Part shown: positions 1 through 64,000 of the stretch, in pieces | Numbering within the stretch: position 1 is the first letter of the stretch | Layout of the letters: each line of letters opens with the position of its first letter | Assembly: GCF_947258525.1 (NCBI RefSeq) | Contig: NZ_CAMYIP010000011.1 | Coordinates: 1 to 64,000, forward strand | Direction: 5' to 3' | Length of the DNA: 64,000 nt | Source of the DNA: an uncultured Eudoraea sp. | GTDB taxonomy: Bacteria; Bacteroidota; Bacteroidia; Flavobacteriales; Flavobacteriaceae | Made by a program: the position numbers and the translations under genes | Notes under the pieces: generated by a model | Seen by the model: only the letters and a program-made list of their open reading frames with translations | Databases searched by the model: none | What the model was told of the DNA's origin: nothing

Positions 1-290
1 AATCCATCACAGTTATAATTTAGTTGTAATTCATTATCTGCAATTGAATAATTTCCACCAATACATTCGGCAAATCTGTCTGATGTAAAAGTTCCGTTTA
101 TAAGAAACTCAATTTCCTCTCCATTTTTAACATTTACCCAGTATTGTGGACCACCGGCACTGATAAAAGCTTCGGTTTCTTTCCATTTTCCCGATATTGA
201 GGTTGCATCGGCAATAATTGGCTCATCTGGTGTTTTATTGCATCCAAAACTAAATATCAGTGCTATTATTAAATAATATTTCAATTTCAT
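1..290 (-). CDS. Lipocalin-like lipoprotein, 3' end outside window
   Basis: The reading frame opens with ATG at 290 and stays open to the left edge, so only the first 96 residues are present. The N-terminus is a lipoprotein signal (short basic start, hydrophobic stretch, Cys at residue 17 after Phe-Gly), which points to attachment to the outer or inner membrane. After the Cys comes a Ser-Gly-Lys-Trp-Lys segment, then a beta-rich stretch with an 'NGTF' turn. This order is common in small Bacteroidota lipocalin-like lipoproteins. The family call is by pattern only, and no ligand or role can be deduced. It is the first of four minus-strand accessory genes. Confidence 0.7.
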   Translation of the reverse strand, partial: MKLKYYLIIALIFSFGCNKTPDEPIIADATSISGKWKETEAFISAGGPQYWVNVKNGEEIEFLINGTFTSDRFAECIGGNYSIADNELQLNYNCDG

Positions 291-382
291 TAGTTTCTTT
301 CAAGATGCTAATATTCTTTAGCGTTGCGCTTAATTATTGCAGTTATTGCAGAACGTATTTCTTTAAAATACAACAAAGAGTT

Positions 383-757
383 TTATTTTTTATCGGAAAT
401 CATACACCCATTCCACTTATTATCTTTTAATGAAATTATTAGAAAATCGAAATCATCGGATTTACAGGAGCCACTAGATTTACCGCCAGAGCTTGAAAGT
501 GTTTTAATATTTCCTGATTCATCCCGTGAGTATAAGATTTCAATGCCTTCAACAAAATTGCGTAAAACACCAATTCGGGAATTAATTTCCTCATCATTCA
601 TATCCTTGTCTATTCGTATTACAACATCGAACTCCGAATTTGCTATCGCCTGGTATATATTGGTAGCAGGAATTTGAGTCACATCGTTTTGCCCGAATAC
701 GTTATGAAAATTGATTAATAATATAACAGGAATAATAATTTTGGTCATTTGTTTCAT
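383..757 (-). CDS. Small exported hypothetical protein
   Basis: This 124-residue protein starts with a Sec signal peptide (MKQMTKIIIPVILLI, Ala/Gly-rich cleavage region near residue 22), so it should be exported. A second Met at residue 4 could also be the start. The mature part has an 'IDKDMNDEEINSRIGVLRNF' segment followed by 'SRDESGNIKTLS'. This resembles the small C-terminal domain seen in some Bacteroidota M56-type peptidases and related secreted proteins (Asp/Thr-Asp-Glu-Glu helix, then a 'GxIxxL' strand). That resemblance is weak and no function is claimed. An antisense frame over the same bases is less convincing because it has no signal or start context. Confidence 0.6.
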   Translation of the reverse strand: MKQMTKIIIPVILLINFHNVFGQNDVTQIPATNIYQAIANSEFDVVIRIDKDMNDEEINSRIGVLRNFVEGIEILYSRDESGNIKTLSSSGGKSSGSCKSDDFDFLIISLKDNKWNGCMISDKK

Positions 758-791
758 TGGTTCAAATTTAAATTTGTTCTATAACGGTCTA

Positions 792-953
792 GTATAACCG
801 TCAGTTAGGTGTTTATATGGGTTAATTTTCAGTTTGACATATACTTTAGTAATTACTGATTGGATTAGCTAGAGCCCGCCCTGAGCGCAGTTGAAGGGTA
901 GTCGAATAAGCCGTTCCGAGCTAAGCGAACAGTGCAATAAATTGCGGTTATAC
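792..953. repeat. Cassette-like boundary 1 (inverted repeat)
   Basis: GTATAACCG at 792-800 is the exact reverse complement of CGGTTATAC at 945-953, so the ends of this gap can pair. The right arm overlaps the stop codon of the neighbouring gene. A local ACGGT/ACCGT inverted pair sits at 784-801 and is followed by GTTAGGT. The right arm runs into ACATTGTTG at 952-960, which recurs at 1736-1744 in the next boundary. The arrangement recalls recombination sites between gene cassettes, but no integrase is present and the attC consensus is not clearly met. Confidence 0.45.
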
Positions 954-1580
954 ATTGTTGTAGCCAGTGTTTTTTTTTACTGATGTTGCAATAATTTCAT
1001 AAGGTTTCTCGGGAAAACCGAAAAGAACTGCTTTTTCTTTGTCCATTTCCTTAATCCCAATAAGCGTTCTTCTTTCCCCATTATCGTAAATTGATGCGAA
1101 ATACGTCCCTTGCAGACTTTCTAACAGCAATTTTTGCCCTTCTTTTTTTAGTCTTTTGTTGACTTCCTGAATAGCCGGGCTGTCCAAATTTTTGTTAAAG
1201 ACTATCGGGATTATTTCTTCATTCCATTCCGCTTTTAAATCTATCTGTTGAATTTCTTTACGGGTCAATTTTGTTTTTGTTGGCTCAATTCTTTCATAAT
1301 CTGTTGCGAACTTGGTGTCTTCCGTAATCGACTCAGTTTCGCTTATTACAATTTGCTTTTCCCCCATTCGATATATCCGAATCCGATTATCCGCGACAAA
1401 TTCATGTTTTGTTTGGGATAATTTTTCAACATGATTTTGTTTTTTCTCCAATAGTCCGTTTTCAGCTTTTTTCGAAAGTTTGTAATAGATAATTTGGTCA
1501 TTTTTGAACTCAATAAATTCTGGATACCAGTAAGTATCTGCACCCTTAATCATTAACCAAGTTCCTTCAAATTTGTTCAC
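948..1580 (-). CDS. Hypothetical cytoplasmic protein
   Basis: This 210-residue protein has no signal peptide or membrane segment. The N-terminus (Phe-Glu-Gly-Thr-Trp, then alternating hydrophobic and polar residues to about 90) looks like a small beta-barrel or lipocalin-like fold. Residues 105-150 are charged and probably helical, and the C-terminus is again beta-rich. I do not recognise a family. Both sides of the gene carry inverted-repeat boundaries, and the left one overlaps its stop codon, so it appears to be a single-gene accessory unit. Confidence 0.6.
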   Translation of the reverse strand: MNKFEGTWLMIKGADTYWYPEFIEFKNDQIIYYKLSKKAENGLLEKKQNHVEKLSQTKHEFVADNRIRIYRMGEKQIVISETESITEDTKFATDYERIEPTKTKLTRKEIQQIDLKAEWNEEIIPIVFNKNLDSPAIQEVNKRLKKEGQKLLLESLQGTYFASIYDNGERRTLIGIKEMDKEKAVLFGFPEKPYEIIATSVKKNTGYNNV

Positions 1581-1613
1581 TTATTTATGACTTTCTAAAA
1601 GTTTTTTCAACAT

Positions 1614-1745
1614 TGAGTACAACGTTGAGTGTATGGTGTCGTGCGAGACTACGAAGCGATTTCCTGTCAAGTTACACTAACTTTTCTTACGAGCCACTAG
1701 CCCTCGAAAACTGCCGAAACCCGCATGCACTTTACACATTGTTGG
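1614..1745. repeat. Cassette-like boundary 2 (imperfect inverted repeat)
   Basis: The left arm at 1621-1645 (AACGTTGAGTGTA, then GTGTCGTGCG) matches the reverse complement of the right arm at 1722-1745 (CCAACAATGTGTA, then GTGCATGCG) with a few mismatches. The ACATTGTTG at 1736-1744 is identical to that in boundary 1. The interior holds further short inverted segments and no open frame of note. It separates two unrelated minus-strand genes. Confidence 0.45.
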
Positions 1746-1758
1746 CAATTGTAATTTC

Positions 1759-2478
1759 TTAGTTACCTGTTATTAGAGGTTCAAAAATCTTGGTAACATC
1801 AAAGTAAATCCCTTTAATCTTTTCTTTATTTTTTCTCACTTTAATATAGTGGTATAACTCACCTTTATTATAATGGTAATCATCACCTACAAGTTTTTGC
1901 ATCACTGGTTGAAACCTCTTTATACGTAAAATATCATACTCGTGTTGAGTTGATATAACATGAAATGCTGAAGATTCACTTTTCCCATCTCCACTTGAAA
2001 GAATCGTCTCAATAATCATTTTTACTTTATACAAATATCTTTTTTCATTATCTAGATCTCCCTTTTTATGATAATAGTAAGTCAATTGACTTAAATCTCC
2101 GATATTGTAAGGGCTTTTTTCAAGGATCAAGTTGGTGTATTTAAATAGCGAATCATTATCGCTGGATGTTAATTGATTTTCAGGTATCTGGGCGTAGGTA
2201 TCAATTTTTCTAATTATATTAATTATATCAACTGAATCCTCATAATTTACATATTTATCATTGTAAATAAATCCATAATATAAATGAATATAATCATCCT
2301 TATCTAAGGTAGTATCGTTTTGAACAAACCTATTATACAAATCAGGATAGCTAAACCTGGAATCAGAATTGGTTATCTCCGTTTTTATAAGTTCATAATC
2401 CGGTCGTTTATAGTCCTCTTGCGAGGACAGATTTCCAAAAATCAAAGTGAGAATTGCAATTAATCTTATTGTTTTCAT
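1759..2478 (-). CDS. DUF4919-like exported protein
   Basis: This 239-residue protein has a Sec signal peptide (MKTIRLIAILTLIFGNLSSQ). The mature part contains a 'YPDLYNRFVQND' segment and a 'YIHLYYGFIYNDKY' segment. It ends with a Gly-Asp-Gly turn followed by a 'VISTQHEYDIL' strand and a final 'IYFDVTKIFE'. This order matches what I know of the Bacteroidota DUF4919 family, whose function is unknown. The length is normal for that family. It lies between two cassette-like boundaries, so it may be a mobile single-gene unit. No catalytic residues can be assigned. Confidence 0.65.
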   Translation of the reverse strand: MKTIRLIAILTLIFGNLSSQEDYKRPDYELIKTEITNSDSRFSYPDLYNRFVQNDTTLDKDDYIHLYYGFIYNDKYVNYEDSVDIINIIRKIDTYAQIPENQLTSSDNDSLFKYTNLILEKSPYNIGDLSQLTYYYHKKGDLDNEKRYLYKVKMIIETILSSGDGKSESSAFHVISTQHEYDILRIKRFQPVMQKLVGDDYHYNKGELYHYIKVRKNKEKIKGIYFDVTKIFEPLITGN

Positions 2479-2512
2479 ATGATTTTAAATTCTGTATGCC
2501 GAGTTGCCTGCT

Positions 2513-2600
2513 ATTATTGTTGCCAACTTGCTTTATGTGGCCTACCGGTTCAAACATCCGGACAGTCCGTCCGTATAAGCAGATTTCTGCCAACATTTTA
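2513..2600. repeat. Cassette-like boundary 3 (imperfect inverted repeat)
   Basis: TGTTGCCAACTTGCTTTATG at 2518-2537 is approximately the reverse complement of 2571-2594, which reads CGTATAAGC then TGCCAACA. The left arm again contains ATTGTTG. The rest of the 2479-2804 gap shows short hairpins (AGTTTC/GAAACT near 2694-2708) and the putative leader of the HlyD gene, but no credible gene. A 76-codon frame across it is a chance opening. Confidence 0.35.
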
Positions 2601-2804
2601 TCCCAAACCAACAGCTACCTAAATATATGGACTATTCCAAAAATAACTTTGTACGAAAACCATAGACTTTCCATGGTTTCATAGGGCACCGCAAGTTTCA
2701 TTGAAACTCCCGGACATGTTGCACCTCCTTTGCAGTTGAGGGGTATATATTGTTTTCCCAAAACCATTCCCATAATTAGGTTCAATTTTTAGCATAATGG
2801 AATT

Positions 2805-3968
2805 ATGAAAAAGGTTTTTCCCAGGGAGATCCTCGAAAACACCGCCGAAGTACACAAGTTTAAGCACAGTACCGGAAGCAAGGTTATATACCTACTCATT
2901 CTGCTCATACTAATAGGGGCATTTATAGCGCTGCCTTTTATAAAAATAGATGTCATTTCCCAGGCCAGGGGCATTATTAAGCCTGATATTGAACGTGTGC
3001 ACATAAGCCTAATTAATTCCGGACAGGTAATTTACAACGGTCTTTTCAACAATAAAAAAGTAGCTAAAGGAGACACACTCCTAATCCTGAATGATCAGGG
3101 GATAGACCAGAAGCTTGCCTTTTCTGATTTTCAAACCAGGGAAAAACTTGCCTATATTCAAGATCTAAGCCTGCTTTTAAGGCAAAAAAAAGTGAGACTT
3201 TCAGACATTAATTCTGCCAGGTATCAGAAGAGTTACCTTCAATATCATCAAAAACTGGACGAGCTTCAGATTCGATTGCAAAAAAGAAAACGCGATTTTG
3301 AACGGTATAAACCCTTATATGAAAAAGGGGTAATTGCAAGGGCAGAATACGACAATCATAAATTTGAATACGACCTGGCGAAATCTGAAATATTCCAACA
3401 CAGAAATCGGCAACAAAATGAATGGCAGGCAGAACTATCGCAGTACAACATCACCCTTAAAGAGTTGCAGGCAAAGTATGATCAACTTGTGGAGAGCAAA
3501 AGCAGGTTTGTTATTACTGCCCCCGTGAGCGGAACTTTACTAAATATAAAGCAGCAGGAAACAGGAAGTTTCGTAATAGCAGGTACGGTACTGGCTCAAA
3601 TTTCCCCAAATACAGAACTGCTGGTAGAATGTTATGTAAGCCCCGCAGATATTGGCCTTATTAAAGAGCAGGATACTGCCAAATATCAGATAGATGCATA
3701 TGACTACAGCCAATGGGGACTTGCATCCGGGAAAGTAGTTGAGATAGGAAAAGATATTGAATTCCTTGAAGACCAATCTGTGTTTAAAGTACGTTGTAGT
3801 TTGGATCAGAAATACCTCTTGCTAAAAAACGGATTTAGGGGAAATCTAAAAAAAGGGATGACCCTTAACGCTAATTTTAGGTTGAGCAGGCGTACGCTTT
3901 TCGAACTACTTTATGATAAAATGAACAATTGGTTAGATCCTGCCAGTAATTCTCTTGCACACCAATAA
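2805..3968 (+). CDS. HlyD-family membrane fusion protein of a peptide exporter
   Basis: This 387-residue periplasmic adaptor should link the inner-membrane ABC exporter at 5937-8093 to an outer-membrane TolC-type channel. There is one membrane segment at about 26-48. The first half of a lipoyl/barrel-sandwich domain lies near 70-95 (Ser-Gly-Gln-Val ... Lys-Gly-Asp-Thr-Leu). A long charged coiled-coil hairpin covers about 100-215. The second lipoyl half is at about 235-266 ('ITAPVSGTLL'), followed by a beta-barrel domain. No TolC gene lies nearby, so a channel encoded elsewhere is presumably used. It heads the peptide locus, and the three small peptide genes follow within 120 bases. It shares the 11-base motif TATATATTGTT upstream (2744-2754) with the exporter gene (5909-5919). 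Confidence 0.9.
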   Translation: MKKVFPREILENTAEVHKFKHSTGSKVIYLLILLILIGAFIALPFIKIDVISQARGIIKPDIERVHISLINSGQVIYNGLFNNKKVAKGDTLLILNDQGIDQKLAFSDFQTREKLAYIQDLSLLLRQKKVRLSDINSARYQKSYLQYHQKLDELQIRLQKRKRDFERYKPLYEKGVIARAEYDNHKFEYDLAKSEIFQHRNRQQNEWQAELSQYNITLKELQAKYDQLVESKSRFVITAPVSGTLLNIKQQETGSFVIAGTVLAQISPNTELLVECYVSPADIGLIKEQDTAKYQIDAYDYSQWGLASGKVVEIGKDIEFLEDQSVFKVRCSLDQKYLLLKNGFRGNLKKGMTLNANFRLSRRTLFELLYDKMNNWLDPASNSLAHQ

Positions 3969-4027
3969 TTTTGAAACTGTATGCAGGTGGTTTGCGGTGA
4001 AAGTCTTGATATTAGCCGGTAACAGAT

Positions 4028-4045
4028 CATCCAGGTGCGCAATGG
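4028..4045 (+). promoter_or_regulatory. 18-base leader element, copy 1
   Basis: CATCCAGGTGCGCAATGG occurs here and again, identically, at 5604-5621. In both places it ends exactly 38 bases before the ATG of a double-glycine peptide gene (peptides 1 and 4). The flanks are similar too: CTT and TTAGC upstream, GTTA and TAATTAAA downstream. It may be a regulatory site, a structured mRNA leader, or part of a duplicated gene unit. Confidence 0.5.
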
Positions 4046-4083
4046 AGGGTTATAAACATAATGTGTAATTAAAAATAAATAAG

Positions 4084-4242
4084 ATGGAAAATTTAAAAGA
4101 ATTGAGTTTATATGAAATAAATAATATTCAGGGGGGCTTTGCCGGGGCGCCACCAAGGTTTATTACAGACACGGCGGTGGTTGTCGGAAGAACGGTATCT
4201 GCCTGGTGGAAGGGTTTTAAAAATGGAACAGAATTATTCTAA
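4084..4242 (+). CDS. Double-glycine leader peptide 1 (bacteriocin-like precursor)
   Basis: This 52-residue precursor has the leader MENLKELSLYEINNIQGG, a canonical double-glycine type. Counting back from the last Gly, Leu is at -12, Glu at -8, and Ile at -7 and -4. Cleavage after Gly18 by the C39 domain of the exporter downstream would release a 34-residue peptide. That peptide begins Phe-Ala-Gly-Ala-Pro-Pro and contains a 'VSAWWKGFKNG' stretch. It has no cysteine, so lanthionine or disulfide chemistry is not expected. It is the first of three consecutive peptide genes and was identified by direct translation. The exact activity is unknown; the bacteriocin label rests on leader and context. 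Confidence 0.85.
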   Translation: MENLKELSLYEINNIQGGFAGAPPRFITDTAVVVGRTVSAWWKGFKNGTELF

Positions 4243-4263
4243 TTAAATGAAATGACAATAAGT

Positions 4264-4422
4264 ATGAGAAATTTAGATAAAAATGAATTGAAAAATACAG
4301 CTGGCGGTTATAAGCCGGCCTGGTATGAAATATTGGCTTTTATGGCAGGCGATATGGCGGGGAGAGGCCTCGATTTTGCCCACGGTTTTTGGGATGGAAT
4401 TAATGGTGTAGAAAAGCACTGA
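4264..4422 (+). CDS. Double-glycine leader peptide 2 (bacteriocin-like precursor)
   Basis: From the ATG at 4264 this is 52 residues with the leader MRNLDKNELKNTAGG. An in-frame ATG at 4252 would add Met-Thr-Ile-Ser and could equally be used. Leu is at -12 and Glu at -8 relative to the last Gly, as in the sister peptides. The mature part is Gly/Ala/aromatic-rich ('MAGDMAGRG', 'AHGFWDGING') with small-residue spacing like that of helix-packing bacteriocins, and it lacks Cys. It follows peptide 1 by 21 bases and precedes peptide 3 by 36, so the three are likely co-transcribed. Confidence 0.85.
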   Translation: MRNLDKNELKNTAGGYKPAWYEILAFMAGDMAGRGLDFAHGFWDGINGVEKH

Positions 4423-4458
4423 AAAGTTGAATTAAATAACTATTTAAATCTAAAAAAT

Positions 4459-4617
4459 ATGGAATTTAAACATTTAAATATAAACGAAGTAACGGCAATC
4501 AATGGTGGTACTAAAAGGGACTATGGTTTTGGACATGCAGTGGGCGATCATATCAGACATGGTGTCCAGACCTTTGGTGATATTGTAGATTGGGCGTTTG
4601 GTCTTGTTCGCGGTTAA
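4459..4617 (+). CDS. Double-glycine leader peptide 3 (bacteriocin-like precursor)
   Basis: This 52-residue precursor has the leader MEFKHLNINEVTAINGG (Leu at -12, Glu at -8, Val at -7, Ile at -4). The mature 35 residues start Thr-Lys-Arg-Asp-Tyr, contain several His and Gly residues ('GHAVGDHIRHGV'), and end in an amphipathic 'DIVDWAFGLVRG'. There is no Cys. Its first mature residues resemble those of peptide 4 (Thr-Lys-Thr-Asp-Tyr), which suggests a common origin. A strong terminator hairpin follows 17 bases after the stop, closing the first peptide block. Confidence 0.85.
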   Translation: MEFKHLNINEVTAINGGTKRDYGFGHAVGDHIRHGVQTFGDIVDWAFGLVRG

Positions 4618-4634
4618 CAAGATCTACAGACTCT

Positions 4635-4666
4635 AAAAGTCACTTCTTTCATTGGAGTGACTTTTT
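4635..4666 (+). terminator. Rho-independent terminator after peptide 3
   Basis: AAAAGTCACT (4635-4644) pairs perfectly with AGTGACTTTT (4656-4665), with an 11-base loop and a run of T at the end. It closes the HlyD/peptide 1-3 block. The gap to 4806 also holds a 24-codon frame (4705-4779, MKITEFLNLAGL...) with no support beyond its start and stop. Confidence 0.8.
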
Positions 4667-4806
4667 ACAATTCAATCCTATTCGCCTTTGTAAATATTAA
4701 CTATATGAAAATCACCGAATTCTTAAATTTAGCAGGGCTAACAAAACTTACCCTTTTAATTTCATATACTGTTGTTTAATCAAAATACTAGTATCAACCT
4801 CAGACT

Positions 4807-5544
4807 ATGGATAATCAAGAAAAATTCTCTTTCAAAGAAATTGTACTACGGAAAATAATTATAATAATCAATTTCGTAAAAGACCCGGATAACAATCTGA
4901 CCAAATATTACGATGTAAAAAAGAATCTCAGTGCTACTCTTACATTTTATTTGATCCATTTGTTTTTTCTCATACTATGGGTTACAATAATATTTATCAT
5001 ATCAATTGATTTAGGCAGTCCTCCTGCAGCTAAAATCAGGGAAATGATGTCACCACTGAATTTTATGTTGTATGCCCTGATTATAGGGCCTATTCTTGAA
5101 GAGACCACATTAAGATTGTCACTTGTCTTTAAACCAATATATTTATCAATTTCTATTTTACTTCTTTCCTATATCCTTATCTCCAGATTGGGTTACGGAG
5201 TAGGAAATTTGGACATCGAAGAACATTTATGGGTTAGAATAATATCTTCAATTCTAATAGCCGTATTCACTTATTTAATATCTAAAAAGTATTCGAGAAA
5301 TTTTTCAAGCTTTTGGGATGCAAATTTCAGATGGATCTATTATTTTTCAATAATAGTTTTTGCATTGCTCCATTTAGATTTTGCAGAATTAACTCTTGGC
5401 AAATTTTTGTTTTTTCCATTACTTACATTTCCTCAGGTATTATTCGCTGTTATGAGCGGTTATATCAGGATTAAATACGGGTTTATATATGCTTGCCTGT
5501 TTCATGGGATGAATAATATTTTGCCTGGTCTATCAAACTTATAA
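4807..5544 (+). CDS. CPBP (Abi) family intramembrane protease, candidate immunity protein
   Basis: This 245-residue polytopic membrane protein carries all three CPBP motifs: Glu98-Glu99-x-x-x-Arg103 in 'EETTLR', Phe185-x-x-x-His189 in 'FALLH', and His233-x-x-x-Asn237 in 'HGMNN'. These are the glutamyl-type protease residues of the Rce1/Abi superfamily. Hydrophobic segments lie at about 45-70, 85-97, 110-125, 145-160, 175-190 and 200-235. In Gram-positive bacteriocin clusters, CPBP proteins often give self-immunity. Its position between peptide genes 3 and 4 makes that the best guess here. Leader processing or signalling are alternatives. The C39 domain nearby already accounts for leader removal. 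Confidence 0.85.
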   Translation: MDNQEKFSFKEIVLRKIIIIINFVKDPDNNLTKYYDVKKNLSATLTFYLIHLFFLILWVTIIFIISIDLGSPPAAKIREMMSPLNFMLYALIIGPILEETTLRLSLVFKPIYLSISILLLSYILISRLGYGVGNLDIEEHLWVRIISSILIAVFTYLISKKYSRNFSSFWDANFRWIYYFSIIVFALLHLDFAELTLGKFLFFPLLTFPQVLFAVMSGYIRIKYGFIYACLFHGMNNILPGLSNL

Positions 5545-5603
5545 TATTATCATGTACTATGAGGAGTTTATGCAGTGAATACAAAGATCTTAGCTGATAA
5601 TGA

Positions 5604-5621
5604 CATCCAGGTGCGCAATGG
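5604..5621 (+). promoter_or_regulatory. 18-base leader element, copy 2
   Basis: This copy is identical to 4028-4045 and again lies exactly 38 bases before a peptide start codon (5660). Read in the frame of the neighbouring GTG at about 5576, it would encode a short peptide ending Ile-Gln-Val-Arg-Asn-Gly-Arg, resembling the end of a double-glycine leader. An origin as a decayed leader sequence is therefore possible. Confidence 0.5.
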
Positions 5622-5659
5622 GCGTTAGAAGTATATGTTTAATTAAATAAATAAAAATT

Positions 5660-5803
5660 ATGACGATAAAAGAGCTAAGACCAATTGATCTTCAAACTAT
5701 TAATGGAGGCACAAAAACGGATTATAATAATGGGCGCAATATAGGCGCGGAAATCAGGGAAATTTTACAAAGTTATCCCCTATTTTTATTATTCCCAGTG
5801 TAG
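5660..5803 (+). CDS. Double-glycine leader peptide 4, possibly truncated
   Basis: This 47-residue precursor has the leader MTIKELRPIDLQTINGG (Leu at -12, Asp at -8, Leu at -7, Ile at -4). The mature part begins Thr-Lys-Thr-Asp-Tyr like peptide 3, then reads 'NNGRNIGAEIREIL'. It ends abruptly in a Pro/Leu/Phe run ('SYPLFLLFPV'), unlike the Gly/Trp endings of its sisters. Another frame over the same last bases reads '...VVLSAWHK' and stops, which looks more like peptide 1. A small frameshift near 5773-5790 may therefore have changed its C-terminus. It is separated from peptides 1-3 by the CPBP gene and precedes the exporter. Confidence 0.75.
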   Translation: MTIKELRPIDLQTINGGTKTDYNNGRNIGAEIREILQSYPLFLLFPV

Positions 5804-5833
5804 TTTTATCCGCCTGGCATAAATAATAAGAAA

Positions 5834-5864
5834 GAAAACCACTTCATAGCAGAGGTGGTTTCTT
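5834..5864 (+). terminator. Terminator after peptide 4
   Basis: AACCACTTC (from 5837) pairs with GAGGTGGTT (to 5860), with one G-T pair and a short loop. The hairpin is followed by TTCTTCG. It would separate the peptide 4 transcript from the exporter gene. Confidence 0.6.
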
Positions 5865-5936
5865 CGTATTAATTCAGTTCAATTTGCAGTCTGGCTGCAG
5901 CCCACCCCTATATATTGTTGACTAAAGCGGAACCTT

Positions 5937-8093
5937 ATGGCAAGAATTACCATTAAACAGCACGATATCACAGATTGTGGTGCAGCCTGTTTGGCATCCA
6001 TAGCATCCCATTATGAACTTCATATTCCAATAGCCAGGATTAGGCAATATGCAGGTACTGATAAAAAAGGCACCAATGTTTTGGGTCTTTTGGAAGCTGC
6101 ACAAAAATTAGGATTTAATGCCAAAGGGGTAAGGGGAGATTTTGATAGCCTTTTTAAAATACCTAAGCCCGCAATAGCACATGTTATTGTGAAAGAAGTA
6201 TTGCATCATTATACTGTAATCTATGAAGTGAATAAACGGCATATTTCTATCATGGACCCTGCCTTTGGCAAACTCCAAAAAAAGACTCATGAAGAGTTTC
6301 AAAAAGAATGGACAGGGGTTTTGGTACTCCTATCACCTAAAGAGAATTTTAGTAAAGGCAATGAAAAAGTCTCGGTTTATAAACGCTTCTGGTTTCTTTT
6401 AAAACCTCATAAATGGGTGCTCCTGCAAGCATTTGCCGGAGCTGTAGTGTATACACTTTTGGGTTTTTCAACGTCTATTTATATTCAAAAATTAACCGAC
6501 TTTGTTTTTATTGGCGGGAATACCAGGTTATTAAATTTATTAAGCATCATTATGTTGCTTTTACTGATTTTACAATTGCTGATTGGCGTATTTAAGGATG
6601 TTTTTTTGATAAAATCTGGTCAGCAGATTGATGTTCGTCTTATCCTTGGCTATTACAAACATCTTTTAAAATTACCCCAGCAATTCTTCGACACAATGCG
6701 CGTTGGCGAAATCATTTCCCGAATTAATGATGCGGTAAAGATCAGAACATTTATTAACGGAGTTTCCTTAAACCTTACTGTAAACGTGCTAATAATTTTC
6801 TTCTCTTTTGGCATTATGTTTTCGTTCTACTGGAAATTGGCACTTATCATGTTAACCGTTATTCCGGTTTATGCGGCCGTTTATTTTATTGTTAATGCTC
6901 TAAACAGAAAAACGGAACGAAAGATCATGGAAAAATCAGCAGAATTGGAAAGTCAGTTGGTAGAATCCCTAAATGCTGTTGGTACCATAAAACGATTTGG
7001 GCTGGAAAGCTTTGCTAATATAAAGACGGAAACTAAATTTATAAGCTTATTAAAGACAGCGTATAACTCAGCATTAAACTCAGTATTCTCCGCTACCGGC
7101 AGTGATTCTATATCCAAACTGTTTACAATCATCCTTTTGTGGAGCGGTACTTACTTTGTCATAAATCGGGATATCACGCCCGGAGAACTAATGTCTTTTT
7201 ATGCTATTGTAGGCTATTTTACAGGGCCGGCAGCAAGTCTTATAGGGTCTAACCGGCAAATACAGAATGCTCTGATTGCTGCAGAGCGTTTATTTGAGAT
7301 AATGGATCTGCAAAGGGAGGAAGATGAAAACAGGATTATTATAAAAAGGGAAAATCTTGGCGACATACATTTCAAAGATGTCACCTTCAGATATGGCACC
7401 AGGGTTGAGGTCTTTAAAAGGTTAAATTTACTTATCCCCAAAGGTAAGATTACCGCTATAGTGGGAGAAAGTGGCTCTGGAAAATCTACGCTTATATCTT
7501 TATTACAAAATCTCTATCCAATTCAAAAAGGAACTATTTCCATAGGGGAAATTGATTTGAAATACGCAGATAAAACAAGTCTGAGGAATTTAGTTTCCGT
7601 GGTTCCACAGAAAATTGACCTGTTCGCAGGAGATGTCATAGAAAATATTGCAGTAGGCGAATTTGCCCCTGAAATGGAAAGGGTTATTCAAATCTGTAAA
7701 AGGATTGGAATTTTAGATTTTATCGAAAACCTCCCAAATGGCTTTAATACTTATCTGGGAGAAAATGGCGCTACCCTTTCAGGTGGTCAAAAACAGCGAA
7801 TTGCTATTGCCAGGGCATTATACAAAAATCCGGAAGTGTTGGTTTTGGATGAGGCAACGTCGGCTTTGGACAGCAGTTCGGAAAGCTATGTCCAGAAAGC
7901 GGTTGACAGCTTTAATGAGACCAACAAAACTGTCGTGATCATAGCCCACAGATTGAGTACAGTTTTCAGGGCCCACAAGATAGTTGTATTAACCAGAGGC
8001 AAAGTAATGGAGCAAGGCTCGCATAGTGAGCTATACAATAGCAAAGGTGTCTACTACAAACTCTGGCAACAACAAATGCCACAGTCCTTTTAG
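5937..8093 (+). CDS. C39-peptidase ABC exporter (PCAT type)
   Basis: This 718-residue bacteriocin-type exporter should cut double-glycine leaders and pump out the mature peptides. Residues 1-130 form the C39 peptidase, with Gln8, catalytic Cys14 in 'DITDCGAACLA', His91 in 'HHYTVIY' and Asp107 in 'IMDPAFG'. A membrane domain covers about 155-450. The ATPase follows: Walker A 'GESGSGKST' near 510, signature 'LSGGQKQR' near 615, Walker B 'VLVLDEATSALD' near 640, and the switch His in 'IIAHRLS' near 668. All key residues are present, so it should be active. It pairs with the HlyD protein at 2805, and its substrates are most simply the four peptides between them. Confidence 0.95.
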   Translation: MARITIKQHDITDCGAACLASIASHYELHIPIARIRQYAGTDKKGTNVLGLLEAAQKLGFNAKGVRGDFDSLFKIPKPAIAHVIVKEVLHHYTVIYEVNKRHISIMDPAFGKLQKKTHEEFQKEWTGVLVLLSPKENFSKGNEKVSVYKRFWFLLKPHKWVLLQAFAGAVVYTLLGFSTSIYIQKLTDFVFIGGNTRLLNLLSIIMLLLLILQLLIGVFKDVFLIKSGQQIDVRLILGYYKHLLKLPQQFFDTMRVGEIISRINDAVKIRTFINGVSLNLTVNVLIIFFSFGIMFSFYWKLALIMLTVIPVYAAVYFIVNALNRKTERKIMEKSAELESQLVESLNAVGTIKRFGLESFANIKTETKFISLLKTAYNSALNSVFSATGSDSISKLFTIILLWSGTYFVINRDITPGELMSFYAIVGYFTGPAASLIGSNRQIQNALIAAERLFEIMDLQREEDENRIIIKRENLGDIHFKDVTFRYGTRVEVFKRLNLLIPKGKITAIVGESGSGKSTLISLLQNLYPIQKGTISIGEIDLKYADKTSLRNLVSVVPQKIDLFAGDVIENIAVGEFAPEMERVIQICKRIGILDFIENLPNGFNTYLGENGATLSGGQKQRIAIARALYKNPEVLVLDEATSALDSSSESYVQKAVDSFNETNKTVVIIAHRLSTVFRAHKIVVLTRGKVMEQGSHSELYNSKGVYYKLWQQQMPQSF

Positions 8094-8122
8094 AATGCTA
8101 GTTGGCATAATAGAACATTGGT

Positions 8123-11100
8123 CTAATTGCGGTTTTCATAAGCTGGTCTGGCAGGCTGCTTAAAGCTGCTATTACTGTTTAGCAATTTCATAACTTCTTT
8201 AATACCAGCCTCAAGTTGTGCATCTGTGCCATTTGCCAATTTCTGAAAATCTTCCACAACTTCAATATCTGCATCTACGCCGTGTCCTTCTTTGAACCAG
8301 GTTCCATCCGGGTCGTACATTCTAAAGGTTGGCACAGTAATAATACCATTGTCTATTAGACCAGGCGCTCCGGAAATTCCAATCAAACCACCCCATGTGC
8401 GTGTGCCGATCAGTGGCCCAAGTCCCCTCTTTTTAAAATAATCCGGAAAAGCATCTCCTCCGGAGCCGCTAAAGCCATTGATAAGCATGACTTTTGGACC
8501 AAAATTACCGGCAGGGGGCCATGACCAATCGCTACCATCTCTAACGGCCCAAAAGGCCAAAGGTTTGCGATCTAATAATTCAATGAACCTGTCAGGGATT
8601 TGACCGCCACTATTGAAACGTTCATCTATAATCATACCTTCTTTATTCATCTGGGCATAAAATTGCCTAACCAGTTCATTTTGACCATCTCGCCCGGTAC
8701 TTCGTACATAGACGTATCCAATTTTACCATTGGTTTCCCTGTCTACCCGTTGGCGATTACCTTCTATCCAGGATAAATGTCGTAACCTGGTTTCGGAGGG
8801 GATTGGTTTTACAACAACTTTTTTTGAACCAATAAGTGACGGACTGCTGTTTACTGTGATTTGTACGGCTACATCAGCCAATCCCTGAAATGAAGCAAAA
8901 ATTGGTTTTGTAGGATCTATTAACTGGCCATTTACCGCCAGAATGTAATCACCTTCTTTTACGTCTACACCCGGTTTTTCTAATGGTGAACGCACTTCAA
9001 TATCCCAGGGGGCACCCGAGATTATTTTTTTTATTCTGTAATGTCCATTTTCCAGGCTAAAATCAGCACCCAAATAACCAATATTCATTCTTTTGCGCTG
9101 TGCTAAATCACCACCACGATTATAGGTATGAGAGGCATTTAACTCTGCAATAAGATCGCCAATAATAATATTTATATCGCTTCGCGAACTAGCCTGATCT
9201 ACTAACTGCCCATATCGGGTTTTCATTTTATTCCAGTCAACCCCATGCATATTTGGATCGTAGAAATAGTCGCGTTCAAAGCGCCATACATCATTAAATA
9301 GCTGTTTCCACTCTTCTTTAGGAACCACATTCATAATCATATTTTCCGTAGGGACCGTTTTCTCAATTTTCTGATCTGCTTTAATATCAATTACTGCCAG
9401 TTTTTGATCTTGCGTAACCAATACTTTTTTCCCATCTGCAGACACCTCAAAATTTGCAACATCAGGAATAATGGTTTTAACTTCTCTTTCTTTAAGATCA
9501 TAATAATCAAGCGACTGTTCAACGCCCTCGGGAGATCCTGAGTTGGGGTAACGCATAAATAAAAGCTTATCTTCCACGGCCTTTAGATCGCCTAAATTAC
9601 CCGGGGCAACATCTAACATTTCTACCCTACTTTCAAATCCATCAATATCAATGATGGTAGGTTCAATTTCTTTTTTAGTTTCTTTATCTTTTTTACTACT
9701 CTTCTTATCGTCTTCTTTCTCCTCATCCTTTTCAGGTGTTTCTACCTCGTCATTTTTTACTGCCAGCAAAGATTTTTCCGATTTGCTTAAGGTTCCTACT
9801 GCTATTTTGCTGGTGTTTGGATAGATAAAAGTATTATCCAGATCTGAATATACCGGCTGGAATGTTCTATTGGTAGCAAAGAAAAGGTGTTTGCCATCTG
9901 CGCTAAAAGCCGGAGAAAAATCCGTATAATAACCCGAGGTAAGCTGAGATACTTTCTTGTTCTCTGTGTCATATAAAAATATGGCAGTAGTGGCCATATT
10001 ATCATTTCTTCTGGCATAAGCAACCCATTTGCTATCCGGGGACCATGTTACGCTAAAATCGCGTAAAACACCTTCGAACATTCTTTTACCTTTATCCACT
10101 TTAGTTGCCTCGGCGGTATTGATATCAATATAATTTATGGTCATAGATTGATCTACATAGACAATTTTCTTACTGTCGGGAGACCAATAGATGGAATAAT
10201 TAAAGCCACTGGTAAAATTCGTGATTGTTTTTGGCGGTTTGTTGCCGGTCATATCATAAATCATCAATTGATATTCACCGGATGCGTCACTCCAGCAAGC
10301 CACAGAATTCCCATCAGGTGACCAGGCCGGTTTGCGTTCGGCACTGCCCGAGGTAGCAGAAATATTTGCTACAAAACCTTCTGTTGCAGGTAAACTAAAT
10401 AATTCACCCCTGGCCTGAACTACAAGTCTGTTACCATCAGGTGATAAGGTTGAATTTTGTAAAAAAGAAGCAACATTCTTTTGTTCGGGAATGAGCCCCC
10501 TTTGATCTGATATTATCTCAATGTTTAACTCGGTTTCTGTGGCCGAAGTTAAATTGTATAAATATAATTTTCCACCTGCTTCAAAAATAATATCAGCGGA
10601 ACTGCTTTCCGGGAAAGTAATGTCAAAATCTTTAAAATTGGTTAACTGGCTATGAGTTCTGCTGGCCAGATCATATTTCCACAAGTTATTTCGTTCATTC
10701 GGCCCGTTATCCGACATGTAATAAATTGCTTCTCCATTCCACATCGGCAATTCATCATTTGCACTGTTATTGGTTATATTTTCTGTCGCAAATGTGTTTA
10801 GATCAAATACCATAATATCTGCTGCACGGCCACCGCGGTACCTTTTCCAATTTCTGTTTACACGTGATTTGTCCGTGTATGCTATTTTATTTCCATCCGG
10901 CGAAAATGAAGCAAATTCACCATAGGGGATTGGTAGTTTTTCAGGAGATCCTCCGGCTATTGAAATGGTATAAAATTGACTAAAGCTTTGCCGCCCACTT
11001 TCCCGTGAAGATGAAAACAACACATGCTTCCCGTCCGGGGTCCACCCCAGGACCCTGTCAAACATGCCATGATAGGTGAGCCGTTTGGGAATACCACCAT

Positions 11101-11383
11101 TTGTATTAATAATATAAATATCGCTATTTCCATGATAGTTGGCGGTATAGGCAATCATAGTACCATCCGGAGAAAATCTTGGATAACTTTCAGACCCTTC
11201 TGGCGAACTTAATTTACTGGCCTTACCCCCGGATTTTGGAGAAATCCATACATCATCCCCATAAATGAAAGTAATATGTGTATCAGACACATCAGGATGT
11301 TGCATTAAACTACCGCTAATTTGAGCGCTTGCAGATCCATAAATGAGTAATGCAAATATTAAAGCTAAATATGTTTTTCTCAT
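8123..11383 (-). CDS. Tricorn-type S41 peptidase, exported
   Basis: This 1086-residue serine peptidase starts at the ATG at 11383, which gives a clean signal peptide (MRKTYLALIFALLIYGSASA). The frame also opens 12 codons earlier, but that would bury the signal. N-terminal PD40/TolB-like beta-propeller repeats ('SPDG' motifs) run to about 540, followed by a Lys/Glu-rich linker. A PDZ segment lies near 800-870 and an S41 catalytic domain near 880-1060. The nucleophile is probably the Ser in 'GFSGSGGDAFPDYF' near 970, and 'GTRTWGG' follows. The layout matches tricorn protease homologues that degrade peptides. In Bacteroidota these are often exported, which suggests a periplasmic role. It converges on the exporter gene with a 29-base gap. 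Confidence 0.9.
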   Translation of the reverse strand: MRKTYLALIFALLIYGSASAQISGSLMQHPDVSDTHITFIYGDDVWISPKSGGKASKLSSPEGSESYPRFSPDGTMIAYTANYHGNSDIYIINTNGGIPKRLTYHGMFDRVLGWTPDGKHVLFSSSRESGRQSFSQFYTISIAGGSPEKLPIPYGEFASFSPDGNKIAYTDKSRVNRNWKRYRGGRAADIMVFDLNTFATENITNNSANDELPMWNGEAIYYMSDNGPNERNNLWKYDLASRTHSQLTNFKDFDITFPESSSADIIFEAGGKLYLYNLTSATETELNIEIISDQRGLIPEQKNVASFLQNSTLSPDGNRLVVQARGELFSLPATEGFVANISATSGSAERKPAWSPDGNSVACWSDASGEYQLMIYDMTGNKPPKTITNFTSGFNYSIYWSPDSKKIVYVDQSMTINYIDINTAEATKVDKGKRMFEGVLRDFSVTWSPDSKWVAYARRNDNMATTAIFLYDTENKKVSQLTSGYYTDFSPAFSADGKHLFFATNRTFQPVYSDLDNTFIYPNTSKIAVGTLSKSEKSLLAVKNDEVETPEKDEEKEDDKKSSKKDKETKKEIEPTIIDIDGFESRVEMLDVAPGNLGDLKAVEDKLLFMRYPNSGSPEGVEQSLDYYDLKEREVKTIIPDVANFEVSADGKKVLVTQDQKLAVIDIKADQKIEKTVPTENMIMNVVPKEEWKQLFNDVWRFERDYFYDPNMHGVDWNKMKTRYGQLVDQASSRSDINIIIGDLIAELNASHTYNRGGDLAQRKRMNIGYLGADFSLENGHYRIKKIISGAPWDIEVRSPLEKPGVDVKEGDYILAVNGQLIDPTKPIFASFQGLADVAVQITVNSSPSLIGSKKVVVKPIPSETRLRHLSWIEGNRQRVDRETNGKIGYVYVRSTGRDGQNELVRQFYAQMNKEGMIIDERFNSGGQIPDRFIELLDRKPLAFWAVRDGSDWSWPPAGNFGPKVMLINGFSGSGGDAFPDYFKKRGLGPLIGTRTWGGLIGISGAPGLIDNGIITVPTFRMYDPDGTWFKEGHGVDADIEVVEDFQKLANGTDAQLEAGIKEVMKLLNSNSSFKQPARPAYENRN

Positions 11384-11592
11384 GATTTTGTTTGGATTTC
11401 GTTTTTGATGAATGAGCAAAAATACGGGTTACACGGGAACTAACCAGATTTACATTATATTAAATAGTATAATCCTTTGCGGAAAAATTTTGTTCCTGAA
11501 CCCGGGCATATTGATTTTGGCCTTAATTCAGTTCCATAATATAAAACAGGTTCTTATAATTATCTGCTAAAAGTGAATTGGCTTTTAAGAAG

Positions 11593-12927
11593 TTACAGAC
11601 CTATAGAGATGCCAGTCACCAGCGCTATTGCACTTATGCCCAAAATAACAAGGACGAGTTTAAGGGCAAATTTAAACCATTTGTCAAAGGAGATCCCTGC
11701 AATGGCAAGAACGGCCATTAAACCTCCGTTGGTAGGGATAATCAGATCCGTCATTACGGCACCATATTGATAGGCCAAAACACATACCTGCCTGGAAATT
11801 CCTATAAGATCAGATAAAGGAGCCAATATGGGCATAGTTAAAACGGCCTGACCGGAATAGCTGGGCACTACAAAATGTAGAAGCGATTGTGATACCATCA
11901 TGGAAATAGCCGACAAGCTTTTCGGAAGATATTGCATAGGGGTAAAGAGACCGTATATAATGCTGTCAATAATCAACCCCCGCTCAAGGATTATGGAAAT
12001 ACTGCTTGATAAGCCAACGATCATTGAGGCAAAAATCATGGCTTTAAAACCGTCAATATAGGCCAGACTTGTGCCATTTATCCCCAGTTTTCCTATCAAG
12101 CCTACCACCAGGGCCAGTATAAAAAACTCTGCAGACATTTCATTAAAACCCCAATTGTATTCCAGGATACCTATAATTAAAATAATAAATGCTATTGCTA
12201 CCAACCCCAGGATTATTGCACTTCGCGTATTCAGGTTCTTTTTTTCAAAAATGTGCTCTTCTTCACTAACAACCTTATTTTTATTGGCATATCTGATTAC
12301 CATAAACATCCATATGCAAAATGCTATCGCCATAACCACTAAACGGAAACCACTACCCGATAAAAACTCCAGGCCTGTCTCTTTTTGGGCGATAACCACG
12401 GCAAAAGGATTAATAGGGCTAAATGAGGCTCCCAATATTGCGGAACCATAACTTATTGCCACTGCCACAAACGAATTATAACCCAGTCTGGATGATAGAT
12501 ACAAAAGCACAGGAGTCATGGCAATAATTTCTTCCTGTAACCCACTTAATGCCCCCCCTGCAAGAAAGGCCAGGGAGACTACAATCAGAGCTATTTCTTC
12601 CTTTCCCTGCAAGAGCATCGTTAGAAATTCAATGCCGTCTTTTAAAGCTCCGGTTCTTTCTATGACATAAAAACTACCTCCAATTAATAATATAAGTGCA
12701 ATTAAATCGGCTCTATTGATAAACCCTTCCGGAATGGACATGAAAGTATCCCATACAGAAACAGATGGCGCATCTATCTGCTGATAGGAATTGTCTACAA
12801 CACTGAGCTGATTGGTTTCCGGATTAATTACCCTTTGGTATTCGCCCTGTGGAATGATATAGGTTAAGATTGCAGCAAATAGAATAAACCCGATCATGAT
12901 GACAAGGGCATTTGGGAAGTTTTTCAT
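11593..12927 (-). CDS. YfcC/DcuC-family carrier
   Basis: This 444-residue polytopic inner-membrane protein has about 11-12 hydrophobic segments. The first helix runs straight into a short periplasmic loop ('YIIPQGEYQRV'), typical of YfcC-type members of the DcuC superfamily. The conserved 'SGLQEEIIAMTPVL' and 'SPINPFAVVIAQ' re-entrant-like stretches are present. Family members are predicted to move C4-dicarboxylates, amino acids or related anions. The substrate cannot be fixed here. It stands alone on the minus strand between the tricorn gene and a divergent hypothetical. Confidence 0.85.
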   Translation of the reverse strand: MKNFPNALVIMIGFILFAAILTYIIPQGEYQRVINPETNQLSVVDNSYQQIDAPSVSVWDTFMSIPEGFINRADLIALILLIGGSFYVIERTGALKDGIEFLTMLLQGKEEIALIVVSLAFLAGGALSGLQEEIIAMTPVLLYLSSRLGYNSFVAVAISYGSAILGASFSPINPFAVVIAQKETGLEFLSGSGFRLVVMAIAFCIWMFMVIRYANKNKVVSEEEHIFEKKNLNTRSAIILGLVAIAFIILIIGILEYNWGFNEMSAEFFILALVVGLIGKLGINGTSLAYIDGFKAMIFASMIVGLSSSISIILERGLIIDSIIYGLFTPMQYLPKSLSAISMMVSQSLLHFVVPSYSGQAVLTMPILAPLSDLIGISRQVCVLAYQYGAVMTDLIIPTNGGLMAVLAIAGISFDKWFKFALKLVLVILGISAIALVTGISIGL

Positions 12928-13121
12928 TTATTGGAAAGGTTTTAGGTTGGTTTAGTCCGGAAAGTTAGCGATTAAATTTTCTTTTCAGGAAGTTAGACTC
13001 TAAACATCCGGTGATTGGAATTATACTCAAATAAGGATTGCAAGTAAGCTGCTGAGGTATCCCGAAGCCATGGTATGTTGAAATTTAATTGATTATATTT
13101 AAGAAGGCTGAAAATGGAATT

Positions 13122-14180
13122 ATGAAAAGCCAAACAACATTTATTTTTCTTCTTCTTAATTTGTCGTTGGGTCATTTTATGTTATCCCAGCAAGCTGCTA
13201 GTACAGGTTTTAATGAGACGACGGAGCTATTTAAAGATCAGGAAGAATTGTCTATAAGACTAAAATTCTCTACCAAAAACCTTAGGGCGAACACCAATGA
13301 TAGTACCTATATAGCGTCTACACTTTGGTACAAGGATGCGAGAGATCTATGGGATTCCATTGATATTAAGCTCAGAGCCCGTGGTAATTTCAGGCGTAAT
13401 AACTGTTATTACGTTCCATTGCGAATCAAGATAAAAAAATCTAAAGCAAAAGGGACAATCTTTGAAGGAAACAAAAAACTCAAAGTTGTTCTTCCGTGTC
13501 TGGAGGGCAGAAATGGTAATGACTATGTTCTAAAGGAGTATTTGGCCTATAAGCTATATGAAGATATTTCGCCATATCATTTCAAAACCAGATTGGTGGA
13601 TCTCGAATTTCTTGAAGAGAAAGGACAACGAATAAAAGAGCACAGGATCCAGGGCTTTCTCATTGAGGATATTGATAATGTTGCCGAACGTGTAAATGGA
13701 AAGCAGATAAAAAGGATTATACATCCCTTGCAGCATGATGCCGTTTACGCGGTGGAAAATGCATTTTTTGAATACATGATAGGAAATACGGACTATTCTT
13801 CAAGGGTTCAACACAATCAACGGCTTTTGTTTATTGATGATAAGATTATTTCGGTTCCTTACGATTTTGATATGTCAGGGTTGGTGAATACACATTACGC
13901 AACAGTGTCTAATATCCAGAACATACCTGTACAAATAGATCAGGTTACACAACGCGCATACAAGGGGTATATGAGGGATGAAGAAGTATTCCAAAAAGTA
14001 CGACAGACCTACCTTGCTCACAAAGAACGAATTTTTGCCGTAGTTGATGGTTTAAAAATCCATTTCCGGGACGCGGCTCAGCTATCTACGGCTGAAGATT
14101 TTATTACGTCTTTTTATAAAATTCTTGAGGATGATAAAAAATTCGAGAGGAATATAATTAAACGCACCCGGACTAAATAA
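13122..14180 (+). CDS. Exported protein with CotH/kinase-like features
   Basis: This 352-residue protein starts at the ATG at 13122, which gives a signal peptide ending near 'FMLSQ'; an earlier in-frame start is less likely. The central part has 'YVLKEYLAYKLYEDISP', then 'GFLIEDIDNVAER', then 'YMIGNTDYSS', and finally 'VPYDFDMSGLVN'. This spacing of Lys, Glu, Asn and Asp residues recalls the atypical kinase fold of CotH-like proteins. The match is my reading, not a search result. The C-terminus is basic and helical. No neighbour suggests a substrate. Confidence 0.55.
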   Translation: MKSQTTFIFLLLNLSLGHFMLSQQAASTGFNETTELFKDQEELSIRLKFSTKNLRANTNDSTYIASTLWYKDARDLWDSIDIKLRARGNFRRNNCYYVPLRIKIKKSKAKGTIFEGNKKLKVVLPCLEGRNGNDYVLKEYLAYKLYEDISPYHFKTRLVDLEFLEEKGQRIKEHRIQGFLIEDIDNVAERVNGKQIKRIIHPLQHDAVYAVENAFFEYMIGNTDYSSRVQHNQRLLFIDDKIISVPYDFDMSGLVNTHYATVSNIQNIPVQIDQVTQRAYKGYMRDEEVFQKVRQTYLAHKERIFAVVDGLKIHFRDAAQLSTAEDFITSFYKILEDDKKFERNIIKRTRTK

Positions 14181-14533
14181 ATTCCAAGGTAAATACCATA
14201 ATTAATTGCTGCCTGAAACCTCCGAATAATTTCATGGAGTATTTTTATATTAAGTTGATATAAAAAATGCGAAACTGTATGAAATTACTAAAGTATTTTT
14301 GAGAACCAAAGTTTTGTTGGATGCATTCATTTTAATGATGGTCATGACAAAATGGAGAATGATGAAATTATATAACCGACTATTTTGCTACGGTAAAAAA
14401 AGTACTGCGTTCGGACAATAATAAAGGGTCTTCATCCACCTTGGTTATGATTGAGTATGCAAAAATTATATGTTTGTACCCAATTTCTTCACAGGAAGAC
14501 ATACTTATATCTATTAACTAATTATTGAAACAC
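14181..14533. other. Gene-poor gap with a small minus-strand frame
   Basis: This 353-base gap has no convincing gene. One minus-strand frame (14380-14502, 40 codons, ATG at 14502) encodes MSSCEEIGYKHIIFAYSIIT and continues through 'VDEDPLLLSERSTFF'. It could be a small gene or the remnant of a larger one. No strong terminator or promoter stands out. Confidence 0.3.
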
Positions 14534-15037
14534 ATGAAAAAAGTTATTCTCTTATTTACTGCTATCGTAATTCTGGCAAGTTGCCAGGAAAAAGTACAGG
14601 AACCAAAGGCGCCAATGCCGGATCCGAATATGGAAAAATTTCATAAGAATGTAGAAACCACAAAGGCTTTTTTGGAGGCATTTTCCAACAATGACTCCCT
14701 TAACTTTGGGCAATATGTCACCGATGATTTTATCTGGTCACCGCCCAGTGTAGGAAGCGACTCCTTGCCCAGAGCTACCTGGGAAGAAGCTATGAAAGGT
14801 TTTATGAAAGGGTATAATAACAAAAAACTAACCAATGCACAGTATTTTGCGGGCTTGGGAGAGGATCAAAAACCCAATGGAGATGTCCGAGTTTACGGAC
14901 TTTGGGAATCGGTAAATGCGGAAACCGGAAAAGACTCCAGATTAAAATATTATGCAGTCTACTTTTTTAATGATGACGGCAAAATTATACATTCTGCAGA
15001 ATGGTATGACACAGCTGATCTGACTAAAGAATTTTAG
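14534..15037 (+). CDS. SnoaL/NTF2-like lipoprotein
   Basis: This 167-residue protein starts at the ATG at 14534 (MKKVILLFTAIVILASCQ). A lipobox 'LASC' puts the lipidated Cys at residue 17. After a Pro-rich linker comes an NTF2-like cone fold. A helix ('TTKAFLEAFSNND') leads to 'FGQYVTDDFIWSPP', and beta strands carry 'VRVYGLWESV' and 'YAVYFFNDDGKIIHSAEWYD'. This is the pattern of SnoaL-like proteins, which in Bacteroidota are often surface or periplasmic proteins of unknown ligand. A strong terminator follows. Confidence 0.8.
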   Translation: MKKVILLFTAIVILASCQEKVQEPKAPMPDPNMEKFHKNVETTKAFLEAFSNNDSLNFGQYVTDDFIWSPPSVGSDSLPRATWEEAMKGFMKGYNNKKLTNAQYFAGLGEDQKPNGDVRVYGLWESVNAETGKDSRLKYYAVYFFNDDGKIIHSAEWYDTADLTKEF

Positions 15038-15093
15038 GGATGTTTGCTGGGCATATTTCTTGACATTATTTGCCAGGAATAGGTTTATAATAT

Positions 15094-15126
15094 AAAATCC
15101 GACTTTTTTCGAAAAGTCGGATTTTT
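15094..15126. terminator. Bidirectional terminator
   Basis: AAAATCCGACTTTT pairs with AAAAGTCGGATTTT around a very short loop. A-tracts and T-tracts on the two sides let it act for the plus-strand lipoprotein gene and for the minus-strand TerB-like gene. Confidence 0.85.
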
Positions 15127-15165
15127 AATTTTATCCTTTGTAATAAACTATAATACCCCGCTTAC

Positions 15166-15501
15166 CTAATCAAGCGCTGATTCAATATCTATACCGGCTT
15201 CCAGGAGAATATTAAAAACAAGACGGTATTCATCTTCGCTAAATTCCCCGTCGGCATTAGCCATCTCACTTAACATTACTCCTAATGCATGTTTTTTATT
15301 CTCTGGCATGGCTTTCAGCACTTGCATGCACTCTTTGGCTGTTATTTTCCTGGCTTCTTCTATCAGAATTCGGTCAAATTTTAGTATATCCATCAATTGG
15401 GTCAGAAAGTCAATTTCACTTTGACTAACTTTTCCATCCACCAGAATAACCTCATCAATGGCTTTTACTATGGCTAGTTTTTCAGCTAAATTAAATTTCA
15501 T
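15166..15501 (-). CDS. TerB-like small cytoplasmic protein
   Basis: This 111-residue acidic, all-helical protein starts at the ATG at 15501 (MKFNLAEKLAIVKAIDEVIL). The 22 codons before it are A/T-rich and unlike coding sequence. Two repeated acidic helix-turn segments, 'ILVDGKVSQSEIDFL' and 'MANADGEFSEDEYRLV', carry the Asp-Gly-x-x-Ser/Glu-x-x-Glu pattern typical of TerB/DUF533-type domains. These are linked to metal or stress sensing. No other ter genes lie nearby, so the role is open. Confidence 0.7.
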   Translation of the reverse strand: MKFNLAEKLAIVKAIDEVILVDGKVSQSEIDFLTQLMDILKFDRILIEEARKITAKECMQVLKAMPENKKHALGVMLSEMANADGEFSEDEYRLVFNILLEAGIDIESALD

Positions 15502-15666
15502 TATTTCTCTTTCTATAATTGATATGATTATTTTTTTCGAATAAATTATGATATACAAGGTAATCAAAAAAAGTCATTCTTACATCCTTTTTAACGGCAT
15601 TCCTACAAGAAGAACAATAGACAAAGTTTTTGTAACTTATCAAATAAAAATTCAACACAGCATAGC

Positions 15667-17043
15667 ATGTTACATAAATTTTTCATCCCTTGGGCCGTAA
15701 CTATGCTTTGCATATTATTACTTCTAAGCTGCGACAATCAGAAATCAATTGAAGTAAAGGAAAATGAGTCTGCCATGGAGACTGAATCATCTTTTACAGA
15801 TTCAGAATTGTTAGATCTGGTTCAGCAACAGACATTTAATTATTTCTGGGAAGGGGCGGAACCTGTTTCGGGTCTGGCCAGGGAACGTTTTCATGCAGAC
15901 AATAACTATCCTAACCATTCCAAAGATATTATAACTTCTGGGGGATCGGGTTTTGGGTTAATGGCCATCCTTGTTGGTGTTGAGCGAGGCTATATTAGCA
16001 GGGAAGAAGCTATTGAACGGTATACAAAGATCATTGATTTCCTTGAAAATGCCGATCGTTTTCATGGCGCCTGGCCACATTGGTTAAATCCCGATGGTAC
16101 GGTTTATCCTTTTAGTCCTGCTGATAATGGAGGTGACCTTGTAGAAACGGCCTTTTTAGTGCAGGGTTTGCTAACCGTTAAGGAGTATCTGAGTGAATCC
16201 GAACCTGAAGAAAAAGAGCTGGCAGCGAGGATAACTAAACTATGGGAAGAAGTTGAATGGGATTGGTATACCAGAGGCGGAGAGGAAGTACTTTACTGGC
16301 ATTGGAGCCCGCAATATGGATGGGAAATGAACTTTGCAATTGGTGGTTACAATGAATGTCTTGTACTCTATGTGCTGGCAGCAGCGTCACCAACTCATGG
16401 AATTGAAAAAAAAGTATATGATAACGGATGGGCCAGGGCGGGTGCTATTCTTAATGATACCATCTTTTATGGTTTGGATACGGAATTAGACCATTATGAG
16501 TTCAGTAATGACCCGGTAGGGCCTTTGTTTTGGGCGCATTATTCTTACTTAGGATTAGATCCTAAAGGCCTGCAGGACCAATTTGCGGATTATTGGAAAT
16601 TAAACACTAATCATGCATTGATCCATTATTCTTATTGTGTAGACAACCCAATGGATTTTGAAGGATATGGTAAAAATCAATGGGGGCTAACTTCCAGCTA
16701 TTCAATGGCAGGTTATGCAGGACACCAACCGAGCAATGATCTTGGGGTTATTTCACCAACGGCAGCCTTATCTTCTATGCCATATACTCCGGAAGAAAGC
16801 ATCGATTTTTTAAGACAATTGTATACGAAACAGGACTCGCTTATAGGGATATACGGACCGTATGATGCATATAGTAATGAGTATAATTGGTATCTGCCCA
16901 GATATCTGGCCATAGATCAGGGACCCATTCCGGTAATGATAGAGAACTACAGATCTGGTCTGTTATGGAGTTTATTCATGAATAATGAAGACGTGCAAAA
17001 CGGCTTGAGAAAATTGAATTTCACTAGTCCTTATTTGCAATAA
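15667..17043 (+). CDS. GH144-like glucoamylase-domain lipoprotein
   Basis: This 458-residue protein has a lipobox 'LLLLSC' with the lipidated Cys at residue 22. It contains the 'LLDLVQQQTFNYFWEGAEP' start, 'HADNNYPNHSKDIITSGGSG', 'GAWPHWLNPDGT' and 'DPVGPLFWAHYSYLGLDP' segments of the glycoamylase (PF10091) domain. Bacteroidota members fall into GH144, which includes endo-beta-1,2-glucanases. Acidic residues in 'GGDLVETAFLVQGLL' may be catalytic. It begins a plus-strand group with a hydrolase, a symporter and a NagX-like protein, so surface glucan breakdown followed by uptake is a reasonable inference. The linkage specificity is not proven. Confidence 0.85.
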   Translation: MLHKFFIPWAVTMLCILLLLSCDNQKSIEVKENESAMETESSFTDSELLDLVQQQTFNYFWEGAEPVSGLARERFHADNNYPNHSKDIITSGGSGFGLMAILVGVERGYISREEAIERYTKIIDFLENADRFHGAWPHWLNPDGTVYPFSPADNGGDLVETAFLVQGLLTVKEYLSESEPEEKELAARITKLWEEVEWDWYTRGGEEVLYWHWSPQYGWEMNFAIGGYNECLVLYVLAAASPTHGIEKKVYDNGWARAGAILNDTIFYGLDTELDHYEFSNDPVGPLFWAHYSYLGLDPKGLQDQFADYWKLNTNHALIHYSYCVDNPMDFEGYGKNQWGLTSSYSMAGYAGHQPSNDLGVISPTAALSSMPYTPEESIDFLRQLYTKQDSLIGIYGPYDAYSNEYNWYLPRYLAIDQGPIPVMIENYRSGLLWSLFMNNEDVQNGLRKLNFTSPYLQ

Positions 17044-17054
17044 ATATTCAATCT

Positions 17055-17906
17055 ATGATACAAAGAAACCTTATAATTCTGATGTTATTTATGTTCATGG
17101 AACTGAATTTAAATGCCCAGGATATAACCGTTGTTTCTTATAACATTAGATTGGATGTTGCTTCTGATAGCCTGAATCGATGGGACAACAGAAAGGACTT
17201 TTTAATCGGTCAGCTCAACTTTCACGGCCCTGATGTTTTTGGTATCCAGGAAGGATTATTACATCAGCTGGAAGAAATAAAGCAGGGAATGCCCGGGTAT
17301 AAATATCTTGGAAAAGGGCGGGAGGATGGACTCAAAAAAGGCGAGTTTTCAGCAATTTTCTATAATACAGAGGAGTTGGAACTACTTGAAGAAAATACTT
17401 TTTGGCTTTCTGAAACACCCCAAGTACCTTCTAAAGGATGGGATGCTGCCATAAAGAGAGTCTGTACCTACGGATTATTTAAAGTTAAAGGTGGAGCTCA
17501 AAAATTCTGGGTGTTTAACACGCATTTTGACCATAGAGGGGAAGAAGCCAGAAAAGAAAGTGCATTATTGATCATGGAAAGAATACAAGAATTAAATATG
17601 CAGAATTTACCTGTTATACTAACTGGTGATCTTAACCTGGAACCAAATCATCCGAGTATTTTATTACTCTCCAGTGTTATGCAGGATAGCCATCTCCTCG
17701 CCGGAGAAAAGGCTTTTGGTCCTGAAGGAACATTTAACGGGTTTAATTTCTCCGAACCCATAACAAGGAGGATAGATTATATATTCCTCTCTAAAACAGG
17801 ATTTCAGCTTATTAAATATGCTATATTGAGTGATTCTAAAGATTTGAGGTATCCTTCAGATCATTTCCCTGTTCTTACAAAATTGTCCATTACCGAAAAA
17901 GAATGA
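17055..17906 (+). CDS. Endonuclease/exonuclease/phosphatase family protein, exported
   Basis: This 283-residue protein has a signal peptide ending near 'LNLNAQ'. The EEP fold residues are in order: 'SYNIRLD' (Asn), 'FGIQEG' (Glu), 'FNTHFDHRG' (His), 'LTGDLNLEP' (Asp and Asn), 'RRIDYIFLS' (Asp), and 'YPSDHFPVL' (Asp-His). Exported members cleave phosphoester bonds in nucleic acids, inositol phosphates or lipids. The gene begins 11 bases after the GH144-like gene, so the two are likely co-transcribed. Its last 17 bases overlap the minus-strand TauE-like gene. Confidence 0.85.
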   Translation: MIQRNLIILMLFMFMELNLNAQDITVVSYNIRLDVASDSLNRWDNRKDFLIGQLNFHGPDVFGIQEGLLHQLEEIKQGMPGYKYLGKGREDGLKKGEFSAIFYNTEELELLEENTFWLSETPQVPSKGWDAAIKRVCTYGLFKVKGGAQKFWVFNTHFDHRGEEARKESALLIMERIQELNMQNLPVILTGDLNLEPNHPSILLLSSVMQDSHLLAGEKAFGPEGTFNGFNFSEPITRRIDYIFLSKTGFQLIKYAILSDSKDLRYPSDHFPVLTKLSITEKE

Positions 17907-18627
17907 GGATAGCCCCTATGGCGGTTAAAATAAGGATCATTTTCCTGTAAAACTTTTCACGGATTATTTTAACCAACCGCACCCCAATAAATAACCCTAA
18001 AATGATACCAGGGATTAGCTTTAGGTCTATCACTAAAGTTTCCCAACTTATTGTTTTCCAAACAAAAATGTGAAAAGGTAGTTTAATGGCATTTACAATC
18101 AGGAACAGCCACGCCGCGGTACCGATAAATGCATTTTTAGGGAGTCGCATCGCCAAAAAATAGATATTTGAAAAAGCACCGGCTAAATTTCCTATCATTG
18201 TGGTAATACCCGCCATTACGCCCATAAAACCTCCAAAAGCCCAGTGTGAAGGGACCGATTTTGATTTTCTCAGATCCCACCAGTACATTAATAATACACT
18301 TACCAGAATGATACCAGACATTCCAATTTTAAATGTTTTTTCCGGAAGGTCTTTTCCAACCAAGACACCTATTAATATACCAAAAACCATCCATGGCAGG
18401 AAGCGTAAAATATAATTCCATTGTGCGTGCCTGTTGTAATAGATCACCGCAAAGACATCACCTACCAAAAGTAAAGGGACAATAAGACCGGTAGATTCTT
18501 TGGCTCCGAAGGCGAGTGCCATAAGGGTGACAATAATAATGGCGATACCTTTAAGTCCTGCCTTAGAAATCCCGAGGATTACAGAAGCAGTAAAGGCCAA
18601 AATCCAGGAAGTAGTCGTGATTTCCAA
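17890..18627 (-). CDS. TauE/SafE-family membrane permease
   Basis: This 245-residue protein has about eight hydrophobic helices arranged as two similar halves. Each begins with a Gly-rich 'GISKAGLKG' or 'GITTMIGNLAG' segment, the hallmark of TauE/SafE permeases. These are linked to export of sulfite, sulfoacetate or other small organic anions. It points against the surrounding plus-strand genes and overlaps the EEP gene tail to tail. Its start lies 91 bases from the divergent symporter. Confidence 0.85.
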   Translation of the reverse strand: MEITTTSWILAFTASVILGISKAGLKGIAIIIVTLMALAFGAKESTGLIVPLLLVGDVFAVIYYNRHAQWNYILRFLPWMVFGILIGVLVGKDLPEKTFKIGMSGIILVSVLLMYWWDLRKSKSVPSHWAFGGFMGVMAGITTMIGNLAGAFSNIYFLAMRLPKNAFIGTAAWLFLIVNAIKLPFHIFVWKTISWETLVIDLKLIPGIILGLFIGVRLVKIIREKFYRKMILILTAIGAILILFR

Positions 18628-18718
18628 AACAGTTTGTTTAGTATTTAGTTGGTCTGTGGAACAAAAAACAAAAGTATCCTAAAAAATAATATCTTTATGC
18701 CACGACCAAAACCAAACT

Positions 18719-20530
18719 ATGGAACTAAGCACGCTAGACTATTCATTTATAATTGTATTTTTTTCAATTGTTCTTAGTATCGGGATTCTTGTTTCAAAGA
18801 AATCCGGAAAAAATACATCAGAATTTTTCTTATCCGGCCGAACTATGCCCTGGTGGCTATTGGGACTTTCCATGGTGGCAACCACATTTTCGACAGATAC
18901 ACCAAATCTGGTTACAGATATTGTAAGGACGAATGGCGTTTCAGGGAATTGGGTCTGGTGGGCCTTTCTAATAACCGGCCTGTTAACCGTATTTGTTTAT
19001 GCCAAGCTTTGGAGAAAATCTAATGTAAATACAGATCTCGAATTTTATGAGATCCGTTATGGTGGAGCTCCGGCAAGATTTTTAAGAAAGTTTCGCGCTG
19101 TTTACCTTGGGGTTATTTTTAACGTAATCACAATGTCTGCAGTTACCCTGGCAGCTATTAAGATTGGTGGAATAATGCTTGGGCTGGAGCCTTGGCAGAC
19201 CGTAATAAGTGCCGGATTAATTACGGTGACTTTTAGTGCCTTAGGGGGCTTTAAAGGTGTTGTATATACGGATTTTTTGCTATTTTTTGTTGCAATGGGA
19301 GGTGCAATCGGTGCCGCATATTATTTGGTAAATCTACCTGAGGTAGGAGGTATTGAAGCAATTATGGCCAACGAAAATGTCCGGGATAAACTGAATATAC
19401 TGCCAGACTTTAGCAATAAGCAGGCACTTATAACTCTTTTTATTATACCCCTTGCAGTACAATGGTGGAGTTCATGGTATCCGGGAGCGGAACCGGGTGG
19501 CGGTGGATATATCGCACAAAGAATGCTGGCTGCCAAAAATGAAAACCATGCCATAGGCGCCACATTTTTCTTCAACATTATGCATTACGCTTTACGGCCA
19601 TGGCCCTGGATCCTCGTGGCTTTGGCCTCATTAGTGGTTTATCCGGATATTGCCAGTATTCACGAAGCATTCCCAAACATGACGGAAGATAAATTAGGAC
19701 ATGATCTGGCATATTCCGCCATGCTTACCAAGTTACCCAGCGGGCTTCTGGGCTTGGTTCTTGCTTCTTTAGTTGCTGCCTACATGAGTACAATTTCTAC
19801 TCAGCTAAACTGGGGCTCTTCTTATATTGTCTATGATTTTTATAAACAACAGATAAACCCCGATGCTTCAGAAAAACGATTGGTTGCGGTGGGCAGATTG
19901 TCCACTGTGGTCCTAATGGTATTTAGCGCTCTTCTTGCCTTGTTATTACAGAATGCACTTCAATTATTTGAAGTTTTATTGGTATTTGGCGCAGGGACCG
20001 GTTTAATTTTTATTTTGAGGTGGTTCTGGTGGCGAATAAATGCCTGGAGCGAGATTACTGCAATGTTTGCTTCCGGTATAATATCCATTGTTCTTAAACT
20101 AACAGCAGTAGGACCATTTTTATTTGCTGCAGATACAGGGGTGTTCCCCGATTGGTCTGAGTATATTTTTGTTGTTTTAGTGACCACATTCATATGGTTG
20201 GCTGCCACTTTTATGACTCAGCCCGAATCCAAATTAGTGCTGAGAGAGTTCTATAAAAAAATTCAACCAGGAGGCCCCGGCTGGAAGAAAGTCATTAACG
20301 ATGCAAACTCGGATGGGGTTGTAATTGCAGATCCTAAAGAAAAGTGGAGTGTCCCCCAGGGTATTTCTGCAATGCTTTTGGGTTGTGTACTTATTTATAC
20401 TTGTATGTTTGCCACAGGTTATTGGATTTACGGGGAAATTAAACTGGCTTCCATATTAACGGTAATTGCAATTGTTTCCGGAATTTTATTAGCTCGTATC
20501 TGGAACCGTATGAAAGAAAATATTTTATAG
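18719..20530 (+). CDS. Sodium:solute symporter (SSS family)
   Basis: This 603-residue inner-membrane carrier has about 13-15 hydrophobic helices. SSS hallmarks are the N-terminal 'FFLSGRTMPWWLLGLSMVAT' stretch, an 'STDTP' sodium-site-like loop, and 'ASLVAAYMSTISTQLNWGSS' near residue 355. These point to sodium-driven uptake of a sugar, organic acid or similar solute. The unusually Trp-rich loop 'AVQWWSSWYPGAEPGGGG' is typical of a Bacteroidota subgroup. The next gene starts four bases after its stop, so the two form an operon. Confidence 0.9.
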   Translation: MELSTLDYSFIIVFFSIVLSIGILVSKKSGKNTSEFFLSGRTMPWWLLGLSMVATTFSTDTPNLVTDIVRTNGVSGNWVWWAFLITGLLTVFVYAKLWRKSNVNTDLEFYEIRYGGAPARFLRKFRAVYLGVIFNVITMSAVTLAAIKIGGIMLGLEPWQTVISAGLITVTFSALGGFKGVVYTDFLLFFVAMGGAIGAAYYLVNLPEVGGIEAIMANENVRDKLNILPDFSNKQALITLFIIPLAVQWWSSWYPGAEPGGGGYIAQRMLAAKNENHAIGATFFFNIMHYALRPWPWILVALASLVVYPDIASIHEAFPNMTEDKLGHDLAYSAMLTKLPSGLLGLVLASLVAAYMSTISTQLNWGSSYIVYDFYKQQINPDASEKRLVAVGRLSTVVLMVFSALLALLLQNALQLFEVLLVFGAGTGLIFILRWFWWRINAWSEITAMFASGIISIVLKLTAVGPFLFAADTGVFPDWSEYIFVVLVTTFIWLAATFMTQPESKLVLREFYKKIQPGGPGWKKVINDANSDGVVIADPKEKWSVPQGISAMLLGCVLIYTCMFATGYWIYGEIKLASILTVIAIVSGILLARIWNRMKENIL

Positions 20531-20534
20531 AATT

Positions 20535-21623
20535 GTGAAAGAACGAATTATTTCCGTCGATATTTTTAGGGGTCTTACCATAGTCCTTATGATTTTGGTA
20601 AACACACCGGGAACCTGGTCCAATGTTTATGCACCTTTTTTACATGCTGAATGGCATGGTTACACCCCTACAGATCTGGTTTTTCCATTCTTTCTTTTTA
20701 TAGTAGGTACCTCCATAGCATTTGCATATAAAAATAAAACAACAAGCTCGGCTACCTATAAAAAAATTACAGTAAGGACCTTAAAATTAATAGGTTTAGG
20801 ACTTTTCCTGGGAGCATTTACAATTTATTTTCCTTTTATTAAAGATTTCGAAAGTATCCGGTTTCCCGGTGTCTTGCAGCGTATAGGGGTCGTTTTCTTT
20901 TTTGCCGCAATTTTGTTTATAAATTTTAACTGGAAAGTACTTCTTGGTATTTGCATAACAATAGTTCTTGGATATTGGATATGGATGGGATTTATTCCTA
21001 TTAATGGGATGGAACCAACATTTGACAGAGCACCAAACAACTGGGCTAACTATATAGACCTTAATATAATTGGCACCCATATGTACAAGGAGGATTATGA
21101 TCCCGAAGGATTATTTAGCACGCTGCCAGCCATAGCCACTTCTTTGATGGGCATATTTACAGGTTTAATTCTTTTGTCAAAAAGAACCAAGAAGGAATTA
21201 CTGTTATTTGGAATAGGGACAGTTTTAGTTGTTATAGGTCATCTGTGGGACCTTGTGTTTCCTATTAACAAGGCTATTTGGAGTAGCAGTTTTGTATTAG
21301 TTACGGCGGGTTGGGCTAATATTTTCCTGGCTTTAATTTATTATCTGACGGATATTAGGGGGATTAAATTTGGCAGTATTTTCCGATACGCCGGCTCTAA
21401 TGCAATCACGGTTTATTTTTTATCAAGCTTTGTTTCCAAAATATTCTATTCAATAAAAATTGATGAGCAAACAACACTACATCAGTGGTTGTTTCAGAAT
21501 ATTTACCTTCACGATATTATGCCGGTTGAGTTATCTTCACTCCTGTATGCATTGACGGTAGTTTCCTTCTATTTACTGTTAGCATATGTAATGTACAGAC
21601 GAAAAATATTTATTAAAGTTTAA
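20535..21623 (+). CDS. NagX-like membrane acyltransferase (heparan-alpha-glucosaminide N-acetyltransferase family)
   Basis: This 362-residue polytopic protein starts at a GTG four bases after the symporter stop. The N-terminal 'ERIISVDIFRGLTIVLMILV' and 'PTDLVFPFFLFIVGTSIAFA' segments are diagnostic of the DUF5009/HGSNAT family. These are membrane proteins thought to pass acetyl groups to amino sugars across the membrane. About ten helices are visible. Being coupled to a symporter and near a GH144-like enzyme suggests a role in handling an imported or periplasmic glycan. The acceptor is unknown. Confidence 0.85.
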   Translation: MKERIISVDIFRGLTIVLMILVNTPGTWSNVYAPFLHAEWHGYTPTDLVFPFFLFIVGTSIAFAYKNKTTSSATYKKITVRTLKLIGLGLFLGAFTIYFPFIKDFESIRFPGVLQRIGVVFFFAAILFINFNWKVLLGICITIVLGYWIWMGFIPINGMEPTFDRAPNNWANYIDLNIIGTHMYKEDYDPEGLFSTLPAIATSLMGIFTGLILLSKRTKKELLLFGIGTVLVVIGHLWDLVFPINKAIWSSSFVLVTAGWANIFLALIYYLTDIRGIKFGSIFRYAGSNAITVYFLSSFVSKIFYSIKIDEQTTLHQWLFQNIYLHDIMPVELSSLLYALTVVSFYLLLAYVMYRRKIFIKV

Positions 21624-21674
21624 GTTATTGGTATTAACCCAAATGTTCTTAGCAGTATCTATATTATTTTTCGG

Positions 21675-22265
21675 TTAGGATTGTAGTTCCAGATAACGGG
21701 CAACGTATTTACCAATTACGTCAAATTCCAGATTCACCAAACTACCGATTTCATATTCTTTAAAGCGCGTATGCTCATAGGTATAGGGGATAATTGCCAC
21801 ACTAAAAGCATTTTTTTCAGAATTAACAACTGTTAAGCTAACCCCGTCTACTGTAATTGATCCTTTTTCAATTGTAATATTATTAAGTTTCGGATCGTAT
21901 TTAAAAGTGAACAGCCAACTACCGTCATTCATGATTATTTTGCTGCAAACAGCTGTTTGATCTACATGGCCCTGAACCAGGTGCCCGTCTAATCTGGAAC
22001 CCATAACCATGGCTCTTTCCAGGTTAACCAGCTGTCCTTCCTTTAATTCCGAAAGGTTTGTTTTTTGCAATGTTTCATCAATGGCTGTAACTGTATAATA
22101 AGGTGTGTCTTTTTCTACGACCGTAAGGCATACCCCGTTGTGCGATACACTTTGGTCTATTTTTAATTCGTCCGTTATAAGAGAACTGACAGTTATGTGA
22201 AGATTACCTCCTTCTTTTCGTAATCTGTGAATTTTGCCTAAAGTTTCAATTATTCCTGTAAACAT
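21675..22265 (-). CDS. ribE: Riboflavin synthase, alpha subunit
   Basis: This 196-residue enzyme should convert two 6,7-dimethyl-8-ribityllumazine molecules into riboflavin and a pyrimidinedione. The start is the ATG at 22265, giving the canonical 'MFTGIIETLG'; the frame is open further upstream, but that part has no family match. Two similar lumazine-binding halves are visible. Each has an 'NGVCLTV' or 'DGVSLTV' motif, and there are two 'HxxQGHVD'-type or equivalent loops ('GHLVQGHVDQTA'). The length is standard. It is divergent from pdxA with only 58 bases between the start codons. Confidence 0.95.
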   Translation of the reverse strand: MFTGIIETLGKIHRLRKEGGNLHITVSSLITDELKIDQSVSHNGVCLTVVEKDTPYYTVTAIDETLQKTNLSELKEGQLVNLERAMVMGSRLDGHLVQGHVDQTAVCSKIIMNDGSWLFTFKYDPKLNNITIEKGSITVDGVSLTVVNSEKNAFSVAIIPYTYEHTRFKEYEIGSLVNLEFDVIGKYVARYLELQS

Positions 22266-22323
22266 GTATCGTTTAAAATAAGTAGTTTTGCTCTGTAAAA
22301 GTAGAAATAAAGAGTTTGATAAC

Positions 22324-23370
22324 ATGGAGGAATTGGCAAAAATAAGGGTTGGGATTTCCATAGGGGATTTAAATGGCATAGGAGGCGAAGTAATCCTGAA
22401 AACATTTGAGGATTCCAGAATGACTGATTTTTGCACCCCAATTATTTTTGCGTCAAACAAGACCATTTCGAAATTCAAGAACGATCTCAAAATTAATATT
22501 AGCTACAACGGGATTAAAGAAGTTCAAAAGGCAATAGCAGGTAAAATTAATGTAGTAAATGCCTGGACCGAAACTCCAAACATTAACTATGGACAAGCTA
22601 CTGAAGAAAGTGGTAAATATGCTTTAAAGTCGCTTCGGACCGCTGTAAATGCTTTAAAAAATAATGAAATAGATTTATTGGTGACAGCTCCAATCAATAA
22701 AAAAAATATACAAACTAAAGATTTTAACTTTCCCGGACATACAGATTATCTGGCGAGTGAATTGGAAGGGGAAAGTTTGATGTTCATGGTTACTGATAAT
22801 CTTAGAATTGGTTTACTTACAGATCACTTGGCTGTAAAGGATGTACCGGAAGCCATTACACCTGAACTTATTCGCAATAAAATCCGGATTATGGAGAATA
22901 CCTTAAAGATGGATTTTGGTATACGAAAACCAAAAATTGCTCTTTTAGGGATTAATCCTCATAGTGGAGACAACGGTGTCATTGGCAAGGAGGATGATGA
23001 AGTTCTAAAACCGGTTATTCGCGAATTATCAGATGACGGACATTTGGTATATGGCCCTTATGCGGCTGACAGTTTTTTTGGATCTGAAGGGTATAAGAGC
23101 TTTGATGCAATTCTAGCTGCCTACCATGATCAGGGTTTAATTCCGTTTAAAACGCTCTCCTTCGGCAAGGGAGTGAATTTTACTGCTGGTTTGTCAAAAG
23201 TGCGCACTTCTCCCGATCACGGGACAGCTTATGAAATAGCGGGCAAAGGAAAGGCCGATCCGGCTTCTTTTAAAGAAGCTGTCTTTATGGCAATAAGTAT
23301 CTTCAGGAAAAGGAAAGAGTTTCAAAAGCTAATGAAGAACCCTTTGCAAAAACAGAAAATGAAACGTTGA
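22324..23370 (+). CDS. pdxA: 4-hydroxythreonine-4-phosphate dehydrogenase
   Basis: This 348-residue enzyme oxidises 4-phosphohydroxy-L-threonine in the DXP-dependent route to pyridoxal phosphate. The start at 22324 gives 'MEELAKIRVGISIGDLNGIG', where 'GDLNGIG' is the family's opening motif. Metal-site histidines are seen in 'FPGHTDYLA', 'AYHDQGLIPFK' and 'SPDHGTAYEIAGKG'. An extra 12 codons upstream are open but poorly conserved in type. It shares a divergent control region with ribE. A TAGTTTTG box at 22283-22290 may be its -7 element. Confidence 0.95.
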   Translation: MEELAKIRVGISIGDLNGIGGEVILKTFEDSRMTDFCTPIIFASNKTISKFKNDLKINISYNGIKEVQKAIAGKINVVNAWTETPNINYGQATEESGKYALKSLRTAVNALKNNEIDLLVTAPINKKNIQTKDFNFPGHTDYLASELEGESLMFMVTDNLRIGLLTDHLAVKDVPEAITPELIRNKIRIMENTLKMDFGIRKPKIALLGINPHSGDNGVIGKEDDEVLKPVIRELSDDGHLVYGPYAADSFFGSEGYKSFDAILAAYHDQGLIPFKTLSFGKGVNFTAGLSKVRTSPDHGTAYEIAGKGKADPASFKEAVFMAISIFRKRKEFQKLMKNPLQKQKMKR

Positions 23371-23431
23371 TAATTTGAATATAACCCATTTGTTTCGGGT
23401 ATATTCCTTGGGAAATATATTTTCTTTTTAA

Positions 23432-23461
23432 TTGGGTTTTTAGAAAAAAAAGGTATCTTTG
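23432..23461 (+). promoter_or_regulatory. Bacteroidota-type promoter of the DUF177-rpmF operon
   Basis: TTG at 23432-23434 and TATCTTTG at 23454-23461 match the -33/-7 consensus (TTG, TAnnTTTG) with a 19-base spacer. The gene starts 27 bases after the -7 box. This is one of the best promoter matches in the window. Confidence 0.75.
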
Positions 23462-23487
23462 CACGCCTTAAACTAGTGTATAGCGCC

Positions 23488-24018
23488 ATGAAGAATAAGG
23501 AATACAGTATTCCTTTTGCAGGATTAAAACAAGGGAAACACAAGTTTGAATATCATATAGACAATACGTTCTTTGAATCTTTTGATTACCTTGAATTTAA
23601 TGATGCGGCTATTAGCCTGCACATTGCATTGGACAAATTGTCTACGGTTCTCGAGCTTGAAATGAAGTCGAAAGGTATAGTAAATCTCCATTGTGATCTT
23701 ACTAATGAACCTTTTGATCAGAATATAGAAGCTTCGTTGAAACTTTTAGTGAAGTTCGGTGAAGCCTTTAATGACGAGGATGATGAAATACTCATTATTC
23801 CACATGGAGAACATCAGGTTAATATTGCACAATACATTTATGAAATGATTGTATTGTCGGTGCCTTCCAAGCGCATACATCCCGGGGTATTAGACGGGAC
23901 ATTAAATTCAGATGCACTCAAAAGGCTTGAAGAATTGCAGCCAAAAGAGAATAAGAAAGACAAGAATAAAATAGATCCCAGGTGGGAGGCATTAAAAAAA
24001 TTACTAACGGATAAATAG
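23488..24018 (+). CDS. DUF177/YceD family protein
   Basis: This 176-residue acidic protein starts at the ATG at 23488. A GTG four codons earlier is also in frame. It has the order typical of YceD/DUF177: an N-terminal '[20 protein letters not shown]' stretch, a central '[14 protein letters not shown]' segment, and a basic C-terminus ending '[14 protein letters not shown]'. The family is linked to 23S rRNA maturation and is almost always next to rpmF, as here (eight bases apart). The paired Cys of many members is only partly kept (one in 'LHCDL'). Confidence 0.9.
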
Positions 24019-24026
24019 ATTATAAA

Positions 24027-24224
24027 ATGGCACATCCTAAAAGGAAAATATCCAGAACAAGAAGGGATAAGAGAAGAACTCATTATAAGGCAGTTGCCCC
24101 TACTCTTGCAAAGGATCCAACGACAGGAGAATTGCACTTATATCACAGAGCGCATTGGCACGAAGGTAAGTTGTATTACCGCGGGCAGGTTCTAATTGAT
24201 AAGACAGAAGAAGAAACAGTATAG
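24027..24224 (+). CDS. rpmF: 50S ribosomal protein L32
   Basis: This 65-residue basic protein begins '[20 protein letters not shown]', the conserved L32 start. It is a zinc-free version, since the Cys pairs found in many L32 proteins are absent. It then reads '[20 protein letters not shown]'. It binds 23S rRNA in the large subunit. It is the second gene of the DUF177-rpmF operon and is followed by a strong terminator. Confidence 0.97.
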
Positions 24225-24243
24225 TATACCGTGCTATAATTTT

Positions 24244-24277
24244 AAACTCCCACTTATAAATGAATGGGAGTTTTTTT
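24244..24277 (+). terminator. Terminator after rpmF
   Basis: ACTCCCA (24246-24252) pairs with TGGGAGT (24265-24271), flanked by AA and followed by a run of seven T. It ends the ribosomal operon before fabH. Confidence 0.85.
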
Positions 24278-24395
24278 ATGGCGTAGACCAAAATCTTTAA
24301 ATATTATCTTTTTGGTTAAAAAGTCCTAAAAATTGACTATTTTTCACGGATTTTCGACCATTTTTTAAGGTTTCTTGATAATAACCGCACTTATT

Positions 24396-25400
24396 ATGGG
24401 CAGAATAACAGCAGCGATTACAGCTGTAGGGGCATACTTACCAGACTTCAGGTTAACCAATAAAATTTTGGAAACTATGGTGGATACTACGGATGAGTGG
24501 ATAACCACCAGAACAGGAATCAAAGAAAGAAGAATTTTAAAAGATAAAGATAAGGGCACTTCTTATCTGGCCATTAAGGCGGCAGAAAATTTAATAAGCA
24601 AGTCTAATTTGGATCCGACAGAAATTGATCTCGTAATTGTTGGAACTGCAACACCTGATTTGCCGGTTGCTTCAACAGCAGCTTATGTAGCCACAAAGAT
24701 TGGGGCTATAAACGCATTTTCATTTGATATGCAGGCTGCTTGTTCTAACTTTTTATATGGAATGTCTACTGCAGCGCGCTATATTGAATCCGGGAAGTAT
24801 AAAAAGGTCCTGCTGATCGGTGCTGATAAAATGTCGTCTATCCTTGATTATACAGATAGAACCACCTGTATAATTTTTGGTGATGGAGCCGGAGCGGTTC
24901 TCTTTGAACCAAATCATGAAGGATTGGGCTTACAAGATGAATATTTGAGATCTGATGGTTCCGGAAGAGAATTTTTGAGGATTGAAGCAGGAGGTTCTCT
25001 AATGCCTTCGACCGAAGAAACTGTCAAAAACAAATTACATTATGTTTTTCAGGATGGAAAATCGGTTTTTAAATTTGCTGTTTCAAACATGGCAGATGTG
25101 GCGGCGAAAATAATGGAACGTAACAATCTTACACATGATGATGTAGATTGGTTAATACCACATCAGGCAAATAAAAGAATTATTGATGCGACGGCAAAGA
25201 GGATGGAATTGGAAGAGTCTAAGGTGATGATGAATATTGAAAGATATGGGAATACAACCTCAGCAACACTACCTTTATTACTGTCTGATTACGAATCGAA
25301 ACTGAAAAAGGGAGATAACCTGGTATTTGCAGCTTTTGGAGGAGGATTTACCTGGGGATCCATATATTTAAAATGGGCATATAATAACAATAACGAATAA
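24396..25400 (+). CDS. fabH: Beta-ketoacyl-ACP synthase III
   Basis: This 334-residue enzyme starts fatty acid synthesis by condensing acetyl-CoA (or a branched acyl-CoA) with malonyl-ACP. The start at 24396 gives 'MGRITAAITAVGAYLPD'; the upstream TTG extension is not supported. The catalytic triad is visible: Cys116 in 'MQAACSN', His near 257 in 'PHQANKRI', and Asn near 287 in 'YGNTTSA'. It is followed after 11 bases by accB and then accC, giving a fatty acid initiation cluster. Confidence 0.95.
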   Translation: MGRITAAITAVGAYLPDFRLTNKILETMVDTTDEWITTRTGIKERRILKDKDKGTSYLAIKAAENLISKSNLDPTEIDLVIVGTATPDLPVASTAAYVATKIGAINAFSFDMQAACSNFLYGMSTAARYIESGKYKKVLLIGADKMSSILDYTDRTTCIIFGDGAGAVLFEPNHEGLGLQDEYLRSDGSGREFLRIEAGGSLMPSTEETVKNKLHYVFQDGKSVFKFAVSNMADVAAKIMERNNLTHDDVDWLIPHQANKRIIDATAKRMELEESKVMMNIERYGNTTSATLPLLLSDYESKLKKGDNLVFAAFGGGFTWGSIYLKWAYNNNNE

Positions 25401-25411
25401 AATAGAATTCC

Positions 25412-25912
25412 ATGGATATAAAAGAAATTCAAAGTTTAATAAAATTTGTAGCCAAATCGGGCGCTAGTGAAGTGAAACTTGAAACCGATGAAATTAAAAT
25501 AACCATTAGGACAGGAGCATTTAACACACAACCGGAATCTACTACCTATGTGCAGCAAATACCGGTTAGTGCTGCACCTGCTGCTCCATCTTTAGCACCT
25601 GCACCAGTATCCGGCGCGGAAGCTACTCCTGAAGCAAGTGCAGATACTTCGGGCACAGATGAAGACTCTAAATATATTACTATTAAATCGCCCATTATTG
25701 GCACTTTTTATAGAAAACCATCTCCGGACAAACCGCCATTTGTTGAGGTTGGTGCTAATATATCACAGGGTGATGTATTGTGTGTAATTGAGGCAATGAA
25801 ATTATTCAATGATATAGAATCTGAAGTTTCAGGTAAAATAATAAAAGTGTTAGTTGAGGATTCTTCTCCGGTGGAGTTTGACCAGCCTTTATTCCTGGTA
25901 GATCCCTCTTAA
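25412..25912 (+). CDS. accB: Biotin carboxyl carrier protein of acetyl-CoA carboxylase
   Basis: This 166-residue protein has an N-terminal helical part, an Ala/Pro-rich flexible linker (residues about 52-80), and a C-terminal biotinyl domain. The biotinylated Lys is near 130 in 'CVIEAMKLFN'. The 'thumb' segment 'SPIIGTFYRKPSPDKPPFV' precedes it, as in bacterial AccB. It carries the carboxyl group between AccC and the carboxyltransferase. It is encoded between fabH and accC. Confidence 0.97.
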   Translation: MDIKEIQSLIKFVAKSGASEVKLETDEIKITIRTGAFNTQPESTTYVQQIPVSAAPAAPSLAPAPVSGAEATPEASADTSGTDEDSKYITIKSPIIGTFYRKPSPDKPPFVEVGANISQGDVLCVIEAMKLFNDIESEVSGKIIKVLVEDSSPVEFDQPLFLVDPS

Positions 25913-25991
25913 AAATTATTTACAAGGACTTGTTATCAAAACACATTTAAATGTTTGATTTTGGTGTCTTAAGAATCTTTTAGTAAAAACT

Positions 25992-27344
25992 ATGTTTAAA
26001 AAAATACTAATTGCGAACCGAGGTGAAATAGCCTTGCGTATTATAAGGACCTGTAAGGAGATGGGTATAAAGACGGTGGCCGTGTACTCAAAAGCAGATG
26101 AAGAGAGCCTGCATGTGCGATTCGCCGATGAGGCGGTTTGTATTGGCCCGGCACCCAGCCACGAATCCTATCTGAAAATACCCAATATTATTGCTGCAGC
26201 AGAAATTACTAATGCGGATGCAATACATCCCGGCTATGGATTTTTATCTGAAAATTCAAAATTTTCCAAAATTTGTGCGGAACACAAAATTAAATTTATT
26301 GGTGCTTCCGGAGAGCATATAGATAAAATGGGAGATAAAGCTACTGCCAAAGCGACCATGAAAAAGGCAGGTGTGCCCACTATTCCCGGTTCTGAAGGTT
26401 TGCTGAAAGATGTTGGCCATGCAAAAAAAGAAGCAAAGAAAATGGGGTACCCCGTAATGCTAAAGGCTACAGCGGGTGGTGGGGGAAAAGGAATGAGAGC
26501 AGTCTGGAAAGAAGAGAATATTGAAGCGGCTTATGAAAGTGCCGTTCAGGAGGCAACAGCCGCCTTTGGCAATGGCGCGATGTATATGGAAAAACTTATT
26601 GAAGAACCAAGGCATATTGAGATTCAGGTCATCGGAGATCAGTACGGCAAGGCATGCCACCTTTCAGAACGAGATTGCTCAATCCAAAGAAGACATCAGA
26701 AACTTACCGAAGAAACCCCTTCTCCCTTTATGACCGATAATCTGAGGGAAGAAATGGGAAATGCTGCGGTTAAGGCTGCGGAATATATAAAATATGAAGG
26801 TGCAGGGACCATAGAATTTTTGGTAGATAAACATCGGGAATTTTACTTCATGGAAATGAATACTCGTATACAGGTAGAACATCCTATTACAGAACAAGTA
26901 GTGGATTATGACCTGATTAGGGAACAAATATTGGTAGCAGGAGGAGTGCCTATTATAGGCAAAAACTATTTTCCCAAACTTCACGCCATTGAATGCCGAA
27001 TTAATGCAGAAGATCCCTATAACGACTTCAGACCTTCACCGGGAAGAATAACAACTTTGCATACTCCGGGAGGTCACGGAGTACGGTTGGACACTCATGT
27101 TTACAGCGGATATACAATTCCACCAAATTATGATTCAATGATTGCTAAACTTATTACATCGGCCCAGACAAGGGAAGAAGCAATTAATAAAATGAAAAGG
27201 GCCTTGGACGAATTTGTGATTGAAGGCATAGCGACCACGATACCTTTTCATAGGCAATTAATGGATCATCCGGATTATCTGGCAGGGAATTATACTACAA
27301 AATTCATGGAAGATTTTAAGATGGATCCTAAACCAAAAGAATAG
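25992..27344 (+). CDS. accC: Biotin carboxylase subunit of acetyl-CoA carboxylase
   Basis: This 450-residue ATP-grasp enzyme carboxylates the biotin on AccB. It begins '[20 protein letters not shown]'. The glycine-rich ATP loop is '[12 protein letters not shown]', the bicarbonate and biotin site residues lie in 'HIEIQVIGD' and '[12 protein letters not shown]', and the metal site is '[15 protein letters not shown]'. The length and domain order are standard. The 79-base gap from accB holds no terminator, so the two should be co-transcribed. A terminator follows. Confidence 0.97.
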
Positions 27345-27348
27345 AATT

Positions 27349-27376
27349 AAACTCCGGCCAATGTCGGAGTTTTTTA
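27349..27376 (+). terminator. Terminator after accC
   Basis: AACTCCG pairs with CGGAGTT around the loop GCCAATGT, followed by a T run. It closes the fabH-accB-accC cluster. Confidence 0.8.
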
Positions 27377-27383
27377 TAACACT

Positions 27384-28496
27384 ATGAATCTTAGTTATTG
27401 GGAATATAAAACATGGTTGTCCAACATTGATTTTACAATAGTTGGAAGCGGGATTGTTGGCCTAAATTGTGCATATTATTTGAGCAAAAAATACCCAAAA
27501 GCTAAAATTCTTATTCTTGAAAAAGGGGTATTGCCGCAGGGTGCAAGCACAAAAAATGCCGGATTTGCCTGTTTTGGCAGCATCTCAGAAATTGTTAGCG
27601 ACCTTAAAAGCCATACCGAAGAGGAAGCGCTGCAACTTGTGAGAAGCAGATGGGAAGGTATTCAACTATTACGAAATACCCTGGGGGACTCCAAAATGGA
27701 TTTTCAACAACTTGGAGGGCATGAACTTTTTTTAAAGGAAGACACTAAATTATTTAATGAGTGTTATGAAGCTCTGGGGAGCGTAAATAATTTGCTCGAA
27801 TCAGTTTACGAGCAAGGGCCATATTATTTGCAATCCAACACTTTTGCTTTTGGTAATATCCACGATCATTACATCTCTAGTCGGTTTGAAGCTCAAATTA
27901 ATACAGGGACTATGATGAACGCTTTGTTGTCGTTGGTTCGTCGTTCCGGGATTAACATTTTAAATTCCGTTGAGGTTACTTCTTTTGATGATGGTCAGGG
28001 TACTGTAAAAGTTTGTACTAATCAATTTGAGTTTGAGACAGGAAAGCTTATTATCGCAACAAATGGATTTGCCAATCAGCTTTTAGATCAGGAAGTGAAA
28101 CCTGCCAGGGCACAGGTATTGATTACAAAACCAATTAATAATCTGCAGATTAAGGGGACTTTTCACCTGGATGAGGGTTTTTATTACTTCAGAAATATAG
28201 AGAATCGTATTCTTTTAGGTGGGGGCCGAAATCTGGATTTTAAAACGGAAGAAACATCAGAATTTGGACAAACACAATTAATTCAGAATAGACTGGATGC
28301 CATGTTGCACGAAATCATTTTACCCAATACTGATTTTGAGATTGAGCATAGATGGAGCGGTATTATGGGGATAGGGAATAAAAAGAGACCGATTGTAAAG
28401 CAACTTTCCGATAATTTAATTTGTGGGGTAAGGCTGGGAGGCATGGGGATCGCTATAGGAAGTTTGGTAGGAAAAAATTTAGCGGATTTAACCTGA
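27384..28496 (+). CDS. FAD-dependent oxidoreductase (DAO family)
   Basis: This 370-residue flavoenzyme has the dinucleotide-binding motif 'VGSGIVGLNCAYYLSKK' near residue 20. An acidic residue ends the second strand ('ILILEKG'). The 'GASTKNAGFACFGS' loop is typical of the D-amino acid oxidase/glycine oxidase family, and the C-terminal 'GGGRNLDF' and 'CGVRLGGMGIAIGSLVGKNL' sit at the flavin. The substrate is likely an amine or amino acid but is not determined. Its stop is one base before the next ATG, so the pair form an operon. Confidence 0.85.
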   Translation: MNLSYWEYKTWLSNIDFTIVGSGIVGLNCAYYLSKKYPKAKILILEKGVLPQGASTKNAGFACFGSISEIVSDLKSHTEEEALQLVRSRWEGIQLLRNTLGDSKMDFQQLGGHELFLKEDTKLFNECYEALGSVNNLLESVYEQGPYYLQSNTFAFGNIHDHYISSRFEAQINTGTMMNALLSLVRRSGINILNSVEVTSFDDGQGTVKVCTNQFEFETGKLIIATNGFANQLLDQEVKPARAQVLITKPINNLQIKGTFHLDEGFYYFRNIENRILLGGGRNLDFKTEETSEFGQTQLIQNRLDAMLHEIILPNTDFEIEHRWSGIMGIGNKKRPIVKQLSDNLICGVRLGGMGIAIGSLVGKNLADLT

Positions 28497-28497
28497 C

Positions 28498-28959
28498 ATG
28501 GAAATTTCATTGGCGATCAAGGATGAATTACGCAGATTTTGTGAATCATTTGCAGAGGAGAGAATATTCCGCATAAGAAATACCATTGAGAGCATTAACG
28601 ATTCACTGAAATCTGAGACAAAAAGTAGCGCCGGGGACAAACATGAAACGGGAAGGGCTATGATTCAACTTGAAAGGGAGAAGCTTGGACATCAACTATA
28701 TGAAGCAGAAAAGATGAGACAAGTATTGGCCGGCATTAGTACTTCGAACAACCCTGCTAAAGTTGTTCAGGGCAGTCTTGTAGTCACTGCCGATAGTGCG
28801 TATTACATTTCAATTTCGGCAGGAGCTTTTAAAAAGGGTTCTACACAAATATATTGTGTTTCTGCATTAAGCCCTATAGGGAAAATTCTCTTGGGGAAAT
28901 CTGAAGGACATTGCTTTGATTTTAATCAAAAAACGATTTGTATTGAAAAGATTCTTTGA
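28498..28959 (+). CDS. GreA/GreB-like small protein
   Basis: This 153-residue protein has an N-terminal helical coiled-coil half, including 'SETKSSAGDKHETGRAMIQL'. This acidic, conserved tip loop is reminiscent of GreA-type factors. A C-terminal beta-rich half ('VVTADSAYYISISAGAF ... SALSPIGKILLGKSEG') fits the FKBP-like Gre C-terminal fold, where 'SPIGKALLGK' is the hallmark. It probably binds the RNA polymerase secondary channel. It is translationally coupled to the flavoenzyme upstream. Confidence 0.7.
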   Translation: MEISLAIKDELRRFCESFAEERIFRIRNTIESINDSLKSETKSSAGDKHETGRAMIQLEREKLGHQLYEAEKMRQVLAGISTSNNPAKVVQGSLVVTADSAYYISISAGAFKKGSTQIYCVSALSPIGKILLGKSEGHCFDFNQKTICIEKIL

Positions 28960-29066
28960 TACCATTAGTAAAATGAATACTTAAAAAATACTCAGAATCG
29001 CATATTTTTCAATAAATTGTTCCAGGTCATCTGCCATCTTTAATTGATTGCGCAATCCATATTCAA

Positions 29067-29906
29067 ATGAAAGTTTATAAGGTATTTAAAGGAATTCTGA
29101 TAGAGAATAAAGGAACATTTTATCTATTGGAAAATAAAGATTGGGATTCATTTATTAATGATAATAACCTTTTTACAAAAATAACACAACTGATATCAGA
29201 GCTGAAGCCTCTTCGAGATCCAGAAGTTTACTTAAAAAAAGAACTAATTGCCCCGGTAGGAAGCCAGGAAATCTGGGCAAGTGGTGTGACATATTTCAAT
29301 AGCAAACTAGGACGTGAAGAAGAATCGCGAGAAAAAGGAGGAAGTAATTTTTATGCAAGGGTATATGTCGCAGAAAGACCCGAATTGTTTTTTAAGGCGT
29401 TGGGGCACAAAGCAATAGGTTCCGGAGGTAAAGTCAGAATACGAAAAGACTCTGACTGGGACGTTCCGGAACCGGAGTTGACATTGGTAATTAGCTCATC
29501 TGGTAAAATTGTGGGATACACCATTGGGAATGATATGAGTTCCAGAAGCATTGAAGGAGAAAATCCTTTGTATTTGCCCCAGGCAAAGACTTATGATGGT
29601 TCTGCAGCCATTGGCCCCTGTATTTTGGTTATTGAAGGACCTCTTCCAAGAACAACAAAAATAAGGCTCGAAATAAGCAGAGGGAGTAAACAGGTATTTA
29701 CCGGTGAGATAGGGATAGATCAAATTAAAAGAAAGTTTGAAGATTTGGTAAGTTACCTGTATACCGAAAACACTTTTCCAAACGGAAGCTTATTAATGAC
29801 CGGAACAGGAATAGTGCCGCCTTCAGGATTTACTTTACAAAAAGGGGATGAAATCAAAATTGAAATTGACGGAATTGGGACTTTAGTAAATACGGTTGAC
29901 CAATAA
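29067..29906 (+). CDS. Fumarylacetoacetate hydrolase family protein
   Basis: This 279-residue protein has the FAH catalytic core. Metal-ligand acidic residues are in 'DVPEPELTLVISS' (Glu-x-Glu type) and 'YTIGNDMSSRSIEGENPLY' (Asp). They are followed by 'QAKTYDGSAAIGPCI' and, near the C-terminus, 'LLMTGTGIVPP'. Members hydrolyse or hydrate C-C bonds in 2-keto acids, for example in sugar acid or aromatic breakdown. No pathway partner lies next to it, so the substrate is open. The 107 bases before it hold no gene. Confidence 0.85.
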   Translation: MKVYKVFKGILIENKGTFYLLENKDWDSFINDNNLFTKITQLISELKPLRDPEVYLKKELIAPVGSQEIWASGVTYFNSKLGREEESREKGGSNFYARVYVAERPELFFKALGHKAIGSGGKVRIRKDSDWDVPEPELTLVISSSGKIVGYTIGNDMSSRSIEGENPLYLPQAKTYDGSAAIGPCILVIEGPLPRTTKIRLEISRGSKQVFTGEIGIDQIKRKFEDLVSYLYTENTFPNGSLLMTGTGIVPPSGFTLQKGDEIKIEIDGIGTLVNTVDQ

Positions 29907-29911
29907 TCTAA

Positions 29912-30316
29912 TTATTCATCTTCCGGTTTTTTTCGGCTGGCTTTCTTTTTCGCTATTGCTTTCTTAGATTTCAATCGTTTTTCCACTGAAGCCCTGGAGG
30001 GGGAAGTTTTTTTGCGTTTTTTTGGAACTTTTAACGCCTCTTCAATTAGGTTTAGCAATCGGTCCTCTGCAATTTCCCTATTCTTATGTTGGCTACGGGA
30101 ATCATCACATTGTACCAGGAGATTGTTTTCCGATGTAAGCCGTCTCTTCAGATTTTTGTATAAGCGTTCTTTTTCAGATTCATTAAAAGCCATGGAAATA
30201 GGAATGTTCAAAGTCAGTTCTACTTTTGTAGATACTTTGTTAACATGTTGGCCACCTGCACCGCTACTTCGGACAGCCCTGAACTTTAATTCCTGCAAAA
30301 TCAATTCTTTATTCAT
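29912..30316 (-). CDS. arfB: Ribosome rescue peptidyl-tRNA hydrolase ArfB
   Basis: This 134-residue release-factor-like protein carries the Gly21-Gly22-Gln23 hydrolysis motif in 'SSGAGGQHVNKVSTKVEL'. It also has a C-terminal Lys/Arg-rich tail ('KKRKKTSPSRASVEKRLKSK') that in ArfB inserts into the empty mRNA channel. It frees stalled ribosomes independently of a stop codon. Its start overlaps the end of the ABC ATPase gene by four bases, so the two are translationally coupled. Confidence 0.93.
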   Translation of the reverse strand: MNKELILQELKFRAVRSSGAGGQHVNKVSTKVELTLNIPISMAFNESEKERLYKNLKRRLTSENNLLVQCDDSRSQHKNREIAEDRLLNLIEEALKVPKKRKKTSPSRASVEKRLKSKKAIAKKKASRKKPEDE

Positions 30317-31305
30317 CCTCCTGCGATCGATTGGAGCTTTAGTCTTTCGTTAATTGTTTCAAGAGCGATATTAAGGAAGACTTCTGTATCTGGCTTAATG
30401 TCCCTTTCTGAATGGAAATAGATTATCTGTTCTTCGGTAATTCCTTCAATCAGATAATGACTTCCCATAGGGTATGATTTTTTTATAACTACAGGAAGCC
30501 CAGAATTTCTAGATACCTTAAACTCATGGGCGTAGACAATAATTTTACGTTTGGTATCCGCATATGATTTTATAACGTTTATAGGCACTAAATTGGCTTC
30601 CCCAAAGAGTGAAGCAATATAGAGGTTTCCGGGATTTTTATACAATTCCAATATAGGTTCGTCAGCCAATATTTGGCTATCCTTAAGCACAAGTACCCTG
30701 TCTGCGAAGGGCAATATATCATTATGGTCATGAGTAGCAGTTAAGCAAGTAATCTGCTCCTCTTTCAGATAGTTAAACAAATTTCTTCTCAGGCTGTTTT
30801 TTCTAAAATTGTCGATATGACTGAACGGTTCATCCAGCAGCAGCAACTCGGGCTTTTGAGCTAAAGCCCTGGCTAAAGCAACGCGCTGTTGCTGTCCAAT
30901 ACTCAGATGCTTTACCTTGGTATTTGCAAACTGCTTCATTTCAATAACCTCAAGCAATTCTTGAGTACGTTCTTTTAGTTCTTTTGGATAAATTACTGAG
31001 AGAAACTCAGCAATATTTTCTGAAACGGTAGTTACCCCCATCAGGTCGAACCCCTGTGACATATATTTTACGTAAGACTCTCCCGGGACGAGTTTATAAA
31101 GAGGCCCCTTTACCTTTTTCTTCCCCCAATATATTTCTCCTGATACCGGTTGCAGAGAACCGTAAATTAGCTGTAAAAGAGTGCTTTTACCGCAACCGCT
31201 TTCGCCCATTATGGCAAGATGCTCACCTCTTTCAACAGAAAACCCAATATCATCCAATACCGAATCCTTATCATAGGCAAAAGATAGACCGGTTATTTTT
31301 AACAT
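30313..31305 (-). CDS. ABC transporter ATP-binding protein without a nearby permease
   Basis: This 330-residue ATPase has Walker A 'GESGCGKST' at 34-42, a Q-loop in 'VKYMSQGFDLM', and signature 'LSIGQQQR' near 135 (Ile for the usual Gly at the third position). Walker B is 'LLLLDEPFSHID' and the H-loop is 'TATHDHND'. The C-terminal 100 residues look like a beta-rich TOBE-type regulatory domain, as in iron, spermidine or anion importers. No permease or binding protein lies nearby, so the partner is encoded elsewhere or the protein works alone. It is coupled to arfB by a four-base overlap. Confidence 0.8.
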   Translation of the reverse strand: MLKITGLSFAYDKDSVLDDIGFSVERGEHLAIMGESGCGKSTLLQLIYGSLQPVSGEIYWGKKKVKGPLYKLVPGESYVKYMSQGFDLMGVTTVSENIAEFLSVIYPKELKERTQELLEVIEMKQFANTKVKHLSIGQQQRVALARALAQKPELLLLDEPFSHIDNFRKNSLRRNLFNYLKEEQITCLTATHDHNDILPFADRVLVLKDSQILADEPILELYKNPGNLYIASLFGEANLVPINVIKSYADTKRKIIVYAHEFKVSRNSGLPVVIKKSYPMGSHYLIEGITEEQIIYFHSERDIKPDTEVFLNIALETINERLKLQSIAGG

Positions 31306-31331
31306 GATAATAGCTTATTGACTTTCAAAAA

Positions 31332-31359
31332 AAAATCCGTTTCTACAGAAACGGATTTT
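31332..31359. terminator. Perfect bidirectional terminator
   Basis: AAAATCCGTTTC pairs perfectly with GAAACGGATTTT over 12 base pairs around the loop TACA, with A/T tracts on both sides. On the minus strand it ends the prolyl oligopeptidase gene. Confidence 0.9.
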
Positions 31360-31377
31360 GTTCTGTATTATTGATAG

Positions 31378-33534
31378 TTATTCTTTAAATTCCTTGATGA
31401 CCGCTCTGTTGGGTAATTCCTTATAGTTCATATTATATAAGGTGAATGCAAATATATCGGCATATTGTTCAATTGTTTTACTGACTGGGGTTCCTGCTCC
31501 GTGACCGGCATTAGTTTCAATGCGAATAAGAGTAGGATTAGGACCAGATTGTTTCTCCTGAAGTTCAGCCGCAAATTTAAAACTATGTGCAGGTACAACA
31601 CGGTCATCATGATCTCCAGTTGTAATCAGGGTAGCGGGGTATTCAACTCCTTCTTTAACATTATGTAAAGGAGAGTAACCTTTTAAGTATTCAAACATTT
31701 CTTCGCTATCTTCTGAAGTGCCATAATCATAATGCCAACCTGCACCTGAAGTGAAAGTATGATACCGTAGCATATCCAAAACACCTACAGCCGGTAGTGC
31801 TACTTTCATTAGTTCAGGTCTTTGGGTCATTGTAGCTCCTACTAAAAGACCACCATTAGAACCACCTCTAATTGCTAAATTCTCCGATGAGGTATATTTG
31901 TTTTCAATAAGATACTCTGCGGCAGCTATAAAATCGTCGAACACATTTTGTTTTTTTGTTTTTATACCGGCATTATGCCATTTTTTCCCATATTCTCCAC
32001 CACCTCTCAAGTTTGGCACAGCATAAACACCACCCTGCTCCATCCAAACGGCATTGATAGTGCTGAAAGAAGGGGTAAGGCTTATATTAAATCCACCATA
32101 GCCATAAAGAATGGTCGGGTTTTTAGAATTAAGTTCCAGTCCTTTTTTATAAGTTATAATCATAGGGACTTTTGTTCCATCTTTAGATGTATAGAAAACC
32201 TGTTTAGACTCATAGTCATCCGGATTAAAATCAATTTGTGGTTTCCAGTAAGGGACATATTCGCCCGTTTCCACATTGTATTTATAAGATGAACCCGGGG
32301 TATTATAATTGGTAAAGGAAAAGTAAAATTCCTTTTCTTCTTTTTTTCCACCAAAGCCATTCGCGCTACCTATACCAGGCAGTTTTATTTCCCGGATTAG
32401 CTTACCGTTGTAATCATATTGCAAAACTTTAGAGATAGCATCAACCATATATTCTGCAAAAAAGTAACCCCCACCGGTATTCGGACTAAGAACATGCTCT
32501 GTTTCAGGTATAATATCTTCCCAATTTGCCGGACTAGGGTCTGAAGCATCTACAGCAATGATCTTCTTATTTGGTGCATCTAAATTGGTAACAAAGTATA
32601 GCTTTGAGCCAACATTTTCAATGAAGTCGGTATCTGAATCCTCATGGTCTAATATGGTTATAAGCTTACTATCCGGCTTACTTAAATCTTTTAAATAAAG
32701 CTTATTCCCAGCCGTAGAATTTGCGGCTGAAATAAGGAGGTACTTATTATCCTCTGTCACACTTGCACCTACATACCTGTGTTTTTGATCAGGAGTACCT
32801 CCAAAAATTAATTTATCTGTGCTTTGCGGGCTTCCCAGCTTATGGTAATAAAGTTTGTGCTGGTCTGTCTTGGCAGAGAGTTCACTTCCTTTAGGTTTAT
32901 CATAACTAGAATAATATAAACCTTCATTCTTGTACCAGGATAAGCCACTAAATTTTATATCAATAAGGGTATCCTCAACAATAGTTTTATTTTCAGTCTC
33001 CATTACAATTACCTTTCTCCAGTCACTTCCACCCTCCGAAATGGCATAGGCAGCCATTGAGCCATCTTTAGTGAAACTCAGACCCATAAGGGAAGTAGTT
33101 CCGTCTTCCGAAAAACTATTTGGGTCTAAAAAAACTTCAGCTTCCTGGTTCTCTTTTTGACGGTAAAGCACATATTGGTTTTGGAGCCCGTCATTTTTAT
33201 AAAAATAGGTGTAATCACCTTCGTTAAAAGGGGAACTAAGTTTTTCGTAGTTCCATAGTTGTTCCAATCTGTTTTTCAGATCTTTCCTAAATGGTATTTT
33301 TTCCAAATACCCAAAAGTAACTGTGTTTTCTTCTTTTATCCATTTTTCTGTTTCCTCGCTTCGGTCGTCTTCTAACCAACGGTAAGGATCCTCAACTGTC
33401 GTCCCAAAATAAGTATCAACAGAATCTGTTTTTTTAGTCATTGGATAGTTCACGGCAATGGCATCTTTTTTATCTGATTTCTGGCAAGAAATATTTGTTA
33501 AAATAAGAAGTAATAATATCCCTATATTTTTCAT
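31378..33534 (-). CDS. Prolyl oligopeptidase family (S9A) lipoprotein
   Basis: This 718-residue serine peptidase cuts short proline-containing peptides. A lipobox 'LTNISC' puts the lipid at Cys17, so it is a membrane-anchored periplasmic or surface enzyme. The N-terminus contains '[18 protein letters not shown]', the S9A start. A seven-bladed propeller covers about 90-440. The alpha/beta hydrolase domain holds the Ser in '[10 protein letters not shown]' (near 557), the Asp in 'GDHDDRVVP' and the His in '[11 protein letters not shown]'. The length is as expected for S9A with a signal. It lies alone between two terminators. Confidence 0.93.
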
Positions 33535-33571
33535 GGTAGTTAAAATTTATGAAGACCAAAAATACCATAAA

Positions 33572-33605
33572 AAAACCTTTAAGTGCCCATGCAGTTAAAG
33601 GTTTT
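33572..33605 (-). terminator. Terminator after asd
   Basis: AAAACCTTTAA (33572-33582) pairs with TTAAAGGTTTT (33595-33605). On the minus strand the hairpin is followed by a T tract, so it ends the asd transcript. Confidence 0.8.
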
Positions 33606-33627
33606 AACAGATTTTATGATACTACTA

Positions 33628-34617
33628 TCAGATGAGTTCTTTATGCACCAGATATTCGGCAATTTGAACTGCATTGGTTGCCGCACCTTTTCTGAGATTA
33701 TCAGCAACTATCCACATATTTAAAGTGTTTCGTTGGGTTTCATCTCTTCGAATTCGCCCCACAAAAACATCGTCTTTATCATGCGCATAAACTGGCATAG
33801 GGTATGTGTTGGTATCCGGATTGTCCTGCACAACAACACCCGGAGTATTATTTAGAATTTTTCTCACCTCATTTAGTTCAAAGTCAGATTCAAATTCAAC
33901 ATTAACCGATTCAGAATGACCTCCTGCTGTAGGAATACGCACAGCGGTTGCTGATATTGAAAATGTACGGTCGTCCAGTATCTTTTGGGGTTCCCTCGCC
34001 AATTTCATTTCTTCCTTCGTATACCCATTGTCCATAAAAGTGTCGCAATGAGGTAAAGCATTTCTGTTGATAGGATATGGATATGCCATTTCACCTTGTA
34101 TTCCGGCCATTTCATTCTCCAACTGTTTTACGGCTTTTACCCCTGTACCTGAAACGGATTGATATGTGGAAACCACAACCCGCTTCATTTTATATCTGGA
34201 GTGCAAGGGTGCCAGTACCATAACAAGCTGTATAGTTGAACAATTGGGATTGGCAATTATTTTATCTTCTTTCGTAAGCGTATTTGCATTAATTTCCGGA
34301 ACTACCAACTTTTTTTCAGGATCCATGCGCCAGGCAGAAGAGTTATCAATTACAGTTGTACCCATTGCTGCAAATTTTGGCGCCCATGTTAATGATGTTT
34401 CTCCTCCGGCAGAAAAAATAGCCAGATCCGGACGCGCAGCAACGGCATCCTCAAGGCCTATTACGCTAATGGATTGTCCATTATAGGACATCTTTTTGCC
34501 AACAGATCGCTCTGATGCTACCAATAACAATTCAGTTATTGGAAAATCTCGTTCCTTGAGCACTTTAAGCATTACCTCACCAACCATACCGGTGGCGCCT
34601 ACCACAGCTACCTTCAT
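33628..34617 (-). CDS. asd: Aspartate-semialdehyde dehydrogenase
   Basis: This 329-residue enzyme reduces aspartyl phosphate to the semialdehyde, the branch point to lysine, diaminopimelate, methionine and threonine. The NADP loop 'VAVVGATGMVGEVML' is at the start. The catalytic Cys lies in 'IANPNCSTIQLV' near 130, and the substrate-binding 'QSVSGTGVKA' and 'IPTAGGHSESVN' (His) are present. The length is standard for the Bacteroidota form. It is monocistronic between two terminators. Confidence 0.96.
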   Translation of the reverse strand: MKVAVVGATGMVGEVMLKVLKERDFPITELLLVASERSVGKKMSYNGQSISVIGLEDAVAARPDLAIFSAGGETSLTWAPKFAAMGTTVIDNSSAWRMDPEKKLVVPEINANTLTKEDKIIANPNCSTIQLVMVLAPLHSRYKMKRVVVSTYQSVSGTGVKAVKQLENEMAGIQGEMAYPYPINRNALPHCDTFMDNGYTKEEMKLAREPQKILDDRTFSISATAVRIPTAGGHSESVNVEFESDFELNEVRKILNNTPGVVVQDNPDTNTYPMPVYAHDKDDVFVGRIRRDETQRNTLNMWIVADNLRKGAATNAVQIAEYLVHKELI

Positions 34618-34727
34618 GTCTTTACAATTTAGTGCTCAAAGGTATTGCAACCAATGTTGAAGAACAAGACTTTTTATTAAAAATATAAAAATATAACAAA
34701 ATGTTATATAATTAACAACATTAAAAA

Positions 34728-34770
34728 AATGGCCACCAATTCAGTTTGCGAAAGCTAAATGGTGGCCTTT
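34728..34770 (-). terminator. Terminator after mscL
   Basis: GGCCACCA (34731-34738) pairs with TGGTGGCC (34760-34767). Read on the minus strand, the hairpin is followed by a run of T, closing mscL. Confidence 0.85.
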
Positions 34771-34823
34771 AGGTTAATTTAGTAATGTAGCGGTAACTCC
34801 CGAAGTGGAAGCTTTATATCTAA

Positions 34824-35225
34824 TTATTTTTTCAGTAAATCTCTGATTTGTGTTAATAGCTCTTCCTGACTTGGTCCTGAAGGAGCTGGCGGTGGTGGTG
34901 GCGTTTTTGTTTTGTTATAAGCCTTAACGATAATAAACATTACAAATCCAACAATAAGGAGATTAACAATGGTGTTTACCCACGCACCCCATCGAACTGC
35001 ATTTTCTGCTACATAGCCCGCTTCTCCTTCAACCCCTGAAGCCTCTGTGAGGACATACTTTAAATTGGCAAAATCTACTCCTCCAGCAAATTCTCCTACT
35101 ATTGGCATAATAATGTCCGCTACGAAGCCATTAATAACGAGGCCTATGGCTCCGGCCATGATTACCGCAACTGCAAAATCAATTACATTGCCGGTCATAA
35201 TAAAATTCTTAAATTCTTTTAACAT
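34824..35225 (-). CDS. mscL: Large-conductance mechanosensitive channel
   Basis: This 133-residue membrane protein opens under turgor to release solutes during osmotic downshock. The start at 35225 gives 'MLKEFKNFIMTGNVIDFAVA', the conserved N-terminal helix and first transmembrane segment; the upstream open frame adds an unrelated stretch. The second segment is near 85-105 ('NLLIVGFVMFIIVKAYN'). A Pro-rich linker follows ('KTPPPPPAPS'), then a C-terminal helix 'EELLTQIRDLLKK' that forms the cytoplasmic bundle. Confidence 0.95.
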   Translation of the reverse strand: MLKEFKNFIMTGNVIDFAVAVIMAGAIGLVINGFVADIIMPIVGEFAGGVDFANLKYVLTEASGVEGEAGYVAENAVRWGAWVNTIVNLLIVGFVMFIIVKAYNKTKTPPPPPAPSGPSQEELLTQIRDLLKK

Positions 35226-35310
35226 GTTATTAGTTTTTAAATGGTTAGATAATAAATGCACTGGTAAGATACTCAAAATAACTATGCTTAACAATATGCC
35301 AAACAGACCG

Positions 35311-36426
35311 TCAAGCTCCTATAATTACCCTTTTAACCCTTTGAGAAATACCAGTTAAAACTTCATACGAAATCGTATTTGCTCCGGCTGCAAAAGTCTC
35401 TGCGGAATGCCCTTTACCAAATACTATAACTTCATCACCTTCGTTGCATTCAATATCTGATATATCAATCATGATCATATCCATGCAAACATTACCAATA
35501 ATTGGCGCCTCCACACCGTTGACCAGAACCGAAGCTTTTCCATTGCCGTATTGTCTGCCTATTCCATCTGCGTGACCGAGAGGTAGAGTCGCTGTTTTTT
35601 TGTGTCCCTCAGCCTTAAAAGCCCTGTTGTAACCTACGCTCTCATCTGGTTCTATAGTGTGTATCTGGGAGATTACAGTTTTTAATGTCGCTACAGGAAG
35701 CAATTCAGCGTCGTACTTCGCTTCATTTCCGTATCCATAAAGGCCTATTCCACTCCGCACCATTTGAAATTGCGCTTCAGGATAATTGAATATCCCGGAG
35801 GTATTTAAAATATGCATAAATGGATTGATTCTTAATTTGGAATTAAATTCCCTGGCAATCTTTTTAAAGGAATTTATCTGATGATTACTAAATGTTTCTT
35901 CTGATTTATCTTCAGAGGCAGCCAAATGAGAAAATATTGATTTTATTTTCAATTCTTCTCTATTCGTAAGCATATCCGCGATATAGTCAATATCATTTTC
36001 CCAAAATCCAAGCCTGTTGAGGCCTGTATTGAATTTTAAATGTACCGGATAGGCTTTTTGTTTCTCGACCTTAGAGGCCTTAAGGAATTCGCGAAGTACT
36101 CTGGGGGAATATATACTGGGTTCCAGGCAATATTTTATGATCATCGAATAATTGGAAGGCTGTGCATGCAATACAAGAATAGGGGTTTTAATCCCGGCCT
36201 CCCTCAAAACCATTCCTTCACGGGCATAAGCTACAGCTAAATAATCTACACCGAGTTTCTCCAGTTTTTTTGCAATGATGACAGAATCACTTCCGTAGGC
36301 AAAAGCCTTTACAACAGCCAGGAACATTGTGGAAGGATGTAGTTTGGTTCTTATATAATTGTAATTGTGTTCTAAAGCAACCAGATCCAATTCCAATGTA
36401 GTTTCCTTAGCTTTTGGCATTGGCAT
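35311..36426 (-). CDS. alr: Alanine racemase
   Basis: This 371-residue PLP enzyme makes D-alanine for peptidoglycan. The cofactor Lys is in '[11 protein letters not shown]' near 40. The conserved '[10 protein letters not shown]' lies near 229, and the second catalytic base Tyr is in 'SVGYNRAF'. The C-terminal beta domain contains '[13 protein letters not shown]'. The length is standard. Its start overlaps the end of tdk by 20 bases, so the two genes form a tdk-alr operon on the minus strand. Confidence 0.95.
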
Positions 36427-37057
36427 CCTTTTTGGCTCGTTTTATTTCCTCCGCTTCTACGGTCATGTTATTTATTTTTTCTTTAAGCATAGCCTTGTAA
36501 AATGCCGCCCTGCTTAAGGGTTCATACTCTTCTGTTTCACCGAGCAATACCAATTTATCATTGTTGGATTTTCTAAAACTATAATTGGCAAGATTTCCCG
36601 TGCGTGTGCAAATAGCATGAACTTTGGTTACGTATTCCGCTGTGGCCATCAAAGCCGGCATTGGACCGAAGGGATTTCCTTTAAAATCCATATCCAGGCC
36701 TGCAACAACAACACGTATACCCATATTCGCCAAATCATTGCAAACTGTCACAATTTCATCATCAAAGAACTGCGCTTCATCTATCCCAACTACATCGCAG
36801 TCGTCTGCCAGTAGCCGGATATTTGCCGCCGCGGGTACCGGCGTGGAACGAATTTCATTTTCATCATGAGAGATTACCTTTTCTATATGATATCTGGTGT
36901 CTACAATTGGCTTAAAAATTTCTACTTTTTGTTTCGCAAACTGGGCCCGTTTAAGTCTACGAATCAATTCTTCCGTTTTCCCGGAAAACATTGAGCCACA
37001 GATAACCTCTATCCAACCGAATTGTTCCTTATGATTAACAGTGTTTTCGAGAAACAT
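36407..37057 (-). CDS. tdk: Thymidine kinase
   Basis: This 216-residue type II thymidine kinase phosphorylates thymidine in the salvage route. Walker A is '[16 protein letters not shown]' near 20-35. The catalytic acidic residue lies in '[15 protein letters not shown]'. The lasso region with '[16 protein letters not shown]' is present, although the zinc Cys pairs of many members are reduced to one Cys here. It leads the tdk-alr pair. Confidence 0.94.
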
Positions 37058-37164
37058 TTTGTAATTTTATTGCATAGTAAGGGATTTATTCCCTTATTTA
37101 TGTTAACGAAATATAAAAGTATTAAAAAAGATAGACCTTTACTGTTTAGTCTAAATAAAAAGAA

Positions 37165-37860
37165 ATGAAGCGAAAACTGAAAGAGGAATTAATCAAGATG
37201 TCTACAGATATTATTACATCAAAGAGTCTTGAGGAGATGGAGATACCGGAGTTGTATGAAGCTGCCAGAAATCTTTATGAGAAATTGGCCGTTCTTAAGT
37301 TTATTGATGAAAAGCTAAACGATATTGAAATTGACGTATCAAAAAATGTTCTGGCGTCCCGGTTTGAAAAAATGGCCAATGCCGTAATGAATGAGAATAA
37401 ACACGTTCCTGAAAATAACCCGCACGAAGAAGATATTATTACTCAGGGAATTGATACTATTAAAGGGATGGTATCTGAAATGCCGAATGATGAGGATAAC
37501 GACAGGCTATTCGCGGAATTTGTGGCAAAACCTCAGACTACCAAAGCTGATAATAATAAAACCTCAGCACATATATCTCAGGAAATAAAAGAAGTTTCTA
37601 CGCCCAAATCGTTAAATGAGAAACTTTCTAACAAGGAAATAACTGTGGGCTTGAACGACAGGCTAGCTTTTGTTAAACATCTTTTTAATGATAGCACAGA
37701 AGATTTTAACAGAGTAATCTCCCAGTTGAACACCATTGATTCTCATGAGCGTTCTATAGCCTTTATTGAAAATATGGTTAAACCAGATTACAATAAATGG
37801 TCAGGAAAAGAAGAATATGAAACCAGGTTTCTTGCTCTTATAGAACGTAGGTTCTCATAA
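37165..37860 (+). CDS. Conserved flavobacterial protein of unknown function
   Basis: This 231-residue soluble acidic protein is predicted mostly helical. An alternative start at 37198 (MSTDIITSKSLEEMEIPELY) is 11 codons in and equally plausible. The N-terminal half is a charged helix pair. The middle ('VAKPQTTKADNNKTS') is low-complexity and likely disordered. The C-terminal part ('GLNDRLAFVKHLFNDSTEDF ... ALIERRFS') is more ordered. I know similar proteins beside rsmI in other flavobacteria but no function. It precedes rsmI by 79 bases. Confidence 0.8.
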   Translation: MKRKLKEELIKMSTDIITSKSLEEMEIPELYEAARNLYEKLAVLKFIDEKLNDIEIDVSKNVLASRFEKMANAVMNENKHVPENNPHEEDIITQGIDTIKGMVSEMPNDEDNDRLFAEFVAKPQTTKADNNKTSAHISQEIKEVSTPKSLNEKLSNKEITVGLNDRLAFVKHLFNDSTEDFNRVISQLNTIDSHERSIAFIENMVKPDYNKWSGKEEYETRFLALIERRFS

Positions 37861-37939
37861 TTTTAAATACTGGGTTAAGTTCGATTATGAGAAATTCATG
37901 TTACTCATATTCAACAAAATATGCTAAGATCTTAAATTA

Positions 37940-38617
37940 GTGCTGACAGGCAAGTTATTTATTGTTCCAACACCTATTGGAAATTTGGAAGATATTACCT
38001 TTAGGGCGATAAAAGTTCTAAAGGAAGTAAACCTGATACTGGCTGAAGACACCCGCACTAGCAAAAAACTTTTACAGCACTACAACATTAATACTCCAAT
38101 GCAGAGTCATCATATGCACAATGAGCATAAAACGATAGATGGCATTTTGCAAAAACTTAAAAGCGGAGATCAAATTGCACTGATTTCTGATGCCGGTACT
38201 CCCGCTATTTCCGATCCTGGGTTTTTACTAAGCCGGGCTTGTGTTGAACAGAATATCGAAATTGAATGTCTTCCGGGAGCTACTGCTTTTGTTCCTGCAC
38301 TAGTAATAAGTGGACTTCCCAATGACCGTTTTGTCTTTGAAGGCTTCCTGCCACTGAAAAAAGGCAGACAAACCAGACTGGCAACTTTGGCAGAAGAATC
38401 CCGAACTATGGTATTCTATGAGTCACCCCATAAGCTTCTAAAAACCATATCACAATTTGTTACCTATTTTGGCCCACAAAGACCAATATCTGTTTCCAGA
38501 GAACTTACCAAGATGTATGAAGAAACTGTTAGAGGTACAACATCGGAAGTCTTAGCGCATTTTGAAAGCATTCCTCCTAAAGGAGAATTTGTAATTGTCG
38601 TGGCAGGAAAAAAATAA
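37940..38617 (+). CDS. rsmI: 16S rRNA 2'-O-methyltransferase (C1402)
   Basis: This 225-residue SAM enzyme methylates the ribose of C1402 in 16S rRNA. The frame starts at a GTG (37940) and gives 'LTGKLFIVPTPIGNLEDITF', the conserved RsmI start. The tetrapyrrole-methylase-like fold shows 'AEDTRTSKKLLQHY', 'LISDAGTPAISDPGF' (SAM loop), 'CLPGATAFVPAL' and 'FYESPHKLLKT'. It ends at 225 residues, shorter than E. coli RsmI (about 286) but common in Bacteroidota. Confidence 0.95.
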   Translation: MLTGKLFIVPTPIGNLEDITFRAIKVLKEVNLILAEDTRTSKKLLQHYNINTPMQSHHMHNEHKTIDGILQKLKSGDQIALISDAGTPAISDPGFLLSRACVEQNIEIECLPGATAFVPALVISGLPNDRFVFEGFLPLKKGRQTRLATLAEESRTMVFYESPHKLLKTISQFVTYFGPQRPISVSRELTKMYEETVRGTTSEVLAHFESIPPKGEFVIVVAGKK

Positions 38618-38674
38618 CCAAAACCTTCTGGGAAATCCTCAGGATAAAATCAAATTTGATTTTCGCATGAAAGC

Positions 38675-39289
38675 TTATTTATGTTTTCCCTTTTCCCATC
38701 CATACTTACCTAAATAGAGTTCACCACTTTCTACAGCTCCATCCTCTATGGTTGTTCCCATAGAATCGTTCCAGCGGTTTAGATAACCAAAAAGGGAAAT
38801 TACCCCTAACATTTCAACGATTTCACCTTCATTCCAAAATTTGTATAATTGTTCTTTGATTTTTTCATCAACAGCGTTGGGTACCTGTGAAGCGGCCAGG
38901 GAAAAATCCAGAGCAGCGCGTTCAGCTTCCGAAAAAGCAGCATGGGTTCTGTACTCCCAAATATTATCCAGTTGTTCCTGTTCTGCACCGTAGCGTTCCG
39001 CGGCACGTATGGCATGGGCCTGGCAATACCGACAACCTGTGGCATTGCTGCTAACCCACGCAATCATTCGTTTAAGAGCAGAAGTTACCCCTCCTTCATT
39101 GGCCATAACCGCCTTGTTTAGGTTGATGAAGGCCTTAGAAATTGCCGGTCTGTGTTGCATTGTGAGTACAGAATTTGGGCAAAAACCAAGGGTTTCGTTG
39201 AAAAATTCTGCCAATTTTTTGGTCTGCGGATCATGATTGGGGTCCAGAGGTTGTACAAGTGGCATAGCGATAGTATTTTTGTATTCCAC
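38675..39289 (-). CDS. AhpD-like/carboxymuconolactone decarboxylase family protein
   Basis: This 204-residue protein has the redox motif Cys-x-x-Cys followed by His in 'ATGCRYCQAHAIRAAERYG'. That is the active site of AhpD-type alkylhydroperoxidases. Around it lie helical segments 'LKRMIAWVSSNATG' and 'FSEAERAALDFSLAAS'. A Met at residue 9 (39265) is an alternative start and would place less of the gene over the divergent promoter. A thiol peroxidase or related detoxification role is likely. The divergent OsmC-like gene has a related role, which supports a small stress pair. Confidence 0.8.
   Translation of the reverse strand: MEYKNTIAMPLVQPLDPNHDPQTKKLAEFFNETLGFCPNSVLTMQHRPAISKAFINLNKAVMANEGGVTSALKRMIAWVSSNATGCRYCQAHAIRAAERYGAEQEQLDNIWEYRTHAAFSEAERAALDFSLAASQVPNAVDEKIKEQLYKFWNEGEIVEMLGVISLFGYLNRWNDSMGTTIEDGAVESGELYLGKYGWEKGKHK
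39251..39281 (+). promoter_or_regulatory. Bacteroidota-type promoter of the OsmC-like gene
   Basis: TTG at 39251-39253 and TATTTTTG at 39274-39281 have a 20-base spacer and lie 23 bases before the ATG. The promoter overlaps the start of the divergent AhpD-like gene. Confidence 0.65.
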
Positions 39290-39304
39290 AAGAAACGAAA
39301 AATT

Positions 39305-39733
39305 ATGAGCACAACAAATCTAATTACAACGAAATGGTTGGGTAATATGGCCTTTGAGAGTAGTAATCCTTCCGGATTAAATTTAACAATAGATGCAGGT
39401 CCTGATGCAGGTGGAGAAGGAAAAGGCCTAAGGCCTAAAGCACTTATGCTATCGGCTTTGGCCGGGTGTTCTGGTCTTGATGTTGCGATGCTAATTAAAA
39501 AAATGAAGCTCGATGTGGATGAATTCAGTATAGACACTTCTGCCAACCTTACAGACGAACATCCTAAATATTATGACGCTGTTACTATTGAGTATCATTT
39601 TAGGGGAAATAACCTCGACGAAAAAAAATTACAGCGAGCTGTGGATCTTTCGGTTGAAAAGTACTGTGGAGTAATGGAAATGTTCAGGAAATTTGCAACG
39701 TTAAAAATTGAAACATTATTCCATAATAATTGA
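39305..39733 (+). CDS. OsmC family protein
   Basis: This 142-residue protein starts at the ATG at 39305; the frame is open further upstream over the divergent gene, but that part is antisense. OsmC features are 'PKALMLSALAGCSGLDVAML', which holds the first conserved Cys, and 'VEKYCGVMEMFRKFATLK', which holds the second Cys and the conserved Ser/Thr-Lys region. OsmC-type dimers reduce organic hydroperoxides with paired Cys. The promoter at 39251-39281 is a good match. Confidence 0.9.
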   Translation: MSTTNLITTKWLGNMAFESSNPSGLNLTIDAGPDAGGEGKGLRPKALMLSALAGCSGLDVAMLIKKMKLDVDEFSIDTSANLTDEHPKYYDAVTIEYHFRGNNLDEKKLQRAVDLSVEKYCGVMEMFRKFATLKIETLFHNN

Positions 39734-39844
39734 TGCCCGTTCTATGGGGATCTTATTCTGATCATAATAAAATTAAAATAACAATTCCTGCATTTAAAAT
39801 GCATGAATTCATCTTATCTTACAGTTGACTGATTAGTTAGAATA

Positions 39845-41533
39845 ATGCGCTGGACATTAAAACCAAAACATGATGATGATCAAATAATGGCTTTGGCCAA
39901 AATACTTAATGTAAACAGGTTAATAGCACAATTATTATTGCAACGCGGTATTACTTCTTACGAAGAAGCAAAAAAATTCTTTAGACCACAACTCTCCGAT
40001 CTCCATGACCCATTTCTAATGAAGGATATGGAACTTGCCGTGAAGCGCATAGAAAATGCGATACAAACAAATGAAAACATACTTGTTTATGGAGAGTATG
40101 ATGTGGATGTAACTACGGCAGTAGCCTTACTATCATCATATTTACTGACGCTATACCCAAATGTAGCAACTTACATTCCGGACAGATACAAAGAAGGTTA
40201 TGGCATTTCATATGCAGGGATTGACTTTGCGGATGATAATGGTTTTACACTAATTATTGCATTAGATTGCGGCATAAAAGCGATTGAAAAGGTAGCCTAT
40301 GCTAGTGAAAAGGGAATTGATTTCATTATCTGTGACCACCACAGGCCGGGAGAAAAAATTCCAGATGCAGTGGCAGTCCTGGACCCGAAAAGAGAAGATT
40401 GTTCCTATCCTTATGATGAATTATGCGGATGTGGAATTGGTTTTAAACTGATACAAGCTCTAAACTTTAATAGAGAGGATAGCTTTGATAATCTCATTCC
40501 ATATCTTGATCTTGTAGCTACTGCTATTGGGGCGGATATTGTGCCAATTACAGGAGAGAACAGGGTATTGGCTTATTTTGGGCTCGAGGTAATTAATTCA
40601 GCACCAAGAATTGGATTTAAAGCCATAATTAATAACCTCCAGAAGAAAAAACTCACTATAACCGATGTTGTTTTTATAATTGCTCCAAGAATAAATGCTG
40701 CAGGCCGAATGAGGCATGGCCAATATGCGGTTAATTTATTAACAGAACAAAATATGGAGCAGGCACTTAAATATGCTTTAGACATTGAAGAATTCAATAC
40801 TGACAGAAAGGGATTGGATAAGGAGATTACGGATGAGGCACTTGATATGATCCTCCGAAATAAGGAGGAAAATAGATTTACTTCTGTTGTTTATAAAGAT
40901 ACCTGGCATAAAGGGGTTATTGGAATAGTTGCTTCCAGACTTACTGAAACGTATCACAGGCCTACATTAGTTTTCACCAAAAGCGGCGAGAAACTTGCAG
41001 CCTCAGCAAGGTCTGTCAAGGGTTTTGATGTTTACAATGCCTTAGAACAATGCGCAGATTCTATCGAGCAGTTTGGCGGGCATAAATATGCGGCTGGGCT
41101 TACGATGGTTGAAGACCAATACGAAATATTTAAAGCACAATTTGAAAGCGTAGTTGCGAAAACAATAGATCCAAATCTCTTAACGCCGGAGATTCTCATT
41201 GATGCAAAACTCGATTTAGATCAGATAAGTCCGAAACTCTTGCGTATAATACAACAATTTGCGCCTTTTGGGCCCGGTAATATGAGACCTGTATTTATGT
41301 CCGAAAATCTCAGGGATACCGGATATGCCAAAGGAGTTGGAGAGGGTAATAAACATCTTAAACTTTCAGTGTCTCAAAATAATACTGGCAAGGTAGGCGC
41401 TATAGGATTTAATTTAGGAAGTAAGCTTTCAGTTGTTCAAAATGGAAACTTTTTTAGCGCTGTTTTCTCTCTGGAAGAAAATCATTGGAATGGAATGGTA
41501 AGCTTACAGTTAAAAATCAAGGATTTAAGATAA
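39845..41533 (+). CDS. recJ: Single-stranded-DNA-specific exonuclease RecJ
   Basis: This 562-residue DHH-family 5'-3' exonuclease acts in recombination and repair. The DHH motif 'IICDHHRPGE' is intact near 165. 'GCGIGFKLIQAL', 'APRINAAGRM', and the DHHA1 region with 'ASARSVKGFDVYNAL' and 'QFGGHKYAAGLTM' follow, then an OB-fold C-terminus. Motif I is odd. It reads Tyr82-Gly-Glu84-Tyr-Asp-Val-Asp-Val89-Thr, where the family has Gly-Asp-Tyr-Asp-x-Asp-Gly-Thr. Both changes are single-base (GAG for GAT/GAC, GTA for GGA), and Glu84 replaces a metal-ligand Asp. The frame is otherwise full length, so this may be natural variation, a mutation, or a sequence error. Confidence 0.9.
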   Translation: MRWTLKPKHDDDQIMALAKILNVNRLIAQLLLQRGITSYEEAKKFFRPQLSDLHDPFLMKDMELAVKRIENAIQTNENILVYGEYDVDVTTAVALLSSYLLTLYPNVATYIPDRYKEGYGISYAGIDFADDNGFTLIIALDCGIKAIEKVAYASEKGIDFIICDHHRPGEKIPDAVAVLDPKREDCSYPYDELCGCGIGFKLIQALNFNREDSFDNLIPYLDLVATAIGADIVPITGENRVLAYFGLEVINSAPRIGFKAIINNLQKKKLTITDVVFIIAPRINAAGRMRHGQYAVNLLTEQNMEQALKYALDIEEFNTDRKGLDKEITDEALDMILRNKEENRFTSVVYKDTWHKGVIGIVASRLTETYHRPTLVFTKSGEKLAASARSVKGFDVYNALEQCADSIEQFGGHKYAAGLTMVEDQYEIFKAQFESVVAKTIDPNLLTPEILIDAKLDLDQISPKLLRIIQQFAPFGPGNMRPVFMSENLRDTGYAKGVGEGNKHLKLSVSQNNTGKVGAIGFNLGSKLSVVQNGNFFSAVFSLEENHWNGMVSLQLKIKDLR

Positions 41534-41539
41534 CGCAAT

Positions 41540-42307
41540 TTACTTCCCAAAAGTTTCCAGGGAGAAGTTTGTACCATCGAATTCACCATAGGTATAATAA
41601 GAAATCCAGTCACCGAGATTTATGTAGGAAGATGATTCACTCAATGAGATTTCAAGAGGTAAATGCCTGTGACCAAATATGAAGTAATCGCAATGTTTTT
41701 CTTTTAATTTTCTCTTGGAATATTGTACCAGCCATTCTTTATCTTCACCCAAAAAGTGAATGTCTTCTTCTCCAGAAATTAGTTTGTTATTAATGGAGAA
41801 ATATTGCGCCAGCCTGACTCCAAGATCGGGATGTAACCAACGGAAGCACCATTGAGCCAGCCGATTAGTAAAAAGCTTTTTCATTCTCTTATATCCTTTA
41901 TCACCAGGGCCTAATCCGTCTCCGTGACCTATAAAAAAGGTAGTATTATTGATTTTGAATTGTTGAGGTTTATGGTAAACCGGGATGTTGAGTTCTTTTT
42001 CAAAATACCCATTCATCCAGAGATCATGATTGCCAACAAAGTAGTATATAGGAACACCTGAGTCTGAAATTTCCGCAAGTTTACCCAAAGTCCGTGTAAA
42101 TCCTTTGGGAACAACAGTTTTATACTCAAACCAGAAATCGAATAAATCACCCAGCAGGAAAATAGCCGCAGCATTACTCTTTACGGCATCCAGCCACGCT
42201 ACAAATTTCTTTTCCCTGGGAAGACTTAATTCCTGTGTTGGAGCACCTAAATGGTTATCGCTGGCAAAATATACCTTTTTACCTTTTGGGACTGAGATGC
42301 TTTTCAT
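41540..42307 (-). CDS. lpxH: UDP-2,3-diacylglucosamine diphosphatase (LpxH-like)
   Basis: This 255-residue calcineurin-like metallophosphoesterase should remove UMP from UDP-2,3-diacylglucosamine in lipid A synthesis. Motifs in order are 'FASDNHLG' (the usual Asp-x-His appears as Asp-Asn-His), 'LLGDLFDFWFEY', 'VGNHDLWM', 'IGHGDGLGPGDKGYKRMKK' and 'FGHRHLP'. The aromatic 'DLFDFWFEY' patch is typical of LpxH and separates it from other phosphoesterases. It is convergent with recJ, with six bases between the two genes. Confidence 0.88.
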   Translation of the reverse strand: MKSISVPKGKKVYFASDNHLGAPTQELSLPREKKFVAWLDAVKSNAAAIFLLGDLFDFWFEYKTVVPKGFTRTLGKLAEISDSGVPIYYFVGNHDLWMNGYFEKELNIPVYHKPQQFKINNTTFFIGHGDGLGPGDKGYKRMKKLFTNRLAQWCFRWLHPDLGVRLAQYFSINNKLISGEEDIHFLGEDKEWLVQYSKRKLKEKHCDYFIFGHRHLPLEISLSESSSYINLGDWISYYTYGEFDGTNFSLETFGK

Positions 42308-42332
42308 TTAGTGTAAATATACATAAAGGAAC

Positions 42333-42791
42333 CTAGTTATCACTTGCGTGCCATTCGGCATAGGCAGTTTCTGTTTCGCGAAGTTTTATTGAATGTAACT
42401 GTATTTCCTCAGACAAGCGAGCTTTGATTTTAGCAGCGAAATCTATGACCATATTTTCACTCGTTGGCTGATAATCTGCCAAAATTACTTTATGCCCGCG
42501 ATCTTTTAACTCATGAGCTAATTCCAAATGAGGTGTATTTTTATTAAAAACCGTAGCATGATCAAAAGGTTCCACGATTTCTTCTTTGACTATTTTTTTT
42601 AAGTCACCAAAATCTATAACCATTCCAAGTTTCACATTGGAGGTATCAATAATAGGTACGCCAATTACAGTCACTGAAAGTTTGTAACTATGACCATGAA
42701 CATTTCTGCATTTGCCATCGTAACCATATAATGCATGCCCGGTTTCAAAAGTAAACTGTTTGGTGATTCTTATTCTATGTTTGCCTTTCAT
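42333..42791 (-). CDS. queD: 6-carboxytetrahydropterin synthase
   Basis: This 152-residue T-fold enzyme of queuosine synthesis converts dihydroneopterin triphosphate to 6-carboxytetrahydropterin. Zinc histidines lie in 'TFETGHALYG' and 'CRNVHGHSYKL', where the Cys is also the catalytic residue. 'DHATVF' and 'PTSENMV' (substrate Glu) complete the site. Pyruvoyltetrahydropterin synthases share the fold, but the 'CxxxHGH' form fits QueD. Other que genes are not in the window. Confidence 0.9.
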   Translation of the reverse strand: MKGKHRIRITKQFTFETGHALYGYDGKCRNVHGHSYKLSVTVIGVPIIDTSNVKLGMVIDFGDLKKIVKEEIVEPFDHATVFNKNTPHLELAHELKDRGHKVILADYQPTSENMVIDFAAKIKARLSEEIQLHSIKLRETETAYAEWHASDN

Positions 42792-42863
42792 TATCAGCTT
42801 AATATGTATTAAATCTTTAAAGAGGGGTAATGGTTAATTGTAATTAATGTACAGTACGTGAGC

Positions 42864-42980
42864 TTATTTTTTAAATTTTCTCCTGTTTCTAATTCTATTA
42901 TAAAGATATATGACTACCACCAAAAAGGCTAGCATCGGAAAAAGCAGGTCACTATTAAGCAAATCTAAAAATTTCATCAT
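42864..42980 (-). CDS. Small single-span membrane protein
   Basis: This 38-residue frame begins with two Met codons (ATGATG), one base after the TAA of the enoyl-CoA hydratase gene. It encodes 'MMKFLDLLNSD', a hydrophobic stretch 'LLFPMLAFLVVVIYLY' and a strongly basic tail 'NRIRNRRKFKK'. That is one transmembrane helix with a positive-inside tail. The close spacing suggests it is translated with the hydratase gene. No family is recognised. Confidence 0.55.
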   Translation of the reverse strand: MMKFLDLLNSDLLFPMLAFLVVVIYLYNRIRNRRKFKK

Positions 42981-42981
42981 A

Positions 42982-43749
42982 TTACTTTTTTATGCTGTTT
43001 AATATTGACTTACTGGCTGGCATAAGAGCTAATCTACCGGAAACCTCAGCTCTGTTCACTAATAATTCATTCCAGGAGGTGGTACCTTCCCAAAGAATCT
43101 TTTTAATAGCTCTTAAGGCCTCCGGATTATAAGATGCCATAGCCGCAATAAAATAATCTAACTCTTTGTCCATTTCTTTTATGGAATTAAAAACCTTAGA
43201 ATAAAGTCCTTTTTCCTTAGCCCAATATGCATTTTTCCATTCCTTAGGAGACATTGCCAATTCTGTAAAGCCGGCTATTCCAATTTTACGTTGAACAGCA
43301 GGTGCGATAACCAGAGGTGCTATCCCTATAGATAGTTCGGAAAGCCTTACAGCGGCCGCTTCGGAAGCAAATACATAGTCGCATGCAGCGATAAGGCCGA
43401 CTCCGCCTCCCACTGCTTTCCCCTGAATTCTACCAATTATTGGTTGTGTACATTCTCGCATGGCATTGATAACATTAGCAAAACCACTAAAAAAATTTGT
43501 TCCTTCGTCCGGGTTGGATATGGCAAGCAATTCATCAAAAGAGGCCCCTGCGCAAAAAGCCCTTTCTCCTTCAGATTTTAATACCACTATTGAGACATCC
43601 TTATTGGAGGAAACCTTTCTGAGTTCATTAGTTAATCTCACTAAAAGTTCTGTAACGAACGAATTACTGGCGGGATGGCCAAATTCTATTGTAGCGGTTC
43701 TGTTTTCAATTTTGGTATAAAGACTCCCCGTGGGTCTGTTCGTGCCCAT
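42982..43749 (-). CDS. Enoyl-CoA hydratase/isomerase family protein
   Basis: This 255-residue crotonase-fold protein has its oxyanion-hole segments in 'RAFCAGASFDELL' and 'GRIQGKAVGGGVGLIAACDY'. The usual second catalytic Glu region reads 'VRLSELSIGIAPLV' (Glu present). It would hydrate or isomerise an acyl-CoA in fatty acid or branched-chain amino acid breakdown, and methylglutaconyl-CoA hydratase is one possibility. It lies between a MATE pump and the 38-residue membrane protein on the minus strand. Confidence 0.88.
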   Translation of the reverse strand: MGTNRPTGSLYTKIENRTATIEFGHPASNSFVTELLVRLTNELRKVSSNKDVSIVVLKSEGERAFCAGASFDELLAISNPDEGTNFFSGFANVINAMRECTQPIIGRIQGKAVGGGVGLIAACDYVFASEAAAVRLSELSIGIAPLVIAPAVQRKIGIAGFTELAMSPKEWKNAYWAKEKGLYSKVFNSIKEMDKELDYFIAAMASYNPEALRAIKKILWEGTTSWNELLVNRAEVSGRLALMPASKSILNSIKK

Positions 43750-43769
43750 TTGAATTGTTTTCTGTAAAA

Positions 43770-45104
43770 TTAAACCTTTTGTAATAGTGGGCGAAATTTT
43801 CTACGGAACTTCCATACAAGGGCACCACCTCTTACAATCATCCACATACTTAGTGCAATCCAAATTCCTAGCAGACCGGAATCGAATACTTTACCCATGT
43901 ATAAGAAGGGTATAAAACCTAAAAAAGTAGCTATCAGGAGAACATTCCTGAGAAATTTCATCTCACCCAAACCCTTGAATAAACCATCAAAAACAAAGGC
44001 AATAGAATTCATGGGTAATCCAAGGATAAGAATAAAGAAAATTGAATAAAAAGACTCCAGAACAGCAGCATCGTTCGAAAAAAGTCGTCCCAATGGTCTG
44101 TAGAATAAAAAACCATTAATCATTAAAAATAAACTTACAATTCCACCATAAAGAGCTATTTTTTTGGCTAATTTCCATAAGGTATTATAATCTTTAGCTC
44201 CAAGTAATTTTCCACCCATTATATTGCCGGCAGCACCATAACCATCTATAAAAAAGGCAGCAAATAGCCACAGATTTACAGCTATAGTGTGAGCTCCAAT
44301 ATATCTGTCTCCCAACGCTGCAGCTTCTCGGACAGCAAGAATAAGCGCAATATTAAGTGCGATCGCACGGATGAAAAGATTAAAACTCATTATCGCCAGG
44401 CGCCCCATTTCCTTGTTTATCGGAAATCTGGGGATAAGACTGATGCTGGTTTTTAACTGTAGGAGAACAAAAGCCATTATTGCCATAACTCCTTGTGAAA
44501 TAAGGCTTGCCCATGCGGCGCCCTCCAGGTTAAATGCGGGAATTATATCAGATATTCCATAAACCAGAATAAAGTCTAATACAATGTTTAACAATGCCCC
44601 TGTAATTGCTATAAGCATAGGCCAAAATGTATTCTGTAAGCCTCTGAATATTCCCATAACAGCAAAAACGAAAAGAGTTAAAGGAAACCCCCAAACGCGG
44701 ATAGAATAGTACGTAACACAAAATTCTAATATCTTCCCGGAGGCATTCAACAATTCAAAAATTTCCTCTACAATGAATATTGTAGAAAGCAAAACTAAAA
44801 CACTGAGTGCAACATTAAAAAATATTGCCTGTGCAGGTAAATTCTTAACATCATCCAGTTTTCCTGCTCCTAAATATTGAGAGATTATTGCTGATATTGC
44901 ACTTCTGGTTTGACCAAGTATCCAAATCAGCATGGATAAAAAAGAACCAACAATCCCAACTGCTGCAAGTGACTCCAGACCGTATGTTTGTATATTACCA
45001 ACAATAGCAGTATCAGTTATGGACAATACGGGTTCGGCTATCCCGGCGATTGTTGCAGGAATAGCGAGACTATTAATTGTTTTGAGGCTTACAACTGTTT
45101 TCAA
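43770..45104 (-). CDS. MATE-family efflux protein
   Basis: This 444-residue protein has 12 hydrophobic helices in two similar halves of six. The first half opens 'AIPATIAGIAEPVLSITDTA', the typical MATE start with its Pro and Asp. The second half begins near 240 ('MSFNLFIRAIALNIALILAV'). MATE pumps export drugs or metabolites in exchange for sodium or protons. The DinF-type branch is most likely from the length and the 'GLGEMKFLRNV' loop. The gene ends 20 bases before the hydratase start. Confidence 0.88.
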   Translation of the reverse strand: MKTVVSLKTINSLAIPATIAGIAEPVLSITDTAIVGNIQTYGLESLAAVGIVGSFLSMLIWILGQTRSAISAIISQYLGAGKLDDVKNLPAQAIFFNVALSVLVLLSTIFIVEEIFELLNASGKILEFCVTYYSIRVWGFPLTLFVFAVMGIFRGLQNTFWPMLIAITGALLNIVLDFILVYGISDIIPAFNLEGAAWASLISQGVMAIMAFVLLQLKTSISLIPRFPINKEMGRLAIMSFNLFIRAIALNIALILAVREAAALGDRYIGAHTIAVNLWLFAAFFIDGYGAAGNIMGGKLLGAKDYNTLWKLAKKIALYGGIVSLFLMINGFLFYRPLGRLFSNDAAVLESFYSIFFILILGLPMNSIAFVFDGLFKGLGEMKFLRNVLLIATFLGFIPFLYMGKVFDSGLLGIWIALSMWMIVRGGALVWKFRRKFRPLLQKV

Positions 45105-45116
45105 AAATGGAATGGA

Positions 45117-45620
45117 TTACAAAACAAGTTCATAGCAGTAGAACGGATAATCACTTTGTTTGGGGAAATAGATATTTTCAAGTTTTTGATAGCCTCGTTG
45201 TTGATAAAATTTTTGATTCCTTTTATTTTGACTAAATGTATCCAATCGTATGGAGATATACCCCTTATCACGAGCATAATTTTCAGCAAAATGCATTAAC
45301 TGTTGTGCATGGCCCTTCCCCTGATATTCCGGTTTTATGGCAAGCCTGTGAATATAGATGTTATTTTCGTTGGGTGTGAGCCATTTTACAGGAATATATT
45401 CCTCATCCATAAATGGTGTAATGGTTATGCAGCCTATAATATTATTTTCTGATTCAAGGACAAATAGTTCTTTTCTGGAAACATCTTTTTCAAAAGCTAG
45501 CCTAGAAGGGTATACCTCATTCCATTGAAATATTCCCGTTTTTTCCATATGTTTAGCGCACGCTTTGGTGAGCTCAAGAATGTCAGGGATTTCCAGTATC
45601 TTTGCACATCTAATCATCAA
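45117..45620 (-). CDS. GNAT-family N-acetyltransferase
   Basis: This 167-residue protein has the acetyl-CoA pyrophosphate loop in 'IHRLAIKPEYQGKGHAQQLM' (Gln/Arg-x-x-Gly-x-Gly/Ala). The C-terminal 'KFYQQRGYQKLENIYF' is the usual GNAT motif B. The substrate is unknown. A second Met at residue 2 could be the start. It precedes the MATE gene by 12 bases on the same strand and may be co-transcribed with it. Confidence 0.85.
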   Translation of the reverse strand: MMIRCAKILEIPDILELTKACAKHMEKTGIFQWNEVYPSRLAFEKDVSRKELFVLESENNIIGCITITPFMDEEYIPVKWLTPNENNIYIHRLAIKPEYQGKGHAQQLMHFAENYARDKGYISIRLDTFSQNKRNQKFYQQRGYQKLENIYFPKQSDYPFYCYELVL

Positions 45621-45667
45621 TACTTTGTTGAATAAGTTGTAAATTTAATTTAATAATACCAAACCTT

Positions 45668-46465
45668 ATGAATAACATATTGGTACCAATTGGAACTTCC
45701 CCAAATGCACATGAAACATTACAATATGCTGTTGACTTTGCGTCGGAATTCTCTTCAAGGGTATATGTCATGGGAGTATTTACAGCCAAGGCAGGTGCAG
45801 GAGATTTGATAAATATATCCGAGAAAGTGGCGGAAAGCAGTAAGAAGCATGTTAAGGAAGTTATTGAAAAAGTAAATGCCAAGAACATAGATTTGAAGAT
45901 TGTTACATATAATGGTGATCTAATAGACGGACTTAAGGAAATTGACAAAGAACTTGGTTTAGATCTTATTATTATTGCCCCAAGGTGCAATGATATTAAA
46001 GAAGAATTATATCTAGGGCATACAACCGGGAGAATTGTTAAAAGAACCGACATTCCAGCTTTAATTGTACCCAGAGGCACAAATTTTAAGCCAATCAAAA
46101 ATATTCTAACAGCATTTAAATCCGGGATTTTAAGTCAAAGGAGGATCCTTGAGCCATTAAAACTGATAAAGAAAAAATTTAAATCAAAAGTAAATTTACT
46201 TCTTGTAAAGACTCCGGGTTATTCAGATGAAGATCTCAAAATAAACACGTCGCTTATGGATTTGTGTTCCAGTTTAACGGTTACAGAGAATGCCACTACC
46301 TATTTAGGAGTTTTAGAACATTTTCAGTCCACAAATCCCGATTTACTTTGTGTATTTAGAAGGAAACGCGGATTTTTTAAAAATTTATGGGAGAAAAATG
46401 CGATTCTCAAATCTGAATTCTCTGTACGTATACCTGTTCTGGTCTTAAGTGTAAAAAAGGATTAG
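45668..46465 (+). CDS. Universal stress protein (UspA family)
   Basis: This 265-residue protein begins with the Usp fold ('MNNILVPIGTSPNAHETLQY'). The Gly-rich loop 'YLGHTTGRIVKRTDIPALIV' near 115-135 is the ATP-binding part of the Usp motif (Gly-x2-Gly-x9-Gly-type, here degenerate). The C-terminal half looks like a second, less conserved Usp domain, giving a tandem protein. It is divergent from the GNAT gene and precedes the tRNA gene. Confidence 0.85.
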   Translation: MNNILVPIGTSPNAHETLQYAVDFASEFSSRVYVMGVFTAKAGAGDLINISEKVAESSKKHVKEVIEKVNAKNIDLKIVTYNGDLIDGLKEIDKELGLDLIIIAPRCNDIKEELYLGHTTGRIVKRTDIPALIVPRGTNFKPIKNILTAFKSGILSQRRILEPLKLIKKKFKSKVNLLLVKTPGYSDEDLKINTSLMDLCSSLTVTENATTYLGVLEHFQSTNPDLLCVFRRKRGFFKNLWEKNAILKSEFSVRIPVLVLSVKKD

Positions 46466-46490
46466 AGGATAAATTTTATTCAGAGGAATT

Positions 46491-46520
46491 TTGAAACTTA
46501 TTCAAAAAGTAGTTCCTTTG
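46491..46520 (+). promoter_or_regulatory. Promoter of the tRNA-Ala gene
   Basis: TTG at 46491-46493 and TTCCTTTG at 46513-46520 (one mismatch to TAnnTTTG) are separated by 19 bases. The tRNA begins 16 bases later. Confidence 0.5.
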
Positions 46521-46536
46521 ACCCTCCTTAAAAGAC

Positions 46537-46611
<75 letters not shown>

Positions 46612-46647
46612 AAAACCCTCCTTCAAAGTATTGTAAGAGGGTTTTTT
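46612..46647 (+). terminator. Terminator after tRNA-Ala
   Basis: AAAACCCTC (46612-46620) pairs with GAGGGTTTT (46637-46645), followed by more T. It ends the tRNA transcript. Confidence 0.85.
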
Positions 46648-46713
46648 GTTATAGTAACTGACACTTTTAAATAGTAAGGCAATTGTGAAATTAATTATTG
46701 AAATTCAACTAGT

Positions 46714-47427
46714 ATGGCAGATTTAGCAGGCAAGGTTGCCTATATCACAGGTGGCTCCAAAGGGATAGGATTAGGTGTGGCGAAGAATTTACTCGACACC
46801 GGTATGAAAGTTGCTATAAGCGGCAGAAACAAATCAAGTTTGGAGGCCGCTGCAAAGCAATTAGGAGCTGGCTCAAACGTTTTGGCCCTTGTGAGTGATG
46901 TTACAAAACTTGAGGATGAGCACAATGCTGTTGCACAAATTATTCAAAAATGGGGAAAGGTCGACGTTGTTGTGGCCAATGCGGGGCTCGGACATTTTGC
47001 TCCGGTTGATGAATTATCTGAAAGTAGTTGGTATCAAATGATTGACACTAATCTTAACGGTGTTTTTCATACTTTAAAAGCATCCGTGGAAGCATTAAAA
47101 AAATCAAAAGGTTATTATATAACTATTGCAAGTTTAGCCGGCACCAATTTTTTTCCTACAGCGGCGGGTTACAATGCTACAAAGTTTGGTGTTGTTGGTT
47201 TTACACAAGCAGCGATGCTGGACCTTCGAAAATATGATATTAAGGTATCTACTATTATGCCTGGATCAGTAGCTACACATTTTAATAATAACGAACCAAC
47301 CCTCAAAGATGCCTGGAAAATACAACCTGAGGATATAGGTGAGCTGGTAACCGATCTGCTAAAAATGAATCCCAGAACATTGCCCAGCAAAATAGAAGTA
47401 AGGCCCAGCAGACCGGATAAGAAATAA
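46714..47427 (+). CDS. Short-chain dehydrogenase/reductase
   Basis: This 237-residue SDR has the NAD(P) loop 'YITGGSKGIGLGVAKNLL', the 'VVANAGLGHF' strand, the catalytic Tyr and Lys in 'AAGYNATKFGVVG' and a Ser in 'ITIASLAGTNFF'. Length and motif set are those of classical SDRs. A bound substrate cannot be named. It is convergent with the AddB-like gene, with three bases between the two stop codons. Confidence 0.9.
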   Translation: MADLAGKVAYITGGSKGIGLGVAKNLLDTGMKVAISGRNKSSLEAAAKQLGAGSNVLALVSDVTKLEDEHNAVAQIIQKWGKVDVVVANAGLGHFAPVDELSESSWYQMIDTNLNGVFHTLKASVEALKKSKGYYITIASLAGTNFFPTAAGYNATKFGVVGFTQAAMLDLRKYDIKVSTIMPGSVATHFNNNEPTLKDAWKIQPEDIGELVTDLLKMNPRTLPSKIEVRPSRPDKK

Positions 47428-47430
47428 TGA

Positions 47431-50181
47431 TTAATCTTCTTTGGCAACAAACGGAATTGCCGGATCTGCAATTTCCTGAATCAGTTTTACCAGCTGTTCC
47501 TGAAAAAGTTCCAGTGTTTCTTTAGTTATGGTAAGATCCTTCTTTGAGCTATTTCGGCTATTTTTGGTCGAAAAATAAAATGGCCCGGAACTCAAATTCT
47601 TAAAGGAAATAATTCCGGCGTTCATTTTATCAATTGGATTAATACTATTATAGATAAAGGAATAGCACAGTAACTGAAATGCTTTACTGCGGTCATAATT
47701 TTCAATGATTTCATCCCACAAAACTATTTCTACATTAGATTTTATAACGTTTCCAGTCTTATAATCGAGTATTCTAAGTATACCGTCCTTTTCATCAATT
47801 CTGTCTAATGTTCCTTTTAAAGTTACAGGAATCTCTATCCCCGGAACATCAATTTTGATTGATAGATCACTTTCCAATGCTATTATTTTGATACTATGAT
47901 GCTTGATATCCTGAATTTCCTTTGAAATGAAGTTATTAATATAAGCTACAATAACATTAAAGGCTATGAGGTTTTTACCCCTCATAATATCCTCTTCCGC
48001 ATAAATATTTAGAAGTTCACTTTTAACAACGGCTCTTATTTTAGGGAGTTGTTCTTTTAACTTTGCTTCTGTAAGAAAAGAACCAAGGAATGGGTTATAC
48101 AGAAGTTCCATTGCTTTGTGCAATACTGTCCCAAAGGTGTTGGAAGCAATGGTCTCTTCCACTTCTAATACTTCTTTTAATTTTAAAATTTTTTGTTTGT
48201 AGAAATTAATTGGATTTTTAATATAATTAGTAAGTGAAGAGGGGGAAAGGCCTTTGGTTAAAACAGCACTTATTTTATTCATTACGTCATCATCCTTTTC
48301 AATAACAACCGGGGTATGGGGGACAGCGTTAATTTGAGGAACCGCAATTTTCGAATTTATATTTTCCCGATGATTTTCATCTGTAAGTAATTGTGAAATA
48401 AATCTGCTTTTCTCACCCCCCTCGATTACATCGGGCTCAGTATTGTAGATTAGATAGATATTTTTAGCGCGTTGTAGCAATCTGTAAAAATGGTATGTAT
48501 AGACCGCATCTTTCTCTTTAAAGGCAGGCAAACCAAATTCTCTTTTTACATCGAAGGGTATAAATGAATTATTGGTCTTTCCGGCAGGAAGGATGCCTTC
48601 ATTTACAGATGTAATTATTACAGTTTCAAAATCGAGGTTTCTACTTTCCAACATCCCCATGATCTGAAGGCCTTCAAGAGGTTCTCCCCTAAAGTTTACT
48701 TTTTCAGTGGATATTAAATCCTTAAATACACTTTGTAAATCTTTTAAATCCTTTAAAAATGAATATTGAATAGAATGCAATTTTAACTCATTGAATACCG
48801 AATAAAAGTGATATAAATACTCCAGTTCTATATGGTTTTCATCTAATTGAAATTTCACTTTTAGCAGTTCAATAATTGCAATTACCTTCTCAAGGAATTG
48901 TGAAGGGTCATAATTTTCTTCTGAAAAAAGGAGTGTTAATCCATCAGAATGTTCAGGGAAGATCGATTTCAATTTGGCAGGAGTTATATAAATCCAGTTG
49001 CCTTTATTTATTTCCATTTTTATTGCGGCAACTACATTTAGCTCATCAGAGGAAAGTATTTTCTGAACATGAGGATGTGCCAAAAATGACATAAGTGTCT
49101 TATAAAACCAACCCCTTGAATCTCGCTGAATATAAAGATCGAAGAGCTGATTGAACATGCCGGCGAAAGATGTTTTACCTAAGGGATATCCCATAGTGAT
49201 ATTTACCTTATTAATTTCAACAGGCAGGGAGTTTAATATGGGGTTTAGTAGTGTTTCATCCCCAAGCACAACTGCAGTATTCTTAATTTGATTCGGATCT
49301 TTCTTATATAGTTTTGTAATTAAATCCCCAACATACTTTGCTTGCGACATTTTTTTAGGCACTCCGGTAACTTGGATATTTTTTGGTGTGCCATAATTAG
49401 CACTAAGGCCTTTTATTGGATGAATTTTAAAGTAGTTCCATTCCTTTATGTACTGACGGATAAAAAACCCCGCATCATGTATTTTATCTTCAAGAAAACA
49501 GGTATCTATATCCCAATAAATATCTGCTTCACTTTCTTTTAAGAATTCTTTAATTATGTAAACTTCTGCCTTGTTCAAAGCATTAAAACCAATGAAAATG
49601 TGCTTTTTGTTTTTAGTAGTATTAATGTAATTGGATAAGTTGTTGCATGCTTCTCTATAAACCAATCCCTGATGACCCAAACCATTTTCTAAAAGCCCAT
49701 TGTTAAAGACAGCGTGTAATTCTTCAAGATTATTCCAAAAGCTGAGATAATCTTCTATTAATTTGGTTTTGTTGGGTTTCAGATACCATTGGTTCATTTC
49801 CTGTATTACCGATAAGTATGAAAAAAGTTTATCGGGAGGGACTAAATATCGGTCAATTTCGTTGAAATCCTGCAATAGAACCTGCCCCCATTTGGAAAAG
49901 GAATTAAAGCTTTCTTTTTCGTCACTGCCATTATATAAATAAGCATTATATAGTTCAAATAATTGTTGGGTGCTGGTTGCATAGGAAAGTCCGGAAATCA
50001 TTTCAATAAATGATTCTATACTGTAGATTTCGGGCGCAAAAATAGTTTTACCTACTATTTTGGAAATGCCATTTTTGAGAAAAGTTCCGGCGCGTTTACC
50101 GGGGAGTATAAAAACAAGATTATCAAATGAAGCATTCTTTTTCCACAATTCTTCAATAATCTGATTTAAAAAACTCTGCAT
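47431..50181 (-). CDS. AddB-like PD-(D/E)XK nuclease/helicase-like subunit
   Basis: This 916-residue protein has an AddB-like start ('NLVFILPGKRAGTFLKNGI'), in which the nucleotide loop is degenerate. A large helicase-like body follows. The C-terminal PD-(D/E)XK nuclease domain has 'FGTVLHKAMELLYNPF', 'VTLKGTLDRIDEKDGILRIL' and 'DYKTGNVIK'. The four Fe-S Cys of classical AddB are not seen. With the AddA-like protein at 52851-55949 it should form an end-resecting helicase-nuclease for double-strand-break repair. kbl and ompA lie between the two genes. Confidence 0.85.
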   Translation of the reverse strand: MQSFLNQIIEELWKKNASFDNLVFILPGKRAGTFLKNGISKIVGKTIFAPEIYSIESFIEMISGLSYATSTQQLFELYNAYLYNGSDEKESFNSFSKWGQVLLQDFNEIDRYLVPPDKLFSYLSVIQEMNQWYLKPNKTKLIEDYLSFWNNLEELHAVFNNGLLENGLGHQGLVYREACNNLSNYINTTKNKKHIFIGFNALNKAEVYIIKEFLKESEADIYWDIDTCFLEDKIHDAGFFIRQYIKEWNYFKIHPIKGLSANYGTPKNIQVTGVPKKMSQAKYVGDLITKLYKKDPNQIKNTAVVLGDETLLNPILNSLPVEINKVNITMGYPLGKTSFAGMFNQLFDLYIQRDSRGWFYKTLMSFLAHPHVQKILSSDELNVVAAIKMEINKGNWIYITPAKLKSIFPEHSDGLTLLFSEENYDPSQFLEKVIAIIELLKVKFQLDENHIELEYLYHFYSVFNELKLHSIQYSFLKDLKDLQSVFKDLISTEKVNFRGEPLEGLQIMGMLESRNLDFETVIITSVNEGILPAGKTNNSFIPFDVKREFGLPAFKEKDAVYTYHFYRLLQRAKNIYLIYNTEPDVIEGGEKSRFISQLLTDENHRENINSKIAVPQINAVPHTPVVIEKDDDVMNKISAVLTKGLSPSSLTNYIKNPINFYKQKILKLKEVLEVEETIASNTFGTVLHKAMELLYNPFLGSFLTEAKLKEQLPKIRAVVKSELLNIYAEEDIMRGKNLIAFNVIVAYINNFISKEIQDIKHHSIKIIALESDLSIKIDVPGIEIPVTLKGTLDRIDEKDGILRILDYKTGNVIKSNVEIVLWDEIIENYDRSKAFQLLCYSFIYNSINPIDKMNAGIISFKNLSSGPFYFSTKNSRNSSKKDLTITKETLELFQEQLVKLIQEIADPAIPFVAKED

Positions 50182-50193
50182 ATCTAAAAATAA

Positions 50194-50222
50194 AAAAAGC
50201 CCCGCATTTGCGGAGCTTTTTT
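50194..50222 (-). terminator. Terminator after ompA-like gene
   Basis: AAAAAGC then CCGC pairs with GCGG then GCTTTTT around the loop ATTT, with T/A runs on both sides. It closes the OmpA-like gene on the minus strand. Confidence 0.85.
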
Positions 50223-50244
50223 CTATTATATTAAGTTTAAAACC

Positions 50245-51588
50245 TTATTCTCTAATCAAGTTAATTTCAACTCGACGATTTGTTTTTCTACCGGAAGCTG
50301 TACCATTATCTGCTAATGGTCTGTCTTCACCATAACCTGTAGCTTCTAATCTGTTAGAGGCAATACCGTTCTCAATTAAGTAATTCATTACGGAATAAGC
50401 TCTTTCTTCAGAAAGCTTTTGGTTTAATGCTGCGCTACCAACGCTATCAGTATGACCATCGATGCTAAATCTTGCATAAGAGTATTCTTCAAGGATAGCT
50501 ACAATATTTTTCAATACTTCTTCTGAACGTTCTTTGATAGTTGCTTTACCAGTATCAAATAAGATAGTCTTAGCGTAGTCGTTTAATGTCTTACGTACGG
50601 CTTCAGTAACTTCTGGACAACCTTTATTAGCTACTACGCCTGGTATGTCTGGACATAAATCGTCTTTGTCTAATACACCGTCTCCATCTTTGTCTGGCCA
50701 TGGGCATCCATTATTCTCAGCAGGACCTGCTTCGTTAGGACACTGATCATCTTTATCAGCAATACCATCGCCATCAGCATCTGGACATCCTGCTAGAGCA
50801 GCTAATCCGGCTTCGTTTGGACAAGCATCATCTTTATCAGCAATACCATCGCCATCAGCATCTGGGCAACCATTCAATTCTTTAGGACCAGCTTCGTTAG
50901 GACAAGCATCTTTGCTGTCTTCAATACCATCGCCATCAGAATCAGGACAACCATTGAAAGCTTCTAAACCTGGTACCTCCGGGCAAGCATCATCTTTGTC
51001 ATAAATACCATCGCCGTCAGTATCAGATCCACCAAATTTTATGGAAAGACCTAACATATGCTGGAAATGCTTTAGCAGATAATCCTCAAATGAATGCTTG
51101 TATTGTGTTTGAAGAGTCAAACCAATATTGTCATTAAACCAAACATTTGCACCAATACCCCCATTAAGGGTACCTGCTCCAATATCTCTAACCCAAGTAT
51201 AACCCCCGCCAATTTCAACGAAAGGATCAATAGTTGTGTTTTTTAAGAAATTGTATTTGACGGTTCCATCAAGTCCGTAGTAAGACCAGTCGTCAACTTC
51301 TAAGTCTCCAACTTTTTGGATACGGTTTAAAGAACCTCTAACGCCAAGGGAGATACCATCACCTAGATATCGGCTAAGTCCAACATAAGAGATCGAAGGA
51401 AGAATGTTCCAATGATCATTGGCATTGAAAAACTCATTTCCGAAGGAACTTACGTCACCCGTTGGATAGAAGTCAACTGCGTTAACCCCAAAACCAATTT
51501 GCCAAGGATTATCTTCATCTTGAGCTTGTATGTTGTTAGACGCCAATACTAGTAGGCCAACAACTAATAATCTGCTAAGCTGTTTCAT
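50245..51588 (-). CDS. OmpA-family outer-membrane protein with TSP3 repeats
   Basis: This 447-residue protein has a signal peptide ending 'ASNNIQAQ'. A beta-barrel of about 170 residues follows. Then come five thrombospondin type 3 calcium repeats (Asp-x-Asp-Gly-Asp-Gly-Ile type, for example '[19 protein letters not shown]') from about 195 to 330. The C-terminal OmpA peptidoglycan-binding domain has '[20 protein letters not shown]'-type residues (seen as '[11 protein letters not shown]'), the anchor to diaminopimelate. It ties the outer membrane to the cell wall. The ATG at 51588 is used in place of an in-frame TTG two codons earlier. It has its own promoter. Confidence 0.93.
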
Positions 51589-51623
51589 GTTCAAAATTTT
51601 AAGTTTAAGTGTTTATTTAGCTG

Positions 51624-51653
51624 CAAATGTAAGTTGTTAAAAATTATTAACAA
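51624..51653 (-). promoter_or_regulatory. Bacteroidota-type promoter of the ompA-like gene
   Basis: On the minus strand, TTG (51653-51651) and TACATTTG (51631-51624) are 19 bases apart, an exact consensus match. The -33 part lies inside the last codons of kbl, so ompA is read from its own promoter as well as any read-through. Confidence 0.75.
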
Positions 51654-52848
51654 AATCAATTTCCTTTAACTCTTTACCAACCTTTATAAATGCATTAATG
51701 GCTTTGTCCAAATGCTCAATTTCATGAGCAGCAGATAATTGCACCCGTATTCTTGCCTTATCTTTTGGGACCACAGGGTAAAAGAATCCAATGACATAGA
51801 TGCCATTATCTAACAACATATTTGCCATTTTTTGTGATAATTTAGCATCATAGAGCATTACAGGCACTATTGCCGAATCCCCATCAATAATATCAAAGCC
51901 AGCTTTTTGCATGCCTTTTTTAAAATATTTTGTGTTCTTTTCCAGCTTATCTCTCAAAGAAGTGTCTGCTTCAAGCATTTCAAATACCTTTATAGAAGCG
52001 CCAACTATGGTAGGGGCAAGAGAATTGGAAAATAAATAAGGTCTCGAACGTTGCCTTAACATATCAATAATCTCTTTCTTACCCGTAGTATAGCCACCCA
52101 TGGCCCCGCCTAACGCCTTTCCTAATGTCCCTGTGATTATATCTATCCTGTTCATGACGCCCTTTTCTTCCAAAGTGCCTCTTCCGGTTTCACCTATAAA
52201 CCCGGTAGCATGGCATTCATCTATCATGACCATTGCATCATATTTATCTGCCAGATCACATATTTTATCCAAAGGGGCCAATAATCCGTCCATAGAAAAT
52301 ACGCCATCGGTAACAATTATTTTAAAACGGGCATTGTCTTTATTGGCTTCAATTAATTTTGTCTCCAGATCAACCATATCACTATTGGCATATCTATATC
52401 GCCTGGCCTTGCACAGTCTTACACCATCAATTATAGAGGCGTGATTTAGAGCATCAGAAATAATGGCATCTTCAGCTGAGAATAAAGGTTCAAATACTCC
52501 ACCATTGGCATCAAAAGCTGCCGCATATAATATGGTATCTTCAGTTCCATAAAATTTTGCAATTCTATGTTCCAATTCTTTATGAATATCCTGTGTGCCG
52601 CAAATAAAGCGAACAGACGACATGCCAAAGCCATGAGTATCCAGGGTTTCTTTAGCAGCTTTTATTACTTCGGGATGAGCAGATAAGCCTAAATAATTGT
52701 TTGCGCAAAAATTAATCACCTCCTGTCCCCCAGAGACTTTAATCACAGCGTCCTGCTTTGAAGTAATTATGCGTTCTTCTTTGTAGAGACCGGCTTCTTT
52801 TATGTTTCTTAGTTCTTCTTGTAAATATTCTTTAATTTTTCCGTACAT
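51637..52848 (-). CDS. kbl: Glycine C-acetyltransferase (2-amino-3-ketobutyrate CoA ligase)
   Basis: This 403-residue PLP enzyme of the alpha-oxoamine synthase family cleaves 2-amino-3-ketobutyrate with CoA to glycine and acetyl-CoA in threonine breakdown. The PLP Lys lies in '[17 protein letters not shown]' near 248. '[13 protein letters not shown]' carries the cofactor Asp and His, and '[16 protein letters not shown]' opens the fold. The length is standard. 8-amino-7-oxononanoate synthase is related, but the sequence fits KBL better. It sits inside the split addA/addB group. Confidence 0.93.
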
Positions 52849-52850
52849 AG

Positions 52851-55800
52851 TTAGTTAATGAATTCTGGTGTAATTTTTTTATCAATATAAACTATTATCT
52901 TATTTTCAACTAAATATCCCATAGTTTTCAGCGCATCGGCGTAGGTGTATAATTGTTCGTAATATTTTTGCGCTTTTTTACCAGTTTTATAATCAATTAT
53001 TGTTACTCTCTTTTTGTTAAAGACCATACGATCTGGGCGTAAAATTAGGCCATTTTCGGTTATAATTTCATTTTCATTCTTAACTGTATTCTCTGCTGTA
53101 TAAAACGACTTTAGTTTAGGATGCGAAATTATTTGAGCCACTATTTCTTTAATTTCAGGACCTTCTTCAGTTTTAAGATCTCCTTTTCTGATCATATGTG
53201 TAATTGCCGGTTCAATATCGCTCTCGGTTGTAATAAGTCCCATTATATAATGTATTACATTACCTTTTTTAATTGCTTCCTCTCTTTTACTGTCCCAAAG
53301 ACTATCGGATTTGGTAACGATATTGAAATTGGCATTATTCTTTTGAGTACCTATAAAAGGAATATTGGGTTGTGCTTCAGGGATAGGCTGATCTGACTCT
53401 TTTTCTTCGGTTGATCCAAAGGAATACCTGGTTTTAGTTTCATCCCAAATCCCCTGAGTTTTTAAAAAATGGATAAATAATCCGGAGTAATTATCAGATC
53501 TATATTCGTTCTTAGAATTAAGAAGCATTTCAGTGATTATAACCAGCCTGTCAACCGCTCTTGTAAGTGCCACATATAATATATTAAATGCATCCAATTC
53601 GAGCCTGTGCTGTTCTTCCTCATAAATTGTTTTGGCTGCTTCCCCATAATGCACTACTTCAGATTTCTTATTTATGAGTACTTCTTTAAATTCTCCAAAA
53701 TCCTCAACAGGCAACCACAATTTAGGTTCCAGTTCATCATAGATTCCTGTATTGGCAAAAGGGTAAATAACAACTGGAAACTCTAATCCCTTTGCTTTGT
53801 GAATGGTCATTATCTGCACTGCATTTAAATTTTCGGGGGCTACAATACTAAGTTTCTCCTTTTTCTTTTCCCAATGGTCTATAAATGAGGCGATACTGAT
53901 ATCCCCTCTTTGTTCCAAATCAATGACCTCATCCATAAAATAAGTAATGTACGCATCTGAATGTTCAACTAAATTGAATTGTTTTATGGCGTATTCCAGG
54001 CCATCAGGCAGAGAACTATACTTTAGCTCGTCAATATTAAAGTTGTAAACGTCTTCTAGAGCAGAAAGCAAATTGTTCAAATACTTTTGAATAAATTGAT
54101 GTTTCTTTTCTCTGTTTGGAGCAAGAAAATACAGTATCTCATAGCAAATTTCTGAATCCTCCGGTGCATTGATATGCTTTAATAAATTGACAAGAAAGTT
54201 GACTTTTGGATTATTCTTTAACAAAAGTGTTTCGGAAGAAATAATAGGAATATTTTGCTCTACAAGAAAATCGGCCAAAACAATACCATGTTTACGTTTT
54301 CTTGTAAGAATACAGATATCGGCATAATTAAATTTATCTGTTCGTGCTTTTTTTATTGCATTTAATACCTCTTCACAATATGCTAAATCTGTATTTTCCT
54401 GGGGCATTTTGATAAAATTCAAATCTACCGATCCGCCTAATTTTTCATTAAAACTTTGTTTGTTGCCATCCATAAAAAGTGAATTATACTTTGGACTACC
54501 CAGGAATGGGCATGTTGCGGTAAAAAAGGCGTTGTTAAATTTTATTAGTTCCTGCCTGCTTCTATAATTTGTTTCAAGTGATTTAATTTGGGGTTCTACC
54601 ACAAAAGGATTTGCTTCATTATTAATGAGATTTAAAAATTGTTCGGCTCGCCCACCGCGCCACCTGTAAATAGCTTGTTTAACATCTCCTACCAATAGGA
54701 GTGTTCCCATATTACCCTGCTCATCCTGACTTTCCAGGGCATTACTAATCAAAGGAATAAGATTCTTCCATTGCATTTGTGAAGTATCCTGAAATTCATC
54801 AATAAAATAATGACGATATTTTTCTCCAAGCCTTTCATAAATATACGGAGCAGGCTGGTTCCGAATTTCTTTCGATATAATCTTATTGAATGAGGATATT
54901 GGAATCTGATCCCGTTCTAATTCAATTGTTTTAATTTCTTGCTGGATTGCGTTTAAAACCGTTAGAGGCACTATATTTAAATAGGAATTCCTTAAAAAAG
55001 CCCTGTCATAAATTCTCTTTTTAATTTCTAAAAAACAGCGGTTCAATTCGGAGACAAATTCCGGACCGGGAGACTCAATCCCGGATTTAAAAATTTTACC
55101 TTCCCGTAAATTATTTTCTAACTGATTATTGTAAAGCTTAGTTGGATTAAATTCGCTATCACAAATTTTTGCAAAATGGTTTGGAAGTGTTTTCCTTGGA
55201 AATACTTCTAATTCCAAACCTGAATGCGTAATAGTATCCAGAGCTTGTTTTGCAATGTCTCTGACTTCACCCTCAATAAGAAGGATCTTTTGTTGAATTA
55301 ATTTTTTGAGCGTTAAAAAATCCTTAGGGCTTTTGTTTTTCAGCTGTTCAAGGTGGTAAGATTGGTTTTCTTCAAATGATAATTTACCCATTTTTGTAAG
55401 GTCGAAAGCAATATCCCAGCTTTTATCGTCCTGAATTTTTTCCAAAGCAAAATCAATCAGCACTTTTGTTAAGACCTTATCCGTCCCGGCTTTATTTATT
55501 AGCCGATCAATTCCTTCACCCAATAAAAGGTCTGTGTCCAATACAACTTCAAAATTCTGCGGAATTTTAAGGTCTTTAGCAAAGGTTCTAATTAGCCTGT
55601 GCGTGAACTTGTCAATGGTTGAAATATCAAAAAAGGCGTAATTATGAAGGATTTGCCTTAATGTAATATTTGCCCTTTTTTGTAATTGATGGTGCTCAAT
55701 ATTCAGATCTTTGGCTAATAATAAAAATAAGGTGGAAGGCTTTTTAGGGTGACTAAATTCAAACAGGCTATCGAGAATGCGACTTTTCATCTCATTAGCG

Positions 55801-55949
55801 GCCTTATTTGTAAAGGTTATGGCTAGTATTTGATTAAAAACAGTTGAATTTTCTGTGGAAAGTGCAATTTTTAAATATTCTTGTACCAGCTTAAAGGTTT
55901 TCCCCGATCCGGCTGAAGCGTTGTAGATAATAAATGAGCTGTTCTGCAC
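52851..55949 (-). CDS. AddA-like UvrD helicase/nuclease subunit
   Basis: This 1032-residue protein has Walker A '[13 protein letters not shown]' near 8-20, '[14 protein letters not shown]', and the DExx box '[18 protein letters not shown]'. '[13 protein letters not shown]', '[15 protein letters not shown]' and '[14 protein letters not shown]' give the rest of the SF1 helicase motifs in order. A C-terminal PD-(D/E)XK nuclease follows ('[22 protein letters not shown]'). It should be the motor and nuclease of an AddAB-type complex with the 47431-50181 protein. Its stop codon is two bases before the kbl start. Confidence 0.9.
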
Positions 55950-56025
55950 TTATTTTTTATTGCAAATTACACAATCTTAAAGAGTTCTTAACAAATAATT
56001 AGGCCAATATAAATGTTAAATAGAG

Positions 56026-56033
56026 TAACTTTG
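56026..56033 (+). promoter_or_regulatory. -7 box of the superoxide dismutase gene
   Basis: TAACTTTG matches TAnnTTTG and lies 34 bases before the ATG. A clear TTG at -33 is missing, so only the -7 part is supported. Confidence 0.5.
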
Positions 56034-56067
56034 ATTCACTCTAATTATTAACTTAAAACGTTTAGAA

Positions 56068-56676
56068 ATGGCATTTGAATTACCAAAACTACCCTATGCA
56101 TATGATGCATTAGAACCTCATATTGACGCAAGAACTATGGAGATACACCATACAAAGCATCACAATGGTTATACTACGAAGCTTAACGCAGCTATTGAAA
56201 ACACAGATCTCGCAACTAAATCTATAGAAGAGATATTAGAAAACTTAGATATGTCTAATGGCGCCGTCCGAAATAATGGAGGAGGGTATTACAATCATGC
56301 CTTATTTTGGGAAATTATGTCTCCGGATGGTGGAGGTGAACCAACAGGAGAACTTGCGTCGGCAATTAATGATGCCTATGGTTCATTTGATGCCTTTAAG
56401 GAGACTTTTAGTAATGCGGCAGCGACACAATTTGGTTCTGGCTGGGCCTGGCTTTGTGTGCATAAAGGGGGCAAGGTAGAAGTTTGTTCTACACCAAATC
56501 AAGATAATTCATTAATGCCCGGCACAGGATGCGGAGGTCATCCAATATTAGGATTGGATGTTTGGGAACATGCTTATTATTTAAATTATCAAAACAGAAG
56601 GCCGGATTACGTTAAAGCTTTTTTCAATATTATCAACTGGGATAAAGTTGCTGAATTATACAGTTCCAATAAGTAA
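56068..56676 (+). CDS. sodA: Superoxide dismutase (Fe/Mn family)
   Basis: This 202-residue enzyme dismutates superoxide in the cytoplasm. Metal ligands are His27 in '[12 protein letters not shown]', His77 in '[10 protein letters not shown]', and Asp and His in '[13 protein letters not shown]' near 164-168. The 'GGGYYNH' stretch and the Gln in '[10 protein letters not shown]' are the features usually found in Mn-type enzymes, so sodA is preferred over sodB. Its length is typical. A perfect terminator follows. Confidence 0.94.
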
Positions 56677-56710
56677 ATTACGATTAGACTTTAGTCCGGA
56701 AGTGATTTGA

Positions 56711-56746
56711 AAAAAACCTCCCTAATTAATTAGGGAGGTTTTTTTT
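56711..56746 (+). terminator. Perfect terminator after sodA
   Basis: ACCTCCCTAA and TTAGGGAGGT form a perfect inverted repeat with short A/T sides, followed by a long T run. It separates sodA from the small RNA array. Confidence 0.9.
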
Positions 56747-56755
56747 ATTGTATAG

Positions 56756-56825
56756 AAAAGGGTGGAGAAGCCTCCACCCTTTTCGTCCCAAATCTTACCA
56801 TAAACTTAACCTACTTATGCTATGG
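56756..56825 (-). ncRNA. Tandem small RNA unit 1
   Basis: Read on the minus strand, this unit starts CCATAGCATAAGTAGG, continues through the core shared by all four units, and ends in a hairpin (GGGTGGAG/CTCCACCC on the plus strand) followed by T residues. A -7 box TAATTTAG lies on the minus strand at 56838-56831, five bases before the core. A TTG (56860-56858) lies 19 bases further up. The core differs from the other units by one base (A for G near 56802). Confidence 0.75.
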
Positions 56826-56952
56826 CATTACTAAATTACTGGTATTGTGAGAAATAACAAAGGGAAATTTTTAGGCTTTGTACTTATGCTGAAAGCGGAA
56901 TCGGGAAGAAAAGTTTTCACTATAAAAAGTATAATTTACTGATAATCAGAAA

Positions 56953-57022
56953 TAAAAAAGGCAGGTTTTCACCTGCCTTTTTCCCCAAATCTTACCATGA
57001 ACTTAACCTACTTATGCTATGG
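56953..57022 (-). ncRNA. Tandem small RNA unit 2
   Basis: This unit has the same 39-base core as units 3 and 4 and then a terminator with arms GGCAGGT/ACCTGCC and a T run. The -7 box TACATTTG (57035-57028, minus strand) is an exact TAnnTTTG match, again five bases before the core. The predicted transcript is about 70 nt. Confidence 0.8.
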
Positions 57023-57172
57023 TCTTCCAAATGTAAGTGAATAAGAAGTTGTGAAAAAAGGTTTTGGACAAACTCCTTTTTAATTGGATGAAATGCGTAC
57101 TGGTAGGATATCGTTAGATGTGGGAAAAAGAAATATTAAAGAAATTTGTTGTTAGGGGAAAATATACTAAAA

Positions 57173-57241
57173 TAAAAAGGCAGGTTTTCACCTGCCTTTT
57201 TCCCCAAATCTTACCATGAACTTAACCTACTTATGCTATGG
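57173..57241 (-). ncRNA. Tandem small RNA unit 3
   Basis: The core is identical to that of unit 2, with the same GGCAGGT/ACCTGCC terminator and T run. The -7 box TATATTTG (57254-57247, minus strand) is exact and at the same five-base spacing. Upstream it shares a further segment with unit 2 (57062-57094 resembles 57281-57313), so the duplicated unit is larger than the RNA itself. Confidence 0.8.
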
Positions 57242-57398
57242 TTCTTCAAATATATACTAATGCTTCGGAGTCGATTAAAATTTTGGCTAAACTTCTTTTT
57301 AATTGGTTGAAATACCTTTGTCTGGCTATTATACTATAATAGGTGAGGAAAAGTCGTATTAAATGTGAAGTAAATTTAAAAAAAAAGGGATGTTAAAT

Positions 57399-57469
57399 AA
57401 AAAAGGTGGAGAAGTCTCCACCTTTTTTGCCCCAAATCTTACCATGAACTTAACCTACTTATGCTATGG
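57399..57469 (-). ncRNA. Tandem small RNA unit 4
   Basis: The core is identical to units 2 and 3. The terminator arms are GGTGGAG/CTCCACC, like unit 1 but unlike units 2 and 3, and both arms change together so pairing is kept. The -7 box reads TACTTTAG (57482-57475, minus strand), one mismatch from TAnnTTTG, at the same spacing. It is the unit nearest to purF. Confidence 0.78.
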
Positions 57470-57528
57470 CAAGTCTAAAGTAACCGCCTTTCGTTCGCTA
57501 TGGTTAAAAAGCCGATGAATAGCATAAA

Positions 57529-57568
57529 TTATCGATGAAATGCACATATTTGTGTATTTCATCGATAA
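57529..57568. repeat. 18-base-pair hairpin at the 3' end of purF
   Basis: TTATCGATGAAAT (57529-57541) pairs perfectly with ATTTCATCGATAA (57556-57568). Five more pairs (one G-T) extend the stem toward a four-base loop. It lies five bases beyond the purF stop on the minus strand. It lacks a strong T run, so it may be an mRNA end-stabilising structure or a protein site more than a classical terminator. Confidence 0.55.
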
Positions 57569-57573
57569 AAATG

Positions 57574-58758
57574 TTAATATGCCCTTACGTTTTTACCCTC
57601 ATAAAAGTTTATAAAAGCCCTGTTTACAACTTTATTTCCCCCGGGGGTTGGGTAATCTCCAGTGAAATACCAATCTCCGAGATTCTTTGGGCATGCCTGA
57701 TGTAAACTTTCTATGGTTTGGTAAATTATTTGTACTTCAGCTTTAATATCTGCAGGACTTAAAAGATCGCCAATTTTTTTAGATATCTGATCCGCGCTAA
57801 AAGGTTGATAAAAGTCTTTTACATAATTAATAACATCTTTATCAGGTGTTTGAACTTGATGTATACACTTCTGATAGATTTCATCAACAAGCTGCATAGA
57901 ATTATGCTCCTTATGTAATTCAAGAGTGGCCTTAAAGGCTATAAAATCTTCCAGCTTTGCCATATCAATGCCATAACAATCCGGATAACGAATTTGTGGT
58001 GCAGAGGAAACAACAATTATTTTCTTAGGGGATAACCTGTCTAAGATCCTTAATATACTTTTCTTCAAGGTGGTGCCCCGAACAATACTATCATCAATGA
58101 TTACGAGATTGTCATTTTTGTTTACAGAGCCATAAGAAATGTCATAAACGTGGGCTACAAGGTCATCCCTGCTGCTATCCTGGGTTATAAATGTTCTTAG
58201 TTTGGCATCCTTAATGGCCACTTTCTCAATCCTGGGTCTAACATCTAGGATCTTATTTAATTCCTCTCTGGTAATATTCGAACCTAATTTTAGAATTTGT
58301 TCTTCCTTTTTCTTATTCAAATAGTTCTGTGCTTCTCTGATCATGCCCAAGTAGGAGGTCTCAGCGGTATTCGGAATATATGAAAAGACCGTATTTTTTA
58401 TATCTCCGTCAATTGCAGACAATATTTGAGGAAAAATCAATTTCCCTAATTCTTTTCGCTCCTGATATATTTCTTTATCGCTACCTCTTGAAAAATATAT
58501 TCTTTCAAAAGAACACGCTTTTCTTTCCCTTGGTTCTAATATTTCAGTTGAATTGACCCTTCCGTTTTTCTTTATAATTAATGCATTACCGGGTTCGAGT
58601 TCCTGAACGTCCTCATATACAACATTAAAAACTGTTTGAATTGCAGCTCTTTCCGAGGCAACTACGACTACCTCATCGTTTTTAAAATAGTAAGCAGGTC
58701 TTATACCGGAAGGATCTCTGAGTACAAAAGAGTCTCCATGTCCAAACATACCGGCCAT
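57574..58758 (-). pseudogene. purF: purF, C-terminal part (split gene)
   Basis: This 394-codon frame from the ATG at 58758 encodes the larger part of amidophosphoribosyltransferase. It holds the end of the glutaminase domain ('FVLRDPSGIRPAYYF'), 'FERIYFSRGSDKEIYQERKELG', and the PRPP-binding motif 'VIIDDSIVRGTT'. The frame is open further upstream to about 58805, giving 'KILRKAAKNWDGGYT' before the Met, which is normal PurF sequence. It is therefore the same gene as 58794-59354, separated by a frame change. It also lacks about 40 residues that Bacteroidota PurF proteins usually have at this point (from family knowledge). Confidence 0.8.
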
Positions 58759-58793
58759 GGTATATCCACCATCCCAATTCTTTGCAGCTTTTC

Positions 58794-59354
58794 TTAGAAT
58801 TTTATTACAGTAACAGTATCAGCCATTTCTTTAGGGTGCTGGCCCAATTGTATCAAATTATCAAAAAGCTCATCAACATTAGTCATATTAAAATTACCCG
58901 CTACGATAAGATTTCTATGCATCCAGTTATTTTGTCTTAGGAAGGGATGTACACTTTCAATACTGTTCTTGCCAAACGTACCATATCGGACGTGTCCAAG
59001 GAGCACCTCGCCTATATATGGAATCTTCCTTTTCTGCAATTCTGTATTGCCTATATATTCGGGATTTTCTTTTAAAGCCGTATTAATACGGTCATTTATC
59101 TGCGCAAAAATATCCTGTATTGGTTGTGATTCTACAGAACGAACTCTACTCATATATCGTTCTCCAGGAGACATATCTAATTTAATACTGGCAAAACCAG
59201 CACCGTCCTGACCGCGGTTATGCTGTTTTTCCATCATTAAATACATTTTGTTTACCCCGTAAAAAATACTGCCGTATTTTTCCTTATAGTAATCTAATGG
59301 CTTTAGCAGCCGTATTAAAGATATTCCACATTCGTGTTTAATGGCGTCACTCAT
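58794..59354 (-). pseudogene. purF: purF, N-terminal part (split gene)
   Basis: This 186-codon frame encodes the glutamine amidotransferase start of PurF. The catalytic Cys9 lies in 'IKHECGISLIRL', followed by 'QHNRGQDGAGFASI', 'GHVRYGTFGKNSIESVHPFL' and 'NFNMTNVDELF'. It reads normally to 'KEMADTVTV' and then shifts to 'IKF' and a stop. The correct continuation is found in another frame a few bases away. Unless it is a sequence or assembly error, the enzyme that starts de novo purine synthesis would be lost. The pfkB-like gene lies 47 bases upstream. Confidence 0.8.
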
Positions 59355-59368
59355 TAGTAAAATGAATT

Positions 59369-59392
59369 AAAAAAGCCCCGTGAGTCCGAGGC
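59369..59392 (-). terminator. Terminator after the PfkB-like gene
   Basis: GCCCCG (59375-59380) pairs with CGAGGC (59387-59392), with one G-T pair. On the minus strand the stem is followed by six T. Confidence 0.75.
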
Positions 59393-59400
59393 ATGTTTTA

Positions 59401-60327
59401 TTATTGTAATTCAATATCAAATTGTGTCAATTCTCTGAATTGACGTAATCTTCTCTCCACTTCTTCTTTTTGCAAATTTGCCATTCTTTCTGTCCCAAAA
59501 CGCTCTACGCAAAATGATGCCAGATTGGATCCATGGATAACGGCATTTCTTAAATTATTGAAGGATACGTTTTCCGTCTCTGACAAATAACCAACAAAAC
59601 CCCCTGCAAAAGTATCACCTGCACCGGTAGGATCAAAAACTTCTTCTAAAGGAAGAGCTGGTGCAAAGAAAATATTTTCATTATGGAAAAGTAAAGCGCC
59701 ATGCTCCCCCTTCTTTATGACCACATATTTTGGGCCCATGCTATGTATTTGAGTTGCAGCTTTTACCAAGGAATATTCATTAGTCAGTTGCCTGGCTTCT
59801 TCATCGTTTATAGTAATAATATCTGTATGCTTTATTACCTCCTTTAGTTCTTCCGAAGTATGATTCATCCAATAGTTCATAGTATCCAGGACAATTAACT
59901 TTGGTTTTTTTTCCATCTGATTGATAACGCTCATTTGGATGTTGGGATGTAAATTCCCTAACATAACCACATCTGAATTTTTATAGTTTTCAGGCACAAT
60001 TGGGTTAAAATCTGCCAGCACATTTAGTTCTGTACTGAGCGTATCCCTTGTGTTGAGATCGTTACGATATTTACCGCTCCAAAAAAAAGTCTTACCTCCT
60101 TTTACAATTTCTATAGCGGAAATATCAATATTTTTATCCGACAGAAATTGTAGATGTTCATAGGGCAAATCATCTCCAACTACCGAAACAATTGCCGCGT
60201 CTGTATCAAATTGTGAAGCGGCCAGACCAATAAATGTTGCAGCTCCACCAAGAATTTTTTCTGTTCTCCCAAAAGGTGTTTCAATAGTATCAAAAGCAAC
60301 AGTACCAACAATTAAAAGCTTACCCAT
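59401..60327 (-). CDS. PfkB-family sugar/nucleoside kinase
   Basis: This 308-residue ribokinase-fold kinase has 'GGAATFIGLAASQ' near the start and the C-terminal catalytic motif 'FDPTGAGDTFAGGFVGYL' near 250, which holds the general-base Asp and the anion hole. An adenosine or other nucleoside substrate is plausible because it lies among purine genes. The sequence alone cannot rule out a sugar. It is the second gene from the right of the purF group, and its own terminator suggests separate ends. Confidence 0.85.
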   Translation of the reverse strand: MGKLLIVGTVAFDTIETPFGRTEKILGGAATFIGLAASQFDTDAAIVSVVGDDLPYEHLQFLSDKNIDISAIEIVKGGKTFFWSGKYRNDLNTRDTLSTELNVLADFNPIVPENYKNSDVVMLGNLHPNIQMSVINQMEKKPKLIVLDTMNYWMNHTSEELKEVIKHTDIITINDEEARQLTNEYSLVKAATQIHSMGPKYVVIKKGEHGALLFHNENIFFAPALPLEEVFDPTGAGDTFAGGFVGYLSETENVSFNNLRNAVIHGSNLASFCVERFGTERMANLQKEEVERRLRQFRELTQFDIELQ

Positions 60328-60407
60328 AGATGAATTTTGAAATACGGTGCAAATATACGCTTTTGAAAGTCCAAATAATCGTAATTAAAAACTAAAAAAC
60401 AGTATAT

Positions 60408-61043
60408 TCATTTCCTGCCAAAATCTGCAGGAATTTCACCCCATGCTTTAGTTTCCCATTTAACAATAGGAGTATCATATGAATTGTTATTTAACCATTC
60501 AATCGCTCTCCGAATAAGATTAAATAAAGGTCTGTTTTTATTGTTCTCCACAAGCTTGGTATTACAGCTTTTTTTTCTCACCCAGCTAATGGCAGTTCTT
60601 GAATCTGAATAAATAATTCGATCACTATTTTTTTTCTTCAAATAGGCCAGTCCATGAACTATCGCAAGAAACTCGCCGATATTGTTGGTGCCTTCTATAA
60701 ACGGCCCTTGTTTAAATAGTCTTTTACCGGTTTTAGTATCTACCCCCTGGTATTCCATTATTCCCGGATTTCCACTTGATGCTGCATCTACAGAAATAGA
60801 ATGATAATTTGGATCTCCAATTTTTAAAAGATCCTGAGAGGAAAGCTGAGGGCTGTTTTTCTTTTTTCCTTTATATGCCTCGTAATTGCTGTTATAGGCT
60901 TTTTTGGCCATTTCAAAATTGGGGAAAGACATATATTGGGCTCCTTTAGCGCCAGATATTGCAGCTTTGCAATCATCCCAAGTTTCATAAATACCTGGTC
61001 TCTTGCCTTTCCAAACCACATAAAATTTATTCTTTTTTGCCAT
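60408..61043 (-). CDS. rnhA: Viroplasmin-type ribonuclease H
   Basis: This 211-residue protein starts at the ATG at 61043; a GTG two codons earlier overlaps the purN stop. The N-terminal viroplasmin domain ('KFYVVWKGKRPGIYETWDDC') binds RNA-DNA hybrids. The RNase H domain has its acidic residues in 'SVDAASSGNPG' (Asp), 'NNIGEFLAIVHGL' (Glu) and 'IIYSDSRTAISWV' (Asp). It removes RNA from RNA-DNA hybrids. It follows purN directly and so is probably co-transcribed with it. Confidence 0.92.
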   Translation of the reverse strand: MAKKNKFYVVWKGKRPGIYETWDDCKAAISGAKGAQYMSFPNFEMAKKAYNSNYEAYKGKKKNSPQLSSQDLLKIGDPNYHSISVDAASSGNPGIMEYQGVDTKTGKRLFKQGPFIEGTNNIGEFLAIVHGLAYLKKKNSDRIIYSDSRTAISWVRKKSCNTKLVENNKNRPLFNLIRRAIEWLNNNSYDTPIVKWETKAWGEIPADFGRK

Positions 61044-61045
61044 TA

Positions 61046-61612
61046 TCACTTAAATAACAGTTTTTCAATTACCCTCGGAAAATGTTCATATTCAAGTTTG
61101 TGTACTTTTTGGGCTATGGTTTCCGGGGTATCTGAGGTATCTATTAAGGTCCGTACCTGAGCAATAATTGCCCCCTCGTCATAATGCTCACTGACATAAT
61201 GAATTGTAATTCCTGTTTCGGGGTCTAAACTCTCCTTTACCGCTTCATGAACCTTCATTCCATACATTCCTTTACCTCCATACTTAGGAAGTAAGGCAGG
61301 ATGAATATTTATGATTCTATCCGGAAAATAATCAATTATGCTTTTTGGGATTCGCCATAGGAATCCTGCGAGGACAATTAAATCGGGATTAATACTTTTT
61401 AAAAAGTCAGATATTAAATCAGATTCTACAAAGGCGTGCCTGTTAAAATACAAAGCACTAATCTTAAGTCGTGCACACCGCTCCAAAACTTTAGCGTCTT
61501 TTCTGTTTGTTAGAACGGCGACTATTTCAACTTCATTATTGTCAGAAAAGTAATTGATAATGTTTTCAACATTAGTACCGGAGCCGGAGGCAAAAAGAAC
61601 TATTCGTTTCAT
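61046..61612 (-). CDS. purN: Phosphoribosylglycinamide formyltransferase
   Basis: This 188-residue enzyme transfers a formyl group from 10-formyltetrahydrofolate in the third step of purine synthesis. The substrate loop is 'LFASGSGTNVENI'. The catalytic Asn and His lie in 'RIINIHPALLPKYGGKGMYG', and the Asp in 'HYVSEHYDEGAIIAQ'. Length and motifs are standard. It leads a minus-strand group (purN, rnhA, pfkB-like, purF), divergent from acpP over 265 bases that hold no gene. Confidence 0.95.
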   Translation of the reverse strand: MKRIVLFASGSGTNVENIINYFSDNNEVEIVAVLTNRKDAKVLERCARLKISALYFNRHAFVESDLISDFLKSINPDLIVLAGFLWRIPKSIIDYFPDRIINIHPALLPKYGGKGMYGMKVHEAVKESLDPETGITIHYVSEHYDEGAIIAQVRTLIDTSDTPETIAQKVHKLEYEHFPRVIEKLLFK

Positions 61613-61836
61613 TTAAGCAAAAATATTCTTTTTGAAATTAAGTCCTAAGTTTATTAAAAATATGATTTACAACTGTCAGGAATATTTCAACAATAATCAG
61701 AAAAAATGGTCTATTATATTGATTTTAGCTTTATTCCGGGAAGAAAATTTGTGTTGAAACTAATATTCTTGAGTTTAAATTTCTTAAATTACGATACATT
61801 TTTACGACAAATAGTGTTATTACATCATAAGTTTTT

Positions 61837-61844
61837 TATTTTTG
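61837..61844 (+). promoter_or_regulatory. -7 box of the acpP promoter
   Basis: TATTTTTG matches TAnnTTTG and lies 33 bases before the acpP ATG. A clear TTG at -33 is not present. Confidence 0.5.
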
Positions 61845-61877
61845 CCAACGATTTAAATTTTAAAAACCAAAATTATT

Positions 61878-62111
61878 ATGTCAGACATTGCATCAAGAGT
61901 AAAAGCTATCATCGTTGATAAATTAGGAGTTGATGAAAACGAAGTTGTAGCCGAAGCTAGCTTTACCAACGACTTAGGGGCAGATTCATTGGATACTGTT
62001 GAGTTGATAATGGAATTTGAAAAGGAATTTGATATTCAGATCCCTGACGATCAAGCAGAAAATATCGCAACAGTTGGCCAAGCTATTAGTTATATAGAAG
62101 AAGCCAAATAA
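61878..62111 (+). CDS. acpP: Acyl carrier protein
   Basis: This 77-residue acidic protein has the phosphopantetheine Ser37 in '[20 protein letters not shown]'. It carries growing acyl chains for fatty acid synthesis. The length and sequence are near-universal. It is followed by a terminator and then fabF, so it can be made in excess over the enzymes that use it. Confidence 0.98.
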
Positions 62112-62140
62112 ATTTATGATTTCTTGATAAAGTTTTATAA

Positions 62141-62178
62141 TTATCCATGCGGTAATCGTGCTGCATGGATAATTTTTT
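62141..62178 (+). terminator. Terminator between acpP and fabF
   Basis: TTATCCATGC (62141-62150) pairs perfectly with GCATGGATAA (62163-62172), followed by eight T. As it sits between two genes of one pathway, it may act as a partial terminator that sets the ACP to FabF ratio. Confidence 0.85.
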
Positions 62179-62221
62179 TTAATTTACACTTGGGTTAGAC
62201 ATCAATTTAAAAATAGGTTAA

Positions 62222-63472
62222 ATGCAATTAAAAAGAGTTGTGGTTACTGGACTTGGTGCCTTAACACCTATTGGTAATAACATTGAAGAATACTGGAAAG
62301 GTTTGAGAGAAGGCCAAAGTGGATCTGCGCCTATTACCTATTACGACACAGAAAAATTTAAAACAAAATTTGCCTGCGAGTTAAAAAATTATGATTCACA
62401 GAATTACTTTGACAGAAAAGAAGCGCGAAAATTAGATAAATTTACTCAATATGCCTTGATTTCTTCAGATGAAGCAATTAAGGATTCTGGTTTAGATCTG
62501 GATAAGATAGACAAATTTAGAGTAGGTGTTATCTGGGGTGCCGGAATAGGTGGCCTGGAAACCTTTCAAAATGAGGTGTTAAACTTTGCCGCTGGTGACG
62601 GAACGCCAAGATTCAATCCTTTTTTTATTCCAAAAATGATAGCGGATATCGCTCCCGGGAATATTTCAATTAAGCATGGTTTTATGGGGCCTAATTATAC
62701 AACAGTTTCTGCTTGTGCCTCTTCTGCTAATGCTATGATTGATGCATTAAATTATATCAGATTAGGCTATTGTGATATGGTTGTCTCCGGAGGAAGTGAG
62801 GCAGCGGTTACTATTGCAGGGATGGGAGGATTTAATGCTATGCATGCTTTATCTACCCGTAACGATAGCCCGGAAACGGCATCCAGACCTTTTGATGCCA
62901 CCAGAGACGGTTTTGTACTTGGGGAAGGTGCCGGGGCATTAATTCTGGAAGAATTGGAACATGCGAAAGCACGAGGAGCCAAAATATATGCGGAATTAGT
63001 TGGCGGAGGACTATCGAGTGACGCATATCATATGACCGCACCACACCCTGAAGGAATTGGTGTGGTAAAGGTAATGGAAAACTGTTTAAGCGACGCGAAT
63101 CTTAAACCTGAGGATATTGATGCAATCAATACACATGGTACGGCTACCCCTTTAGGTGATGTTGCTGAATTAAAAGCAATCAGTCAGGTTTTTGGTGATC
63201 ATGCTCCTAACATAAATATTAATTCTACGAAGTCAATGACAGGGCATTTATTAGGTGCTGCCGGGGCTATTGAAGCTATTGCCTCTATTTTAGCAATGAA
63301 CCATAATCTGGTTCCACCGACCATAAATCATTCTGTGGTAGATGAAAACATAGATCCAAAGCTAAATTTAACATTAAATAAAGCCCAGAAAAGGGAGGTT
63401 AATGTGGCAATGAGTAACACATTTGGTTTTGGTGGACATAATGCATGTGTGGTATTCAAGAAATTTAGCTAA
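62222..63472 (+). CDS. fabF: Beta-ketoacyl-ACP synthase II
   Basis: This 416-residue enzyme extends acyl-ACP chains. The catalytic Cys lies in 'TVSACASSANAMIDAL' near 165. The two active-site His lie in 'INTHGTATPLGD' near 305 and 'KSMTGHLLGAAGAIEA' near 342, and 'FGFGGHNACVVF' closes the site. The start 'MQLKRVVVTGLGALTPIGNN' and the length are standard. It is followed eight bases later by the rnc start. Confidence 0.97.
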   Translation: MQLKRVVVTGLGALTPIGNNIEEYWKGLREGQSGSAPITYYDTEKFKTKFACELKNYDSQNYFDRKEARKLDKFTQYALISSDEAIKDSGLDLDKIDKFRVGVIWGAGIGGLETFQNEVLNFAAGDGTPRFNPFFIPKMIADIAPGNISIKHGFMGPNYTTVSACASSANAMIDALNYIRLGYCDMVVSGGSEAAVTIAGMGGFNAMHALSTRNDSPETASRPFDATRDGFVLGEGAGALILEELEHAKARGAKIYAELVGGGLSSDAYHMTAPHPEGIGVVKVMENCLSDANLKPEDIDAINTHGTATPLGDVAELKAISQVFGDHAPNININSTKSMTGHLLGAAGAIEAIASILAMNHNLVPPTINHSVVDENIDPKLNLTLNKAQKREVNVAMSNTFGFGGHNACVVFKKFS

Positions 63473-63480
63473 ATAGCAAG

Positions 63481-64000
63481 ATGAACTTTCCTTCAAATAT
63501 ATTCAATTCCCATTCTAAAGAGGATGGGGATTTTTTTTTAGGGATTTCAAATATCTTAGGGTTTAAACCTAAAAAACTTAATGTTTACAAAAAGGCCTTC
63601 CTTCACAGGTCTGCCAACAAAAAGGATAAAAATGGCCTGCCATTGAATTATGAGAGACTTGAATTTCTTGGCGATTCTATGTTGGGGACTATTATTTCAA
63701 GATACTTATACAATGAAGTTCCTAATGGCGATGAAGGGTATCTAACAAAAATGCGCTCTAAAATAGTAAGCAGAAAACATTTAAATGAATTAGGAAAGGA
63801 TTTGAATCTAATATCATATGTAGAAAGTAGAATTCCCAAATCACATTTTGGGGATAATATCCATGGAAATGTTTTTGAAGCTCTGATAGGTGCAATATAT
63901 TTAGACAGGGGTTATAAATATTGTGAGAAGTTTATTAATGATAGAGTTATAGAACCATATGTAGACATTGAGCAGCTGGAAGGAAAGGTAATCAGCTATA
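63481..64000 (+). CDS. rnc: Ribonuclease III, 3' end outside window
   Basis: The first 173 residues are present. The nuclease signature 'NYERLEFLGDSMLGTIISRY' near 57-76 holds the acidic metal-binding residues. The second conserved block 'GNVFEALIGAIYLDRGYKY' near 130-148 completes the RNase III domain. The double-stranded RNA-binding domain lies beyond the right edge. It starts eight bases after fabF, the usual Bacteroidota order acpP-fabF-rnc. It processes rRNA and other structured RNAs. Confidence 0.95.
   Translation, partial: MNFPSNIFNSHSKEDGDFFLGISNILGFKPKKLNVYKKAFLHRSANKKDKNGLPLNYERLEFLGDSMLGTIISRYLYNEVPNGDEGYLTKMRSKIVSRKHLNELGKDLNLISYVESRIPKSHFGDNIHGNVFEALIGAIYLDRGYKYCEKFINDRVIEPYVDIEQLEGKVISY

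Follow-up and report, generated by a model that had tools for sequence, protein, structure and literature searches.

Tandem small RNA genes at the purF–sodA locus of Flavobacteriaceae and a likely micropeptide mRNA target

In a stretch of 64,000 nucleotides from an uncultured Eudoraea sp. (the window; contig NZ_CAMYIP010000011.1, positions 1 to 64,000), the minus strand carries four short repeated units between purF (57574-58758, minus) and the Fe/Mn superoxide dismutase gene sodA (56068-56676, plus), both of which have their 3' ends toward the array. The sodA gene was assigned with Pfam; purF was assigned by reading its protein and by comparison with a 636-aa frame in Eudoraea adriatica (L171), the Pfam matches of its product being below cut-off only. 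In the region 57574-59354, the window holds two purF open frames in different reading frames instead of this single 636-aa frame, which may reflect either a frame break or a sequencing error. Between the last unit and the convergent sodA there is a perfect 18+18-base inverted repeat (56710-56745) with T runs on both sides, which looks like a shared two-way terminator.

Each unit contains a 39-nt core, found four times on the minus strand (chance expectation 0.00, 100 shuffles), with start-to-start spacings of 228, 219 and 197 bases from unit 1 to unit 4. The cores of units 1-3 are identical, and that of unit 4, the nearest to sodA, carries C->T at position 24. Each core is preceded by a TAnnTTTG box with one mismatch or none, the end of which lies five bases away (TACTTTAG, TATATTTG, TACATTTG and TAATTTAG, respectively), and a hairpin followed by a T run closes every unit. 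Unit 1 spans 57397-57470 (core 57431-57469, terminator hairpin 57399-57428), with a predicted start at 57470 inferred from the position of its -7 box (57475-57482). Unit 2 occupies 57173-57242 (core 57203-57241, terminator 57174-57201, -7 box 57247-57254) and unit 3 occupies 56954-57023 (core 56984-57022, terminator 56954-56983, -7 box 57028-57035), these three boxes being assigned by sequence and logo. Unit 4 spans 56752-56826 (core 56787-56825 with U at position 24, terminator 56755-56784). The predicted RNAs are about 70-72 nt long, and the array reaches about 57542 once its upstream control elements are included. No other copies of this DNA were found in the genome beyond two palindrome self-matches.

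For all four RNAs, the predicted fold is more stable than that of shuffled sequence (z -3.4 to -4.4), with 1 of 200 shuffles folding equally well for one of them. When 31 different members of the family were compared, both sides had changed in 8 of the 12 pairs of the terminator helix and 98.9% of cells remained paired, in keeping with the original prediction of hairpin arms that differ between units while pairing is kept; its description of four tandem units, of the box and its distance from the core, and of a core identical in three units and one base off in the fourth was also confirmed. The 5' part of the RNA is predicted to fold as well, 9 of the 10 pairs of its hairpin being invariant in the same 31 members, which speaks neither for nor against this hairpin. 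We read the array as four genes for one family of sRNAs of about 72 nt, a reading that covariation, the cross-genus core, the spread of the family and its conserved neighbourhood all support.

A DNA match to the array family was found in 19 of 40 relatives, the Eudoraea genome itself being counted among the 40. A covariance model search had been proposed; run with a model built on 31 RNAs, it found members in 130 of 149 Flavobacteriaceae genomes, each of which gave 1-6 matches (G048 only weakly). At the order level, 64 of 296 genomes matched, 54 of them inside the family (G317, G337 and G372 weakly) and 10 outside; none of these 10 exceeded 37.3 bits and they were taken, by score, as presumed terminator-only matches. 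A scan of named genomes gave at least 118 matching stretches, from genera that include Eudoraea, Maribacter, Zobellia, Aquimarina, Winogradskyella and Flavobacterium among the 80 loci examined for neighbours. In these 80, purF was present in 66, sodA in 66, both in 56, at least one of them in 76 and neither in 4. Two genera inside the family lacked an array match in all their sampled genomes, namely g132 (G140, G217, G325, G364 and G397) and g164 (G172 and G349). No viral contig matched one core pattern. A transposon or repeat, named beforehand as the result that would speak against the prediction, was thus looked for and not found, and inheritance looks vertical, at one chromosomal place, rather than that of a mobile repeat. 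The core exists in two types: type I, GGTAAGATTTGGGG, in Eudoraea and Zobellia, and type II, GGTAGATTTGGGG, in Winogradskyella, Aquimarina and Flavobacterium loci. At position 6, G and A both occur, without strict linkage to either type, and U for C at position 24 is present in type I and type II copies, that of unit 4 being one of them.

When 314 distinct units from related loci were compared, they split by promoter into a group of 272 and a group of 42 that includes unit 4. The larger group has the -7 box and a purine at the predicted start, without a -33 element, and carries two TTTCAnCnAA half-sites at -71 and -51, 20 bp apart; its self-identity is 0.53 at lag 20 versus 0.20-0.35 at other lags between 10 and 31. 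With a matrix of this repeat, 152 of the 272 units reach the best unrelated background score (15.7), and 202 do so when the match may be displaced by up to 4 bases; in the rest, the repeats are weak or absent. In the window, the half-sites lie on the minus strand at 57508-57542 for unit 1 (matrix score 22.0; a predicted activator site), 57280-57314 for unit 2 (21.8) and 57061-57095 for unit 3 (25.1). In the 42-unit class, the logo shows TTT[GT] at -33, followed by a spacer that hardly varies; unit 4 (promoter at 56831-56861, minus) has TTTG at -33, a 19-base spacer with the conserved CACAATACCAG and the box TAATTTAG. Such near-invariance across genera is unusual for a spacer, and a second regulator may bind there. 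The idea that the units may be redundant held only in part, the promoter and core base of unit 4 being distinct. A sigma-70 promoter scan was uninformative.

According to PMC4847170, LytTR sites consist of two 9-11-nt repeats, 11-13 nt apart, and the direct repeats of the array show this same arrangement upstream of the promoter. The repeat given there for the LytTR regulator YpdB, GGCATTTCAT, contains GCATTTCAT, which matches the majority first half-site of the array, GCATTTCATC, nine bases of the YpdB repeat being included in the latter. Compared with those sites, the array differs in its period of 20 bp and in its targets, which are sRNA and micropeptide genes. The Eudoraea genome encodes ten LytTR domains, and a scan of the window and of the loci with these domains placed the best non-array match to the repeat matrix (20.8) beside a LytTR gene on contig C122, the next elsewhere scoring 15.7. 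A scan of the genome for further regulator repeats gave 9 matches versus 14 in the control. A one-mismatch match to the pattern at 39174-39203 (minus) of the window is probably due to chance, since the control count of the pattern lies above its matches. By Pfam, the C122 gene encodes a receiver-LytTR regulator, and the gene next to it a TPR-histidine kinase (HisKA_2, HATPase_c). Orthologs with 88-100% identity were found in 16 of 30 genomes tested, and the array-bearing G021, G023, G045, G134, G136 and G156 have distant relatives only; with close orthologs in only 16 of 30, this regulator cannot control the array everywhere.

The candidate target is a gene for a peptide of 33-44 aa (about 42 aa in loci with the antisense pattern) that lies downstream of a gene which, from its protein sequence, we take to be scoB. 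In the Eudoraea genome, the peptide reads MDAQINHRPIEEEIQVYRNEFFSGIIMLTRKLFMF; the tail of the micropeptide as a family follows L-x-[KR]-K-x-F-M-[LF]. Starting from a piece of ScoB, which matched in 27 of 30 genomes, a peptide frame was found downstream in 16 of the 27, the Eudoraea genome included; the 11 without it comprise five array-less and six array-bearing genomes. One of the latter (G021) later gave a weak peptide-profile match there, no peptide was found at scoB in four array-bearing genomes of genus g128, and none was seen after scoB in the array-less G140, G217, G172 and G349. With a peptide profile at E<=1e-3, 87 of 130 array-bearing genomes matched versus 0 of 19 array-less ones (Fisher p = 9e-9, a value that ignores the kinship of the genomes), leaving 43 array-bearing genomes with no match at this threshold; at E<=0.05 the counts were 100 and 2. 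Codon changes in seven overlapping close pairs of peptides (59 synonymous, 35 nonsynonymous) are compatible with a coding frame, without being strong evidence for it, and three peptides gave no match in Pfam and NCBIfam. Scored with the array promoter matrix, 29 of 30 loci peak 5' of the peptide gene. The promoter of the Eudoraea peptide gene reaches an array-type score of 8.9 only (rank 5). The array-type promoter repeats upstream of the peptide gene belong to genomes outside the Eudoraea-like clade, and in the type I loci of G000, G003, G010 and G049 ACAACA repeats stand 5' of the gene instead.

Several lines of evidence indicate that the start region of the peptide mRNA is a likely target of the sRNAs. 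One form of the antisense pattern matched 32 times in 29 of 149 genomes versus 4 times for the reversed control; on reading the loci, 14 matches fell in the leader of the peptide gene, 4 at the regulator–kinase locus discussed below, and 14 were apparently due to chance. In 15 type II genomes, two or three sites that deviate from CAAATCTAYC by no more than one base lie in the start region; one site ends about 15 bases 5' of the start codon in the majority of these genomes, and a site inside the coding part spells N-L-P. The frame of G014 (L299) is cut to 25 codons and keeps three antisense sites, which may be either a sequencing error or a case of RNA sites outliving the peptide. For the better of the two core types, the duplex between core and leader had z values of -2.7 to -8.6 against mononucleotide shuffles in 29 genomes, of which 16 were chosen by synteny and 13, not independent, by the antisense pattern; in 5 of the 29 (G003, G009, G010, G113 and G118), better pairing was seen with one or more of 200 shuffled sRNAs. 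The start window was the best of about 267 windows in 29 of the 30 best peptide-profile loci, G129 being the exception (36 of 266). Ten of these 30 genomes had already come up through antisense matches in the leader; among the other 20 loci, the start window is first in 19.

On a larger scale, in 400 kb of G147 the leader was the best of 39,880 windows at -40.9 kcal/mol, setting aside the antisense of its two array copies, and the next reached -34.3. The corresponding scan of G009, a Eudoraea relative (400 kb, including 2,700 N bases), failed to single out the leader, which was outside the best 15 windows, and 1,150 windows reached -25 kcal/mol. More telling for the type I genomes of the Eudoraea-like clade is a direct count: CCCAAAT stands no more than 70 nt 5' of the peptide gene in 8 of 14 of them, versus 119 of 8,907 control windows. 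A search of the Eudoraea genome for near-perfect targets (CCAAATCTTACCATGAAC, up to 3 mismatches) gave 7 matches, 4 of them the array itself, versus 4 for the reversed control. Outside the Eudoraea-like clade, sequence support for the predicted pairing of core and peptide leader is strong.

The intergenic region between the C122 regulator and the kinase has features of its own. ACAACA direct repeats occur in 15 of the 16 orthologous regions, and an alignment of nine of them contains a TAnnTTTG box, the stretch CCCCAAATCTTATCATT and a varying hairpin with a T run. This stretch is complementary to 16 nt of the array core. With up to 2 mismatches, the site was present in 10 of the 16 regions, and also in G060; its duplex with the core outperformed all 15 shuffles in 11 of the 16, did not in G055, and nothing was seen in 4. 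The predicted RNA folds with a z of -2.2 (8 of 200 shuffles were as good). We predict from these features a second, sponge-like sRNA between the LytTR regulator and the histidine kinase in the Eudoraea-like clade. Of the two possibilities raised in the original prediction, regulators or sponges, the first is better supported for the array, with the micropeptide mRNA as what is regulated; the sponge-like RNA predicted here, a partner of the array, is encoded at a different place in the genome. Additionally, a conserved stretch, TTTTCATATAGTGTTCTCG, directly follows the LytTR regulator gene in loci L252-L257 and L264, with ACAACA repeats upstream in several of them and a terminator-like hairpin downstream, and is possibly another small RNA.

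Drawing on gene structure, conservation, co-occurrence, shared promoter elements and pairing potential, which are what the genome comparisons establish, we consider it probable that the array encodes a family of trans-acting, terminator-ended sRNAs that is driven by a LytTR-type regulator and represses the micropeptide mRNA. A response regulator of this type would bind the two half-sites 20 bp apart and activate units 1-3, and unit 4 would be driven from its own promoter. The near-invariant core would then pair across the leader and the start codon in the mRNA for the 33-44-aa peptide and block its translation, using the linker AGAUUUGGGG and its 5' end, where CCAUAGC or CAUAAGU would face GCUAUGG or ACUUAUG. 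Outside the Eudoraea-like clade, the regulator of the array would also drive the peptide mRNA which, having two or three antisense sites, could titrate the sRNAs as well. In the Eudoraea-like clade, the sponge would be the second sRNA, with its complement of the linker. A threshold would be set either by the mRNA with its several sites or by the dedicated sponge, and the several gene copies would provide dosage. A more ambitious picture, which we offer tentatively and rate somewhat short of an even chance, is that of a self-contained RNA switch across most of the family, where one regulator drives both the array and a multi-site mRNA that is target and sponge at once and sets the threshold for the micropeptide, one clade having added a sponge sRNA in a second LytTR two-component locus.

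A different explanation is suggested by FopS/GibS of Bacteroides (RF04319), also from Bacteroidota, whose many near-identical copies of about 70 nt end in a rho-independent terminator (PMC11697453). The array RNAs might be regulators of several mRNAs, such as those of outer-membrane SusC-type transporters, with the micropeptide mRNA mainly a titrating decoy. The array core and the FopS consensus have the stretch UUCAUGGUA--AGAUUU in common, and, as a putative counterpart of the FopS R1' seed, UUCAUGGUAUUAGAUUUAAGG, 15 of the 17 positions of UUCAUGGUAUUAGAUUU are shared with a 2-base gap. The multicopy FopS RNAs of about 65-70 nt pair near the start codons of SusC mRNAs (PMC11697453), and pairing at a start codon is also predicted for the array. 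FopS RNAs are bound by RbpB and have an unstructured 5' stretch ahead of the terminator hairpin; in the array, covariation supports the terminator, and the 5' part is predicted to fold. The two or three sites per leader outside the Eudoraea-like clade, and the three sites of G014 with a frame of only 25 codons, would fit a decoy. However, the FopS covariance model scores 19.9, 19.2 and 20.3 bits on the array against a gathering cut-off of 56, on account of which we do not file the array as FopS, and the peptide frame is kept in many genomes, with the 59 synonymous and 35 nonsynonymous changes given above. The array is also tandem at one locus while FopS copies are dispersed, its core is conserved beyond both sides of the common stretch, its best-supported target is a micropeptide mRNA, and most of its copies have direct repeats, in contrast to the canonical promoters given for FopS (PMC11697453). 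Phylum-wide, a FopS-like seed outside the family was repeated only in genomes of f25/f26 and was otherwise near control level; among the matches listed, the loci did not look like sRNAs. We regard this explanation as rather unlikely.

Less credible still is a trans-encoded module resembling type I toxin-antitoxin systems, in which the peptide would be a small amphipathic growth inhibitor and the array its antitoxin. It would be consistent with a short peptide that has a hydrophobic, lysine-bearing end, with an RNA predicted to pair across its start, and with the finding that the array occurs without the peptide, the peptide never without the array at E<=1e-3. Against it, the two genes are unlinked in the Eudoraea genome (contigs C11 and C15), and their fixed chromosomal addresses and vertical inheritance are unusual for type I modules; we consider this quite improbable. 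A non-functional tandem duplication or mobile repeat, which the tandem layout and variable copy number might evoke, can hardly account for one syntenic place, the absence of viral copies of one core pattern, the terminator covariation and the conserved promoters.

Returning to the LytTR-driven sRNA family that we favour, its likeness to other known RNAs is limited. The comparison with Rfam that had been suggested, including flavo-1, found only a tRNA (46537-46610) at gathering score in the window and none in the array, and flavo-1 was absent among the matches at relaxed thresholds. Low-score matches (STnc40, sraA, PyrR and others) were below their cut-offs and, in the alignments inspected, mostly covered the hairpin; they were discarded. 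The Qrr RNAs of Vibrio and the Cia-dependent csRNAs of Streptococcus are several near-identical sRNAs under one signal-response regulator, and csRNA promoters have direct repeats. Both are named in PMC11697453, and the array resembles them in its near-identical sRNAs under one predicted regulator, with no sequence relation claimed; it differs in being tandem, in the predicted LytTR-type control and in sharing its repeats with a micropeptide mRNA that has several sites. Closer in taxonomy are Rfp18 and the other Rfp sRNAs of Flavobacterium psychrophilum, from the same bacterial family. There, Rfp18 is described as conserved in its genus and linked to metalloprotease mRNAs (PMC9723704), which would set it apart from the array; one of the 85 new Rfp RNAs reported there could be a member of the array family (PMC9723704). 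The core sequence, searched as text, was unmatched in the literature, and the array was absent from the titles and abstract openings surveyed. New here are the direct-repeat and unit 4 promoter classes, the likely micropeptide mRNA target and the predicted sponge RNA, and our analysis suggests that the array and the micropeptide mRNA form a regulatory circuit for which we found no description.

In this system, an sRNA family sits at one fixed address on the chromosome and comes with a predicted class of regulator, a target predicted at base level, a previously unnoticed peptide family and a predicted sponge, all of which can be studied in culturable strains. Furthermore, it raises the question of whether start-codon pairing of the FopS type may be older than Bacteroides.
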